DNA of 47,669 nucleotides, taken from NCBI RefSeq assembly GCF_028292805.1, contig NZ_JAQGLS010000031.1, forward strand, positions 1 to 47,669. Direction: 5' to 3'. Below, piece after piece: positions 1-47,669 of this stretch; position 1 is the stretch's first letter, and each line of letters opens with the position of its first letter. The translations under genes were made by a program, and so were the position numbers. Origin of the DNA: Ramlibacter sp. Its GTDB lineage: Bacteria; Pseudomonadota; Gammaproteobacteria; Burkholderiales; Burkholderiaceae_C. Under the pieces are notes generated by a model. The model was not told the origin of the DNA, searched no databases, and saw only the letters and a list, made by a program, of their open reading frames with translations.

Positions 1-80
1 GCAATCCATGGGGCGTTTGACCGAGGCAGCATGTCATTGCGGGCTTGACCCGCAATCCACGGGGCCTTTGATCGAGGCAG
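1..80. repeat. Imperfect 29-bp direct repeat
   Basis: Positions 1-29 and 52-80 are two copies of the same 29-bp sequence with three mismatches, separated by a palindrome (36-56). No gene is visible in 1-137; the stretch looks like a cluster of intergenic repeats downstream of the phosphatase gene. Confidence 0.7.
36..56. repeat. Short palindromic intergenic repeat, copy 1
   Basis: An 8-bp stem (ATTGCGGG / CCCGCAAT) encloses the 5-nt loop CTTGA. The same architecture recurs at 89-109, 6379-6399 and 6433-6449, so this is a dispersed REP-like family. It may fold in transcripts at gene ends. Confidence 0.65.
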
Positions 81-88
81 GGAGATGG

Positions 89-109
89 ATCCCGGGTCAA
101 GCCCGGGAT
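89..109. repeat. Short palindromic intergenic repeat, copy 2
   Basis: An 8-bp stem ATCCCGGG / CCCGGGAT encloses the loop TCAAG, the complement of the loop in copy 1. It sits just past the 3' end of the phosphatase gene. Confidence 0.65.
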
Positions 110-137
110 GACACCTGGAGCCCGGGATGACGAGCGC

Positions 138-1040
138 TCAGCCCTTCTTCGCCGCCGACCTCTTGATCGCCTCGTTGATCTCGGCGATCGAGCGCTCGAT
201 GGCCGCGTCGTCGAGGTCGTCGACCAGCGTGTCGAGCACGCCGGCCTGGATGGTGGAGGCGAACACGCCGTCGCTGATGGTGTCGGTGGAGATGCCGCGG
301 GTGGACTCGAAGGAGTCCGGGGTCTCCCACTCCATTGCGATCACCGTGACGTTGTCCGAATGCTCGCCGCCGTTGCGCAGCGCCGCTTCCACCAAGTCGG
401 GCACGGCTTCGGCCACCGGCTTGGTGCTCAGGTCCTGCACGATCACCTTGTCTTCCAGGCTGCTCCACAGGCCGTCGGAACACAGCATGATCTTGTCGCC
501 CTGCTGCAGTTGCACCGGCCCGGTGACGTCGAACACCGGCTTGGTCGGCGAGCCCAGGCAGGTGAACAAGATGTTGCGGTTGATCCGGTCCATGCGGATC
601 ACGCCGGCGTTCTGCTGCTCCAGGTACGAGTGGTCGCGCGTGCGGGTGAGCATCTCGCCCTCGCGCACGACGTACAGGCGCGAGTCGCCGCAGTGCACCC
701 AGGTGGCGCTGGTGCCTTGCACGATGGCCGCCACCAGCGTGGTGCGCGGCGTGTCGAGCATGCCTTTTTCGCTGGCGTAGCGGATGATCTGGTGGTGCGC
801 CGCCATCAGCGCCTGCGACAGGAACTCGGCTACGTCCTTGACGATCGGGCGCGCTTCCTTCTGGTACAGCGCGGAGATGGCTTGCAGGGCCAGCTGGGCG
901 GCGACTTCGCCTTCCGGGTGGCCGCCCATGCCGTCCGCCAGCAGGAACAGGCCCGACTCGCGCGTGTAGCAATAGCCCATGCGATCTTCGTTCTTTTCGC
1001 GGCCGCCCTTGCGGCTGACCTGGAAGACGGAAAACTTCAT
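138..1040 (-). CDS. PP2C-family (PPM) Ser/Thr protein phosphatase
   Basis: Metal-dependent protein phosphatase of 300 aa, the usual size for a single-domain bacterial PP2C. Visible family motifs are the N-terminal NEDR acidic metal-site segment, the ADGMGGHPEG metal/phosphate motif, a CSDGLW segment in the middle and the C-terminal DNVTVIAM motif that supplies a metal-binding Asp. There is no signal peptide or membrane segment, so it is cytosolic. Its ATG lies in an ATGA overlap with the stop of the upstream kinase gene, so the two are translationally coupled and it probably dephosphorylates that kinase and its targets. Kinase/phosphatase pairs of this type also occur beside type VI secretion genes, but no such genes are visible here; the substrates are unknown. 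Confidence 0.93.
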   Translation of the reverse strand: MKFSVFQVSRKGGREKNEDRMGYCYTRESGLFLLADGMGGHPEGEVAAQLALQAISALYQKEARPIVKDVAEFLSQALMAAHHQIIRYASEKGMLDTPRTTLVAAIVQGTSATWVHCGDSRLYVVREGEMLTRTRDHSYLEQQNAGVIRMDRINRNILFTCLGSPTKPVFDVTGPVQLQQGDKIMLCSDGLWSSLEDKVIVQDLSTKPVAEAVPDLVEAALRNGGEHSDNVTVIAMEWETPDSFESTRGISTDTISDGVFASTIQAGVLDTLVDDLDDAAIERSIAEINEAIKRSAAKKG

Positions 1041-2047
1041 CTGGCTTTTGCCCCGCCGAAGCCGGTGGCGCGCTTCATGCTTTTCTTGGTGTCGGTAACC
1101 ATGTTGTCGAACTGCAGCCGCATCTTCTCACCGACCGTCAGCTTGGTGTAACGGCGCTCGCCCTCGCGGCTGAGCTCCTTTTGCAAGGCGAACACCGATT
1201 GCGGGCGGGACAGCGGATCGAGCGACATGCACCATTCCACCACTTCGATCAGGTTGTCGGAGTACACACCGCGCAAGCGGGACAATGCGAGCGCCAGGCG
1301 GTCTTTTTCCAGTCGCTGCGGCGCGTCGTTCGGCGGATAGCCCTGCATGCAGGCGTAGATGCAGGCGCCGATCGCGTAGATGTCGGTCCAGGGACCCATC
1401 GATGAATCGCGGCGGTACATCTCGGGCGCCGCGAAGCCGGGCGTGTACATCGGGCGGATGAAGTTGCCTTCCTTGGACAGCACTTCGCGCGCCGCCCCGA
1501 AGTCGATCATCACGGCCCGGTTGTCGTCGGTGATGAAGATGTTGGCCGGCTTGATGTCCAGGTGCAGCATCTTGTGCTGGTGCACGATGCGCAGCCCGCG
1601 CAGGATTTCGTCGAACAGCGAGCGAATGGTGGATTCGCGAAACACCTTCTGCTTCTTGAGCTCGCGCGCGGTGATGATGAAGTCCTGCAGGGTCGCGCCC
1701 TCCAGGTAGTTCATCACCATGTAGACTGTCTCGTTCTCGCGAAAGAAGTTCAGCACGCTCACCACGGAAGAGTGCGATATCTGCGCGAGGGAACGGCCTT
1801 CCTCGAAGAAGCTCTTGAGGCCCAGGCGGTAAAGGGAGAGTTTTTCCGGCGCCACCTGCGGCAGCAATTCGCCGGGCGGGCGGGTGGCCAGCGACGAGGG
1901 CAGGTATTCCTTGATGGCGACCTGCTGGCCTTCGTTGTCCACTGCGAGGTAAACGACGCCAAAACCGCCCGCCGAAAGCTTGCGAACGACCCGGTAGCCG
2001 CCGATCACGGTGTCTGGCGGCAGTGGGGCCGGTTTCAGCTTTGACAT
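1037..2047 (-). CDS. Eukaryotic-like Ser/Thr protein kinase
   Basis: Protein kinase of 336 aa with a complete catalytic domain: glycine-rich loop around residues 25-31 (SAGGFGV), ATP-anchoring Lys46 in AIKEY, catalytic loop HLDIKPANIF, metal-binding DFG in MIDFGAAR and an APE segment in GFAAPEMY. The catalytic loop has Leu in place of the Arg of the usual HRD, a non-RD kinase, which in other families correlates with activity that does not depend on activation-loop phosphorylation. No transmembrane helix or extracellular sensor domain follows; the tail is a short basic stretch. It is the first gene of a two-gene operon with the phosphatase and is transcribed divergently from yicC. Confidence 0.93.
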   Translation of the reverse strand: MSKLKPAPLPPDTVIGGYRVVRKLSAGGFGVVYLAVDNEGQQVAIKEYLPSSLATRPPGELLPQVAPEKLSLYRLGLKSFFEEGRSLAQISHSSVVSVLNFFRENETVYMVMNYLEGATLQDFIITARELKKQKVFRESTIRSLFDEILRGLRIVHQHKMLHLDIKPANIFITDDNRAVMIDFGAAREVLSKEGNFIRPMYTPGFAAPEMYRRDSSMGPWTDIYAIGACIYACMQGYPPNDAPQRLEKDRLALALSRLRGVYSDNLIEVVEWCMSLDPLSRPQSVFALQKELSREGERRYTKLTVGEKMRLQFDNMVTDTKKSMKRATGFGGAKAR

Positions 2048-2126
2048 AATTTGAAGATTGTTGGGCCTCCGAAGAGCCCGTTTGATCCTCGAACTCCCGC
2101 AACGAACAACCGCAAAGAACTCCTCA

Positions 2127-3050
2127 GTGCCAGTTTACAGCATGACCGGCTACGCCTCGGCGCAGCTCAGCCCGGGGCAAGGCCCTGCCAGCCCCGAAGT
2201 CGGCAAAGGCGCAACAGCGGGCAGCCGGCTCGGCCTGGAGATCCGCTCCGTCAACAGCCGCTTCCTCGACCTGAGCTTCCGCCTGGGCGAGGAACTGCGC
2301 GCGCATGAGCCCGCGCTGCGCGAGCTGATCACGGCCAAGCTCAAACGCGGCAAGGTCGAAGTGCGCGCCGGCGTGGAAGGCATCGCGGCCGACACCGTAC
2401 GCGACCCGTCCGCCCGCACGCTGCAGCGGCTGTCGGCTGTGCAGGACACCGTGCGCAGCTGGATGCCCGAAGCCGGCCCGCTGAGCGTGGCCGAGATCCT
2501 GCGGCTGGCCACGGCCGAATCGGGGGCCGATGTCGACTGGGCCGCCGCCTTGCAGGAGCTGGCGCGCAAGACGCTGGCCGACCTGATGGCGGCGCGCGAG
2601 CGCGAAGGCGCCAGGCTGGCCAAGATGCTGCTGGGCCACCTGGCGCAGCTGCGCACGCTGGCCGAACAGGCCGGGCCGCTGGTGCCGCAGCTGGTGGAGC
2701 AGCAGCGCCAGCGCTTCCTGGAGCGCTGGAAGGAAGCAATGGCGCTGGCCGATGGCGTGGCCACGCCGGAGGCGGCGCAGGACCGCGCGCTGACAGAGGC
2801 AACCTCGTTCGCCATCCGCATCGACGTCGCCGAAGAACTGACGCGGCTGGCCTCGCACTTGGACGAGATCGAGCGGCTGGTCAAAAAAGGCGGGGAAGTC
2901 GGCAAGCGGCTGGACTTCCTGATCCAGGAGCTGCACCGCGAAGCCAACACCATGGGCTCGAAGTCGGCCGCGCTGGAACTGACCCGCATCTCGGTGGACA
3001 TGAAGGTGCTGATCGAGCAGATGCGCGAGCAGGTGCAGAACCTGGAATAG
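2127..3050 (+). CDS. YicC family endoribonuclease-like protein
   Basis: Member of the YicC/YloC family (about 290-310 aa), linked to stationary-phase growth and, in E. coli, to RNA cleavage. The N-terminal family signature YSMTGYAS is followed by SVNSRFLDLSFR, and the conserved C-terminal part contains RLDFLIQELHREANTMGSKS. A GTG at 2127 is preferred as start because it gives the usual N-terminus ending in VYSMTGYAS; an ATG at 2142 would lose the conserved first residues, and an in-frame ATG at 2058 would add an unconserved leader. It is followed closely by gmk, the common arrangement in proteobacteria. Confidence 0.92.
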   Translation: MPVYSMTGYASAQLSPGQGPASPEVGKGATAGSRLGLEIRSVNSRFLDLSFRLGEELRAHEPALRELITAKLKRGKVEVRAGVEGIAADTVRDPSARTLQRLSAVQDTVRSWMPEAGPLSVAEILRLATAESGADVDWAAALQELARKTLADLMAAREREGARLAKMLLGHLAQLRTLAEQAGPLVPQLVEQQRQRFLERWKEAMALADGVATPEAAQDRALTEATSFAIRIDVAEELTRLASHLDEIERLVKKGGEVGKRLDFLIQELHREANTMGSKSAALELTRISVDMKVLIEQMREQVQNLE

Positions 3051-3098
3051 CCGCCAGCGACAAGGAAAGGCCGTCGGGTATCATCGCCGGCTCATTCC

Positions 3099-3719
3099 AT
3101 GGACTACCCAGGCAACCTCTTCGTCGTGGCGGCACCCAGCGGGGCCGGCAAGTCCAGCCTGGTGAAAGCCCTGCTGGAGCTCGACTCCCACGTGCAGCCT
3201 TCGGTGTCGCACACGACACGGCCGCCGCGCGGCCAGGAAAAGCACGGGCGCGAGTACTTCTTCACGTCCACCCCCGAGTTCGACTCCATGGTGCTGGGCG
3301 ACGCCTTCGTCGAGTGGGCGCACGTGCACGGCCACCGCTACGGCACATCCAAGAAGGCGATCGAAGACCGCATCACCGGCGGCGCCGACGTGATCCTGGA
3401 GATCGATTGGCAAGGCGCGCTGCAGATCAAGCGCATCTACCCGAACGCGGTGCTCATTTTCATCCTGCCACCGAGCTGGGAAGAACTGCGCTCGCGGCTC
3501 GAGCGCCGCGGCGAAGACACGGCGGAAGTGATCGAGACGCGGCTGGTCAACGCCGCCAATGAGCTTTCCCAGGCCAAGGAATTCGACTTCGTTATAATCA
3601 ACGAGTTATTTGAGCGCGCGCTTTTCGACCTGAAAGCGATCGTTCATGCCCAACGGCTCAAGTTCCTGTCGCAGCGCCGCCTTCGCGCCGACACCTTCCG
3701 TGCGTTGGGCATTCTCTAG
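3099..3719 (+). CDS. gmk: Guanylate kinase
   Basis: Phosphorylates GMP to GDP with ATP, essential for guanine nucleotide supply. The 206-aa length is typical. The P-loop GAGKSS lies at residues 15-20, followed by the GMP-binding region ([16 protein letters not shown]) and the [14 protein letters not shown] segment. It lies 48 bp after yicC and 18 bp before rpoZ; gmk-rpoZ-spoT is the classical order and places the enzyme beside the (p)ppGpp synthetase that uses its product pool. Confidence 0.98.
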
Positions 3720-3737
3720 TCACTCTCGGAGAGTTCT

Positions 3738-3941
3738 ATGGCCCGCATCACCGTCGAAGACTGCCTGGCGCAGATTCCCAACCGTTTCCAGCTGGTGCTG
3801 GCCGCGACCTACCGCGCCCGCATGCTCAGCCAGGGCCACGCGCCGAAGATCGAGAGCAAGAACAAGCCGGCCGTGACCGCCCTGCGCGAGATCGCCCAAG
3901 GCAAGATCGGCCTGGAGATGCTCAAGAAGGTGCCGGGCTGA
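3738..3941 (+). CDS. rpoZ: RNA polymerase omega subunit
   Basis: Smallest core subunit of RNA polymerase (67 aa here), which helps the beta' subunit fold and forms part of a ppGpp-binding site. The N-terminal [10 protein letters not shown] and the [11 protein letters not shown] stretch are family signatures. An AGAG-type ribosome site sits a few bases upstream of the ATG. It is directly followed by a strong intrinsic terminator, which ends the yicC/gmk/rpoZ unit. Confidence 0.98.
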
Positions 3942-3961
3942 AAGCCAGTGCACGCTGACGA

Positions 3962-3988
3962 AAAACACCGCCAAGGCGGTGTTTTTTT
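3962..3988 (+). terminator. Rho-independent terminator after rpoZ
   Basis: An 11-bp perfect stem (AAAACACCGCC / GGCGGTGTTTT) with an AA loop is followed by a run of T residues, 20 bp after the rpoZ stop codon. Confidence 0.93.
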
Positions 3989-4111
3989 TCGCCTGTGCTC
4001 CGCAGGGCCGCGGGCTTGGCGGCCGGGAACCGGCGCAACAGCCTCGCTCGCCACGCATTTCCCTAACCCCTAGTCCCCGGTCCCCAGCCCCTTCCCCCCT
4101 ATGATGTCTCC

Positions 4112-6370
4112 ATGAGCGCCGTGCTCCATCCGGGCAAGGGCAAGCGCCCCAGCAGCCCGATCCTCCCCAGTCCCGCCGCCGCCAACGCCGCCGCGGCAAG
4201 CTTTGCCGCGCTGACCGCGCGCCTGGACTACCTGGCGCCGGGCGAGGTCGACGAGGTCCGCACGGCCTACCGCTTCGCCGACGAGGCGCACCTGGGCCAG
4301 ATCCGGGCCAACGGCGAGCCCTACATCACGCACCCGATCGCCGTCGCCGCGCAGTGCGCCGAGTGGAAGCTGGACGTGCAGGCGCTGATGGCCGCCCTGC
4401 TGCACGACGCCATCGAGGACTGCGGTGTCACCAAGCCGGAGCTGATCGAGCGCTTCGGCGCGCCGGTGGCCGACCTGGTGGATGGCCTGACCAAGCTGGA
4501 CAAGCTGCAGTTCAACACCCGCGAGGAAAACCAGGCCGAGTCGTTTCGCAAGATGCTGCTGGCGATGGCGCGCGACGTACGGGTGATCCTGATCAAGCTG
4601 GCCGACCGCACGCACAACATGCGCACCCTGGAAGACGTGCCGCGCGAGAAGTGGGGCCGCATCTCCTCGGAGACGCTGGACATTTACGCTCCGATCGCCC
4701 ACCGCCTGGGCCTGAACCAGACCTACCGCGAACTGCAGGAGCTGTCCTTTCGCTACCTGCGGCCGTGGCGCTACGCCACCTTGAACAAGGCCGTGGCCAA
4801 GGCCCGCAGCCGCCGCCGCGACCTGATCCAGAAGGTGCAGCGCGATGTCGAGAACGCCTTCGATTCGGCCGAGATGAAGGTGCGGATCGCCGGCCGCGAA
4901 AAGACCCTGTTTTCGATTTACAAGAAGATGGACGAAAAGCACCTGAGCTTTGCCCAGGTGACGGATATCTACGGCTTTCGCATCGTCGTGCCGACGGTGA
5001 CCGACTGCTACACGGCCATGGGCCTGCTGCACCAGTTGTACAAGCCGGTGCCGGGCAAGTTCAAGGACCACATCGCCATCCCCAAGATCAACGGCTACCA
5101 GTCGCTGCACACCACGCTGGTGGGCCCGTCCGGGGTGAACGTGGAGTTCCAGCTGCGCACCGAGGCCATGCACCTGGTGGCCGAGTCGGGCGTGGCCGCG
5201 CACTGGCTGTACAAGGCCAGCGTTCCGCAGGAAGAGAACGCCGAGCGGCTGGGCACCAAGTGGCTGCAGTCTCTGCTGGACATCCAGAACGAGACGCGCG
5301 ACGCCGCGGAGTTCTGGGACCACGTCAAGATCGACCTGTTCCCCGATGCGGTTTACGTGTTCACGCCCAAGAGCCAGATCATGTCGCTGCCGCGCAGCGC
5401 CACGGTGGTCGACTTCGCCTATGCGATCCACAGCGACGTGGGCGACCACACGGTGGCTGCGCGCATCAACGGGACCCAGGTGCCGCTGCGCACCGAGCTG
5501 AAGAACGGCGACGTGGTCGAAGTGATGACGGCGCCGGTGTCCACGCCCAACCCGGCGTGGCTGGGCTTCGTGCGCACCGGCCGGGCCCGCTCCAAGATCC
5601 GGCACCATTTGAAGACGCTGGCCCACGTGGAGTCGCAGCAGCTGGGCGAAAAGCTGCTGGCGCAGGCGTTGCGCGCCGAGGGCATGGACCGGCTGCCGCC
5701 CGAGACCGAGCAGTACCAGCCGCTGTGGGACAAGCTGCTGCGCTTTACCGGCAACAAGAGCCGGGGCGAGTTGCTGACCGACCTGGGCCTGGGCCGGCGC
5801 ATCGCCGGCATCGTGGCCAAGCGCCTGATGGTGCTGCTGGCAGAACTGGGCGAGCGGCCGGACGCCCTGCTCCTGAGCCGCGAGCGCTTCACCGCGCACG
5901 AGAACGTCTCCCAAGGCGGCATCACCATCGACGGCAGCGAGAACGCCTCGGTGCAGTTCGCCGGCTGCTGCCGGCCGGTGCCCGGCGACGTGATCGTCGG
6001 CTATCTCGGCCGCGGCGAAGGGCTGGTGGTGCACGCCGAAGACTGCGCCGTGGCGCGCCGGCTGCAGCACAAGGACGCCGAGCGTTTCATCGGGGTGGAG
6101 TGGTCGGACGAACCGGTGCGCCCGTTCGAGACCGGCGTGCTGGTGACGGTGGCCAACGGCAAGGGCGCGCTGGCGCGGGTGGCCGCGGCGCTGGCGCAAG
6201 CCGAAGCGGACATCATCCACGTCGACATGGACGACGAACGCGCGCAGGACGCGACGGATCTGCGCTTCGTTGTTTCGGTGCGGGACCGCAGCCACCTCGA
6301 TGCGGTGCTGCGCAACCTCAAGCGCACGCCGTCGGTGATGGGCGCGGTGCGGATCCGGCACGGCGGCTAG
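4112..6370 (+). CDS. spoT: Bifunctional (p)ppGpp synthetase/hydrolase
   Basis: Makes and degrades the alarmone (p)ppGpp for the stringent response. The 752 aa contain, in order, an HD hydrolase domain with the metal-binding HD at residues 98-99 (HDAIED), the synthetase domain (DIYGFRI, PKINGYQSLHTT), a TGS domain (VYVFTPKSQIMSLP) and a C-terminal ACT-like domain. Residues 316-319 read KFKD, close to the basic RxKD signature of bifunctional Rel/SpoT enzymes and unlike the acidic ExDD of synthetase-only RelA; together with the intact HD motif this supports both activities. A terminator separates it from rpoZ, so it probably has its own promoter in 3989-4111. An ATG at 4112 was chosen because the conserved part begins about 25 residues later. 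Confidence 0.97.
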   Translation: MSAVLHPGKGKRPSSPILPSPAAANAAAASFAALTARLDYLAPGEVDEVRTAYRFADEAHLGQIRANGEPYITHPIAVAAQCAEWKLDVQALMAALLHDAIEDCGVTKPELIERFGAPVADLVDGLTKLDKLQFNTREENQAESFRKMLLAMARDVRVILIKLADRTHNMRTLEDVPREKWGRISSETLDIYAPIAHRLGLNQTYRELQELSFRYLRPWRYATLNKAVAKARSRRRDLIQKVQRDVENAFDSAEMKVRIAGREKTLFSIYKKMDEKHLSFAQVTDIYGFRIVVPTVTDCYTAMGLLHQLYKPVPGKFKDHIAIPKINGYQSLHTTLVGPSGVNVEFQLRTEAMHLVAESGVAAHWLYKASVPQEENAERLGTKWLQSLLDIQNETRDAAEFWDHVKIDLFPDAVYVFTPKSQIMSLPRSATVVDFAYAIHSDVGDHTVAARINGTQVPLRTELKNGDVVEVMTAPVSTPNPAWLGFVRTGRARSKIRHHLKTLAHVESQQLGEKLLAQALRAEGMDRLPPETEQYQPLWDKLLRFTGNKSRGELLTDLGLGRRIAGIVAKRLMVLLAELGERPDALLLSRERFTAHENVSQGGITIDGSENASVQFAGCCRPVPGDVIVGYLGRGEGLVVHAEDCAVARRLQHKDAERFIGVEWSDEPVRPFETGVLVTVANGKGALARVAAALAQAEADIIHVDMDDERAQDATDLRFVVSVRDRSHLDAVLRNLKRTPSVMGAVRIRHGG

Positions 6371-6378
6371 CGACCGTC

Positions 6379-6399
6379 ATCCCGGGCTCGCCCCGGGAT
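6379..6399. repeat. Short palindromic intergenic repeat, copy 3
   Basis: An 8-bp stem ATCCCGGG / CCCGGGAT encloses the loop CTCGC, 9 bp after the spoT stop. It is the same family as the copies at 36-56 and 89-109 and may protect the spoT transcript end. Confidence 0.65.
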
Positions 6400-6432
6400 C
6401 CACGTTGCGCTCGCACGGCGCTGTCGGCGGCT

Positions 6433-6449
6433 TGCGGGTCAAGCCCGCA
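6433..6449. repeat. Short palindromic intergenic repeat, copy 4
   Basis: A 6-bp stem TGCGGG / CCCGCA encloses the loop TCAAG, ending one base before the stop codon of greB. With copy 3 it fills the gap between the convergent spoT and greB genes. Confidence 0.6.
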
Positions 6450-6450
6450 G

Positions 6451-7026
6451 TCACAAGAAAGAGCCGCCTGCTTCAGCGCCCGGGTAAGTCACGCTCAGCA
6501 CTTCCACTTCCTGCACCCCGGCCGGCGTCACCAGCTTCACCACGTCGCCCTGGCGCGCCTTCAGCAGCGCCCGCGCGATCGGCGAGATCCAGCTCACCTG
6601 GCCTTGCGTGCTGTCGGCTTCGTCGATGCCCAGGATGGTGACAGTGCGCTCCCGCCCCGCCTCGTCGGCGTAGGTGACGGTAGCGCCGAAGAACACCTGG
6701 TCGCGGCCGTGGTGCACCGAAGGATCGGTCACCTCCGCGATTTCCAGGCGCTTGGTCAGAAAGCGGATGCGGCGGTCGATCTCGCGCAGCCGCTTCTTGC
6801 CGTAGATGTAGTCGCCGTTCTCCGAGCGGTCGCCGTTGCTGGCGGCCCAGTGCACCACCTCCACCACCTTGGGCCGCTCCTCGTCCATCAGCAGGAACAG
6901 CTCGGCGCGCAGCCGCGCGTAGCCACCCGGGGTGATGTAGTTCTTGCCGCCGGCGGGCAACGGGGGGGCACCGATCTCCTCGTCGTCCTCCTCGGTGTCG
7001 GTCTCGCGCGTGAAGGCCTTGCTCAT
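6451..7026 (-). CDS. greB: Transcription elongation factor GreB
   Basis: Rescues backtracked RNA polymerase by stimulating cleavage of the nascent RNA 3' end. The 191 aa comprise an N-terminal coiled-coil domain (NYITPGGYARLRAELFLL, then SNGDRSENGDYIYGKKRLRE with the acidic tip residues) and a C-terminal FKBP-like domain (ISPIARALL and QGDVVKL). The GDYIYGKKRLREID stretch points to GreB, not GreA. The start at 7026 gives MSKAFTRETD; upstream in-frame Met codons would add unconserved sequence. The ~30-residue acidic N-terminal extension (rich in Glu/Asp) before the coiled coil is usual in Burkholderiales. It converges on spoT. Confidence 0.95.
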   Translation of the reverse strand: MSKAFTRETDTEEDDEEIGAPPLPAGGKNYITPGGYARLRAELFLLMDEERPKVVEVVHWAASNGDRSENGDYIYGKKRLREIDRRIRFLTKRLEIAEVTDPSVHHGRDQVFFGATVTYADEAGRERTVTILGIDEADSTQGQVSWISPIARALLKARQGDVVKLVTPAGVQEVEVLSVTYPGAEAGGSFL

Positions 7027-7154
7027 GGCGCCAAGCATAACGAGAGCGCGAGGGCGGTGCACGCAAGCGCAGTGACCTCCCCCGTTGTGGGGAGGTGGGC
7101 GGGCGGTGGCCGCTCCTAGAATCGGCTTGCAACCGCGGCCTGGCCGCCTCACGC

Positions 7155-7622
7155 GTGAACACGCACCACGACTCCGCACTGCTGACTGCCGAACCGCCGC
7201 TGGTGCCGCGCCGGCGCCGCCCGCTCGTGGCGGTGTTGCCGTTCGCCGGCAGCGCCGCCGACGACGAGCTGCGGCTGCTCGGCACCGACCTCGCCGACCT
7301 GCTCCGTGAGCTGCTGGCCGCCACGCCGGAACTCGGCTCCATCCTGATCAGCTCGGAGTTCCTCTCGCGCGCCCCCGAACACGCCCTGGAACTGATCTGC
7401 CGGCAGCTGCGGGTGGGCTACCTCATCTCTGGCACCTGCTACCACTTCGGCCCCGGCACTTCGCTCTACATCGAGCTGGCCGACACCCGCCACTGGCACA
7501 TCGTGTGGGCCGACTACCTCAAGGGCAATGCGCGCGATCTGCTGGACCCGGCCAGCGCGACCACCGCCCGCGTGCTCGCCGGCCTGCGCCACGCGCTGCG
7601 CCACCACCACCCTTCCTACTGA
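7155..7622 (+). CDS. TolB-like N-terminal-domain protein of unknown function
   Basis: 155 aa from a GTG at 7155. The body resembles the TolB-like/FlgO-like fold that bacterial adenylate cyclases and regulators use at their N-terminal side: RPLVAVLPFAG, then a helix with LGTDLADLLRELLA, then the conserved run RVGYLISGTCYHFG with an ELAD strand. Here it stands alone, with no cyclase or DNA-binding domain and no signal peptide. It is divergent from greB. The function is not known; stand-alone copies are inferred to be binding or scaffold modules. Confidence 0.7.
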   Translation: MNTHHDSALLTAEPPLVPRRRRPLVAVLPFAGSAADDELRLLGTDLADLLRELLAATPELGSILISSEFLSRAPEHALELICRQLRVGYLISGTCYHFGPGTSLYIELADTRHWHIVWADYLKGNARDLLDPASATTARVLAGLRHALRHHHPSY

Positions 7623-7689
7623 ACAGTTCCACCATTCGCAGGATGGCGGGCCGTCGCCGCCTGCCTAGGATGGCGGCGGGAGGTGAACG

Positions 7690-7956
7690 ATGGCCAGCTA
7701 TTTCGTCGACGAGCGCGCCCGCGCCAACGGCGTCCACCCGGTCCACGACCGCAACCGGTGTCCACCCAGCTGCTTCGCGCCCGAGCGGCAGCCGCAGTAC
7801 CTGGGCGACTTCATCGATGCCGCGCAGGCCATGTGCGTGGCGCGCCTGCGCTACCGCCACGCGCACGGCTGCAGCTGTTGCAGCAACCAGGCGCTGCCGC
7901 CCCAGCGGGGGGCCATGCCGCGGTTGCCGCCTGGCCTGGTGCAGCAGCGACCCTGA
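7690..7956 (+). CDS. Small Cys-containing hypothetical protein
   Basis: 88 aa with a ribosome site (GGGAGGTG) six bases before the ATG. The sequence matches a widespread but uncharacterised small-protein pattern: a short N-terminal strand (YFVDERARANGVHPVHD), a Cys-Pro-containing turn, QYLGDF, an Ala-rich helix, then a terminal Cys cluster in HGCSCCSNQ. The paired Cys residues could bind metal or form a disulfide, but this is inference. The last ~20 residues after the Cys cluster look unconserved. Confidence 0.7.
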   Translation: MASYFVDERARANGVHPVHDRNRCPPSCFAPERQPQYLGDFIDAAQAMCVARLRYRHAHGCSCCSNQALPPQRGAMPRLPPGLVQQRP

Positions 7957-8019
7957 GGCACCAAGCGTCAACCCCGTCCTACGTCATCCGTTGCGGCGGC
8001 AGCCAATACTCTGCCGGGC

Positions 8020-8982
8020 ATGACACCCAATCCCGTCGACATCCTGCTGGTCCTGGTGGTGCTCGTCGGCGCGTGGGGCGGCTGGCGGCGTGGCTTCCTG
8101 TTCGCCGCGATCGACCTGTTGACGCTGGTGGTCAGCCTGGCGGCGGCCTTCGTCGGCTATCGCGCCGCCGTCGATCTGCTCGAGCGCATGTTCCCGCCGC
8201 TGGGCGTGTGGATCGCTCCCCTGAGCTTTGTCGGCATTTTCGTCGTCGTGCACTTGCTGCTGGCGACCCTGGCGCTGTCGCTACTGCGCCGGCTGCCCGA
8301 GCGGGTGCACGGCACCATCGCCAATCGGCTGCTCGGGCTGGCCCCCGGCGTCGCCAACGGCTGCATCCATGCGGTGGTGGCGGCCGTGCTGCTGCTGGTG
8401 CTGCCGTTGGGCCCGGCGCTCGGCGGCTGGGCCCGCGACAGCGCGCTGGCCAGCCGCTTTTCGGCGCCGGCCGAGTGGATCGAGGTGCAGCTGGCGCCGA
8501 TCTTCGATCCCGCCATCCAGCGCAGCCTGCACGGCATCACGGTGTTGCCGGAGTCGCGCCATTCGGTGCCGTTGCCGGTGCCTGTGACGACCGCGCAGGC
8601 CGCGCCGGAACTCGAAGCGCGCATGCTGGTCATGGTGAACGCCGAACGGGCCAGGCGCGGCTTGAAGCCACTGCGCGCGGACCCCGAGCTGACGGCTGTG
8701 GCGCGAGCCCACAGCCGCGACATGTTCGCCCGGGCCTACTTCTCGCACGTTTCGCCCGAAGGCGATGACTTGTCCAACCGCCTGCGCCAGGCCAGGCTGG
8801 GCTACCTGGCGGCGGGCGAGAACCTGGCGCTGGCGCCGACCCTCAGCGGCGCGCACCAGGGCCTGATGAATTCCCCCGGCCACCGGGCCAACATCCTGCG
8901 GCCGCACTACGGCCGCGTCGGCATCGGCGTGCTCGACGGCGGCGTCCACGGCCTGATGGTGACGCAGAACTTCCGCAACTGA
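8020..8982 (+). CDS. CvpA-type membrane domain fused to a CAP/SCP domain
   Basis: 320 aa in two modules. Residues 1-150 are a CvpA (colicin V production) domain with about four hydrophobic helices (DILLVLVVLVGAWGGWRRG is the family N-terminus). After a linker, residues ~195-320 form a CAP/SCP (cysteine-rich secretory protein-like) domain with VNAERARRGLKPL, AHSRDMFARAYFSHVSPEG, GENLA, MNSPGHRANILRP and the VGIGV strand. The His and Glu pairs of the CAP cavity are present. CvpA anchors the protein in the inner membrane and the CAP domain is predicted to face the periplasm. The role is unknown; CAP domains bind lipids, metals or cell-wall material in other proteins. It is followed after two bases by the topoisomerase gene, so they are probably co-transcribed. 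Confidence 0.85.
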   Translation: MTPNPVDILLVLVVLVGAWGGWRRGFLFAAIDLLTLVVSLAAAFVGYRAAVDLLERMFPPLGVWIAPLSFVGIFVVVHLLLATLALSLLRRLPERVHGTIANRLLGLAPGVANGCIHAVVAAVLLLVLPLGPALGGWARDSALASRFSAPAEWIEVQLAPIFDPAIQRSLHGITVLPESRHSVPLPVPVTTAQAAPELEARMLVMVNAERARRGLKPLRADPELTAVARAHSRDMFARAYFSHVSPEGDDLSNRLRQARLGYLAAGENLALAPTLSGAHQGLMNSPGHRANILRPHYGRVGIGVLDGGVHGLMVTQNFRN

Positions 8983-8984
8983 CC

Positions 8985-10220
8985 ATGGCCGCCAACGCAA
9001 CCGAAGCCGCCCCTGCCGGCAGCGGCGCCGACGATCCCCGCGAAGCGGCCGAGGCCGCCGGCCTGGTCTACGTCAGCGACGAAGATCGCGGTCTGCGGCG
9101 CGAGCGCGCCGGCGACGCCTTTGCCTACTTCAAGACCAACGGCGACCCAGTCACCGACGCGGCCACGCTGGAGCGCATCCGCAAGCTGGCCATCCCGCCG
9201 GCCTGGACCGAGGTCTGGATCTGTCCCAAGGCCAGCGGCCACCTGCAGGCGACCGGGCGCGACGTGAAGGGCCGCAAGCAGTACCGCTACCACCCGCAGT
9301 TCCGGGCGCTGCGCGACAGCACGAAATACGAGCACATGCTGGACTTCGCGCGGGCGCTGCCCGCGATCCGCGCCAAGGTGGCGGAACACATGGGGCTGCG
9401 CGGCCTGCCGCGCGAGAAGGTGCTGGCCACCGTCGTCCACCTGCTGGAGACCACGCTGATCCGCGTGGGCAACGACGACTACGCGCGCGCCAACAAGAGC
9501 TACGGCCTGACCACGCTGCGCAATCCGCACGTGAAGGTGGAAGGCGCCGAGCTGCGCTTCCAGTTCAAGGGCAAGAGCGGAAAGACCTGGCGGCTGCAGG
9601 TGAAGGACCGCCGCATCGCCAAGGTGGTGCGCGCCTGCCAGGAGCTGCCGGGGCAGCGATTGTTCCAGTACCAGGACGGCGACGAAACCCGCGAGGTGAC
9701 CTCCGCCGACGTCAACGGCTATCTCAAGGAAATCACCGGCGCCGACGTCACGGCCAAGGACTTCCGAACCTGGGCCGGCACGGTGATGGCCGCCGTGGCG
9801 CTGCGCGAGTTCCAGGGCGTGGACAGCCAGGCCGCAGCCAGGCAGAACCTGCGCGCGTCGATCGAGCGAGTGGCCTCGCGCCTTGGCAACACCCCCACCA
9901 TCTGCCGCAAGTGCTACATCCACCCCGAGGTGCTGTCCGCCTATGCGGAAGGCGCGCTGCTGCTGCGGATGAAGGAGCAGGTGGAAGAGCAGTTGCGCGA
10001 GCACCTGACGCAGCTGCGGCCCGAGGAAGCCGCGGTGCTGGCGCTGCTGGAGGCGCGGCTGAGCCGCACGCTGGAAGACAGCCTCAAGCAGAGCCTGGCG
10101 GCGGCGAAGAAGAAGAAGAAGAAGAAGAAGCCGAAGGCCAGGCGGGAGTCCGCACCTTCACCAGGATCCGCAACACCTCGGCCACGCTCCCGGCCTGCGC
10201 CACGCAGCCGCGCGGGGTGA
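8985..10220 (+). CDS. DNA topoisomerase IB
   Basis: Relaxes supercoils by nicking one strand through a 3'-phosphotyrosine. 411 aa, poxvirus-like type IB: the N-terminal domain contains RIRKLAIPPAWTEVW and GRKQYRYHP, the catalytic domain contains RVGNDDYARANKSYGLTTL and DFRTWAGT, and the nucleophile is Tyr311 in RKCYIHPEV. Residues 375-382 are eight consecutive Lys encoded by an (AAG)8 run, followed by a Pro/Ser/Arg-rich tail. That tail is read antisense to the 3' end of the decayed debranching-enzyme gene, so the native stop codon may have been lost and the last ~28 residues acquired. The core is intact and probably active. Confidence 0.93.
   Translation: MAANATEAAPAGSGADDPREAAEAAGLVYVSDEDRGLRRERAGDAFAYFKTNGDPVTDAATLERIRKLAIPPAWTEVWICPKASGHLQATGRDVKGRKQYRYHPQFRALRDSTKYEHMLDFARALPAIRAKVAEHMGLRGLPREKVLATVVHLLETTLIRVGNDDYARANKSYGLTTLRNPHVKVEGAELRFQFKGKSGKTWRLQVKDRRIAKVVRACQELPGQRLFQYQDGDETREVTSADVNGYLKEITGADVTAKDFRTWAGTVMAAVALREFQGVDSQAAARQNLRASIERVASRLGNTPTICRKCYIHPEVLSAYAEGALLLRMKEQVEEQLREHLTQLRPEEAAVLALLEARLSRTLEDSLKQSLAAAKKKKKKKKPKARRESAPSPGSATPRPRSRPAPRSRAG
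10107..10130 (+). repeat. (AAG)8 trinucleotide run in topoisomerase IB
   Basis: Eight in-frame AAG codons encode Lys375-382. The repeat lies within a few bases of where the topoisomerase frame begins to run antisense to the debranching-enzyme remnant. Confidence 0.85.
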
Positions 10221-11061
10221 ACGGCTGCCGGGCATCGAACATTTCGCTGATCGAGCCGATGCAGGCTTCGCCCAGCCGCCTGGTGAAACCCTCGACCAGG
10301 CGCTGGATGGCCCGGCTGTCCTGCCGATGCACCTTCAGCCAGGCATCGGCGAAACGGGCCGGCCGCCAGCCCCACATGGTGCCCTGGTGGGAAGCCGCGT
10401 CGCGGGCCCGCAAATCGCCCTCGTAGCGCGGCTTGTCGTCCGGATGGCCCGGGGCCAGTGAGCGCAACCCACCGGCGTGACCAGCTTCTCCAGAGCCACG
10501 TCAACCAGGCTGCCCCAGCGGTCGCGGTCCAGCACCCGGTTGGGCAGGGAAATGGAGAACAGCATGTTGGGCCGGATCGTCGGATCGTCGCCAGCCTGGC
10601 CGTCCACCACGCCGTGCAGGTAGCCGGTCTGCGGGTTCCAGAAGCGCCGGTTGAAGCTCTCACCACGCGCGCGGCGTGGCGTGCCATCTCGCTGGACCGG
10701 GCTTCATAGCCTTCCTCGCGCAACCAGCGCTCCATCAGGTACAGCGCGTTGTAGAACAGCGCGTTCAGCTCCACCGCCTTGCCGCGCCGCGGGGCCACCA
10801 CCCAGCCGTCCTTCCTTGGCGTTCATCCAGGTCAGCTGGCAGCCCTCGGCGCCCTGCCGCGGCAGGCCGTCACCAGCGTCCACGCCGACGTTGAAGCGGG
10901 TGCCGCACCGGTGCTGCTCCACGATGGAGATGAAGGTAGGGATGGCATGGCGCATGCGCGAGCCGGTCGTCGGTCGTCGGTCGTCGGTCGTCGGTCGTCG
11001 GTGAGCGTGACGTAGCGGCCCATCGCGTGGAAGAACCAGAGCGTGGCGTCGGCCGTGTGGT
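10135..11061 (-). pseudogene. Decayed glycogen-debranching enzyme (C-terminal part)
   Basis: On the minus strand the C-terminal catalytic region of a GDE-type amylo-alpha-1,6-glucosidase can be read only by changing frame several times. Pieces in order are ATLWFFHAMGRYV, HRCGTRFNVGVDAGDGL, QLTWMNAKEG, ELNALFYNALYLMERW, then after a frameshift DDPTIRPNMLFSISLPNRVL and LVTPVG, and after another LAPGHPDD, RYEGDLRARDAA, HQGTMWGW and IGSISEMFDA with PFTPRGCVAQA. The N-terminal half is missing: at about 11061 the remnant joins the end of a trehalohydrolase. A 7-bp tandem repeat interrupts it. Not functional. Confidence 0.85.
10965..10999. repeat. 7-bp tandem repeat, five copies
   Basis: Five perfect copies of GGTCGTC followed by a partial copy. 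On the coding (minus) strand of the debranching remnant it produces a repeated TDDRRPT stretch. Because the unit is not a multiple of three, each gain or loss shifts the frame. Confidence 0.9.
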
Positions 11062-12590
11062 CGTCGCCGCCACCAGCGATGAAGCGCAGCAGGAAGCCTC
11101 CGGGCCCAGCACCGTGCCATGCATGCGGCGGCTGTGCTGGCGGCAAACACCGGGTCTTTGCGCCGCAGCCGCAACCGGTCGCGGTGCAGGGCCAGCACGG
11201 GCGCATGGCGCTCGCGCTCGGCGTGATTGGAGCTGCAGCGGCGAAAGGCGGCCTCGTCGGCCGGCGGCGCGAGCAGGCGGCGCCTGCCGGGATTGCCGAT
11301 GTTGGGCAACTGCTCCAGGAACTCGCTGCGGCCGGCCCGCACCATCTGGTCCAGGTCCTCGCCATGGCAGGCCAAGCAGAGGAAAGGCGCCGACGCGGCG
11401 AACTCCTGGCCCTTCAACAGCAGCGGCGTGGTGGGCCCAAGCAGCAGCGCCGTCAGCGCGCGCAGGCGGCCGGGCGTGGTCAGCGCATGCAGGCGCTCGC
11501 CGCGCGCCGAGTTGGCCACCTGGTGGTGGTTCTGCAGGAACTGGATGAAGGCATGGGCCAGCAGGTCGAGCGCGGGCGTGCCGCGCCGCTGCCTTTGCCA
11601 GGCGTAGTACTGCCCTGGTAGAGGAAGCCCCACGCGAGCGCCGAGATCAGCTCCTGGGCGTGCCGCCGGTCTGGGTGTAGTACGCCTCACAGGCGCCGGT
11701 CGCGGCCACCGATGCACTGTGGTGGAAGTCGTCGCTCCACAGCGCATCGATGGCATTGCCGCCCCGCTGCGCCGGCCGCGCCAGCCCGTGCGCTGCGGCT
11801 CGTTTCCGCTGCCAGGTGATGCTGCGCGCGCCGCCGGCCGCGCGCCAGGCGCGCGCAATCTCCACGACGACGCGGTAGCGGCCGGCCAGGTAGTGCGGGG
11901 AAAAGCGCGGCAGGTGATTGCCGCTGGGACCCAGCTGGCTGTAGACCACGTCCAGCATCACGCCCAGGCCGGTGGCGTGAGCCCGGTCGACCAAGCGGCG
12001 CAGGTCGTCCGGCGTGCCTTCAGGCGGGTCGGCGCGAACAGGTTGACGCCGTCGTAGCCCCAGTCGAACAGCCCGCCGAACTCGTTGACCTCGTTGACCT
12101 CGTTGACCTCGTTGACCTCGTTGACCTCGTTGACCTCGTTGACCAGCATCAACTCGAGCACGGTGACGCCCAGTTCCTTCAGGTAACGCAGGTGGGCCAT
12201 GGCGGCCGCTACGTGCCCTCGGGCGAGAAGGCGCCGATGTGCATCTCGTACAGCACCTGGCCGCGGCCGGGCACGCCCGGCCAGGCGGCATCGGTCCAGT
12301 CGAAGGCATGCAGTTCGACCGCCTCGGTCGGGCCATGGGGCCGTCCGGTTGCCAGCGGGAGGCTGGGTCGGCAATGGCTTCACGTCGTCGAGGTGCAATC
12401 GGTAGCGGGTGCCCGGCAGCACGGCCGGCACCAAGGCGCGGAAGTCGCCGCCATCTTCCGGGGCAAGTGGCGCCGGATCGAGGATGGATGGGCCTTCGAA
12501 GACCACCGCCACGCTGCGGGCGGCCGGCGCCCAGACGCGGAAATGCGTGCCCTGCCCGGCGCGGTACTCCGCGCCCGCTGGCAGGCTTGT
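11062..12590 (-). pseudogene. treZ: Decayed malto-oligosyltrehalose trehalohydrolase
   Basis: Releases trehalose from maltooligosyl trehalose when intact. Recognisable on the minus strand in several frames: [17 protein letters not shown] (start region near 12560), [128 protein letters not shown], and LLRFIAGGGDD at the fused end. Frameshifts and an internal deletion around the catalytic barrel show decay. A nine-base unit is expanded sevenfold inside the VNEF motif. The 3' end is joined directly to a debranching-enzyme remnant, implying a deletion between two neighbouring glycogen/trehalose genes. Confidence 0.87.
12081..12143. repeat. 9-bp tandem repeat, seven copies
   Basis: Seven perfect copies of CTCGTTGAC. 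On the minus strand they encode seven VNE triplets at the site where trehalohydrolases have a single conserved VNEF motif, so the array arose by in-frame duplication of that motif. Confidence 0.93.
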
Positions 12591-12632
12591 CCCCCCCGGG
12601 GTTGCGGGCCGTCACCAAGCTCGCACAGGCAA

Positions 12633-12681
12633 GCAACTGGCAACTGGCAACTGGCAACTGGCAACTGGCAACTGGCAACTG
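12633..12681. repeat. 7-bp tandem repeat, seven copies
   Basis: Seven perfect copies of GCAACTG, between the 5' end of the treZ remnant and the tRNA-Arg gene. No gene is visible in 12600-12729. Confidence 0.93.
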
Positions 12682-12729
12682 GCTGCAGGAGCGTTGCATG
12701 CGCAGTGCACAAACGCGACGCGCCAAACG

Positions 12730-12760
12730 AAAAGGGCTACGTCCTTTTGAGACGTAGCCC
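12730..12760 (-). terminator. Rho-independent terminator of tRNA-Arg
   Basis: On the minus strand, 8 bp after the tRNA 3' end, a 10-bp stem (GGGCTACGTC / GACGTAGCCC) is followed by TTTT. Confidence 0.85.
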
Positions 12761-12768
12761 TCACGTTT

Positions 12769-12845
12769 TGGTGCGGCTGGCAGGAATTGAACCCACGACC
12801 CCTTGGTTCGTAGCCAAGTACTCTATCCAACTGAGCTACAGCCGC
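12769..12845 (-). tRNA. tRNA-Arg (anticodon ACG)
   Basis: A 77-nt cloverleaf is readable on the minus strand: acceptor GCGGCTG / CAGCCGC, D arm AGCTCAGTTGGATAGAG, anticodon stem CTTGG / CCAAG with loop CTACGAA (anticodon ACG, wobble A expected to become inosine), T arm with GGTTCAATTCC, and an encoded CCA. A terminator follows immediately. Confidence 0.97.
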
Positions 12846-12984
12846 GAAGCCTCGGAGTATAGCAGCAAGTGGCCGCCTGCGTTCGCGTTGGCGCCGCCGA
12901 TCAGACTTGCTGGCGCGAGGCGGCGCCTTCCTACGCGAGGGCGGGCCTGGCTCGGGGGATCATGGCGCACCTGAAAGGCCACCC

Positions 12985-13077
12985 ATGAGCGCAATTCCTC
13001 CACCCGAACCCCTGCCACCGTTGTCCCCGACGCCGCAGCCGCCAACCGGGCCCGCGCCCAGGCCGGAGCCGATGTAG
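12985..13077 (+). CDS. Very small proline-rich ORF
   Basis: A 30-codon frame beginning MSAIPPPEPLPPLS, about 45% proline, with a plausible ribosome site (GAAAGG) six bases before the ATG. Nothing else explains 12846-13220, apart from the GC-rich leader of the protease gene. It resembles short proline-rich frames seen elsewhere in Burkholderiales, but no family is assigned. It could equally be chance in GC-rich DNA. Confidence 0.35.
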   Translation: MSAIPPPEPLPPLSPTPQPPTGPAPRPEPM

Positions 13078-13220
13078 GGGCAGGGGGGCCCGCAGCGGGC
13101 GCGGCCTCAGCCGTATCGGGCAAGAAACCGGCGCTGCCGGGTTCCGGCCTTTGTTGCCTCAGCCTCATCGGATAATCCAGAGGTTCCGGCCGATGGTGCC
13201 GGCCAGCCAAGGGCGGATTC

Positions 13221-14975
13221 GTGGCCACCACCACCAACGCAAGGTATGCACTCCTGGACATCTACAACGGGAGCGGGTTTTCACGTTGGAACTACCCCGA
13301 GATGGTGGGCGAGCCGATCAACTCCACCGCCGGTATCGGGCACGGCGTGGACCTCAGCTTCAAGTTCCTCACCAGCCTGCCCGCGCACAGTGCCGTCGGC
13401 GGCTTCCAGAAGTTCAGCCCCGAGCAGATGGCGGCGGCGACGGACGTGCTGGCGTCGATCGAAGACGTCGCCGACATCGACTTCACCCAGACCACCGGCA
13501 CCGGGCAGATCACTTTCGGCAATGGGTACCTGGCCGCCGGCCTGGTCGGCCATGCCTACCTGCCCAACTATTCCTACAGGTATTCGGGCAACACCGTCGT
13601 CTCCGTCACCGAAGACAAGTCGGCCGGCGACGTCTGGACCAAGCGCATCGAGTTCTGGGACGGCGACGCCTGGCAGCCCGGCGGGGAGGGCTATCAGACC
13701 CTGCTGCACGAAGTCGGCCACGCGCTGGGATTGAAGCACCCGTTCGAGAGTACCTGGCAATTGCCTGCCCAATACGACAACGAGCGCTTCACTGTGATGA
13801 GCTACACGCAGGGCGCCAACACCACGCTGCTCGAGGTCTCGGGCAACTCCTCGAGTTACTCGTGGCAGTCCTCCTATCTGCGGCCCAGCACGCTGATGCC
13901 GTTCGACATCGACGCGCTGCAACACCTGTACGGGGCCAACACGGCGGCCCGCTCCGGCAACACCACCTACGCCTGGACCACCAATGCCGAACTGCTGCAG
14001 ACCCTCTGGGACGGCGGCGGCATCGACATGATCGACTGCTCCAACCAGGTGTTCTCCTGCGTGATCAACCTGGAGGGCGACTCGTTCAGTTCCATCGCCT
14101 TGCGCCAGACCGCGGCCCAGATCAAGACAGGCCTGGGCCTGCCGGACTGGTTCCCGGCCGCCCACTTGCCGGCCGACATCTACAACGGCAGCGACAACCT
14201 GGCCATTGCCGGCGGCGTGGTGATCGAAAACGCCAGGGGCGGCAGCGGCCGGGACCAGATCAGCGGCAACGCGGCGGCCAACAACCTGGCCGGCAATGCT
14301 GGAAACGACACCCTGTCTGGCTGGGCGGGCAACGACACCCTCAATGGTGGCCAAGGCTCCGACAGCATGGCCGGCGGCAGCGGCACCGACACCTTGTCGT
14401 ACGCGTGCGGCGCCAGCAGCAAAGGCGTCGCAGTCAGCCTGGCCGTCAGCACCGCGCAGGCGACTGGCGGCTCGGGCTCGGACCAGGTCTCCGGCTTCGA
14501 AAACCTCGTCGGCTCCGCCTTCGGCGACAAGCTGACCGGCAGTACCGGCAACAACCGGCTGCACGGCGGCAGCGGCGCCGACGTGCTGGCCGGCGGCAGC
14601 GGCAACGACACGCTGACGGGCGGCGCCGGCAGCGACACCCTCGCGGGCGGCAGCGGCAAGGACATCTTCGACTTCGACGCGCTCGCGGACTCCGGAACGT
14701 CCCAGGCCACGTGGGACGTGGTGACGGACTTCCTCCGTGGCCAGGACGACATCGACCTGTCGGGCCTGGACGCGAAGGCCGGCTCGGCGGTCGACGATGC
14801 CTTTGCCTTCATCGGCAAGGCCGCCTTCAGCGCGGCTGGCCAGCTGCGCTATGTGTACGACGGCGCCAAGGGCTACGGCATCCTGTACGGCAGCACCGAC
14901 AGCGACGCGTCGGCGGAAATCGCGCTGCAGGTCATGGGCGTGAGCAGCCTGTCGTCGTCCGACTTCATCAGCTGA
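13221..14975 (+). CDS. Serralysin-like RTX metalloprotease
   Basis: 584 aa from a GTG start preceded by AAGGGCGG. The N-terminal half is an M10B (serralysin-type) zinc protease: HEVGHALGLKHP places ligands His163, His167 and His173 with catalytic Glu164, and the Met-turn VMSYT has Met193. From about residue 350 follow glycine-rich RTX nonapeptides (NAGNDTLSG, GGSGNDTLTG, GGAGSDTLAG), interrupted by a ~45-residue spacer, then the M10 C-terminal domain ending in an SSSDFIS-type secretion signal. There is no Sec signal peptide, consistent with type I secretion; no T1SS ATPase, adaptor or inhibitor gene is in this window. It is an exoprotease by family; the substrate is unknown. Confidence 0.93.
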   Translation: MATTTNARYALLDIYNGSGFSRWNYPEMVGEPINSTAGIGHGVDLSFKFLTSLPAHSAVGGFQKFSPEQMAAATDVLASIEDVADIDFTQTTGTGQITFGNGYLAAGLVGHAYLPNYSYRYSGNTVVSVTEDKSAGDVWTKRIEFWDGDAWQPGGEGYQTLLHEVGHALGLKHPFESTWQLPAQYDNERFTVMSYTQGANTTLLEVSGNSSSYSWQSSYLRPSTLMPFDIDALQHLYGANTAARSGNTTYAWTTNAELLQTLWDGGGIDMIDCSNQVFSCVINLEGDSFSSIALRQTAAQIKTGLGLPDWFPAAHLPADIYNGSDNLAIAGGVVIENARGGSGRDQISGNAAANNLAGNAGNDTLSGWAGNDTLNGGQGSDSMAGGSGTDTLSYACGASSKGVAVSLAVSTAQATGGSGSDQVSGFENLVGSAFGDKLTGSTGNNRLHGGSGADVLAGGSGNDTLTGGAGSDTLAGGSGKDIFDFDALADSGTSQATWDVVTDFLRGQDDIDLSGLDAKAGSAVDDAFAFIGKAAFSAAGQLRYVYDGAKGYGILYGSTDSDASAEIALQVMGVSSLSSSDFIS

Positions 14976-15068
14976 CGGCGGCGGCCCGGCCGCCCCCCGC
15001 GCCAGCGCAGGCGCGCTACATTGGCGCCACCGTCCGGCCAGCCAGCGCCGGCCAAGGAACGCGCCCGA

Positions 15069-16355
15069 ATGAAGAAGATCTCCGCCCGCACCTGGGTCAT
15101 TGCCGCTTTTGCCGCCCTGGCCACGCTGGTCGCCACGCTGCTGTACCTGAACCTGACCACCGGCGAGAAACGGATCCAGCACCAGCTGCCGCGCCTCTAC
15201 GAAACCGACGACTCCGAGTTCCGCCGGTCGCTGAGCTCGCTGCTGGGGCCGCAGATCGTCGAAGGCAACCACGTGGAGACGCTGGTCAACGGCGAGCGCA
15301 TCTTCCCGTCCATGCTGGCGGCAATCCGGTCGGCCGAGCGCACCATCACCTTCGAGACCTACATCTACTGGTCGGGGGACACCGGCCGCGAGTTCGTGCA
15401 GGCCCTGGCCGAGCGCGCCAAGGCCGGCGTCAAGGTGCACGTGCTGCTCGACTGGGTCGGCAGCATCAAGATGGACCTGGCGCTGATCGAGCAGATGCGC
15501 ACCGCCGGCATCGCGGTGGAACGGTTCCACCAGCCGCACTGGAGCAACTGGGCCCACATGAACAACCGCACGCACCGCAAGGTGCTGGTGGTGGACGGCT
15601 CGGTCGGCTTCACCGGTGGCGTCGGCATCGCCGACCAGTGGCGGGGCGACGCGCGCAACCCCGACGAATGGCGCGACACCCACTTCCGCGTCCAGGGGCC
15701 GGTGGTGGCGCAGATGCAGTCGGTGTTCCTGGACAACTGGGTGCGGGTCACCGGCAAGGTGCTGCACGGGGAGGCCTACTTTCCGTCGCTCAAGCCGGCC
15801 GGCAACTACGCGGCGCAGATGTTCAGCAGCTCGCCCAGCGGCGGCAGCGAGAGCATGCAGCTGATGTACCTGCTGGCCATCACTGCGGCGCGCCGGACCA
15901 TCGACCTGTCGAATGCCTACTTCGTGCCCGACGCGATGACCATCGAGACGCTGCTGGACGCCGCCAGACGCGGCGTCAAGATCCGCGTCATCACGCCCAG
16001 CGGCCACATCGACTCCGAGACGGTCCGCAAGGCCTCCCGCGGCAGCTGGGGCCCGATGCTCGAAGCGGGCATCCAGATCGCCGAATACGCCCCGACCATG
16101 TACCACGTCAAGGGCCTGGTGGTGGACGGCATGTTCTCCTCGGTCGGCTCCACCAACTTCGACAACCGCTCCTTTCGCCTCAACGACGAAGCCAACCTGA
16201 ACGTCCTGAACAGCGATTTCGGCAAGGAGCAGGCAGCGGTGTTTGAGCGCGACTGGGCCAAGGCCACGAAGATCACGCTGGCGCAATGGCGCGAGCGGCC
16301 GCTGACCGAGCGGCTGTTGGAGCGGCTGGCGAACCTGCTGCATACGCAGCTGTGA
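15069..16355 (+). CDS. Cardiolipin synthase-like phospholipase D family protein
   Basis: 428 aa with an N-terminal membrane helix (residues ~8-28) and two HKD motifs: THRKVLVVDGSVGFTGG and YHVKGLVVDGMFSSVGSTNFDNRS, both complete. This is the ClsB/ClsC-type architecture that transfers phosphatidyl groups to make cardiolipin at the inner membrane; lipid specificity cannot be read from the sequence. The start at 15069 (MKKISARTW) follows an AAGGA ribosome site; the in-frame ATG at 15021 has none. It is 93 bp after the protease and 7 bp before the DUF488 gene. Confidence 0.92.
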   Translation: MKKISARTWVIAAFAALATLVATLLYLNLTTGEKRIQHQLPRLYETDDSEFRRSLSSLLGPQIVEGNHVETLVNGERIFPSMLAAIRSAERTITFETYIYWSGDTGREFVQALAERAKAGVKVHVLLDWVGSIKMDLALIEQMRTAGIAVERFHQPHWSNWAHMNNRTHRKVLVVDGSVGFTGGVGIADQWRGDARNPDEWRDTHFRVQGPVVAQMQSVFLDNWVRVTGKVLHGEAYFPSLKPAGNYAAQMFSSSPSGGSESMQLMYLLAITAARRTIDLSNAYFVPDAMTIETLLDAARRGVKIRVITPSGHIDSETVRKASRGSWGPMLEAGIQIAEYAPTMYHVKGLVVDGMFSSVGSTNFDNRSFRLNDEANLNVLNSDFGKEQAAVFERDWAKATKITLAQWRERPLTERLLERLANLLHTQL

Positions 16356-16362
16356 GGCAGGC

Positions 16363-16899
16363 GTGGACCTTCCCGCCACCATCTGGACCATCGGCCATTC
16401 CACCCGCGGCGCCGACGAGTTCGTCTCGGTGCTGCAGGCGCACGCCATCGAGCTCGTGGCGGATGTCCGGCGCTTTCCCGGCTCGCGCAGGCACCCGCAC
16501 TTCGGCAGTGAGGCGCTCGAGCAAACCCTGGCCGGCGCGGGCATCGACTACGCCTGGCTGGCCAGGCTGGGAGGCCGGCGCCAGGGGGACTCTACAGCGG
16601 ACCAGGCCGGCTGGCGCAACCCATCGTTTCGCGCGTATGCGGCCTACACCTGGAGCGAGGAGTTCGCGCAAGGCCTGGAGCAGCTGCTGCACATCGCCTG
16701 CGGCAAGCGCACCACCCTCATGTGCTCGGAGCTGCTCTGGTGGCGCTGCCACCGGGCACTCGTCGCCGACGTCCTGCGCTTCCTGGGCGTGGAGGTGGTC
16801 CACCTGGCCGGCGCGGCAGCCGGGACGGCCCACCCGTACACCTCGCCGGCGCGCATCGCCGACGGCCAGCTGAGTTATCCGGCCGGCGACTGCTGCTGA
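16363..16899 (+). CDS. DUF488 family protein
   Basis: 178 aa from a GTG. It shows the DUF488 signature: TIWTIGHSTRGADEFVSVL at the N-terminus, VADVRRFPGSRRHPHF, and the C-terminal LMCSELLWWRCHRALVADVL, where the Cys-x9-Cys-His is characteristic. Family function is uncharacterised; the Cys/His set suggests metal or redox chemistry. It begins 7 bp after the PLD gene and probably shares its transcript. Confidence 0.9.
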   Translation: MDLPATIWTIGHSTRGADEFVSVLQAHAIELVADVRRFPGSRRHPHFGSEALEQTLAGAGIDYAWLARLGGRRQGDSTADQAGWRNPSFRAYAAYTWSEEFAQGLEQLLHIACGKRTTLMCSELLWWRCHRALVADVLRFLGVEVVHLAGAAAGTAHPYTSPARIADGQLSYPAGDCC

Positions 16900-16916
16900 T
16901 TGCGGCCGGTGTTCGG

Positions 16917-17045
16917 CTAGACAGCCGCCTTTTCGACGCTGCAGATCGTCGTCTTGGTCTGATGCATCAGCGTCACGCTGTCGTGGCCGTAGGTGGTCGC
17001 GGCGTTGACCACTTCGCCGCGCAGGCGTGTGGAATCTCGCTGCCT
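16917..17045 (-). pseudogene. Possible short gene remnant
   Basis: A minus-strand frame of ~43 codons (…STRLRGEVVNAATTYGHD… ending SVEKAAV and TAG) has protein-like composition but no start codon, and an in-frame stop lies just upstream. It is not recognised. The rest of 16900-17451 (about 550 bp) shows no gene supported by start, ribosome site and codon pattern; it may be decayed sequence at the edge of the catabolic operon. Confidence 0.3.
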
Positions 17046-17451
17046 GAGTCAAAACATCATCGGCACTCGGCCAGCCACCTGCGCTCATTCGCGCCGCACG
17101 GCGCATTCCCCGGCACCGGAAGAGCGCCTGCCCGCCTTCGTGTAACGGCTCCAGGCCCATGCGCTGTCGGGAGCCGAACCGCTGGCCGAAGTGATGGATT
17201 TCGCGTCGCTCCACGCCGACGCGCGCCCTTCAGCGGCACCAGGCGCTTTGCAAAGCATTCCAGATTTCCAATCTGCTGCGGAAGAACTGCTCGAGGGCCG
17301 CTGGAGGGTCGACCTTGTGCAGGCACGGCGGGCCGCCGGCGCCATGCCGCGCGGTCTGGCCTCCACCAGGACTGCTCCCATCTTCCCTGCCCGTGCGTCC
17401 TTTTCTTCCCCCGCGGAGGCTCGAAAAACCCGAGAGGCACTCGGAGCGATC

Positions 17452-18153
17452 CTATTGTCGCTTGAGCTTCTCCGACCTGATCATCAGATCCTGGATGGCG
17501 GCTCCAGTTTGTTTGGTGTGCTTCAGCAGAGCTGCGCAGGCGCGGTCTACATCGCGCGCCAGCACGGCCGCCAAGATTTCGGAGTGCTCGCGTGCGACGT
17601 TGCGCTTTGGAATTCGGTCTTTCAGGTACAGCCGCCGATATCTGTCCGTCTGGTCGTGGAGCACGTTGCTGAAGTGCATCAACATGGGCATGTCACACCC
17701 TCCGATCAGGGCTTGGTGGAACTGCCGATGCACGCTCTCCCATTCCTCGTCATACGGTGCCCGCCCGGGCGTCTCTTCGACGCGCTTGAGCCGGTGCGAG
17801 ATCGCCACGACATGTTCCTCCCACTTCGGATCACCCCGTTCAATCGACAGGCGCAAGGCCAGAGGCTCGAGGACGGAACGCAGCGCGATCACTTCTTCCA
17901 GCTTTTGCAGCGAAGTCTCCGCGACACGGAAACCTCGCTGCTCCTCGCTGACGACGAAGCCTTCGCCACACAGCCGAAGCAGCGCCTCCCGCACCGGACT
18001 GAAGCTCACGCCGTAAGAGGCGCCGAGCTCCTCGAGGCGCAACCGCGCGTTGGGTGCCAGCACCCCGCGCAAGATGGCACTGCGCAAATCTTCGGTGAGC
18101 GCGGCCGCTCTGCTGCCCTTGGCGGACTTCTCCGGAATCATTGGGCTCATCAT
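17452..18153 (-). CDS. GntR family (FCD) transcriptional regulator
   Basis: 233 aa from an ATG at 18153, with an N-terminal winged helix-turn-helix (LTEDLRSAILRGVLAPNARL, then GVSFSPVREALLRL) and an FCD ligand-binding domain (LRSVLEPLALRLSIERGD, VHRQFHQALIGGC, REHSEILAAVLARDVDRACAALLKHTKQT) whose Asp/His residues usually bind a metal with a carboxylate effector. It is the last gene in the minus-strand catabolic run, 105 bp after the hydrolase. As the only regulator there it is the likely repressor of the aromatic operon; a candidate operator lies at 32401-32415. A longer in-frame start at 18231 is possible but adds an unconserved leader. Confidence 0.92.
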   Translation of the reverse strand: MMSPMIPEKSAKGSRAAALTEDLRSAILRGVLAPNARLRLEELGASYGVSFSPVREALLRLCGEGFVVSEEQRGFRVAETSLQKLEEVIALRSVLEPLALRLSIERGDPKWEEHVVAISHRLKRVEETPGRAPYDEEWESVHRQFHQALIGGCDMPMLMHFSNVLHDQTDRYRRLYLKDRIPKRNVAREHSEILAAVLARDVDRACAALLKHTKQTGAAIQDLMIRSEKLKRQ

Positions 18154-18258
18154 AATGTTCTCGAAAAAACGAACAAGCCCCGGGCGCACCGCCGCCCGTT
18201 GTGCGCTTCCGGCAACGGACAGCGCCTGCAAGGCAGGCGGCGCGGCGGACCAGACTGT

Positions 18259-19113
18259 CTATTCCTCGCGGAAAAAATCAAGGCAGAGCCTGTTGAAGTG
18301 ATCGGAATGCTCGAGCATCGCCCAGTGACCGCAATTGCCGAAGATGTGGAGCCTGACATCGGGCATCTGGTGCAGCATGAAAATCGCCCGATCGATCGGA
18401 ACGACCCGGTCGTCGCGCCCCCAGACCAGGAGACTGCGGTGCTTCAAGTCCCCCAGGTTTTGCCACAAGGGCTCGAACCGATGGGGCGCCGGCGCCATCT
18501 TCTTCGCCCACTCGACCACCTCCGGGCGTATCGAACGCTCATACCGGTCCTGGAGCGTGGCCTCGTCGATCAGGTCCGGGGCATGGACCAGGACGTTCAG
18601 GAACTGGCGCATGCGCTCCAGGCTCGGCCCGGTGCCGTGATAGTAGGTGCGCAGGAGCTTGGCGCCTTCGGTCGGATTCGGTGAAACGGTGGCGAGCTGG
18701 ATCGACGGGGCCATCAGGACCAGCCGACCTACGCGCTCAGGGAAATCCAGCGCGAACTTCATTGCCACGTGCGCTCCCAGCGAATTGCCGACGAAGTGCA
18801 CCTTTTGCAGCCCGAGCCCGTCGAGCCACTCGGCCAGGACACGAGCGTTGAACGCACCGATCAGCTCCGGGTACTGGCGCTTGGTCGACTCGCCGAAACC
18901 GGGCAGATCGGGCACGAGCACCCGATGGCTGTGCGCGAACGCCGCCATGTTCTTGTGAAAGTTGGTCCAGCCGGCGGCGCCGGGCCCGCCGCCATGCAGC
19001 ATGACCACGGTCGACCCCGCACCGGCCTCGTGGTAGTGCAGGTCGATGTCGCCGACTTTGCTGAACCTGCTGGTTCCATCCTGGGTGAGCGCTTCCATTG
19101 ATTTCTCCGTCAT
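18259..19113 (-). CDS. Meta-cleavage-product hydrolase 1 (alpha/beta hydrolase)
   Basis: 284 aa, BphD/MhpC type C-C bond hydrolase, which cleaves the ring-fission product into 2-hydroxypenta-2,4-dienoate and a carboxylic acid. Visible are the oxyanion region [13 protein letters not shown], nucleophile Ser in GNSLGAH, Asp in WGRDDRVVP and His in [12 protein letters not shown]; the C-terminal GHWAMLEH matches the family. The ATG at 19113 overlaps the aldolase stop (ATGA), so the two are coupled. A second, different hydrolase is encoded at 22784-23605. Confidence 0.92.
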
Positions 19114-20132
19114 TGTGGGTTTCGGGCCTGCAGCAGATCGAGCGCCACGTCGACGATCATGTCTTCCTGGCCGCCGACCATGCGCCGTTGACCAAGCTCC
19201 ACCAGGATGTCGACGGTCTTGAGCCCGTACTTCTTTGCCGCGACCTCCGCGTGGCGCAGGAAGCTGCTGTACACGCCGGCATAGCCGAGCGCGAGCGTCT
19301 CGCGGTCCACCCGCACCGGGCGGTCCTGCAGCGGCCGGACGATGTCATCGGCCGCATCCATCAGCTTGTACAGATCGCAGCCGTGGTTCCAGCCCAGACG
19401 GTCGGCCGCGGCGATGAACACCTCCAGCGGCGCGTTGCCGGCACCGGCACCCATGCCGGCCAAGCTGGCGTCGACCCGGTCGCAGCCCTCCTCCACCGCC
19501 ACGATGCTGTTGGCGACGCCCAGCGACAGGTTGTGGTGGGCATGCATGCCGGTCTGGGTTCCGGGCTGGAGCACGTCCTTGAAGGCACGGAAGCGCTCGC
19601 GCACGTCGTTCATCGACAGCGCGCCGCCCGAATCCACCACGTAGCAGCAGGTGGCGCCGTAGCTTTCCATCAGCTTCGCCTGCTGTGCCAGGCCTTGCGG
19701 CGTGTTCATGTGGCTCATCATCAGAAAGCCGACTGCTTCCATGCCGAGATTGCGCGCGTACTCGATGTGCTGCCGTGACACGTCGGCCTCGGTGCAATGG
19801 GTGGCAACACGCACCACGCGGGCACCGGCCTGGTAGGCGGCCTTGAGATCGTGCACGGTGCCGATGCCCGGCAGCAGCAGCGTGGCGATCCTCGCGTGCT
19901 TCACTTCTGCCGCCACGGCCTCGATCCACTCGACGTCGGTGTGGGCGCCGAAACCGTAGTTGAAGCTGCCGCCCTGCAGCCCGTCGCCGTGGGCCACCTC
20001 GATCGAGTCGACCTTGGCGTCGTCAAGCGCGCGGGCGATCTGCCGGGCCTGGGCCACGCTGTATTGGTGCCGGATGGCGTGGCTGCCGTCGCGCAGCGTC
20101 ACGTCCGAGATGTAGATCTTCTTGCGGTCCAT
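19110..20132 (-). CDS. mhpE: 4-hydroxy-2-oxovalerate aldolase
   Basis: Splits 4-hydroxy-2-oxovalerate (or a homologue) to pyruvate and an aldehyde, with the partner dehydrogenase channeling the aldehyde. 340 aa, DmpG/BphI family: [14 protein letters not shown] is the metal-site signature, HGDGL follows, and [14 protein letters not shown] supplies the His metal ligands. It is 15 bp downstream of the acetaldehyde dehydrogenase gene, the usual order for this pair, which forms a heteromeric complex. The symbol follows the mhp nomenclature; bphI/dmpG are equally applicable. Confidence 0.96.
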
Positions 20133-20147
20133 TGTGTTTTTGCGCGT

Positions 20148-21077
20148 TCAGGCGACCAGCCGCGCCGCCATCCGCTCGGCGGTCTGCAGCGCGGCGCTGG
20201 TCATGATGTCGAGGTTGCCGGCATAGGCCGGCAGGTAGTGCGCCGCACCCTCCACTTCCAGGAAGATGGAGGTCTTGAGGCCGTCGAAGCGGTCGCCGAC
20301 GCCGGGAATTTTCAGCCCGGTGACGCGGTCGAACTGCACCTTCTGCTTGAGCCGGTAGCCCGGCACGTACTGCTGCACGGCGGCGGCCATTTCTTCGACC
20401 GAGCGGGCGATGGCCTCTTCGCTGGCCAGGTCGCTGAGGGTGTAGATCGTGTCGCGCATGATCAACGGCGGCTCAGCCGGATTCATCACGATGATGGCCT
20501 TGCCCTTGGCCGCCCCGCCCACCACCTCGATGGCGCGGGCGGTGGTCTCGGTGAATTCGTCGATGTTGGCGCGGGTGCCGGGGCCGGCGCTCTTGCTGGC
20601 GATGCTGGCCACGATTTCGGCGTAGTGCACCCGCGCCACCCGCGAGACCGCCGCCACCATCGGGATGGTGGCCTGGCCGCCGCAGGTGACCATGTTGACG
20701 TTGGTGGCGGCCAGGTGCTGCTCGCCGTTGACCACCGGGACGCAGTAGGGGCCGATCGCCGCCGGGGTCAGGTCGATCAGCCGCAGGCCGGGCTTGTGCC
20801 GGCGCAGGAAGGCGTCGTTCTTCACGTGCGCCGCGGCGCTGGTGGCATCGAACACGATCTCGATGTCGGCGAAGACCGGCAGCCGGACCAGGCCTTCCAC
20901 GCCCTCGGCAGTGATTGCCAGGCCCAGGCGTGCCGCCCGAGCCAGTCCGTCGGAGGCGGGATCGATGCCCACCATCGCGCCATTTTCTATGTACTTTCCG
21001 TGGCGCGCGATCTTGATCATCAGGTCGGTGCCGATGTTGCCGCTGCCGACGATGGCGGCCTTGAGCTTGCGTGTCAT
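20148..21077 (-). CDS. mhpF: Acetaldehyde dehydrogenase (acylating)
   Basis: Converts acetaldehyde, CoA and NAD+ to acetyl-CoA. 309 aa, DmpF/BphJ family: Rossmann motif [12 protein letters not shown] at the N-terminus, catalytic Cys in [13 protein letters not shown], and the C-terminal [15 protein letters not shown]. It lies 10 bp after the hydratase gene and before its channeling partner, the aldolase. Together with the hydratase these three enzymes complete the lower meta-cleavage pathway to pyruvate and acetyl-CoA. Confidence 0.96.
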
Positions 21078-21087
21078 TGGGGCTCCT

Positions 21088-21888
21088 TCAGGCCATGCGG
21101 CAGTTGACGGTGCCCAGCGCGCCGATCTGCGCCTGCACCAGGTCCCCGGCCTGCACCGGCACCATCGGCCCCAGGGCGCCGGACAGGATCACCTGCCCGG
21201 CCTTCAGGCCCTGGCCGTGTTGCGCCATGGTGCGCGCCAGCCACCAGGCCGCTCGCAGCGGGTGGCCCAGGCAGGCGGCGCCGTTGCCGGTGGAGACCAG
21301 TTGGCCGTTCTTGGTCATCTGCATGCCCAGCTCGGCCAGCGACAGCTGGCCGATCCCGACCGGCTGGTCGCCCAGCACGAACAGGCCGCTGGAGGCGTTG
21401 TCGGCCACGGTGTCCACCAGGGTGATCTTCCAGTCGGCGATGGCGCTGTCGACGATCTCGATGGCCGGCAGCGCATAGGCCAGGCAGGCGAGGAACTCGC
21501 CGTAGCTGGGGGCCTGCGCGGTCACGTCGCGGCCGACCACGAAGGCCACCTCGGCCTCCACCTTGGGCTGCATCAGCCGCTGCGTCGGCACCTCCTGCTG
21601 ATTCAGAAACTCCATGTCGTCGAACAGCATGCCGAAGTCCGGCTGGTCCACGCCCAGCTGCTGCTGCACCGCCCTGGAGGTCAGGCCGACCTTCATCCCG
21701 ATGATGCGCCGGCCTTCCTCCAGCCGGGCCCGGGTGTTGATCGCGGCAACCGCGTAAGCCGCGCTGAGGCCGGCGATGCCATGGCTCTCGGAGATACGGC
21801 CTATGGTCTGCCGGTCGCGGCGCGCCTGCCGCAAGGCCGCCGCTGCGGCCAGGGTGGTTGGATCGGGGTTCATGGCCATGCCGTTCAT
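21088..21888 (-). CDS. mhpD: 2-keto-4-pentenoate hydratase
   Basis: Adds water to 2-hydroxypenta-2,4-dienoate to form 4-hydroxy-2-oxovalerate. 266 aa, FAH-fold family with [19 protein letters not shown] and [10 protein letters not shown] (metal-binding Glu pair). The related 4-oxalocrotonate decarboxylase is similar, but the gene order (aldolase pair next, hydrolases present) favours hydratase. The start at 21888 is set by an ATGA overlap with the extradiol dioxygenase stop codon; an upstream in-frame ATG at 21915 would overlap that gene further. Confidence 0.94.
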
Positions 21889-22763
21889 CAGTGCGCCTGC
21901 CGCTTGTGGCCCCACATGCTGGGCGTCTGGTGGTATTGCACGACCCAGTCGGCATCATCGACGAGGCGGCCGCCATGGCCGTACTCGATCTCGAAGCCGG
22001 CCGGCGATTGCATGTAGAACGAGACCACTTGGTCGTTGCTGTGCCGGCCAAGCGTGGAGGTGATGGGCACGCCCTTTTCCTGGCACAGGTACATGGTGCG
22101 GCAAACATCGTCCAGCGAGGTCAGCTCCAGCATGAAGTGGGCCAGTTTTTTGGGCCGGTCGACCTGGACGAAGGCAGCCGAGTGGTGCCGCGGGTTGGTG
22201 TGCAGGAAGGCCATGCGCACCGGCGTGCGGGCCATCTCGAAGTCGATGTAGTCGCTGACGCGGAAACCCAGCAGCCGGCTGTAGAAGTCCAGCGTGCGGT
22301 CCAGGTCACGCGCGAACAGCACGATGTGGCCCATTCCGAGCTCGCCGGCCGTGAAGCCGGCGATCCCGCGCGGCGAATGGAACGGCCGGTCGGCACTCAC
22401 GCGCAGGCCGTAGAAGACCTCGCAGCGCAGTCCATTGGGATCGTCGAAGCTGATCATGTCGATCACCTTGCGCCGCTCGATCTCCTCGGGCGTGGCCTGG
22501 CGCACCGCGACGCCGTCGGCGACCAGGCGCTCGCGCACCTCGCACAGCGCCTGCAGCGTGGCGACCATCCAGCCCGCATAGGAGATGTCGTCCTCCGCTC
22601 CCGGGTGCACGACGATGCGGTGGTGGTATTCGTCCATCCTGAAGTACAGGCTGCCGTCGGCGCCCTTGCCGCTCAACTGCGCGCCCAGGATGTCCGCGCC
22701 GAATTGCTCCCAGCGCCCCAGGTCCGACGCGCTGATACCGATATAGCCCAGTTGACTGATCAT
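21888..22763 (-). CDS. Extradiol catechol dioxygenase (BphC-like, type I)
   Basis: Opens a catechol ring next to the hydroxyls (meta cleavage). 291 aa, two-domain vicinal-oxygen-chelate enzyme of BphC/HsaC length. The Fe(II) ligands are visible as His in GMGHIVLFA, His in LAHFMLEL and Glu in GFEIEYGHGG; NPRHHSAAF carries the conserved acid-base His. The N-terminus ISQLGYIGISASDLGRWEQF resembles bicyclic-catechol (2,3-dihydroxybiphenyl) enzymes, suggesting a biaryl-type substrate. The start at 22763 has an AAAGGATAAAAAC ribosome site. A much longer open frame upstream is unsupported. Confidence 0.94.
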   Translation of the reverse strand: MISQLGYIGISASDLGRWEQFGADILGAQLSGKGADGSLYFRMDEYHHRIVVHPGAEDDISYAGWMVATLQALCEVRERLVADGVAVRQATPEEIERRKVIDMISFDDPNGLRCEVFYGLRVSADRPFHSPRGIAGFTAGELGMGHIVLFARDLDRTLDFYSRLLGFRVSDYIDFEMARTPVRMAFLHTNPRHHSAAFVQVDRPKKLAHFMLELTSLDDVCRTMYLCQEKGVPITSTLGRHSNDQVVSFYMQSPAGFEIEYGHGGRLVDDADWVVQYHQTPSMWGHKRQAH

Positions 22764-22783
22764 GTTTTTATCCTTTCGGCGGT

Positions 22784-23605
22784 TCAGAGCTGCTTGCCCA
22801 GGAAGTGCAGGGAGGCGGCGTTGAAGTCGGCCGGCTGTTCGATCATGGCCCAGTGGCCACACTCGGGAATGAGGTAGACCCAGGACGGCTTGATCAGCTC
22901 GGAGAACTTGAGGGCCTTCCAGACCTGGTTGACCTTGTCGTCCTTGCCGTTGACGATGAGGGTCGGCGCGGTCACCCGCGCGATGTCGGCCTCCTCGTAG
23001 AACAGCCCGCCCTGGTCCACGATCCACCCCATGGTCGCCACGTACGCGGCCAGCGTGGCCGGGTCGCTGGTGAGGCGGACCCGGTAATCGAGCATCTCCT
23101 CGGATGGCTCGTAGCTGTACGTCAGATGCTTGACCAGCTTGCGCATCGCTTCCTTGTCCGGCGACTTGTAGGCGGTCAGCGGCTGCGGGGCCCCGGTCTT
23201 GTCGTAGCGGGAGAGTCCGGCGCTGCCCATCAGGATCAGGCGGTCCACCAGCTCCGGGCGCTCCATGGCCACGCCCAGGCTGGCCGAGCCGCCCATGGAA
23301 TTGCCCACCAGGCTCACCTTGCGCAGGTCCATCGCCTCGATGAAGCCGATCAGGTGCTTGACTCGCGCCTGCGTCGAATAGGTGAAGCCGGCCGGATCCG
23401 GCTTGTCGGTCTTGCCGAAGCCCACCATGTCGATGGCGAAGACCTCGTATTGTTTGGAGAACTCGCGAATCGTGTCTTTCCAGTTCCCGTGCGAATCCGC
23501 ACCGGCGCCGCCCCCGTGCACCAGGATCACCGGTCGCCCAGATCCCGCATGCAGGTAGTGGGTGCGAAGGCCGGCGGCTTCGACATACTTGCTTTCCATT
23601 TCCAT
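22784..23605 (-). CDS. Meta-cleavage-product hydrolase 2 (alpha/beta hydrolase)
   Basis: 273 aa with HGGGAGADSHGNWKD, nucleophile Ser in GNSMGGSASLG, Asp in NGKDDKVNQ and His in PECGHWAMIEQ. It belongs to the same C-C hydrolase group as the gene at 18259 but is clearly diverged from it, and sits directly before the extradiol dioxygenase. The two hydrolases may serve different ring-cleavage products. The start at 23605 (MEMESK) follows a strong GGAAGGAAGAAGA ribosome site. Confidence 0.9.
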   Translation of the reverse strand: MEMESKYVEAAGLRTHYLHAGSGRPVILVHGGGAGADSHGNWKDTIREFSKQYEVFAIDMVGFGKTDKPDPAGFTYSTQARVKHLIGFIEAMDLRKVSLVGNSMGGSASLGVAMERPELVDRLILMGSAGLSRYDKTGAPQPLTAYKSPDKEAMRKLVKHLTYSYEPSEEMLDYRVRLTSDPATLAAYVATMGWIVDQGGLFYEEADIARVTAPTLIVNGKDDKVNQVWKALKFSELIKPSWVYLIPECGHWAMIEQPADFNAASLHFLGKQL

Positions 23606-23664
23606 CGTTCTTCTTCCTTCCTGGCGCCGGCGCGCAGCCGGTCGTGTTGAGTGGGATGCCGGGG

Positions 23665-24651
23665 CTAGAGGTCCAGCACCAATTCGTCGGTCAGGCTGCC
23701 GGAGCAGCAGATCAGCATGGTCTTGCCGGCCGCCTGTTCGGCCGTCGTGAGGAACAGGTCGCGATGGTCCGGAACCCCCGCCAGCACCTTGGTCTCGCAG
23801 GTACCGCACACGCCCTGCTCGCAGACCCGCGGCACGTACACGCCCGCGGCTCCCAGGGCGGCCAGGATGCTTGTGCCCGCAGACACCGGCACCTTCCGGC
23901 CCGACTTCGCAAGCACCACCACGAAGCCGCCGGCGGCCGGTGCCACGCCGGCGCCGAAGTACTCAAGGTGGACCTGCTGCGGAGGCAGCGAGGCAGTGGC
24001 GCGCTTGTAGGCTTCCAGCATGGGCCCCGGTCCGCAGCTATAGAAGTGGGTGCCCGGCGGCGCGCGGGCGACCAGGCTGGCCAGGTCCAGGAACCGCCCG
24101 CCCTCCTCCTCGTCGACGTGCAGCTGCAGGCGGCCGGCCTCGGCCGCCGCCAGCTCCCGCAACGGCTCGAGGAAAGCGGCGCGGCTGCGGCTGCGCACCG
24201 CGTAGGCGACCTGCCAGGACCGGCCGATCGCCTGCAGCCGGCGCACCATGGACAGGATGGGCGTGACGCCGATCCCGCCGGCGATCAGCACGCTGTGCCC
24301 GGCGCTCTCGCACAGCGCAAAGTCGTTGCGCGGCGGGTCGACCTCGAGCACATCGCCGGCGGCGAGCTGCTCGTGCAGCCAGCGCGAGCCGCCGCGGCTG
24401 TCCGGATCGCGGTACACACCGATCACATAGCGGTCGCGCTCGTCCTGGCTGTTCAGGAGCGAGTAGCTGCGCACGATGCCACTGCCAGTCCGCACATTGA
24501 TGTGCGCGCCGGCCGTGAAGGCCGGCAAGGGCTGGCCGTCGCAGGCGCGCAGCTCGATGGCGAGCACATCCGGCGCCGCGCCGGCGATCGCCTGCACGCG
24601 CATGCGCAGCGTCGCGTCAGCGGCGGTCATGGGTATTGCCGTATCCGCCAT
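23665..24651 (-). CDS. Phthalate dioxygenase reductase-type NAD(P)H oxidoreductase
   Basis: 328 aa: an FMN-binding domain (RSYSLLNS, then GGSRWLHEQL), an NAD-binding domain (LIAGGIGVTPILSMV, and CGPGPM) and a C-terminal plant-type [2Fe-2S] domain with Cys ligands in CEQGVCGTCETKV and MLICCSG. It passes electrons from NADH to the Rieske oxygenases directly; no separate ferredoxin gene occurs here. It is 4 bp after the permease gene. As the only reductase in the operon it presumably serves both oxygenases. Confidence 0.94.
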   Translation of the reverse strand: MADTAIPMTAADATLRMRVQAIAGAAPDVLAIELRACDGQPLPAFTAGAHINVRTGSGIVRSYSLLNSQDERDRYVIGVYRDPDSRGGSRWLHEQLAAGDVLEVDPPRNDFALCESAGHSVLIAGGIGVTPILSMVRRLQAIGRSWQVAYAVRSRSRAAFLEPLRELAAAEAGRLQLHVDEEEGGRFLDLASLVARAPPGTHFYSCGPGPMLEAYKRATASLPPQQVHLEYFGAGVAPAAGGFVVVLAKSGRKVPVSAGTSILAALGAAGVYVPRVCEQGVCGTCETKVLAGVPDHRDLFLTTAEQAAGKTMLICCSGSLTDELVLDL

Positions 24652-24655
24652 GACT

Positions 24656-26365
24656 CTAGCGCCCTCCGCGCAGGCGGGTCGCGATGAACAGGCACAGCGC
24701 TGCGGCAGCCAGTCCGATCAGCACGATCATGCTGCCCACCACTGCGGCCGGGCCGACCGAGCCGCCGTACAGGAACTCCAGCTGCAGCACCGACAGCGGC
24801 GTGGATCTGCCGGTGCTGAGCAGCACGATGGTGCTCACCTGCCGGATGGTCATCGCGAAGATCATGAGGATGACCACGGCGACGGTGGGCGAGACCAGCG
24901 GCAGCACGATGCCCGTGAAGGTACGGTACCAGCTGCCGCCCACCACCCGGCCGGCTTCCTCGAAGTCGTTCCCCAGCTGCAGCAGCGCGCTTTTGAGCAT
25001 CTGCACGCCCAAGGTCATGGCCGCCAGCAGGCTGACCAGGATCAGCACGCCCACAGTTCCGTACAGCGGCGACAGCACTGCGACATCAAGCACGAACCAG
25101 AGATACCCCAGCCCCAGGATCACCCCGGGGATGACGAAGGGCAGCCAGGACACGAAGTCCAGGGCGAAGCGCAGCCGGTGCGGCGCGCGGATGCTGCTGT
25201 ACGCCACCACCGAGAACAACAGCAGGCCCAGCAACGTGGTGCTGATGCCGAGCACCAGCGTGTTGCGCAGCGCGTTCATGAACGTGGCGTCGGCGAGCGC
25301 GTCGGCCCAATGGCGCAGCGTCCACACTTGCGGCAGGTCGAAGAAGCCGTACATGGACATCAGGCTGCCGGCGAACTGGAACACCACCGGCACCAGCGTG
25401 GTCAGGGACAGCACGGCGACCAGCACGCCGAAGACGATCCAGCGCTTGTTGCCCAGCCGGATCGGGTCGGCGCGGTGGTTGCCCGTCACCGTCACGAAGC
25501 TGCGCCGGCTCGAGGCCCATTGCTGGGCCAGGACCATCGGCACCATCAGCAGCAGGATGGTGGTGGCCAGCACCGTGGCACTCGGATAGTCAGGCGGCGA
25601 GCCGCGCAGCATCTGGTAGATCTTGGTGCTGTAGACGTTGAAGTTGATCGGCCCGCCCAGCACCAGCTCGAGCTCGAACGCTTCCAGGCCCTTGATCAGC
25701 GACATCAGCAAGGTGACCAGCAGCACCGGCGTGAGCACCGGCAGTGTCACCCCGATCAGCGCGCGCCAGCCGCTGGCCCCGCAGATCCAGGCCGCCTCTT
25801 CCAGCGTGCTGTTCAGGTTGCGGAAGGCGGGCGTCAGCAGCATCACCTTGACCGAGACACTGTTGGACACCAGGTGCGCGAACACGATGCCCCAGAACGA
25901 GTACAGCGTGAACGGCGGAGCATCGACGATGCCATGATCGACCAGAAAGCGGTTGATCAGGCCGTAGTCCGGGTTCAGCAGCAGCAGCCAGCCGGTGGTC
26001 GTGGCCAGGGCCGGCAGCAGAAAGGAGGCCCAGAACCCGAACTCGATCAGCCGGGAGGCGGGAACATCGGTGCGCGCCAGCGTCCAGGCGATCGCAATCG
26101 CGACCGGAAAGGAAATTCCCTGCACGGTCACGACCACCTTGAGGGAATTGAGGATCGCCTCACCCATGCCTGGCGTGGCGAACGCGCGCTGCCAGACTGC
26201 GAAGCCGCCGAGCGCGGCGTCCTCGGCGTGGAAGCTGTTGGCGACGATCAGCGCGATCGGGTAGCAGACGAAGATGCCGATGATCCCCACCAGGAGGAGG
26301 GTCCAGAGGTGCTGGCGCGACAGGGCGAGCGCGGAAAGCCGCGCGGTGCTGGCGAAGTAGGACAT
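24656..26365 (-). CDS. ABC transporter permease, Fbp/Pot type, fused double domain
   Basis: 569 aa with two homologous permease halves, about twelve transmembrane helices. The first EAA-type loop is seen in EEAAWICGASGWRALIGVTLP and the second in FEEAGRVVGGSWYRTFTGIVLP, one per half. This is the FbpB-like architecture used for iron(III), thiamine or small organic acids. Start 26365 (MSYFASTARLS) lies 2 bp after the ATPase stop; longer in-frame extensions overlap the ATPase gene antiparallel to its codon pattern and are not supported. By context it probably imports the aromatic substrate, not iron. Confidence 0.9.
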   Translation of the reverse strand: MSYFASTARLSALALSRQHLWTLLLVGIIGIFVCYPIALIVANSFHAEDAALGGFAVWQRAFATPGMGEAILNSLKVVVTVQGISFPVAIAIAWTLARTDVPASRLIEFGFWASFLLPALATTTGWLLLLNPDYGLINRFLVDHGIVDAPPFTLYSFWGIVFAHLVSNSVSVKVMLLTPAFRNLNSTLEEAAWICGASGWRALIGVTLPVLTPVLLVTLLMSLIKGLEAFELELVLGGPINFNVYSTKIYQMLRGSPPDYPSATVLATTILLLMVPMVLAQQWASSRRSFVTVTGNHRADPIRLGNKRWIVFGVLVAVLSLTTLVPVVFQFAGSLMSMYGFFDLPQVWTLRHWADALADATFMNALRNTLVLGISTTLLGLLLFSVVAYSSIRAPHRLRFALDFVSWLPFVIPGVILGLGYLWFVLDVAVLSPLYGTVGVLILVSLLAAMTLGVQMLKSALLQLGNDFEEAGRVVGGSWYRTFTGIVLPLVSPTVAVVILMIFAMTIRQVSTIVLLSTGRSTPLSVLQLEFLYGGSVGPAAVVGSMIVLIGLAAAALCLFIATRLRGGR

Positions 26366-26367
26366 CT

Positions 26368-27582
26368 TCACGCCACCGCCACCGCCACCGCCGCGGCTGG
26401 CTTCGCTCCCGCGCGGGCGGGCACCGCGTCGGCCGCATCTGCGTCGGCCAGGGACCAGACGCGGGTCGCCTGCGGGGGCAGGTGGATATACACCGACTGG
26501 CCCTCGGCCCAGGCCACGCTGCGGGGCAGTTCCAGCAGCACGGTCTGGCCACCGACGCGGATCTTGCATTCGAAGCCGCTGCCGACGAACAGCAGCGTCT
26601 CGATCCGGCCTTCCAGCACGTTGTGCGCCGGCAGCTCCGCGGGGCTGGCAGCGACCCGCACGTCCTCGGGCCGGGCGGCGACTTCGACCAGCTCGCCTTC
26701 GCGGACAACTTCCGGACCGCCGGGCACGACCAGCGCCTGCGTGCGGTCGGCCCCGGCCTGGTCGCCGAGGCCCAGGCGCACGGCGCCCGGCTCGCGGGCC
26801 AGCACCACGGCACGCAGCGTGACGACCTTGCCCAGGAAGTCGCGCACGAAGCGCGTGCTCGAGTTCTCGTACACGTTGCGCGGTGTGTTGATCTCCTCGA
26901 TGCGGCCGCGGTTCATGATCACGACGCGGTCGGCGATGCTCAGCGCCTCGACCTGATCGTGCGTGACGAACAGGGTGGTCAGGCGGATCTTCTTCTGCAG
27001 CTCCTTGAGTTCCAGCCGCAACTGCGTGCGCAGCTTGGTGTCCAGGTTGCTGAAGGGTTCGTCCAGCAGCAGGATGGACGGCTCGTACACCAGCGCCCGA
27101 GCCAGCGCCACGCGCTGCTGCTGGCCGCCGCTCAGGCGCGGCACGGGCCGGCTTTCCAGCTCGGCCAGGCCGACCAGCGCCAGTGCCTCGAGCACCTTCT
27201 TCCGGACCACGGCGGTCGACATGCGGCGCAACTGCAGCGGGTAGGCGACGTTTTCGAACACGGTCTTGTGCGGCCACAGGGCATAGGCCTGGAACACCAT
27301 GCCGACCTGGCGCTGCTCCGGGGGCAGGAACACGCCCTTGGCGGCCGACGAAATCACGCGGCCCTCGCAGGTGATCCCGCCTTCGCTGGGTCGCTCCAGC
27401 CCGGCGACCATGCGCAGGGTGGTGGACTTGCCGCAGCCGCTGGGGCCCAGCAGGGCGACGGTCTCGCCGTGTCGGACCTCCAGGTCGATGCCTTGCACCA
27501 CGTAATCGGCCCCGAAACGCTTGGAGAGCTTCTCCAACTTGAGCGCCGGCTGGTTGGTCATTGTTGTTGTCACGGCCTGCAT
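26368..27582 (-). CDS. ABC transporter ATP-binding protein, Fbp/Pot type
   Basis: 404 aa: Walker A GPSGCGKST, Q-loop VFQAYALWPHKTV, signature LSGGQQQRVALARALVYEP, Walker B ILLLDEPFSNLD and switch His in FVTHDQ, followed by a C-terminal TOBE-like regulatory region. The C-terminus is very Ala/Val-rich. It energises the 569-aa permease. The beta subunit of oxygenase 1 ends five bases before it. An alternative ATG at 27561 is possible. Confidence 0.93.
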   Translation of the reverse strand: MQAVTTTMTNQPALKLEKLSKRFGADYVVQGIDLEVRHGETVALLGPSGCGKSTTLRMVAGLERPSEGGITCEGRVISSAAKGVFLPPEQRQVGMVFQAYALWPHKTVFENVAYPLQLRRMSTAVVRKKVLEALALVGLAELESRPVPRLSGGQQQRVALARALVYEPSILLLDEPFSNLDTKLRTQLRLELKELQKKIRLTTLFVTHDQVEALSIADRVVIMNRGRIEEINTPRNVYENSSTRFVRDFLGKVVTLRAVVLAREPGAVRLGLGDQAGADRTQALVVPGGPEVVREGELVEVAARPEDVRVAASPAELPAHNVLEGRIETLLFVGSGFECKIRVGGQTVLLELPRSVAWAEGQSVYIHLPPQATRVWSLADADAADAVPARAGAKPAAAVAVAVA

Positions 27583-27587
27583 GGCAC

Positions 27588-28058
27588 TCAGATCAGAAAA
27601 GTAAGGTTGTTGTGGGCTTGGTCCCGGCCGAGCAGCCAGACCTTCTTGAGGACGATTTCCAGGCGACCGTCCGTGCGGCGCAGGTGATGCTCACAGCTCG
27701 CGGCCAAGCTCCTTTCGCCTTGCCCGCGCGTCTCGTGCACCGTCAAGTTCGACAGCACCTTGACCAGATCGCCGGCGGGCGCCGTACGCACGTTGGTCAC
27801 CGCGTGCAGCGTGCGCGAGGCCGGCGCCTGGGCGTGGAAGTTGCGATTGCCAAGCCGGGTGACCCGGTCTTCCAGCGTCCCGCGGTCGTCGTAGGCGATC
27901 GGTGTTTCGACGTGGGGTGCGACGTCACGACCCGAAGGGATCCAGTAGCGGACGTCAGGGGCCAGCAGCGTCAGCCACTCCTCGAAGCGGCGCTCGTCGA
28001 GCATCGCCGCCTCTTCGTACAGGAAGTCTTCCGCTTCCTGGCGCGTGATTTGAAGCAT
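27588..28058 (-). CDS. Ring-hydroxylating dioxygenase beta subunit 1
   Basis: 156 aa, NTF2-like small subunit that stabilises the alpha3-beta3 oxygenase. Signature residues include EAAMLDERRFEEWLTLLAPDVRYWIP near the N-terminus and the C-terminal KKVWLLGRDQAHNNLTFLI strand. Starts 16 bp after the alpha gene at 28075 and stops 5 bp before the ATPase gene. The pairing with that alpha subunit is by adjacency. Confidence 0.92.
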   Translation of the reverse strand: MLQITRQEAEDFLYEEAAMLDERRFEEWLTLLAPDVRYWIPSGRDVAPHVETPIAYDDRGTLEDRVTRLGNRNFHAQAPASRTLHAVTNVRTAPAGDLVKVLSNLTVHETRGQGERSLAASCEHHLRRTDGRLEIVLKKVWLLGRDQAHNNLTFLI

Positions 28059-28074
28059 TCTCTTGTCCCGTCCT

Positions 28075-29325
28075 TCAGTCGTTGGCCCGCGCCATGCGCC
28101 TGGCCCATTCGAGGTAGATGCCGCGGTGCGTGACCTCGTCGGTGATGTCGCCCACGACGCGGCCATCGCCCATGGTTTGCTCGCGCTGCAGACCCCGGCT
28201 GAACAGCAGCCATTCCGCCTGCGAGACCTTGAGGCCTTCCTGGCAACGCTCGAACGCTTCGAGATCGTCGGGCTGCCCGAAGCCTGCTGCCGACGCCCAC
28301 CAGCCAAGCTTGGTGGTCATGCGATCGTTGATCTCGTCGGGTGCGCCGCACAGCCGGTACGGAAAGGCGTAAACCTCGGTTTTGTCGACCGCGATCGGGC
28401 GCAGCACACGGAAGTGCTGGGCGTTGCTCTGGATAAACAGATTCGGAAACAGCAAGATCTGCAAGTCGCTTTCGAGCACCTTGCCGGCGCGGTCCGCTCC
28501 CAGCCGGGCCTCGAGGGCGGCGCGATAACCCGCCGCGTCCTTTTCCGAGTTCAGCGCGGCGCGCGAAGTGCCGGTGTAGTCGAGCAGGGCATGGCCATTG
28601 GGCAGTCCGACTGCGCGGGCGGCCGAGCCCTGGTTGCTGCCGGGCTTGGCCCCGGTCTTCTTGCCGACGATCGCGAAGGCGCTCTGGTGGGTGAAGGTCG
28701 GGTGGTAGCCGTCGACCCAGTTCTCCGCCTGCAGCTTCCAGTTGGCGTTGTACGTGTACTTCTGAACGCCGCCGTTCGCTTTGATCGCACCTTCCGGGGC
28801 CGCGTCCATGATGGTGTCGATGATGCCGGCTGCCGGCCCCAGCGCCGTTCGCAGCTCAGGCACGGCGGCGCTCAGGCTGGCGAAGACGAAGCCCCGGTGC
28901 GAGTCCACCCGCGCCGCGTGGATCAGCCCGAGGCTGCCCTGATCGAAACCCTCACCGTAACCCTCGGCGAACGGCACGACCAGAAGATCGCCATTGGTCG
29001 AGAAGGTCCAGCCATGGTAGAGGCAGCGGAACGCGCGCGTGTTCCCGCTCTGCTCGCGGGTCAACAGCGCGCCGCGGTGCATGCACCGGTTCAGCACCAC
29101 ATGCAGGGCGCCGTCGGTATGCCGCGTCAGCAGCGCCGGCTGCCGCCCGATCTGGACGGCCTTGAAGTCACCGGCCGCCGGGACCTCGCTTTCGTGGCCG
29201 ACGAAGACCCACCCCCGCTCGAAGATGAGCTCCATCTCGGCTTCGAAGATCGCGGGATCGACGTACACGCTGCGGTGGACCCGGCCCTGCTGAACGCGGG
29301 AGTCGAGATTCAAACTGGAATTCAC
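28075..29325 (-). CDS. Ring-hydroxylating dioxygenase alpha subunit 1 (Rieske)
   Basis: 416 aa catalytic subunit. The Rieske [2Fe-2S] site reads CMHRGALL followed by FRCLYHGWTF (Cys-x-His ... Cys-x2-His). The mononuclear iron site is NWVDGYHPTFTH (Asp/His/His facial triad). The start is set at the GTG 29325 because AAAGG lies nine bases upstream; a GTG at 29331 is only three bases from the same ribosome site. The protein is from a different subgroup than the alpha subunit at 31055. Substrate cannot be deduced from the sequence. Confidence 0.92.
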   Translation of the reverse strand: MNSSLNLDSRVQQGRVHRSVYVDPAIFEAEMELIFERGWVFVGHESEVPAAGDFKAVQIGRQPALLTRHTDGALHVVLNRCMHRGALLTREQSGNTRAFRCLYHGWTFSTNGDLLVVPFAEGYGEGFDQGSLGLIHAARVDSHRGFVFASLSAAVPELRTALGPAAGIIDTIMDAAPEGAIKANGGVQKYTYNANWKLQAENWVDGYHPTFTHQSAFAIVGKKTGAKPGSNQGSAARAVGLPNGHALLDYTGTSRAALNSEKDAAGYRAALEARLGADRAGKVLESDLQILLFPNLFIQSNAQHFRVLRPIAVDKTEVYAFPYRLCGAPDEINDRMTTKLGWWASAAGFGQPDDLEAFERCQEGLKVSQAEWLLFSRGLQREQTMGDGRVVGDITDEVTHRGIYLEWARRMARAND

Positions 29326-29362
29326 TTGCACATGCCTTTCGGTCGGTGACGTGGGCGGGCGG

Positions 29363-30490
29363 TCACGGCCGCACTTCCTTGGCAATGCGGCTCGCCTCGT
29401 TCTGCCATTTCAGGACGTTCTCCTGGATCTGCACCCGGAAGTACTTGACGCCCGGTAGCGGCTGCTTTTCCTTGCTGACCGCGGGCACGTCCGTGCGTCG
29501 GCTGTTGCGGCCGGTCACGGCCGACAGCGCCGCCTGCGTCTCCTTGGTCAGCAGCCAGTTGATGAACACCTTGGCTGCGTTCGGGTTCGGCGCCTGATTG
29601 AACAAAGCCACGGTGCCATAGCCGACGCCCTCATAGGCAGCCCCCGGCGTGTTGCCGACGTTGCGGATATCGAGCTGCATCCCGGCAGCGCGGTAGGGCC
29701 GCAGCACATCGACCAGGTCCGAGCCCAGACCGATCGGGTGCGTTCCGCGCACCATGCGCTCGGCGATGTCGGTGTTGTTCGGCACGAACAGGGGCTTTTG
29801 GTCACCCAACAGCTTGCGCAGGGCGGGCTCACCTTGCTGCGCAAGCATCATGGCCGCGTAGTTGGAGCCGCCGCCGCCCACGCGCGGGTCCCACCAGACG
29901 ATCTTGCCGGCGTACTGCGGCTTGAGCAGGTCGGCCAGGCCCTTGATCTCGCCCGGCGGGATCAGCTTGGCGTTGTAGTTGATGCTGAGCAACTCGCTCC
30001 AGAACGAGAAGATGTACCGGTGGCCGGTGTCCGTGAAGGCATCGTTCCAGCCGCCCCAGACGGCGGGGTCCTTCACCTCGGGCAGGTGCAGGGCCGGCAG
30101 CAGCGGATCGAACACCTTGTTGTCCGCCAGCCGGTAGATCTCCGCGCCCGGCCCCCAGAAATACACGTCCCACAGGTAGCGGCCGGCGCGGCGCTCCGCC
30201 TCCACGCGCGCCGGCCAGTCGGGCAGGATGGCAGGCGTGTACTCGATGCGGATGTCCGGATACGCCTTGGCGAATTCGCGCATGATGAATTCACGAGCAG
30301 CGGGGACGGGCGGACCACCGAGCAGGAGCTTGCCTTCCTTGCGGGCCGCTTCCACGATCTGCTGCCATTCGGGCGTGCCCGCCGCCTGCGCGTGGACGGC
30401 GCCGGCGCCCAGCAGGGCGAGAGAGCCGGCCGCGGCGGCCAGGGCCTTGAGCGCCCGGCGGCGCGGCAATGAGTTCGATCCGTTGTGCAT
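29363..30490 (-). CDS. ABC transporter solute-binding protein, family 1
   Basis: 375 aa, precursor with a twin-arginine-like signal peptide (LPRRRALKALAAAAG, cleavage near AVHAQA). The body resembles AfuA/PotD-type proteins (EWQQIVEAARKEGKLLLGG; DVYFWGPGAEIY; INWLLTKETQAAL). It is the partner of the ATPase and permease encoded 3 kb downstream, separated from them by oxygenase genes, and lies 41 bp after the beta subunit 2 gene. An organic anion is a likelier ligand than iron here, but this is inference. Confidence 0.88.
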   Translation of the reverse strand: MHNGSNSLPRRRALKALAAAAGSLALLGAGAVHAQAAGTPEWQQIVEAARKEGKLLLGGPPVPAAREFIMREFAKAYPDIRIEYTPAILPDWPARVEAERRAGRYLWDVYFWGPGAEIYRLADNKVFDPLLPALHLPEVKDPAVWGGWNDAFTDTGHRYIFSFWSELLSINYNAKLIPPGEIKGLADLLKPQYAGKIVWWDPRVGGGGSNYAAMMLAQQGEPALRKLLGDQKPLFVPNNTDIAERMVRGTHPIGLGSDLVDVLRPYRAAGMQLDIRNVGNTPGAAYEGVGYGTVALFNQAPNPNAAKVFINWLLTKETQAALSAVTGRNSRRTDVPAVSKEKQPLPGVKYFRVQIQENVLKWQNEASRIAKEVRP

Positions 30491-30531
30491 GTTGTCTCCA
30501 GTTGGCGCGTTTCGCGCTTGTCGTCTCACGT

Positions 30532-31029
30532 TCAGAAGAAAATGCTCAGGTTGCTCGAGTTCAGGACGTTCTGCTCGATGACCACCTTGCGTCGGGCGAT
30601 CCGCCAGCTCTCGCCGCTGCGCCGCAGCAGGTCTTCCCTGTGGCCCACGTAGAGGTTCTCGACCGACTGCAGCCGATTGCGGTAGACGAGGAAGTTGCAA
30701 CGGGCCGTGACCTCGCCGTCCTGCGCGCCGGCCTCCAGTTCGACGTTCGACAGCAGGCGCGTGGTGCGCGAGGGCGGATCCTCGGCGAAGGCGAAACCGG
30801 TCGCCAGCCGCTTCACGCGCAGCGTGAGAGTGCCCTTGTTGTCGTCGAAGAAGGCCAGCTCCAGGCGGTCCGACTCGTGCGCCTTGCCGCTGCGCACGCT
30901 CTTCATCGGCATCCAGTAGCGGATGTCGTCGGTGAACAGGGCCAGCCAATCCTCGAACCGACCCTCGTCCAGCATCCGGGCTTCCCGGTACAGGAACTGC
31001 TCGAGTTCCCTGACATATGCGTAGTCCAT
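30532..31029 (-). CDS. Ring-hydroxylating dioxygenase beta subunit 2
   Basis: 165 aa NTF2-like subunit, with REARMLDEGRFEDWLALFTDDIRYWMPM and C-terminal RRKVVIEQNVLNSSNLSIFF. Paired with the alpha subunit 2 gene 25 bp upstream. A good AGGAG ribosome site precedes the ATG. It is a paralogue of the product of 27588-28058. Confidence 0.93.
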   Translation of the reverse strand: MDYAYVRELEQFLYREARMLDEGRFEDWLALFTDDIRYWMPMKSVRSGKAHESDRLELAFFDDNKGTLTLRVKRLATGFAFAEDPPSRTTRLLSNVELEAGAQDGEVTARCNFLVYRNRLQSVENLYVGHREDLLRRSGESWRIARRKVVIEQNVLNSSNLSIFF

Positions 31030-31054
31030 GTGGCTCCTCGTGATTAACGGCGGC

Positions 31055-32341
31055 TCAAGCCAGGTCGCGCCAGGACTCGGCGCCCATGAGGTCGGCCCAG
31101 CGCTGGTACATCGCACGTTGGTTGATCTCGCTCCACATGCCGCCGATGCGGCCTGGCAGGTCGACGCCGAGCGCCTCCTTGACGGTGCGGTCGCGCCCAA
31201 GGCCCATCGAATAGTCGAAGTGGCCGTCCCGTCCCACCGTGCCCCTGGCGCTGCTGGTGCACTGGCTCCAGTTCTCGCCGTCCTCCTGTTCGAAGACGCC
31301 GCTCGGGCCAAAGGTGAAGATGTATTGCGCGCGCACGGCCGCCTTCAGCTCCTCCGGCAGCGCCTTGTCGACCACGCACCAGGCCTGGATTTCCATCGCG
31401 TTCGGTCCGCGCGGCTGCCACACCCGAAAGGTGCGAAAGCGCATCGTGTCGAGGAAGGAGAAGTTGGGAAACACCGTACCGTGGCCGATCGGAACGATCT
31501 TGGTCACGAACTCACCCCGTTCCTTTTCGAGGTTCTTGCGCACCTCCTTGACGAACGCGGTGTATGGCGTGGCAGCCTTCTCGCCCTCGGCCAGGCCGCC
31601 GAACTCGCCACCGAAGCCGTGGCCGTTTCCGGGGCTGATCTGGTAGCCGTCGTCGCCCCAGGGCTTGCGAATGCCGATGCCCAGCGAGGAGCCGTGCGTG
31701 ACCGGCACGTGGTACATGTCGCCCACGAAGTTGTCGGCGGCCAGCTTCCAGTTGGAGTTGATGATCCACTTGTGGACCCCACCGATGATCTCGATGCCGC
31801 CGACCATGCGGTTCGCCATCAGGTCTAGATAGACCTTCATGCCGCCCAGATACTCGTCCAGGGAAGGCGCCTGCGGATCCCAGGTGGCGAAGATCATCCC
31901 ATGCAGAATGCCGATATGCGCCGCTCGGCGCAGCCCCAGCATGCTCTTGTCGATTCCGTTGGAATACGCCACGTCCTCGCGCGGCACGCCCACCAGGTCG
32001 CCGCTGCTCGAGAATGTCCAGCCGTGGTAGCTACAGGAGAAGGAGCGGGCGTTGCCCTCGTCGCTGCGGCAGATCTTCATGCCGCGGTGCGTACAGGAGT
32101 TGTGCAGGACCTGAATCACGCCGTTGCGGTCGCGGATCACGATCACCGGATCCTCGCCCATGTAGGTGGTGATGTAGTCGCCGTTCTCCTTCAGCTGGGT
32201 CTCATGGCCCACATAAAGCCAGCAGCGCGCGAAGATGCGCTCGAGCTCCTGCTGATAGATGCCCTCGTCCGCAAAGATGCGCCGGGAGATCTTGCCGGTC
32301 TCGACATTCACCAGATCACCGATGTCGACTGTCATTGCCAT
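31055..32341 (-). CDS. Ring-hydroxylating dioxygenase alpha subunit 2 (Rieske)
   Basis: 428 aa; Rieske motif SCTHRGMKICR ... SFSCSYHGWTF and mononuclear iron motif NFVGDMYHVPVTH (Asp/His/His). GKISRRIFADEGIYQQELERIFARCWLYVGHE is typical of biaryl/naphthalene-type alpha subunits. First gene of the operon, starting 90 bp from the putative promoter at 32431-32459. The 428-aa length fits group members for hydrophobic biaryl rings or aromatic acids; exact substrate unknown. Confidence 0.94.
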   Translation of the reverse strand: MAMTVDIGDLVNVETGKISRRIFADEGIYQQELERIFARCWLYVGHETQLKENGDYITTYMGEDPVIVIRDRNGVIQVLHNSCTHRGMKICRSDEGNARSFSCSYHGWTFSSSGDLVGVPREDVAYSNGIDKSMLGLRRAAHIGILHGMIFATWDPQAPSLDEYLGGMKVYLDLMANRMVGGIEIIGGVHKWIINSNWKLAADNFVGDMYHVPVTHGSSLGIGIRKPWGDDGYQISPGNGHGFGGEFGGLAEGEKAATPYTAFVKEVRKNLEKERGEFVTKIVPIGHGTVFPNFSFLDTMRFRTFRVWQPRGPNAMEIQAWCVVDKALPEELKAAVRAQYIFTFGPSGVFEQEDGENWSQCTSSARGTVGRDGHFDYSMGLGRDRTVKEALGVDLPGRIGGMWSEINQRAMYQRWADLMGAESWRDLA

Positions 32342-32400
32342 GCCGCCTCCAGTTGGCGAGTGGGGAATAGAAAATGGACCCGGATCAACTCGCCAATCGC

Positions 32401-32415
32401 AAATACTACGTATTT
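32401..32415. promoter_or_regulatory. Perfect inverted repeat, candidate GntR operator
   Basis: AAATAC-TAC-GTATTT, a 6-bp perfect inverted repeat with a 3-bp spacer, in the leader of the catabolic operon. It lies about 10-25 bp after the predicted transcription start, a position suited to repression. The ATAC/GTAT half-sites resemble FCD-type GntR boxes; assignment to the regulator at 17452 is inference. Confidence 0.5.
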
Positions 32416-32430
32416 TCGAAATTCGTATCT

Positions 32431-32459
32431 ATTATCGTAATCCCTAATGCCAGGCGCAA
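32431..32459 (-). promoter_or_regulatory. Putative sigma-70 promoter of the aromatic operon
   Basis: On the minus strand a -35-like TTGCGC (32454-32459) is separated by exactly 17 bp from GATAAT (32431-32436; 5 of 6 bases of the -10 consensus). It lies in a short AT-rich island amid GC-rich DNA and reads toward alpha subunit 2. Confidence 0.5.
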
Positions 32460-32475
32460 TGACGCAGGTTTCCTG

Positions 32476-32505
32476 GAGTGGAGTGGAGTGGAGTGGAGTG
32501 GAGTG
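32476..32505. repeat. 5-bp tandem repeat, six copies
   Basis: Six perfect copies of GAGTG followed by a degenerate one, 16 bp upstream of the putative -35 element of the aromatic operon. Copy-number changes could alter upstream promoter sequence. Confidence 0.85.
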
Positions 32506-32559
32506 GAGGAGTGGCGATGCGGCGTTCGCGCGCCTGGCGGTCCAACACGCGGCCGTGAC

Positions 32560-33135
32560 GCCGGGGCCGCCGCGAAGCTGCAACCGGGTTGCATCGACGC
32601 ACCCGCGTCCGGCAGCTCCGGGGGCGCGGTCGCAGGCACGCCGACTTTCATGGTGGGCGGCCCGGCCTGAGACCCGGCGCGCGCGTCCGCTGCTGGAGAA
32701 GATGGGCCAGAACACTTGCCATGCTTGGCGGTGCCCGAGCCGGTCAGACCGCCAAGATCTGCACCAACATGCCCCTGGGCCTCCTCATGCAAGGCAGCTG
32801 CGAAGCGTCGGCGCTGGGCGTGGCCGATGGGCTGGGTCCGAAACTGCTGCCGGACCGCATGCGCCGCAGTGCGTGCAGCAACTGGGCGCTGGAGAAGTAC
32901 AAGCGCGTGCCGGGCGTGATCGAGAACGCGCCCGCCTCCAGGCACTGCGCGAGCGGATTCGGCACCGAGCGGATGCTCGAGGACCCGGGCGCGCAGCAGA
33001 ACGGCGCCGCCGTGCGCGCCGCCGCGCCGCCGGCCGGGCCGCCAGCCTGTATGCCGCGCCAGCTTGGCCGGCAGCGCAGTGCAGCGCTGGAGTTCTCCAG
33101 CGTGGTGCGCCTGCTGCAGCGGCCGCCGGCGGGAC
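32560..33135 (+). pseudogene. mmsB: Decayed 3-hydroxyisobutyrate dehydrogenase
   Basis: On the plus strand, in three frames, the middle and C-terminal parts of a 3-hydroxyisobutyrate dehydrogenase can be read: DAPASGSSGGAVAGTPTFMVGG, then RPLLEKMGQNTCHAW, then GQTAKICTNMPLGLLMQGSCEASALGVADGLGPK, NWALEKY and GFGTERMLED with EFSSVVRLL. The catalytic Lys in GQTAKIC is retained. The N-terminal NAD-binding half is absent and there are at least two frameshifts. Pseudogene converging on metE. Confidence 0.85.
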
Positions 33136-33141
33136 GGGATC

Positions 33142-35433
33142 TCAGGTGGCGGCTCGCAGCGTCTTTGCCGCCTCGACCATGTTGGCCAATGCGGGCAGGA
33201 CCTCCGACCACTGGCGCGTCTTGAGGCCGCAGTCCGGGTTCACCCACAGGCGGCTCGCGGGGATGCGCTCGGCGGCCTTTTGCATCAGCGCCACGATGTG
33301 CTCCTGCGTAGGGATGTTCGGCGAGTGGATGTCGTAGACACCGGGGCCGATCTCGTTCGGGTACTTGAAGTCATCGAAGGCGTCGAGCAACTCCATGTCG
33401 GAGCGCGAGGTTTCGATCGTGATCACGTCCGCATCCATGTCGGCAATGGACGCGATGATGTCGTTGAACTCCGAATAGCACATGTGCGTGTGGATCTGCG
33501 TCTCATCCGCCACGCCGTTGGCGGTGATGCGGAAGGACTCGATTGCCCAGTCGAGGTAGGTCTTCCACTGCGACCTGCGCAGCGGCAGGCCTTCCCGCAG
33601 CGCCGCCTCGTCGATCTGGATCACGCGCACGCCCGCCTTTTCCAGGTCCTGCACCTCTTCGCGGATGGCCAGCGCCAGTTGCTTGCAGGACACCGAGCGC
33701 GGCTGGTCGTCCCGCACGAAGGACCAGTTCAGGATCGTCACCGGGCCGGTCAGCATGCCCTTCATCGGCTTGGTGGTGAGCGATTGCGCGTACCGGGTCC
33801 ACTCCACGGTCATCGGGCGGGGCCGGGTGATGTCACCGAACAGGATCGGCGGCTTCACGCAGCGCGAGCCGTACGATTGCACCCAGCCGAACTGGCTGAA
33901 GGCGTAGCCGTCCAGCTGCTCGCCGAAGTACTCCACCATGTCGTTGCGCTCGGCCTCGCCGTGCACCAGCACGTCCAGGCCCAGGGCCTCCTGCGCGCGC
34001 ACGCAGCGGGCGATCTCGCCCTGCATGGCGGCCTTGTAGTCCGCCTCGTCGAGCGCGCCGGCCCTGAACTGGCTGCGCGCATGCCGGATCTCTGCCGTCT
34101 GCGGGAACGAGCCGATCGTGGTGGTCGGAAATTCAGGAAGCCGCAACCTGGCAGCTTGCAGCGGCGCGCGCTGTGCGTACCCGCTCTTGCGTTGTCCCAG
34201 GCTGTCGTCGAGCTTGGCGATCGCCGCCTTCACGAGCGGGTTGTGGACGCGCGGCGACGCGCGGCGCGCGTCGAGTGCGGCCTTGTTGGCGGCCAGCGCT
34301 TCGCTGGCGGCCTCGCGCCCCTGATTCAGCGCAACCGCCAAGACCTGCAGCTCGTCCAGCTTCTGCAGTGCATAGGCGAGCCAGGACTTGATCTCGGGGT
34401 CGAGCTTCTCCTCGCTGGCCAGGTCGACCGGGACATGCAGCAGCGAGCAGGAAGGCGCAAGCCACAGGCGGTCACCCAATCGTCGCGCGAGCGGCTCGAC
34501 CCAGTCGAGGACGGCGTCGAGATCGGTTTTCCAGATATTGCGGCCGTTGACCACGCCCAACGACAGCACCTTGTGCGGCGAAAGCAGGTTCAGCAGCGGC
34601 ATGACGTCTTCGCGCCCGTTGACGGCGTCGACGTGCAGGCCGGCCACCGGCAGGTTGGCCGCAAGGTACTGGTTCTTTCCCAGCTGCCCGAAGTACGTTG
34701 CCAGCAGCAGCTTGACGCGGGAGCCTTTGAGGTCGTGGTAAGCCGTGTTGAAGGCGTGTTGCCAGTCGGCATCGAATTCGGTGACCAGCAGGGGCTCGTC
34801 GACCTGCACCCATTCCACGCCGTGGGCCGCCAGCGTGTCCAGCAGCTGCGCGTACGCCGCAAGCAGCCGCGGCAGCAGTGCCAGCTTGTCGGAGCCGTCC
34901 TTGGTCTTGCCGATGGACAGGTAGGTCACCGGGCCGATGATCACCGGCTTGGCCTTCACCCCCGAGGCCCTGGCTTCGGCCAGGTGCTCCAGCAGACGCG
35001 AGGCGTCCAGCCTGAACTCGCTTTGGGCGGTGAATTCCGGGACGATGTAGTGGTAGTTGGTGTCGAACCACTTGGTCATCTCGCCGGCGGCGACGCCACC
35101 GCAGCAATCGCCGTGGTCGTCGCTCCCCTGGGCCGAGCGGCCGCGCGCCACGCGAAAGTAGTTGTCCAGCGCATCGCCGTGGAAGCCGCGCACGCGCTCG
35201 GGCAGGTTCCCCAGCGCGAAGCTCATGTCCAGCACTTGGTCGTAGAACGAGAAATCGCCGACTGGCGCCAGGTCGAGGCCGGCCTGGTGCTGCCAGTGCC
35301 GTGCGCGGAGCTGGGCGCCAAGCGCCTGCAACTCCTCGCGCGAGGATGTGCCCTTCCAGTAGGACTCGAGCGCGAACTTGAGTTCACGCTTGGCGCCGAT
35401 GCGGGGAAAGCCGAGATTGTGGGTTTGGACCAT
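33142..35433 (-). CDS. metE: Cobalamin-independent methionine synthase
   Basis: Transfers the methyl group of 5-methyltetrahydropteroyltri-L-glutamate to homocysteine. 763 aa, full length; two barrels beginning [21 protein letters not shown]. The zinc ligands are visible in the C-terminal half: His and Cys in HTHMCYSEF, Glu in ITIETSRSD and Cys in NPDCGLKTR. The start at 35433 ([11 protein letters not shown]) is the conserved one. It is divergent from metR over 103 bp, the classic arrangement for MetR-controlled methionine synthesis. Confidence 0.98.
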
Positions 35434-35536
35434 GGGTTGCCTTCGGATGCCGTGTTGTGCGAGTGGCGGATCGTAAAAGCAGCAAGCCATGAAGTAAAAT
35501 GGTCTTCTTTCAACAATCAATGAGATCTGCTCATAC
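35434..35536. promoter_or_regulatory. metE-metR divergent regulatory region
   Basis: The 103-bp gap has AT-rich patches. An inverted repeat GAAG-N9-CTTC (35491-35507) gives the 17-bp span usual for LysR-family T-N11-A boxes; a perfect TGAAN5TTCA MetR box is not seen. No B12 riboswitch is visible. Confidence 0.5.
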
Positions 35537-36436
35537 ATGCTGGAGCGCATCCACTTGGCGATCGTGCGTGAAGTCGCCCTCAACGGCTCACTTACCGCCG
35601 CAGCGGGCAAGCTGCACCTGACGCAGTCCGCGCTGAGCCACACCATGCGCAAGCTGGAGCAGCAACTGGGCACGGACATCTGGCTGCGTGAGGGGCGCAG
35701 CCTGCGACCGACGAAGGCGGGGGACTACCTGCTTTCCGTCGCCAACAGGGTGCTGCCGCAACTCGACGTCGCCGAGGAGCGGCTGGCGCAGTACGCCCAG
35801 GGCCAGCGCGGCTCGCTTCGCATCGGCATGGAATGCCATCCCTGCTACCAATGGCTGCTCAAGGTGGTGGCGCCCTACCTCGCCGCGTGGCCCGACGTCG
35901 ACGTCGACGTCAAGCAGAAATTCCAGTTCGGCGGTATCGGGGCGCTCTTCGCCTTCGAGATCGACCTGCTGGTGACGCCCGATCCGCTGTTCAAGCCCGG
36001 CCTGCGCTTCGAGCCCGTCTTCGACTACGAGCAGGTGCTCGTTGTCGGTGCGCGGCATGCGCTGGCCGGGGCGGCCTACGTCAAGCCCGCGCAGCTCACC
36101 GGGGAAGTTCTCATCACCTATCCAGTGGCAGCGGAAAGACTGGACATCTACAACCAGTTCCTGATGCCGGCGGGCATCACGCCCAAACGCCACAAGACCA
36201 TCGAGACCACCGACATCATGCTGCAGATGGTGGCCAGCGGCAGGGGGGTCGCGGCGCTTCCGCGCTGGTTGGTCGAGGAATACACGGACAGCCTGGAGAT
36301 CGTTCCGATTCGGCTCGGCAGCCGTGGCATCCGCAAGCAGATTTTCCTGGGCGCCAGGGAGAGTGATGGCGCCGTCGACTACCTGAAGGCCTTCATTGCC
36401 CTAGCTCGCGATCAGGATGCCGTCAAGGCGATGTGA
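35537..36436 (+). CDS. metR: LysR-family regulator MetR
   Basis: 299 aa activator of methionine genes that senses homocysteine. The N-terminal helix-turn-helix ([37 protein letters not shown]) and the effector domain ([13 protein letters not shown] being a MetR hallmark) match MetR and not other LysR proteins. Transcribed divergently from metE. The gene's 3' end overlaps a small minus-strand frame (36412-36546) but the codon pattern belongs to metR. Confidence 0.96.
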
Positions 36437-36546
36437 CGCGGGCTGCGGCTCGCGGCGGTCGTGACGCCGCTGTCCGAGCGCGAGCAGGTCGTGCTGGCGG
36501 CAGCCGGTGCCGCAAGCGCGCTCCCATCGATCGCTTGCAACTTCAT
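36412..36546 (-). CDS. Short frame coupled to the SDR gene; likely truncated
   Basis: 44 codons (MKLQAIDGSALAAPAAAST…), whose ATG overlaps the SDR stop as ATGA, like the other junctions of this operon. It runs antisense into the metR 3' end. It may be the 5' stub of a gene that was cut by rearrangement, or chance. No family recognised. Confidence 0.25.
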   Translation of the reverse strand: MKLQAIDGSALAAPAAASTTCSRSDSGVTTAASRSPRHIALTAS

Positions 36547-37316
36547 CGCATCACCCTTCCACCATCCACCAGCAACACCTGGCCGGTCACGAACGCGCTC
36601 GCCGGCGAAGCGAGGAACACCACGGGGCCGGCGACGTCTTCGGGCCGCGCCAGCCGGCGCAGCGGCGTGGCGGCCATGATCGACTCCCGGAACGCCGCCC
36701 GGGTGGCGGCGCTGCCTTCCGTCGGATGCACCAGGCCCGGCGCAACACAATTCACGCGCACCCCGAGCGGCCCGGCTTCCGCCGCCAGCTGCCGGCTGAA
36801 GCCGACCAGCGCCGCCTTGGCCGTGCCGTAGTCGTGGTATGGCACGACCGGGTCCTCCACCAGGTCGCTGACGATGTTGACGATGGCGCCGCCGCGGCCC
36901 GCCAGGTGCGGCAGCACCGCCTGGCACAGGTGGAACGCGGCGCCGACCGAGCCCTCGTACTGGCGCAGGAAGTCGGGCCAGGCCAGCCCGGCCAGGTCCT
37001 TGCGCCGTTCCGGATCGAAGCTGTAGGGCGCGAACGCGTTGTTCACCAGCACGTCGACGCGGCCGAACGCCCGCAGCGTCCGCTCCACCAGCGCCACCGC
37101 CTCCCCGGGCACCGTCACGTCGGCCTGCAGCGCCTGCGCCTCTGCGCCCGAATCTTCACAGGCACGCACCACTTCGCGCGCGGCCTCCCCGTTGCGCAGG
37201 TAGTTGACGCCGACCGTGGCCCCGCGCGCGGCGAAGGCGCGCGCGATCGCCGCCCCGATGCCGCGCGAGGCCCCGGTGACCAGCACCACCTTGCCGGCGA
37301 ACTCGCCCGCGCTCAT
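36543..37316 (-). CDS. Short-chain dehydrogenase/reductase
   Basis: 257 aa, classical SDR: cofactor motif TGASRGIG at residues ~13-20, NNAF, active-site Ser in NIVSD, Tyr and Lys in YGTAK, and the C-terminal family end VLLVDGGR. FabG-like; acts on a carbonyl/alcohol pair with NADP(H) or NAD(H). The start is in an ATGA overlap with the binding-protein gene. Its place as last full gene of a TPP-riboswitch operon with LuxE and LuxC suggests it reduces the aldehyde made by LuxC, which is inference. Confidence 0.9.
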   Translation of the reverse strand: MSAGEFAGKVVLVTGASRGIGAAIARAFAARGATVGVNYLRNGEAAREVVRACEDSGAEAQALQADVTVPGEAVALVERTLRAFGRVDVLVNNAFAPYSFDPERRKDLAGLAWPDFLRQYEGSVGAAFHLCQAVLPHLAGRGGAIVNIVSDLVEDPVVPYHDYGTAKAALVGFSRQLAAEAGPLGVRVNCVAPGLVHPTEGSAATRAAFRESIMAATPLRRLARPEDVAGPVVFLASPASAFVTGQVLLVDGGRVMR

Positions 37317-38296
37317 GGCATCCCCGGCAGCAGGTCGGCGGCCACCACCTGCCGCATGTCGATCGCGCGGCGCACCAGTCCGAGCTGCCGGTACACGTCG
37401 GCGGCCTGCTGCAGCGAGGCGACATCCATCGCGCCCAGCCCGGCCCGCCGGGTCACCCCGGACACGCTGGCTGCATTGCGCAGCCGGATGACATCCAGCG
37501 CCAGCGCGGGGTCGGTGCCGTCGATGGCGCGGGTGGCAGCCAGCCGCGCCGCTTCCGCGGGCTGCGCCATCATCCAGGCGGCAGCGTCGCTGTAGCCGCG
37601 CAGGAAGCGGCGCAGGGCCTGCTTGCGCTGTCGGTAGACCTCCTCCCGCACGACGAAGAGATCGCTGGACACATGGAGGTACTTGCCCACCTCGATCACC
37701 TGCACGTCGCCCAGGCCGCGCCGCCGGCCGATCGCCAGGCCGGTGTCGGTCGCCGCGGTGGCGTCCACCTGCCCCTGCAGCAGCGGCGCGAAGTTGAGCA
37801 GGCCGGTCACCACCACCGTCACGTCCGATTCGCGCAGCCCGGCCTGGTGCAGCAGCACCTGCAGGTTCTGCCGGGTGCCGCTGGCCAGGCTGTAGACACC
37901 GATCTTCTTGCCCTTGAGGTCGGCCGGCGTGCGGATGCCGCTCGTGCGCAGCGCGACCACATTGAAGACGTTCTGCGGATAGATGTCGTAGATGGCCCGC
38001 AGCCGCTCGCCCTTGTCCAGCGCGGCGAACAGGGAGCCCGGGTCGGTGAAGGCGACGTCCGCCCGGCCGCCAAGGATGTTGCGGATGGCGTCGCCACCGC
38101 CGGCGCCGGGCACATACGCCAGCTCGATGCCCTGGGCCCGATAGAAGTCTTTGTCGGCATGCACCAGCAAGGGCATGACCTCGGTAATGGCCTTGCTCCA
38201 GCCGGCGACGGTGACCTTCTCCGCGCGGGCTTGCCCCCAGGAAAGAGCGGGAAGGGATGCGGCAGCGGCGAGCAGGTGGCGGCGAAGCAGTGGCAT
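37313..38296 (-). CDS. ABC transporter solute-binding protein, NMT1/THI5-like
   Basis: 327 aa with a Sec-type signal peptide (RRHLLAAAASLPALSWGQARAE). The mature part shows the SsuA/NMT1/THI5-like fold: KAITEVMPLLVHADKDFYRAQGIEL, GRADVAFTDPGSLFAAL, DLKGKKIGVYSL, VVVTGLLNFAPLLQGQVDATAATDT. Members bind sulfonates, nitrate, or thiamine pyrimidines such as formylaminopyrimidine (ThiY). The TPP riboswitch upstream of the operon favours a thiamine-precursor ligand. It ends in ATGA overlap with the SDR gene; the permease ends 8 bp before it. Confidence 0.87.
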   Translation of the reverse strand: MPLLRRHLLAAAASLPALSWGQARAEKVTVAGWSKAITEVMPLLVHADKDFYRAQGIELAYVPGAGGGDAIRNILGGRADVAFTDPGSLFAALDKGERLRAIYDIYPQNVFNVVALRTSGIRTPADLKGKKIGVYSLASGTRQNLQVLLHQAGLRESDVTVVVTGLLNFAPLLQGQVDATAATDTGLAIGRRRGLGDVQVIEVGKYLHVSSDLFVVREEVYRQRKQALRRFLRGYSDAAAWMMAQPAEAARLAATRAIDGTDPALALDVIRLRNAASVSGVTRRAGLGAMDVASLQQAADVYRQLGLVRRAIDMRQVVAADLLPGMP

Positions 38297-38304
38297 GGCA
38301 GCGA

Positions 38305-39057
38305 TCAGGAAGTGGAAGAATAGGGACGCAGCAGGCGCCGCTCCAGCAGCAGCGCGGCCTGGTAGGCACACAAGCCCAGCAGGCAGACCAGCACCAGCAC
38401 GGCGAACATCAAGGGCGTGTCCATGCTGCCCTGGGCGCCGATGATGAGCGCGCCAAGGCCCTGGCTGGTCCCGATGAACTCTCCGACGACCACGCCGACC
38501 AGCGCCAGCACCACCGCGATGCGCAGTCCCGCAAGGATGGCCGGCAGCCCCGTCGGCAGCTTCAGGCGCCACAGCGTCTGGGCGCGGCTGGCGCCCAGCA
38601 TACGGAACAGCTCCAGCCGCTCCGGCGCCACCTGCGCCAGCCCGGTGAGCGTGTTCTCCATCAGGGGAAAAAAGCAGATCAGCGCGGTCACCACCACCGT
38701 TGGCAGCAGCCCGAAGCCGAACCAGACGATGAAAAGCGGCATCAGCGCCAGCTTGGGAACGACCTGCGTGACCACGACATACGGCAGCAGCAGGCGCCGC
38801 AGTCCTGCATGCTCCGCCAGCACCACGCCAGCGGCGAAACCGAATGCGCTTCCGGCCACCATGCCGAGCAGCAAGCCCAGCGCGGTGGCACGCAGGTGCG
38901 GCCAGAAGAAGCCGGAGGCCAGTCCGCTCCATAGCGCTTGCAGCACCGCGCTTGGCGGCGGAAGCACCAGCGCCGAGATGGCGAACCCGCGGGCAGCGAG
39001 CTCCCATAGCAGGAGCAGGCCGGCCGGCAGCAGCAGGCTGGCGGCGCGCGTCTTCAT
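38305..39057 (-). CDS. ABC transporter permease, SsuC/TauC/ThiX type
   Basis: 250 aa with about six transmembrane helices; the EAA loop is seen in FRMLGASRAQTLWRLKLPTGLPAILAGLRIA. The N-terminus has WELAARGFAISALVLPPPSAVLQAL, typical of SsuC-type permeases. Its start overlaps the ATPase stop by ATGA. Works with the ATPase (39054) and the binding protein (37313). Confidence 0.93.
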   Translation of the reverse strand: MKTRAASLLLPAGLLLLWELAARGFAISALVLPPPSAVLQALWSGLASGFFWPHLRATALGLLLGMVAGSAFGFAAGVVLAEHAGLRRLLLPYVVVTQVVPKLALMPLFIVWFGFGLLPTVVVTALICFFPLMENTLTGLAQVAPERLELFRMLGASRAQTLWRLKLPTGLPAILAGLRIAVVLALVGVVVGEFIGTSQGLGALIIGAQGSMDTPLMFAVLVLVCLLGLCAYQAALLLERRLLRPYSSTS

Positions 39058-39803
39058 GCGGGCGCTGCCTCGCTCGCCGCAACGGCTTGCCCAAGTGCCC
39101 CGCGCACCTGGGCGCAGGCGGCGCCGAAGGCCCCAGTGTCGCGCTGCGCGCCGGGCGGGCTCACGATGGTGCGCACCAGCCGACCGCCCGCGAGGACCGA
39201 GACCCGGTCGCCCAGGAACACCGATTCACCGACGTCGTGCGTGACGAACAGCACGGTCGTGCCACGTGCCTTCGCCAGCTCCCGCAGGTCGCACTGCAGC
39301 TCCTCGCGCGTGAGCGCATCGAGCGCGGCGAAGGGTTCGTCCAGCAGCAGCAGCGCGGGCGCCGTCACCAGGGCACGCGCCAGTGCCACGCGGCTTTGCT
39401 GGCCCCCGGAGAGCTGGCGCGGATAGCGTTCCGCCAGGCCTGCCAGGCCGAGCCGGGCCAGCAGGGCTTGCGTTGCGTGCGCATCGGCGGGGGTCGGCTG
39501 GCGCTGCAGGGACACGGGCAGCAGCACGTTGTCGCGCACGCGCAGCCATTCCAGCAGCGTCGGCGCCTGGAACACGAAGCCGACTTCCCCCGGGCCGAGA
39601 GTGGCGCCGCCCCGCACCTCGATCCGGCCGGCGCTGGGCGCCAGCAGCCCGGCGGCCAGCTTCAGCACCGTGGTCTTGCCGCAGCCGCTGCGACCCACCA
39701 GGCAATGAATCTCGCCGGCGGCAAGTGCGAGGTCGATCCCCTGGACCACCGGCGGGGTGCCGGGGTACTGGAAGGCGACATCCCGCAGCGCAAGGAAACT
39801 CAT
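39054..39803 (-). CDS. ABC transporter ATP-binding protein, SsuB/TauB/ThiZ type
   Basis: 249 aa; Walker A VGRSGCGKTT, Q-loop FVFQAPTLLEWL (the LLEWL motif is typical of this subgroup), signature LSGGQQSRVALARALV, Walker B LLLLDEPFAALD and switch His FVTHDVGE. The start lies in an ATGA overlap with the LuxC-like stop and the stop in an ATGA overlap with the permease start. Confidence 0.94.
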   Translation of the reverse strand: MSFLALRDVAFQYPGTPPVVQGIDLALAAGEIHCLVGRSGCGKTTVLKLAAGLLAPSAGRIEVRGGATLGPGEVGFVFQAPTLLEWLRVRDNVLLPVSLQRQPTPADAHATQALLARLGLAGLAERYPRQLSGGQQSRVALARALVTAPALLLLDEPFAALDALTREELQCDLRELAKARGTTVLFVTHDVGESVFLGDRVSVLAGGRLVRTIVSPPGAQRDTGAFGAACAQVRGALGQAVAASEAAPA

Positions 39804-41260
39804 GGCAGATCTTCCTGCGCATAGGGAGCGAGCCGATCGGCGGCGCGCTCGGTGGCCGCATCGATTTCGACCATGCGGACCAGGTCGGCCAGGCTGAAGC
39901 GGCCGTCGTGATGCCAGCCCGGCTCGGGCTGCGCCATCGCCCCGAGCGGCGCGATGCGCGTGACCCCGGCGCGGCCCAGCAGTTCCGCCAGAGGGTACAG
40001 CGCCTCGGGCGTGGTCGCCACCGCCACGGTCTGCAGCACCGGCGCGTGCGGCGCGAGCAGGGGCAGGACATCTTCCAGCGCATTCACCGCACTCACGACG
40101 ATGCAGCGTTGCCCGGGCGTTGGCCGCACCGGGTGCGGCGCATCCGCGTACACCACGGCCCAGCCGCAGCCCTCCTCGCCCAGCAGCTCCAGGCTGTCGT
40201 TCCACTCGGCGGCCTGCCGCCAGCTGGCGACCGCCGTGGCGTCCTCCAGTGCCAGCTCGCGGGACGGGTGGCGATGCTGCAGGTTCGCGAGTTCGGCGGC
40301 CAGATAGCGGGCGAAGGCGCGCGGTGATACCTCGCCTCCCCGCTCTACGTAGATGACGTGCGGCGAATAGCAACCCTGCTGCTCGTGGCGCGCCAGGTCC
40401 CGCGCGGCGAGCCTGGCGCTGGCCCCGCCACGCTGGCGGTCGAGCGCGGCTCGACCGACCAGCGCCACCCCCAGCTTGTGCCCGTAGGCCAGGAACCGGG
40501 TGGTGACGGGCACACGCTCGCGCAGCTCGCGCAAGGCCGCATTGCCGCCGTAGGCGAGCACGGTTTCCGCCTCGCGGAACAAGGTGGCGTCCATGCCCGC
40601 GTCGCCGCCTTTCCACCAAACCACCGCCAGGCAGCCGGCCCAGGGCGGATGGAGTTCGGCCAGCAGGCGCGCGAAGACGCTCGCGAACACGGGCTCGGCG
40701 CTCGGCAGCTTGCCGATGTTGCCGGCCTTCACCAGCAGGCCACAGGCCAGGCTCCACAGCGGCAGCCCCGGCACGTTGCCGGCCCAGATGTGCGCCAGCA
40801 GCCCAGGTCCGAGGGCGCGGACGGACCCGCCCTTCACCGCCGGCTGAAACCCGTCCAGCACCTTGGGATTGGCGAAGTCCTGCGCGACGAAGCGGCGCAG
40901 CTGCGGACCGCGAAAGCCCTGCAGGTAGGTGCTCAGGCCCAGCCGCACCAGTTCAGCGTCGAAACCGGTCACCAGCGGCAGCAGGTCGTCGAGCTCGCGG
41001 CGGCGCGGGTCGGCCGGGTCGAGCAAGCGCGCGACGGCGGCGTCCAGCACTTGGACGACCGCGTCCACCGGCATCGGCTGCAGCCGCTCGCCTGCCGCGG
41101 CGCGAACGGAGTGCGCCAGCGCCCGCAGCTGCGCCTCAGCGAGCACCGGCACCTCCACCCGCAGCTGGCGACCGCGGGCGCTGAACGGCAGCACGTGCCA
41201 GCGCACGTCGGCGGCGTCCACGCCCGGCAGGTGGCCGGCTCGCCAGGTGCGGGGAGTCAC
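39800..41260 (-). CDS. LuxC-like acyl reductase
   Basis: 486 aa, LuxC family (NADPH-dependent reduction of an acyl thioester to an aldehyde). Visible are the ALDH-fold features: nucleotide-site segments KAGNIGKLPSAEPVF and GGNAALRELRERVP, catalytic Cys297 in QQGCYSPHVIYVE, and the C-terminal GVTRIAPLGAMAQPEPGWHHDGRF motif of LuxC. The Cys position matches LuxC. No luciferase (luxAB) is in the window. The GTG start at 41260 sits in a GTGA overlap with the LuxE-like stop. It likely takes the acyl group from LuxE; the acyl chain is unknown. Confidence 0.9.
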   Translation of the reverse strand: MTPRTWRAGHLPGVDAADVRWHVLPFSARGRQLRVEVPVLAEAQLRALAHSVRAAAGERLQPMPVDAVVQVLDAAVARLLDPADPRRRELDDLLPLVTGFDAELVRLGLSTYLQGFRGPQLRRFVAQDFANPKVLDGFQPAVKGGSVRALGPGLLAHIWAGNVPGLPLWSLACGLLVKAGNIGKLPSAEPVFASVFARLLAELHPPWAGCLAVVWWKGGDAGMDATLFREAETVLAYGGNAALRELRERVPVTTRFLAYGHKLGVALVGRAALDRQRGGASARLAARDLARHEQQGCYSPHVIYVERGGEVSPRAFARYLAAELANLQHRHPSRELALEDATAVASWRQAAEWNDSLELLGEEGCGWAVVYADAPHPVRPTPGQRCIVVSAVNALEDVLPLLAPHAPVLQTVAVATTPEALYPLAELLGRAGVTRIAPLGAMAQPEPGWHHDGRFSLADLVRMVEIDAATERAADRLAPYAQEDLP

Positions 41261-42351
41261 GGGTTGGCCTCCAGGAACTCCTGCATCGCCAGCGAGCAGC
41301 CCTTGGCCTCGGCGCCTTCGGCGCGCCCCAGCAGGAGGAAGCCGCCGTCCACGGCCACGCCGACGTCCTCGGTCAGGATGGTGGTGGCCGAGTTGAAGTT
41401 GGCCAGGTCGCAATGCGCCAGCAGCCCGCGCTCGCCCCGCGCGAGCTCGCGCCCGGTCAGCGGCTCGAGCACGCGGGTGCGGACCCAGTGGGGGCCGGAC
41501 TTGACGGCGGGCAGCGTCGCATTGCCGTTGTCGTAGAACTGCGAGCTCAGCTCGGTCATGCCGTACATGTTGATGCAGCGGGCGGCGGGCACCCCGAACG
41601 CGCGCTCCAGGCCGTCATAGAAGGCCTGCAGCTCCAGCGTGCGCGACTGGCCCTTGTAGCCGCCGGTGTCGAGGATGCGACTGCCCTCGGGGAGGGCAAA
41701 CCGGCGGCCGGTGGCGGCCAGGGCATCCAGCAGGTGGACGAAGCTGTAGCTCGCGCCCAGCATGGCAACGGGCTGCCCCGCAACCACGGCGTGCCCCAAC
41801 GCGGCGCACACCCGCGCCACGTCCAGGCCGCCCGGGCCCACGCAGTGGCCCCCGCCTTCAACCCCGAAGTGACGCGCGGCCTGCGACAGGTAGCGCGCCA
41901 GCGATGAATCAGGCAGCTGCTGCTCATCGGGAAAAAGGATCAGCATGGCGAGCGGTCCGCTGCCTTGCATGAAGCGCCGCGCGAAATTGCGCCGCATCGA
42001 GCGGTCCCAGACCTCCAGCGTCGGATGGTGGTTCCGGCCCCTGACGTCGGCGCGCGTGGTGCCGCTGGTCGTGAAGACGCGCTCGCATTCAGCGGGGGGC
42101 AGGCAACTGAGCGTCGCGTCCTTGAAGGCGCTGATCGGCACCGGCGGGATGTCGCGCCAACTCGCCACGCGCCGCGGCGTGGTTCCGCGGCGCTGGCAGA
42201 AGCGGCGGTACGCCGCATCCTGCTCGTACTGGAAGGCAAACAGCGCGGCGGCCAGTGCATCGAACTCGTCGTCGGTGCAGCCATCCTGAGCGAGAAAGGA
42301 AAGGAGCCGCTCGACCAGCTGTTGCATCTGCGGCGGCAGAACGGTTTTCAT
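41257..42351 (-). CDS. LuxE-like acyl-protein synthetase
   Basis: 364 aa, adenylate-forming family LuxE, which activates a carboxylic acid to acyl-AMP and then captures it on an internal Cys. FTTSGTTRADVRGR is the AMP motif, MYGMTELSSQFYD the aryl/acyl-adenylate motif, and the acceptor Cys352 in AKGCSLAMQEF lies 12 residues from the C-terminus, as in luminous bacteria. Start in ATGA overlap with thiD. Function with LuxC: carboxylate to aldehyde. That it is translationally coupled to thiD is highly unusual. Confidence 0.9.
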   Translation of the reverse strand: MKTVLPPQMQQLVERLLSFLAQDGCTDDEFDALAAALFAFQYEQDAAYRRFCQRRGTTPRRVASWRDIPPVPISAFKDATLSCLPPAECERVFTTSGTTRADVRGRNHHPTLEVWDRSMRRNFARRFMQGSGPLAMLILFPDEQQLPDSSLARYLSQAARHFGVEGGGHCVGPGGLDVARVCAALGHAVVAGQPVAMLGASYSFVHLLDALAATGRRFALPEGSRILDTGGYKGQSRTLELQAFYDGLERAFGVPAARCINMYGMTELSSQFYDNGNATLPAVKSGPHWVRTRVLEPLTGRELARGERGLLAHCDLANFNSATTILTEDVGVAVDGGFLLLGRAEGAEAKGCSLAMQEFLEANP

Positions 42352-43229
42352 GGCGAGGGGCGCATTTGCATGGGCTGCGGCGCATGCGAGTGGTTCAGGG
42401 GGCCGCTGCCTGCGCCCATGCGCGCGCCGGCTCCTGCCGTCAATGCCGCGCGGACGTAGGCGTGGGCCGCTCGCACCGCGGCGGCCAGCTCGCAACCCAG
42501 TGCGAGATGCGCCGCGATGGCGCTGGAGAGGGTGCAGCCGGTGCCATGGATGTTGGGCGTGGCGATGCGCGGATGGCGCAGCCACAAAGGCCTGGCACCC
42601 GGGATCAGCAGCAGATCGCTGACGATTCCGCCGGCAAGGTGCCCGCCCTTGACCAGCACCGCGCGGGCGCCGCGCTCCAGCAGCTCCCGGGCGGCGGCTT
42701 CCATGTCAGCCTCGGTGCGAAGCTGGCGGCCGACCAGCAGGCCGGCTTCATCCAGGTTGGGGGTGACCAGCAGGGCCCGCGGGAACAGTTCACGCACGAG
42801 TGCATCGACCGCCTCCGGCTGGATCAGGCGGTCACCGCTGGCGGCCACCATCACCGGGTCCAGCACCACTGTGCCCATGCAGTGGCGGTCCAGCGCGGCA
42901 GCCACGGTCTGCACCACCGGTGCGGAATGCAGCATGCCGATCTTCACCGCATCGACTCCGATGTCCTCAGCCACCGCATCGATCTGGTCGGCCAGGAACT
43001 CCACCGGCACGGCGTGAATCGCGCGCACACCCAGAGTGTTCTGCGCGGTGAGCGCCGTCAGCGCCGTCATGCCGAAGCAGCCCAGTGCGGCAAAGGTCTT
43101 GAGGTCGGCCTGAATGCCCGCGCCGCCACCGGAATCCGAGCCGGCGATGGCGAGCACGCGCGGATAGCGGGTGCGAATTTCGGCTTCGCCCGCGGGCGGG
43201 GCGATGGGTGCGGGGGCGGATTGCTTCAA
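42348..43229 (-). CDS. thiD: HMP/HMP-phosphate kinase
   Basis: Phosphorylates hydroxymethylpyrimidine twice, giving HMP-PP for thiamine synthesis. 293 aa; N-terminal VLAIAGSDSGGGAGIQADLKTFAALG and C-terminal HGTGCTLSSAIAAHLALG, the anion-hole GTGC motif. The start is a TTG at 43229: the codon is preceded by a near-perfect AAGGAGG at eight bases, no in-frame ATG fits, and the conserved core begins 25 residues later. A TPP riboswitch stands 60 bp upstream. The gene is followed by luxE with ATGA overlap. Confidence 0.95.
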   Translation of the reverse strand: MKQSAPAPIAPPAGEAEIRTRYPRVLAIAGSDSGGGAGIQADLKTFAALGCFGMTALTALTAQNTLGVRAIHAVPVEFLADQIDAVAEDIGVDAVKIGMLHSAPVVQTVAAALDRHCMGTVVLDPVMVAASGDRLIQPEAVDALVRELFPRALLVTPNLDEAGLLVGRQLRTEADMEAAARELLERGARAVLVKGGHLAGGIVSDLLLIPGARPLWLRHPRIATPNIHGTGCTLSSAIAAHLALGCELAAAVRAAHAYVRAALTAGAGARMGAGSGPLNHSHAPQPMQMRPSP

Positions 43230-43290
43230 CGGACCTCCTTCGTGACTGGTGCTCCGAAGGAAACGGTCCACCGGCCATGGGGCCGTATGG

Positions 43291-43371
43291 GCTGCTCTCC
43301 TTACGCCGGTATGAGCCGGTTCAAGTTCTCGGGTCTGGATCTCAGCACGCCAACGCGCACACCCCGGAGCG
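43291..43371 (-). promoter_or_regulatory. TPP (THI-box) riboswitch
   Basis: On the minus strand the THI-box elements appear in order: CCGGGGTG near the 5' end, TGCTGAGA (43340-43347), ACCCGAGAACTTGAACCGG, and CGGCGTAAGGAGA at the 3' end. These are the pyrimidine-sensor GCTGAGA and the pyrophosphate-sensor helix. Its position before thiD and the operon 36543-43229 implies repression of the whole operon when thiamine pyrophosphate is abundant. Confidence 0.95.
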
Positions 43372-43440
43372 ATGTCCATTGTGACACGGTCGCGCACCGC
43401 GGCCGAAGGCCGCAGCATCCGGAGGCGTAGGTCCGAACCT

Positions 43441-43740
43441 TCAGCGGCCCTCCACCGACGCGGCAAACATTCCAGTTTCTCTGCAAGCCGTGCACGTCGG
43501 AAAACGCGAAGCAGCACGTGGGCACTGTCGCAGACGGCCGAGTTCAACCCTGGCGGCGGGCAAAGAACCCCCCGGGCGAATCAGCTGCTCGGGCACGCGA
43601 AGCTTGAGAGCCCAGTGCGCCGCCTGGGCGTAGAGGCTGATGACGCACTGGAGAGCCCGGAGCAGACCGAGATCCAGGCTCCTCTTCGGCGAAAGCCGCC
43701 GTCCCTCTGCCGGCAACACTGAAGCTTCGACATGGGTCAC
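43441..43740 (-). CDS. Unrecognised 99-codon frame
   Basis: Minus-strand frame (MTHVEASVLPAEGRRLSP…) with a GAGGG nine bases before the ATG. It ends 70 bp before the riboswitch and starts 34 bp after the monooxygenase stop. No family is recognised and its Arg/Ala composition is typical of random GC-rich frames. Nothing else is visible in 43372-43774. Confidence 0.2.
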   Translation of the reverse strand: MTHVEASVLPAEGRRLSPKRSLDLGLLRALQCVISLYAQAAHWALKLRVPEQLIRPGGSLPAARVELGRLRQCPRAASRFPTCTACRETGMFAASVEGR

Positions 43741-43774
43741 TGCCCTCGCGTCGGCGCGGCCGGCTGACGCGACC

Positions 43775-44974
43775 TTATGCGGTGGCAGCCTTCGCTCTCA
43801 AGAACTCGAGCGCTTCCTTCTCGATGTCGTAGTCGTACAGTGATCGGCGCAGCAGCGCGGAGTTGGCGATTTCCCTGTCACGTTGCCCCAGGTCTGCGTA
43901 CTTGGAGTCGTAGCGCAGCCCGTTCTTGCGGGCTTCGGCCTGCACCATGGAAGTCCGCGGTTGCCGCAGCTCCTGGTAGCTCTGGAGCGCATGCTCCAGC
44001 GACAACGAAGCATCTTGCGCGCAGGCCTGCAAGATCACTGCCAGGGCCGTGCCATCTTCGATGGCCTGGTTGGCGCCCTGGCCCAGGTGCGGAAGCATCG
44101 GATGGGCGGCGTCGCCGAGCAATGCCAGCCGCCCGCTCACCCACGTGCCGAGGGGCTTGCGGTCATAGAGGCCCCACCAGAAGCAGGTCTCGACCTTCTC
44201 CAGCAGATCCGTCACGCGCGGATCCCAGCCGGCAAATGACGCGGCGAGCTCGTCGCGGTCGCCGACGGCGGACCAGGACTCTGCCGTCTCGCTGGTGGTC
44301 GGCACGAAGCCGACATAGTTCAACAACTCGCCGCCGCGCACAGGGAACACCATGAAGTGCTTGCCATCACCCATCCAGACCTGGTGAGCCTCGCGCCGCC
44401 AGTCGGGCAGTTTGTCCGCGGGGAGCAGTCCGCGGTAGGCCCGGCACCCGGCGTACTCGGGCGGCGAGGGTTCCACCACGTGCTTTTGCAGGACCGAGTT
44501 GATGCCGTCGGCCGCGATCACGACATCCGCGTGCGCCACGTTGCCATTCTCGAAGGCAAGATGGGCTCCGGCCTGGTCCTGGCTAAAGCCAGTGCATCGG
44601 TGGCCGGTATGGATCGCGTCGGCGGGAAGCGCATCGGCCAGCACCTTCAAGATATCGGCGCGGTGCATGCCGTACATGCCGTTCCAGCCGGTGGAGTCGG
44701 TGGTCAGGATCTTTCCAACGACGGAGCCGTCCATGCGGTAGTACTCCGATCCGTCGCCGACCTTGGCGCCGACGCGCGCAAGCGCATCGCCCAGGCCCAT
44801 GCGCTCCATCTGCCGCAGGCTGTTGGGATAGATGAAGACGCCGGCCCCTACCTCGCGCAGCACGCCCGACTGTTCATACACCGCGACGCTGATACCCCGA
44901 TGGGACAAGGCCACGGCTGCAGCCAGGCCGCCCATGCCTCCGCCCACGATGGCCACATGAATACGCTTTGACAT
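43775..44974 (-). CDS. FAD-dependent aromatic monooxygenase
   Basis: 399 aa, group A flavoprotein monooxygenase (salicylate hydroxylase/UbiH-like). The dinucleotide motif VGGGMGGLAAAVAL, the second FAD motif GDAAHPMLPHLGQGANQAIEDG and the intermediate DVVIAADGINS are all present. Hydroxylates an aromatic acid with NAD(P)H and O2. An AGG site precedes the ATG at 44974; an ATG at 44992 would overlap the Bug gene stop (ATGA) and add six residues, so either may be used. Substrate unknown. Confidence 0.92.
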   Translation of the reverse strand: MSKRIHVAIVGGGMGGLAAAVALSHRGISVAVYEQSGVLREVGAGVFIYPNSLRQMERMGLGDALARVGAKVGDGSEYYRMDGSVVGKILTTDSTGWNGMYGMHRADILKVLADALPADAIHTGHRCTGFSQDQAGAHLAFENGNVAHADVVIAADGINSVLQKHVVEPSPPEYAGCRAYRGLLPADKLPDWRREAHQVWMGDGKHFMVFPVRGGELLNYVGFVPTTSETAESWSAVGDRDELAASFAGWDPRVTDLLEKVETCFWWGLYDRKPLGTWVSGRLALLGDAAHPMLPHLGQGANQAIEDGTALAVILQACAQDASLSLEHALQSYQELRQPRTSMVQAEARKNGLRYDSKYADLGQRDREIANSALLRRSLYDYDIEKEALEFLRAKAATA

Positions 44975-44988
44975 CACAACCTCATCCT

Positions 44989-45954
44989 TCATTTTGTGTT
45001 TTTTGCCCTGGTGCCTAGCAACTCGCTCACAGCCCGGAACTCGCTGGATATTTCTTCGGACAGCGCACGGCCCGAACCCCACTCCTGCACGATCCCGGCC
45101 GGCAGCAGCTGGGCCGAGATGCCTGCATGGCGAGTGGCTTCTTCCAGCGCCGGGACGATCCTGTCCACCACCGCCTTGGGCACACCAGCGGGCATGAAGA
45201 AGCCGAACCACACGCCCAGAATGTCGGCCTTGTAGCCCAGCTGGCGCAACGTAAGGACCTCAGGGAATTCCGGGAACGGCGAGGAGATCGCCAATGCGCG
45301 CAGGCTGCCGCTGCGGATATGCGTGCTCACCGCGCCCAGTGCCAGGATCACGCCCTCGATGTGGCCTCCGAGCAGGTCGGTGATGGCGGGTGCCGCGCCC
45401 TTGTAGCTGACCGAACTCAGCGCGGCACCGGTGGCCGAGTTGATCAACTGCGTGCTGATCTCACCCACGGAGCCCGGGCCGGCATTGCCGATGCGGATGC
45501 CGTTGGGAGCCTTGGGTGCGTGCGCGATCATCTCTTTCAATGTCTTGAAGGGCGCATCCTTGCGCGCCACCAGCACAGCCGGACTGCGGGTCGTCAACCC
45601 CAGCGGAGTCAGGTCGCGCAACGGATCGTAGTTGGTGGCCTCTGGCTCGAGCACGCGCCGGATCGTCAGCGGGCTGTTTTGCGCATAGAGCAGCGTGTAT
45701 CCGTCCTTCGGGGCGCGGATGACGGACTGCGTGCCCAGCGAGCCTCCCGCACCTGGGCGGTTGATGACCGTGACAGGCGTGTCCAGCAAGCGCGATAGCT
45801 CCTGCCCCATCAGGCGTGCGGCGCGGTCGGCGGCGTCTCCCGCGGCCAGTGGCGTGACCAGGTTGATCGGCATGCGTGGATACTCGTTCGCACGCGCCAA
45901 GAAGGGGGCCGCCAAAAGCGATGTGAACCCCAGGATGTCTCGTCTCTTGATCAT
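44989..45954 (-). CDS. Bug-family solute-binding protein (TctC-like)
   Basis: 321 aa periplasmic receptor of the tripartite tricarboxylate transporter type: signal peptide MIKRRDILGFTSLLAAPFLARA, then INLVTPLAAGDAADRAAR, GAGGSLGTQSV, DGYTLLYAQNSPL, and GVPKAVVDRIVPALEEATR. Bug proteins bind carboxylates such as aromatic acids. Upstream of the FAD monooxygenase with ATGA overlap of the alternative start, so it probably delivers the monooxygenase substrate; TctA/TctB are not in the window. Confidence 0.92.
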   Translation of the reverse strand: MIKRRDILGFTSLLAAPFLARANEYPRMPINLVTPLAAGDAADRAARLMGQELSRLLDTPVTVINRPGAGGSLGTQSVIRAPKDGYTLLYAQNSPLTIRRVLEPEATNYDPLRDLTPLGLTTRSPAVLVARKDAPFKTLKEMIAHAPKAPNGIRIGNAGPGSVGEISTQLINSATGAALSSVSYKGAAPAITDLLGGHIEGVILALGAVSTHIRSGSLRALAISSPFPEFPEVLTLRQLGYKADILGVWFGFFMPAGVPKAVVDRIVPALEEATRHAGISAQLLPAGIVQEWGSGRALSEEISSEFRAVSELLGTRAKNTK

Positions 45955-46113
45955 TTGTCAGCGCCTTGAAAGTTGCGGAAGATCGGCACGAAGCTGCGCC
46001 TGCCCGTTGCGGCGCGCGGAAAGCAAGCATGCTGCATCCGGGAGGCCCGCCCATTCTGGCGAACGCGAGGATGGCAGGCAACCACTTTTGCGCACTGCGC
46101 AGATAATGACCCC

Positions 46114-46893
46114 ATGACCGACCAGGGCCGATCGCACCCGCGCGACTTCGTGGCATCGCTCGACAAGGGGCTGAAGGTGCTGCTCTGCTTCGAGCGCAAG
46201 CACTCCAAGCTGAACCTGTCTGAAGTGGCGCGCCTCACGGGCTACACACCGGCGACGGCGCGCAGGTTGCTGATGACGCTGCAGGAGCTCGACTACCTCC
46301 ACAGCGATGGCAAGCGGTTCTGGGTCGCGCCTCGCACCTTGCTGCTGGCTCGGCCATACCTCATGTCCAGGCCAGCACCGCAGCTGGCGCAGCCCGTGCT
46401 CGACAAATTGGCCGACCGGACCCGGCAGTCCGCATCTCTGGGCTTGCTGTTGGACCAGGAGGTGTTGATCATCGCCCGGTCCACGGGCCAACGCACACTG
46501 TCCACCGGACTGGGCATCGGCTCCCGCCTTCCTGCCTTCTGTTCGGCCATTGGTCGAGCCGTGTTGTCGACCCTGCCCCGGGCCGACGTCGTGCGCTACC
46601 TCACGGGAACGTCGCTGGATGCCTACACCCGCATGACCGTGCGGGACGTTGCATCGGCTGCCGACCAAGTGGAGCACTGCCGCGACCATGGATGGGCGGA
46701 ATGCGACGAAGAGTTGGAACTGGGCGTTCGCTGCATTGCGGTTCCGGTTTCCAGCCTTGCGGACAAGACGATCGCGGCCGTGAGCCTTTCAGTGCGGGCG
46801 GAACGAATGACGATGAATGCCTTTCGGCAGGCCCATCTCGCTGCGATCCTTGAGGCGCGTGACGAGTTGAAGGCGACCGTCAACTTCGAATAA
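46114..46893 (+). CDS. IclR-family transcriptional regulator
   Basis: 259 aa, PcaR/PobR subgroup. The winged helix-turn-helix (VLLCFERKHSKLNLSEVARLTGYTPATARRLLMTL) is followed by an IclR effector domain (RSTGQRTLSTGLGIGSRLPAFCSAIGRAVLS, and DEELELGVRCIAVPV). It is divergent from the Bug/monooxygenase pair over 159 bp, so it most likely controls them. Confidence 0.92.
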   Translation: MTDQGRSHPRDFVASLDKGLKVLLCFERKHSKLNLSEVARLTGYTPATARRLLMTLQELDYLHSDGKRFWVAPRTLLLARPYLMSRPAPQLAQPVLDKLADRTRQSASLGLLLDQEVLIIARSTGQRTLSTGLGIGSRLPAFCSAIGRAVLSTLPRADVVRYLTGTSLDAYTRMTVRDVASAADQVEHCRDHGWAECDEELELGVRCIAVPVSSLADKTIAAVSLSVRAERMTMNAFRQAHLAAILEARDELKATVNFE

Positions 46894-46904
46894 GGAAGAT
46901 CCGC

Positions 46905-47110
46905 ACGACCTTGGGCGAAAGCTCACTGCAGATGGCTGTGGTGGCAACGCTGAGGTTGTAGAACATCACGATGGAGTTGAAGACGTCGGCTCTGGACTGG
47001 TCGCGCCGGGTAGATCTGGCGATGGATCCGCTCGCGTTCGAGCAACTGGAAGAAGGTCTCGGCCAAGGCGCCCTCATGGCAGTTGCCGCGCCGGCTGCTG
47101 CGGCAGGTCA
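46905..47110 (-). pseudogene. IS3-type transposase remnant
   Basis: On the minus strand the C-terminal end of an IS3-family OrfB is readable in two frames: RRGNCHEGALAETFFQLLERERIHRQ, then DQSRADVFNSIVMFYN and ELSPKVV. It has a frameshift near 47006 and no N-terminal catalytic part, so it is inactive. No inverted repeats are visible. Confidence 0.75.
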
Positions 47111-47420
47111 GGCGCCGATGCGGTGCCCTATGGCCATCCGTGCGCGCGATCGCATGATCTTGAGCGCCGCATGACTGACTGCCGGAGCGAAGTTCACCTC
47201 CACGCGACCATCCTTGCCGACCGCCTCACGCGGTCGGAACGTATGGCATACGTTACCCCTCCTCGACCGCCGAATACAACGGCCAGGAATTCTCCTACAC
47301 GCGCAGAAGGAAATCCCCAGCAGTTCGGCGCCCGACACTGCTTTTGCGCGGGATAGCATCAAGTTCACTCAGCATTCCGCTCCAGCGGGTGCATACGATC
47401 TCAATGCTTCAGCGGAGACA

Positions 47421-47669
47421 ATGCCAGCCCCGAGAAGCGCTGGTGACTTCTTCCGGCCGGCGAGTGAGGGCCGGAATTCAGAGGCATGCCGACGGCTTGA
47501 GTTCCTGGGCTTATTCACGACCGAAGGACGGCCGAAGCTGCTGCTGCTGATTTTCGGCCCCTGGGTCGGCGTCGCGGCGGTCACGACCGGAGCCAGTACC
47601 CAGGGGGCCGGCGGTCAGGGGCAAGTGATGGCAGGATTGAGGCGCATGGGTAGCTTGCATTTCGCCGCC
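47421..47669 (+). CDS. Open frame running off the right edge
   Basis: A plus-strand frame is open from ATG 47421 to the end (83 codons), with one hydrophobic stretch (LLLLIFGPWVGVAAVTTG). The weak ribosome site GGAG lies only three bases upstream. No family is recognised. Nothing else is supported in 47111-47420. Confidence 0.25.
   Translation, partial: MPAPRSAGDFFRPASEGRNSEACRRLEFLGLFTTEGRPKLLLLIFGPWVGVAAVTTGASTQGAGGQGQVMAGLRRMGSLHFAA

Follow-up and report, generated by a model that had tools for sequence, protein, structure and literature searches.

Why should a TPP riboswitch stand ahead of thiD, relatives of the luxE and luxC genes and an ABC importer in one operon of Ramlibacter? The operon lies in the window, which is the whole stretch of 47,669 nucleotides analysed here, and the initial annotation had read it as a possible route for the salvage of an oxidised pyrimidine. 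Our analysis established the gene order, the riboswitch, the conservation of the unit, the catalytic cysteines, the co-occurrence with thi genes and the exchange of importers. Taking the proposed steps as a whole, we consider it likely that the operon is a TPP-repressed system for the salvage of an oxidised thiamin pyrimidine.

Gene organization and leader of the operon

All the genes and the riboswitch are located on the minus strand and form one unit, which is composed of the following features:

43281..43376, minus strand: TPP riboswitch aptamer (RF00059), upstream of thiD, covariance-model match
43231..43269, minus strand: predicted hairpin (expression platform), pairing the thiD Shine-Dalgarno and containing the conserved TTCGGAGC
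42348..43229, minus strand: thiD, HMP kinase / HMP-P kinase, TTG start behind AAGGAGG, TIGR00097 311.8 bits (cut-off 204.95)
41257..42351, minus strand: luxE-like acyl-adenylating acyl-protein synthetase, Pfam LuxE 61.7 bits, ATGA overlap with thiD
39800..41260, minus strand: luxC-like acyl thioester reductase, GTG start, GTGA overlap with the luxE-like gene, Pfam LuxC 263 bits
39054..39803, minus strand: ABC importer ATPase, Pfam ABC_tran, ATGA overlap with the luxC-like gene
38305..39057, minus strand: ABC importer permease, Pfam BPD_transp_1, ATGA overlap with the ATPase gene
37313..38296, minus strand: periplasmic binding protein of the NMT1/THI5 type, Pfam NMT1 149 bits, 8-base gap after the permease gene
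36543..37316, minus strand: short-chain dehydrogenase/reductase (SDR), Pfam adh_short_C2, ATGA overlap with the binding-protein gene

The ATGA and GTGA joins and the overlap of the binding-protein and SDR genes, noted earlier by inspection, were borne out by the coordinates and the Pfam matches, all of which (Phos_pyr_kin, LuxE, LuxC, ABC_tran, BPD_transp_1, NMT1 and adh_short_C2) were above cut-off. The THI-box reported before thiD is indeed RF00059, at 43376-43281 (-). It scored 53.7 bits (E 1.4e-8 in a searched stretch of 8.5 kb), which is 0.6 short of the Rfam gathering score of 54.3, so it goes unlisted at the gathering threshold; the same family reaches 62.4 bits in cassettes of the same order and 85.0 bits in a Niallia plasmid. 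The genome of the window lacks thiC and carries a second thiD, adjoining thiM and thiE, as well as a separate riboswitch-controlled permease of the cytosine/purine family, which could import HMP directly.

In fold prediction the 65-base leader reached -30 kcal/mol (z -3.55), but when the entire leader was folded z was only -0.63 and the aptamer was absent from the minimum-energy fold. TTCGGAGC was present in 65 of 79 leaders, as compared to 11 of 1580 shuffles, and its predicted alternative partner is the 5' strand of aptamer stem P1. From these pairings we infer that a switch by which the window leader binds TPP and represses the operon is plausible: in the TPP-bound leader stem P1 would close, TTCGGAGC would be released, the Shine-Dalgarno would be covered and translation would stop.

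Conservation of the cassette among bacteria

The order luxE-luxC-ATPase-permease-binding protein-SDR was found in all seven relatives fetched from a search of the same order and in 75 of 80 further loci, the five exceptions being cut off by a contig edge, and this repetition shows that the arrangement is not due to chance. A TPP riboswitch preceded the cassette in all eight loci of the first set, from the same order, and in 85 of 87 homologous loci, the remaining two beginning too close to the genes to show one. It was also found in each of the 11 Bacilli loci and the six plasmid loci examined. The cassette occurs in unrelated bacteria of the Pseudomonadota and the Bacillota, including lactobacilli, and it can be plasmid-borne. 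Contamination was considered for a Geobacillus record and rejected, as the base composition of the cassette matches its surroundings and the flanks are, by eye, ordinary Bacillaceae-like.

The constant core is luxE-luxC-SDR, the SDR being present in every compared locus long enough to show one, and thiD is optional. The placing of thiD in the unit thus holds for the window, but not as a fixed membership, since it heads 29 of the 80 loci. The initial annotation had held that its reading would fail if the gene set occurred mainly without thiD or without the riboswitch; most loci are indeed not headed by thiD, but the riboswitch is nearly constant. The frequent absence of thiD weighs little, because the riboswitch is retained and because thiD serves thiamin synthesis in general and may be encoded at another site. 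In the Limnohabitans type it adjoins the cassette, and the genome of the window carries a second copy. Lineages differ in which genes have been added to the unit: thiD, thiE or those for the thiazole. In the Ramlibacter type the gene after the SDR is thiE-like, while among the Bacilli locus L151 reads riboswitch-thiO-thiG-thiF-luxE-luxC-ABC-SDR and thiM follows the cassette in L146; in L160 (Niallia) the cassette is preceded by thiW.

LuxE-like and LuxC-like proteins

LuxE carries an acyl-accepting cysteine near its C-terminus, and LuxC has a catalytic cysteine. C352 of the LuxE-like protein was invariant in all 91 alignment rows and lines up with the cysteine in KGCSL of 7xc6 LuxE, and C297 of the LuxC-like protein, invariant in all 89 rows, is aligned with the catalytic cysteine of 7xc6 LuxC. 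The top PDB match of the predicted LuxC-like model was also 7xc6 LuxC (7xc6_A, TM 0.81). The cassette proteins therefore have the LuxC fold and both catalytic cysteines in common with the LuxC-LuxE fatty acid reductase of luminous bacteria, but they are distant from it in sequence, and the cassette adds the TPP riboswitch, the importer and the SDR. No LuxA or LuxB was found in a Pfam search of the seven window proteins.

Family membership could suggest that LuxE and LuxC convert fatty acids to a long-chain aldehyde, for luminescence or in flagellar glycan islands, and that the riboswitch is accidental. Public records do label these genes as fatty-acid ligase and "bioluminescence" reductase, and a passage of PMC7874193 places luxC and luxE in flagellar islands of Aeromonas. 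However, the scores are far under the cut-offs of the long-chain equivalogs, 70.5 versus 550 bits for LuxE (NCBIfam NF052244) and 72.7 versus 750 bits for LuxC (NCBIfam NF052251). The riboswitch precedes every close relative examined with enough contig, whereas within 1.5 kb on each side it was near none of the 13 distant LuxE relatives (0/11 and 0/2); for four of these the search was widened to about 15 kb with our own riboswitch model, again without a match. Fatty-acid reduction is thus an extremely improbable function of this cassette.

Binding protein and importers

The first-ranking match in a PDB fold search with the binding-protein model was 3ix1, a binding protein for the thiamin pyrimidine FAMP, followed by the thiamin-bound protein 4nmy. 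By family and fold the protein belongs to the ThiY/NMT1 receptors, although in fold it is almost as similar to alkanesulfonate- and taurine-binding proteins as to ThiY and THI5, and pyrimidine binding is putative. It shares fold and Pfam family with the HMP-P synthase THI5/NMT1. The cysteine-rich stretch of THI5 has the motif CCCFC, and opposite this stretch the binding protein has a gap in the alignment with THI5. An N-terminal export signal, recognised by eye, and the ABC operon suggest that the protein is a receptor and not a THI5-type synthase.

The importer is exchangeable. In L153, L154, L157, L158 and L160 the ABC importer is swapped for an NCS2 nucleobase permease while luxE-luxC-SDR is kept, a replacement seen in some Bacilli and in lactobacillus plasmids. 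NCS2 permeases carry single nucleobases, and the replacement suggests that the substrate resembles a nucleobase. Like the cassette, the CytX/NCS1, YkoEDC and ThiW-type systems take up parts of thiamin under the control of a riboswitch. They are TPP-controlled vitamer transporters, and a PF09819 (YkoE-like) gene and thiW adjoin some cassettes, but those systems perform transport alone, without the reduction step.

The importer might instead bring in HMP or another ordinary pyrimidine vitamer, with LuxE, LuxC and the SDR repairing an acid formed by intracellular over-oxidation of HMP or its aldehyde. Such a repair function is unlikely, though L126, L148, L150 and L155 have no importer between the luxE-luxC-SDR genes. 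Against it, overlaps join the importer genes of the window to luxC and to one another. In L153, L154 and L157 a different permease gene lies immediately upstream of luxE, again with an overlap, and such overlaps indicate that uptake and reduction go together.

Co-occurrence with thiamin biosynthesis genes

All 51 cassette genomes encode thiG, whereas thiC is missing in 13 of them, which suggests that what these genomes lack is the pyrimidine; as the other 38 keep thiC, the pathway is usually an addition and not the sole source. Among the thiC-less genomes tested, thiG was present in 29 of 31 cassette carriers as compared to 8 of 38 genomes without the cassette, and inside the genus Ramlibacter in 24 of 26 as compared to 3 of 19. 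In 2 of 18 thiC-less cassette genomes thiG was also missing. Indirectly, these counts suggest that pyrimidine and not thiazole is supplied by the cassette, although thiG can lie within 10 kb of it in Ramlibacter (e.g. G401), so that both may be kept or lost together.

We rejected the idea that the cassette replaces thiC, because most cassette genomes keep thiC and because in Ramlibacter it is mostly missing with the cassette (26/32) or without it (19/27); within this genus the cassette is not tied to thiC loss. When sorted by thiD at the head, thiC was missing in 11/13 versus 2/38 genomes (raw association, Fisher p 1e-7), but a thiD head represents one change on the LuxE tree and one independent pair, and being the trait of a single clade it was set aside as independent evidence. 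No weight was given to a mixed-sample comparison in which thiC was missing in 13/51 cassette genomes and in 43/338 other genomes of the order (p 0.03).

The same counts bear on two other substrates, both of which were set low since thiG was never missing in the 51 genomes. An imported 4-methylthiazole-5-acetate could be reduced to hydroxyethylthiazole (HET); thiamin catabolites with an acetate side chain exist, reduction of acid to alcohol would be needed here too, and the thiM of L146 and the thiW of L160 are thiazole-side genes. But the thiazole maker thiG is present in all 51 cassette genomes while thiC is not, the gene at the head of 29 of the 80 loci is thiD and not thiM, luxE of L151 is immediately preceded by thiG and thiF, and the L160 operon already has thiW, which we take to be a thiazole transporter. 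A thiazole acid is therefore quite unlikely. Reduction of a whole-thiamin acid (thiamine acetic acid) back to thiamin would agree with the thiamin-bound 4nmy as second-best fold match of the binding protein. With this substrate, however, the cell could do without thiG and thiE, yet thiG is always retained and ThiD and ThiE are recruited in one clade, and the NCS2 permeases that replace the ABC importer belong to a family carrying single nucleobases; we regard this substrate as very unlikely.

Proposed pathway and relation to known salvage

The carboxylate-salvage reading of the initial annotation is supported by the riboswitch wherever it could be seen, the contrast between thiG and thiC, the thi genes joining the unit, the swap to a nucleobase permease and the 3ix1 fold match; we infer the exact substrate, the direction and activity of the enzymes and the switching mechanism. 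The compound entering through the ABC importer would be a small acid of the thiamin pyrimidine, most probably 4-amino-2-methylpyrimidine-5-carboxylate. LuxE would activate the carboxylate with ATP and carry the thioester on C352, and LuxC would take the acyl group on C297 and reduce it with NAD(P)H to the aldehyde. Reduction of the aldehyde by the SDR would then give the alcohol, HMP, which ThiD would phosphorylate to HMP-PP for ThiE. Conversion of the carboxylate to CH2OH at C5 yields exactly the substrate of ThiD. The acid itself has been reported as a thiamin metabolite in rat urine, according to the title of Neal and Pearson (1964) listed in PMC7780320.

Among the closest known systems is the salvage by TenA/YlmB and ThiXYZ of FAMP and AmMP to HMP, which has in common with our proposal a damaged pyrimidine, an ABC importer with an NMT1-type protein and HMP as the end point. 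The TenA/YlmB route salvages base-degraded thiamin pyrimidine through the ThiXYZ importer and strips amino or formamido groups by hydrolysis, whereas the cassette is predicted to use an SDR and a carboxylate reductase driven by ATP. FAMP and AmMP are named as salvageable vitamers in a passage of PMC10881298. TenA was present in 24 of the 51 cassette genomes, with none among the seven window proteins and none in the genome of the window at E 1e-10. No published description of this gene combination was found in open-licence papers and one may exist elsewhere, so that the pathway is, as far as could be found, apparently undescribed.

Biological meaning

It is fairly likely that the cassette is a widespread and mobile B1 salvage system of Pseudomonadota and Bacillota, including food lactobacilli, in which LuxE-LuxC and the SDR turn 4-amino-2-methylpyrimidine-5-carboxylate into HMP behind interchangeable importers, and that this acid is a nutrient supporting thiC-less bacteria. 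If so, a reductive branch would be added to vitamin B1 salvage, and relatives of LuxE and LuxC would gain a role apart from fatty acids and light, with the names fatty-acid ligase and bioluminescence reductase needing correction for these genes. It would explain how some bacteria without thiC synthesize thiamin, and it would suggest what may become of the pyrimidine carboxylate that was described in 1964 among the metabolites of thiamin. It would also predict that soil, water and fermented food are worth assaying for 4-amino-2-methylpyrimidine-5-carboxylate as a vitamer.

Organization of the operon

In the window the operon runs along the minus strand and opens with a riboswitch:

43376-43281, minus strand, TPP riboswitch (RF00059 match), upstream of thiD

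It scored 53.7 bits, which is 0.6 below the Rfam gathering score, with an E value of 1.4e-8 in the 8.5 kb searched. It is followed by thiD, luxE-like, luxC-like, ABC ATPase, permease, NMT1/THI5-type binding protein and SDR genes in this order. Adjoining genes overlap by ATGA or GTGA, the sole exception being an 8-base gap between the permease and binding-protein genes. The initial annotation had placed a TPP riboswitch ahead of thiD and described two overlap-joined blocks, thiD to permease and binding protein to SDR, and both descriptions were borne out. LuxE and LuxC of the window are clear members of their Pfam families, yet score far under the cut-offs that NCBIfam sets for long-chain (luminescence) proteins. 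A MetE-like gene (minus strand) and a divergent LysR-type regulator gene (plus strand), both named by eye, adjoin the operon at 33142-36436.

LuxE-LuxC systems reduce a carboxylate to the aldehyde, and an SDR is able to take an aldehyde to the alcohol. The sole CH2OH of HMP, the substrate of ThiD, is at C5, and therefore the acid precursor would be 4-amino-2-methylpyrimidine-5-carboxylate. In the proposed route the importer would take up this acid, LuxE-LuxC would reduce it to the aldehyde and the SDR would reduce the aldehyde to HMP.

Conserved residues and protein models

The acyl-accepting cysteine of LuxE, C352, was kept in 91/91 rows and the catalytic cysteine of LuxC, C297, in 89/89; both residues also align with their counterparts in the Photobacterium LuxC-LuxE complex 7xc6. 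The LuxC model (pLDDT 90.6) had 7xc6 as its best structural match. The binding-protein model (pLDDT 91.1) matched the FAMP-binding protein 3ix1 first; next came a protein with bound thiamin, one from Bordetella whose ligand is not stated, SsuA and THI5. This order of matches is in keeping with a pyrimidine ligand, short of proof. The cysteine-rich stretch of THI5 is missing from the binding protein.

Distribution of the cassette

The LuxE protein query of 399 genomes of the order gave eight matches at <=1e-10, namely the window's genome and seven others, whose LuxE is 61-71% identical to that of the window. A TPP riboswitch lies upstream of all eight cassettes (4/8 above the gathering score), and the order luxE-luxC-ATPase-permease-binding protein-SDR is kept in 7/7 relatives. 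Apart from the window, just one of these relatives has thiD at the head. A relative is encoded in 346 stretches of the GTDB contig collection. Among the best 80 of these 346, the six genes are in order in 75 loci, and the remaining five (L055, L056, L060, L061 and L064) run past the contig end. The hosts of these 80 include Ramlibacter, Polaromonas, Variovorax, Comamonas, Curvibacter, Acidovorax, Bordetella, Achromobacter, Limnohabitans, Thauera, Azospirillum and Geobacillus, among others. Our own covariance model, made from 11 riboswitches (eight of cassettes and three others of the window's genome), found a riboswitch ahead of the cassette in 85/87 loci, i.e., the best 80 of 346 and the seven order relatives; in at least one case (L015 and L023) two of these loci are a single contig. 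The contigs of the two exceptions, L031 and L081, begin too near the genes to include one. Of the thiD-luxE-luxC neighbourhood with riboswitch first proposed, the riboswitch thus held, and thiD, which heads 29/80 of the best loci, did not hold as a fixed member. Extra opposite-strand TPP riboswitches were seen near the cassette in L028 (19142-19253), L074 (2242-2351) and L088 (8827-8947), all on the minus strand.

Across 398 genomes of the phylum, the LuxE profile gave 17 matches, six strong (>540 bits) and 11 weak (48-85 bits). Four of the strong ones belong to the window's and same-family genomes, and the outsiders G789, from a different order within the class, and G603, from a different class, both carry the TPP riboswitch; none was found within 1.5 kb of the 11 weak matches. 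Among 398 genomes of Bacilli, the class of the Geobacillus genome, 13 matched, 11 strongly (402-611 bits, Geobacillus included) and two weakly. All 11 strong loci have the riboswitch, eight in short loci and three only in longer stretches, and the two weak ones showed none within 1.5 kb. Because three riboswitches had surfaced only in longer stretches, about 15 kb around each of four of the 13 weak relatives were searched with our own model and none was found; the search for the other nine covered short loci only. The Geobacillus cassette equals its surroundings in base composition, and its riboswitch scored 63.6 bits.

Twenty-seven PLSDB plasmid records encode the LuxC, 13 of Pantoea, nine of Azospirillum and one each of Priestia, Pseudomonas, Lactiplantibacillus, Levilactobacillus and Niallia. 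A riboswitch was present in all six of these 27 loci that were examined, five at the Rfam gathering score and Priestia by our own model. Phage records gave no match to LuxE at 1e-10. Plasmids of Lactiplantibacillus plantarum (L157) and Levilactobacillus brevis (L158) from Korean food carry riboswitch-NCS2 permease-luxE-luxC-SDR with four identical protein accessions, and therefore this unit is mobile. The Niallia megaplasmid (L160) has a tandem pair of TPP riboswitches (3363-3659) before thiW-NCS2-luxE-luxC-SDR.

Constant core and exchangeable importer

luxE-luxC-SDR is constant in all compared loci of sufficient length and the importer varies, being an NMT1-type ABC system in most. No importer lies between luxC and the SDR gene in L126, L148, L150 and the Pantoea plasmid L155. 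An NCS2 nucleobase permease directly precedes luxE in L153, L154, both lactobacillus plasmids and Niallia, with thiW ahead of it in the last; L154 and L157 share 51% identity in this permease. L150 has a YkoE-like gene (PF09819), divergent and behind its own riboswitch. In the LuxE tree the tested NCS2 rows (L153 and L154) group as sisters, and two changes are required for the three rows without importer. Other thiamin genes join the core, such as thiO-thiG-thiF ahead of luxE in L151 and thiM after the SDR gene in L146. The Ramlibacter type is headed by thiD and has a thiE-like gene after the SDR gene. An ORF resembling the ThiE-like one of L031, on which the Pfam assignment was made, occurs in 27/88 loci compared, three of the 27 being of the Limnohabitans type. 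The ThiE-like proteins of L031 and L014 (7137-8195) are extended at the N-terminus by about 130 residues that have no Pfam name; the gene lies after the SDR gene in L031 and ahead of thiO and thiG in L014.

Leader and regulation

The element TTCGGAGC was found downstream of the aptamer in 65/79 leaders, as compared to 11/1580 shuffled leaders, and occurs together with its complement GCTCCG in the aptamer stem P1 in 64/79; it is absent from the leaders of Limnohabitans, Azospirillum and Geobacillus. A CGAAGG-like sequence able to pair with TTCGGAGC follows within 60 bases in 48 leaders, and in the window it is the Shine-Dalgarno sequence (hairpin z -3.55). These conserved pairing partners, and the window hairpin covering the Shine-Dalgarno, suggest a translational OFF switch, in which TTCGGAGC would pair with either its P1 complement or the Shine-Dalgarno region, the latter pairing turning translation off. 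Folding of the whole window leader gave z -0.63 and a result without the aptamer fold, and the mechanism is therefore only a proposal.

Pyrimidine or thiazole branch

We compared thiC (pyrimidine branch) and thiG (thiazole branch) in 51 cassette genomes, i.e., the eight of the order search and, from the 80 loci, the 43 records that carry no label as metagenome-assembled: thiC was found in 38/51 and thiG in 51/51. Both strong outsiders, G789 and G603, have thiC, which is missing in 45/346 good genomes of the order sample. thiD at the head went with missing thiC (11/13 vs 2/38), an association that rests on a single clade. The window's genome (329 contigs, 95% complete) gave no thiC match and has thiG, thiO-like, two thiE-like, thiM and a second thiD; these genes and a cytosine/purine-family permease form three groups, with a separate TPP riboswitch ahead of each. 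In locus L013 of this genome (960-2406) the permease, behind one riboswitch, adjoins thiM-thiE-thiD behind another.

Among 18 further thiC-less Ramlibacter genomes with the cassette, 16 have thiG (two of them partial), as compared to 8/38 thiC-less genomes without it (19 of the 52 from the order sample plus all 19 from Ramlibacter, a genus in which a strong LuxE match was counted as cassette). Pooled with the 13 thiC-less genomes among the 51 above, thiC-less genomes have thiG in 29/31 with the cassette vs 8/38 without (Fisher p 8e-10, descent ignored), and within Ramlibacter in 24/26 vs 3/19 (Fisher p 2e-7, descent ignored). thiG is sometimes close to the cassette in Ramlibacter, and the two may therefore be passed on together. 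The direction of thiG retention is nevertheless as supply of pyrimidine predicts, and opposite to that for supply of thiazole. The cassette does not account for the loss of thiC: in Ramlibacter thiC is mostly missing both in genomes with the cassette (26/32) and in those without it (19/27, the remote match G815 included). Thiamin dependence seems common in this genus, because 45/59 genomes gave no thiC match and 18 of these 45 no thiG match either.

Relation to known systems

In annotated plasmid records the luxE-like gene is named 'long-chain fatty acid--CoA ligase' or 'acyl-CoA synthetase', the luxC-like gene 'acyl-CoA reductase' with the term bioluminescence, and the SDR gene 'SDR family oxidoreductase' or '3-oxoacyl-ACP reductase'. 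Aeromonas flagellar glycan islands are a known non-luminous setting of luxC/luxE, according to an excerpt of PMC7874193. The pyrimidine acid is a thiamin metabolite in rat urine, going by the title of Neal and Pearson (1964) as cited in PMC7780320, and the aquatic pyrimidine vitamers named in excerpts of PMC10881298 and PMC5635689 are HMP, AmMP and FAMP; a pyrimidine acid is not among them. Searches of open-licence literature for LuxE/LuxC with thiamin or the TPP riboswitch, or for the pyrimidine acid, found no description of the pathway. Both the parts and the proposed purpose, salvage of a vitamer controlled by a TPP riboswitch, are of already known kinds; judging by the literature searched, what is new is the reductive route and the way in which LuxE-LuxC would be used here.
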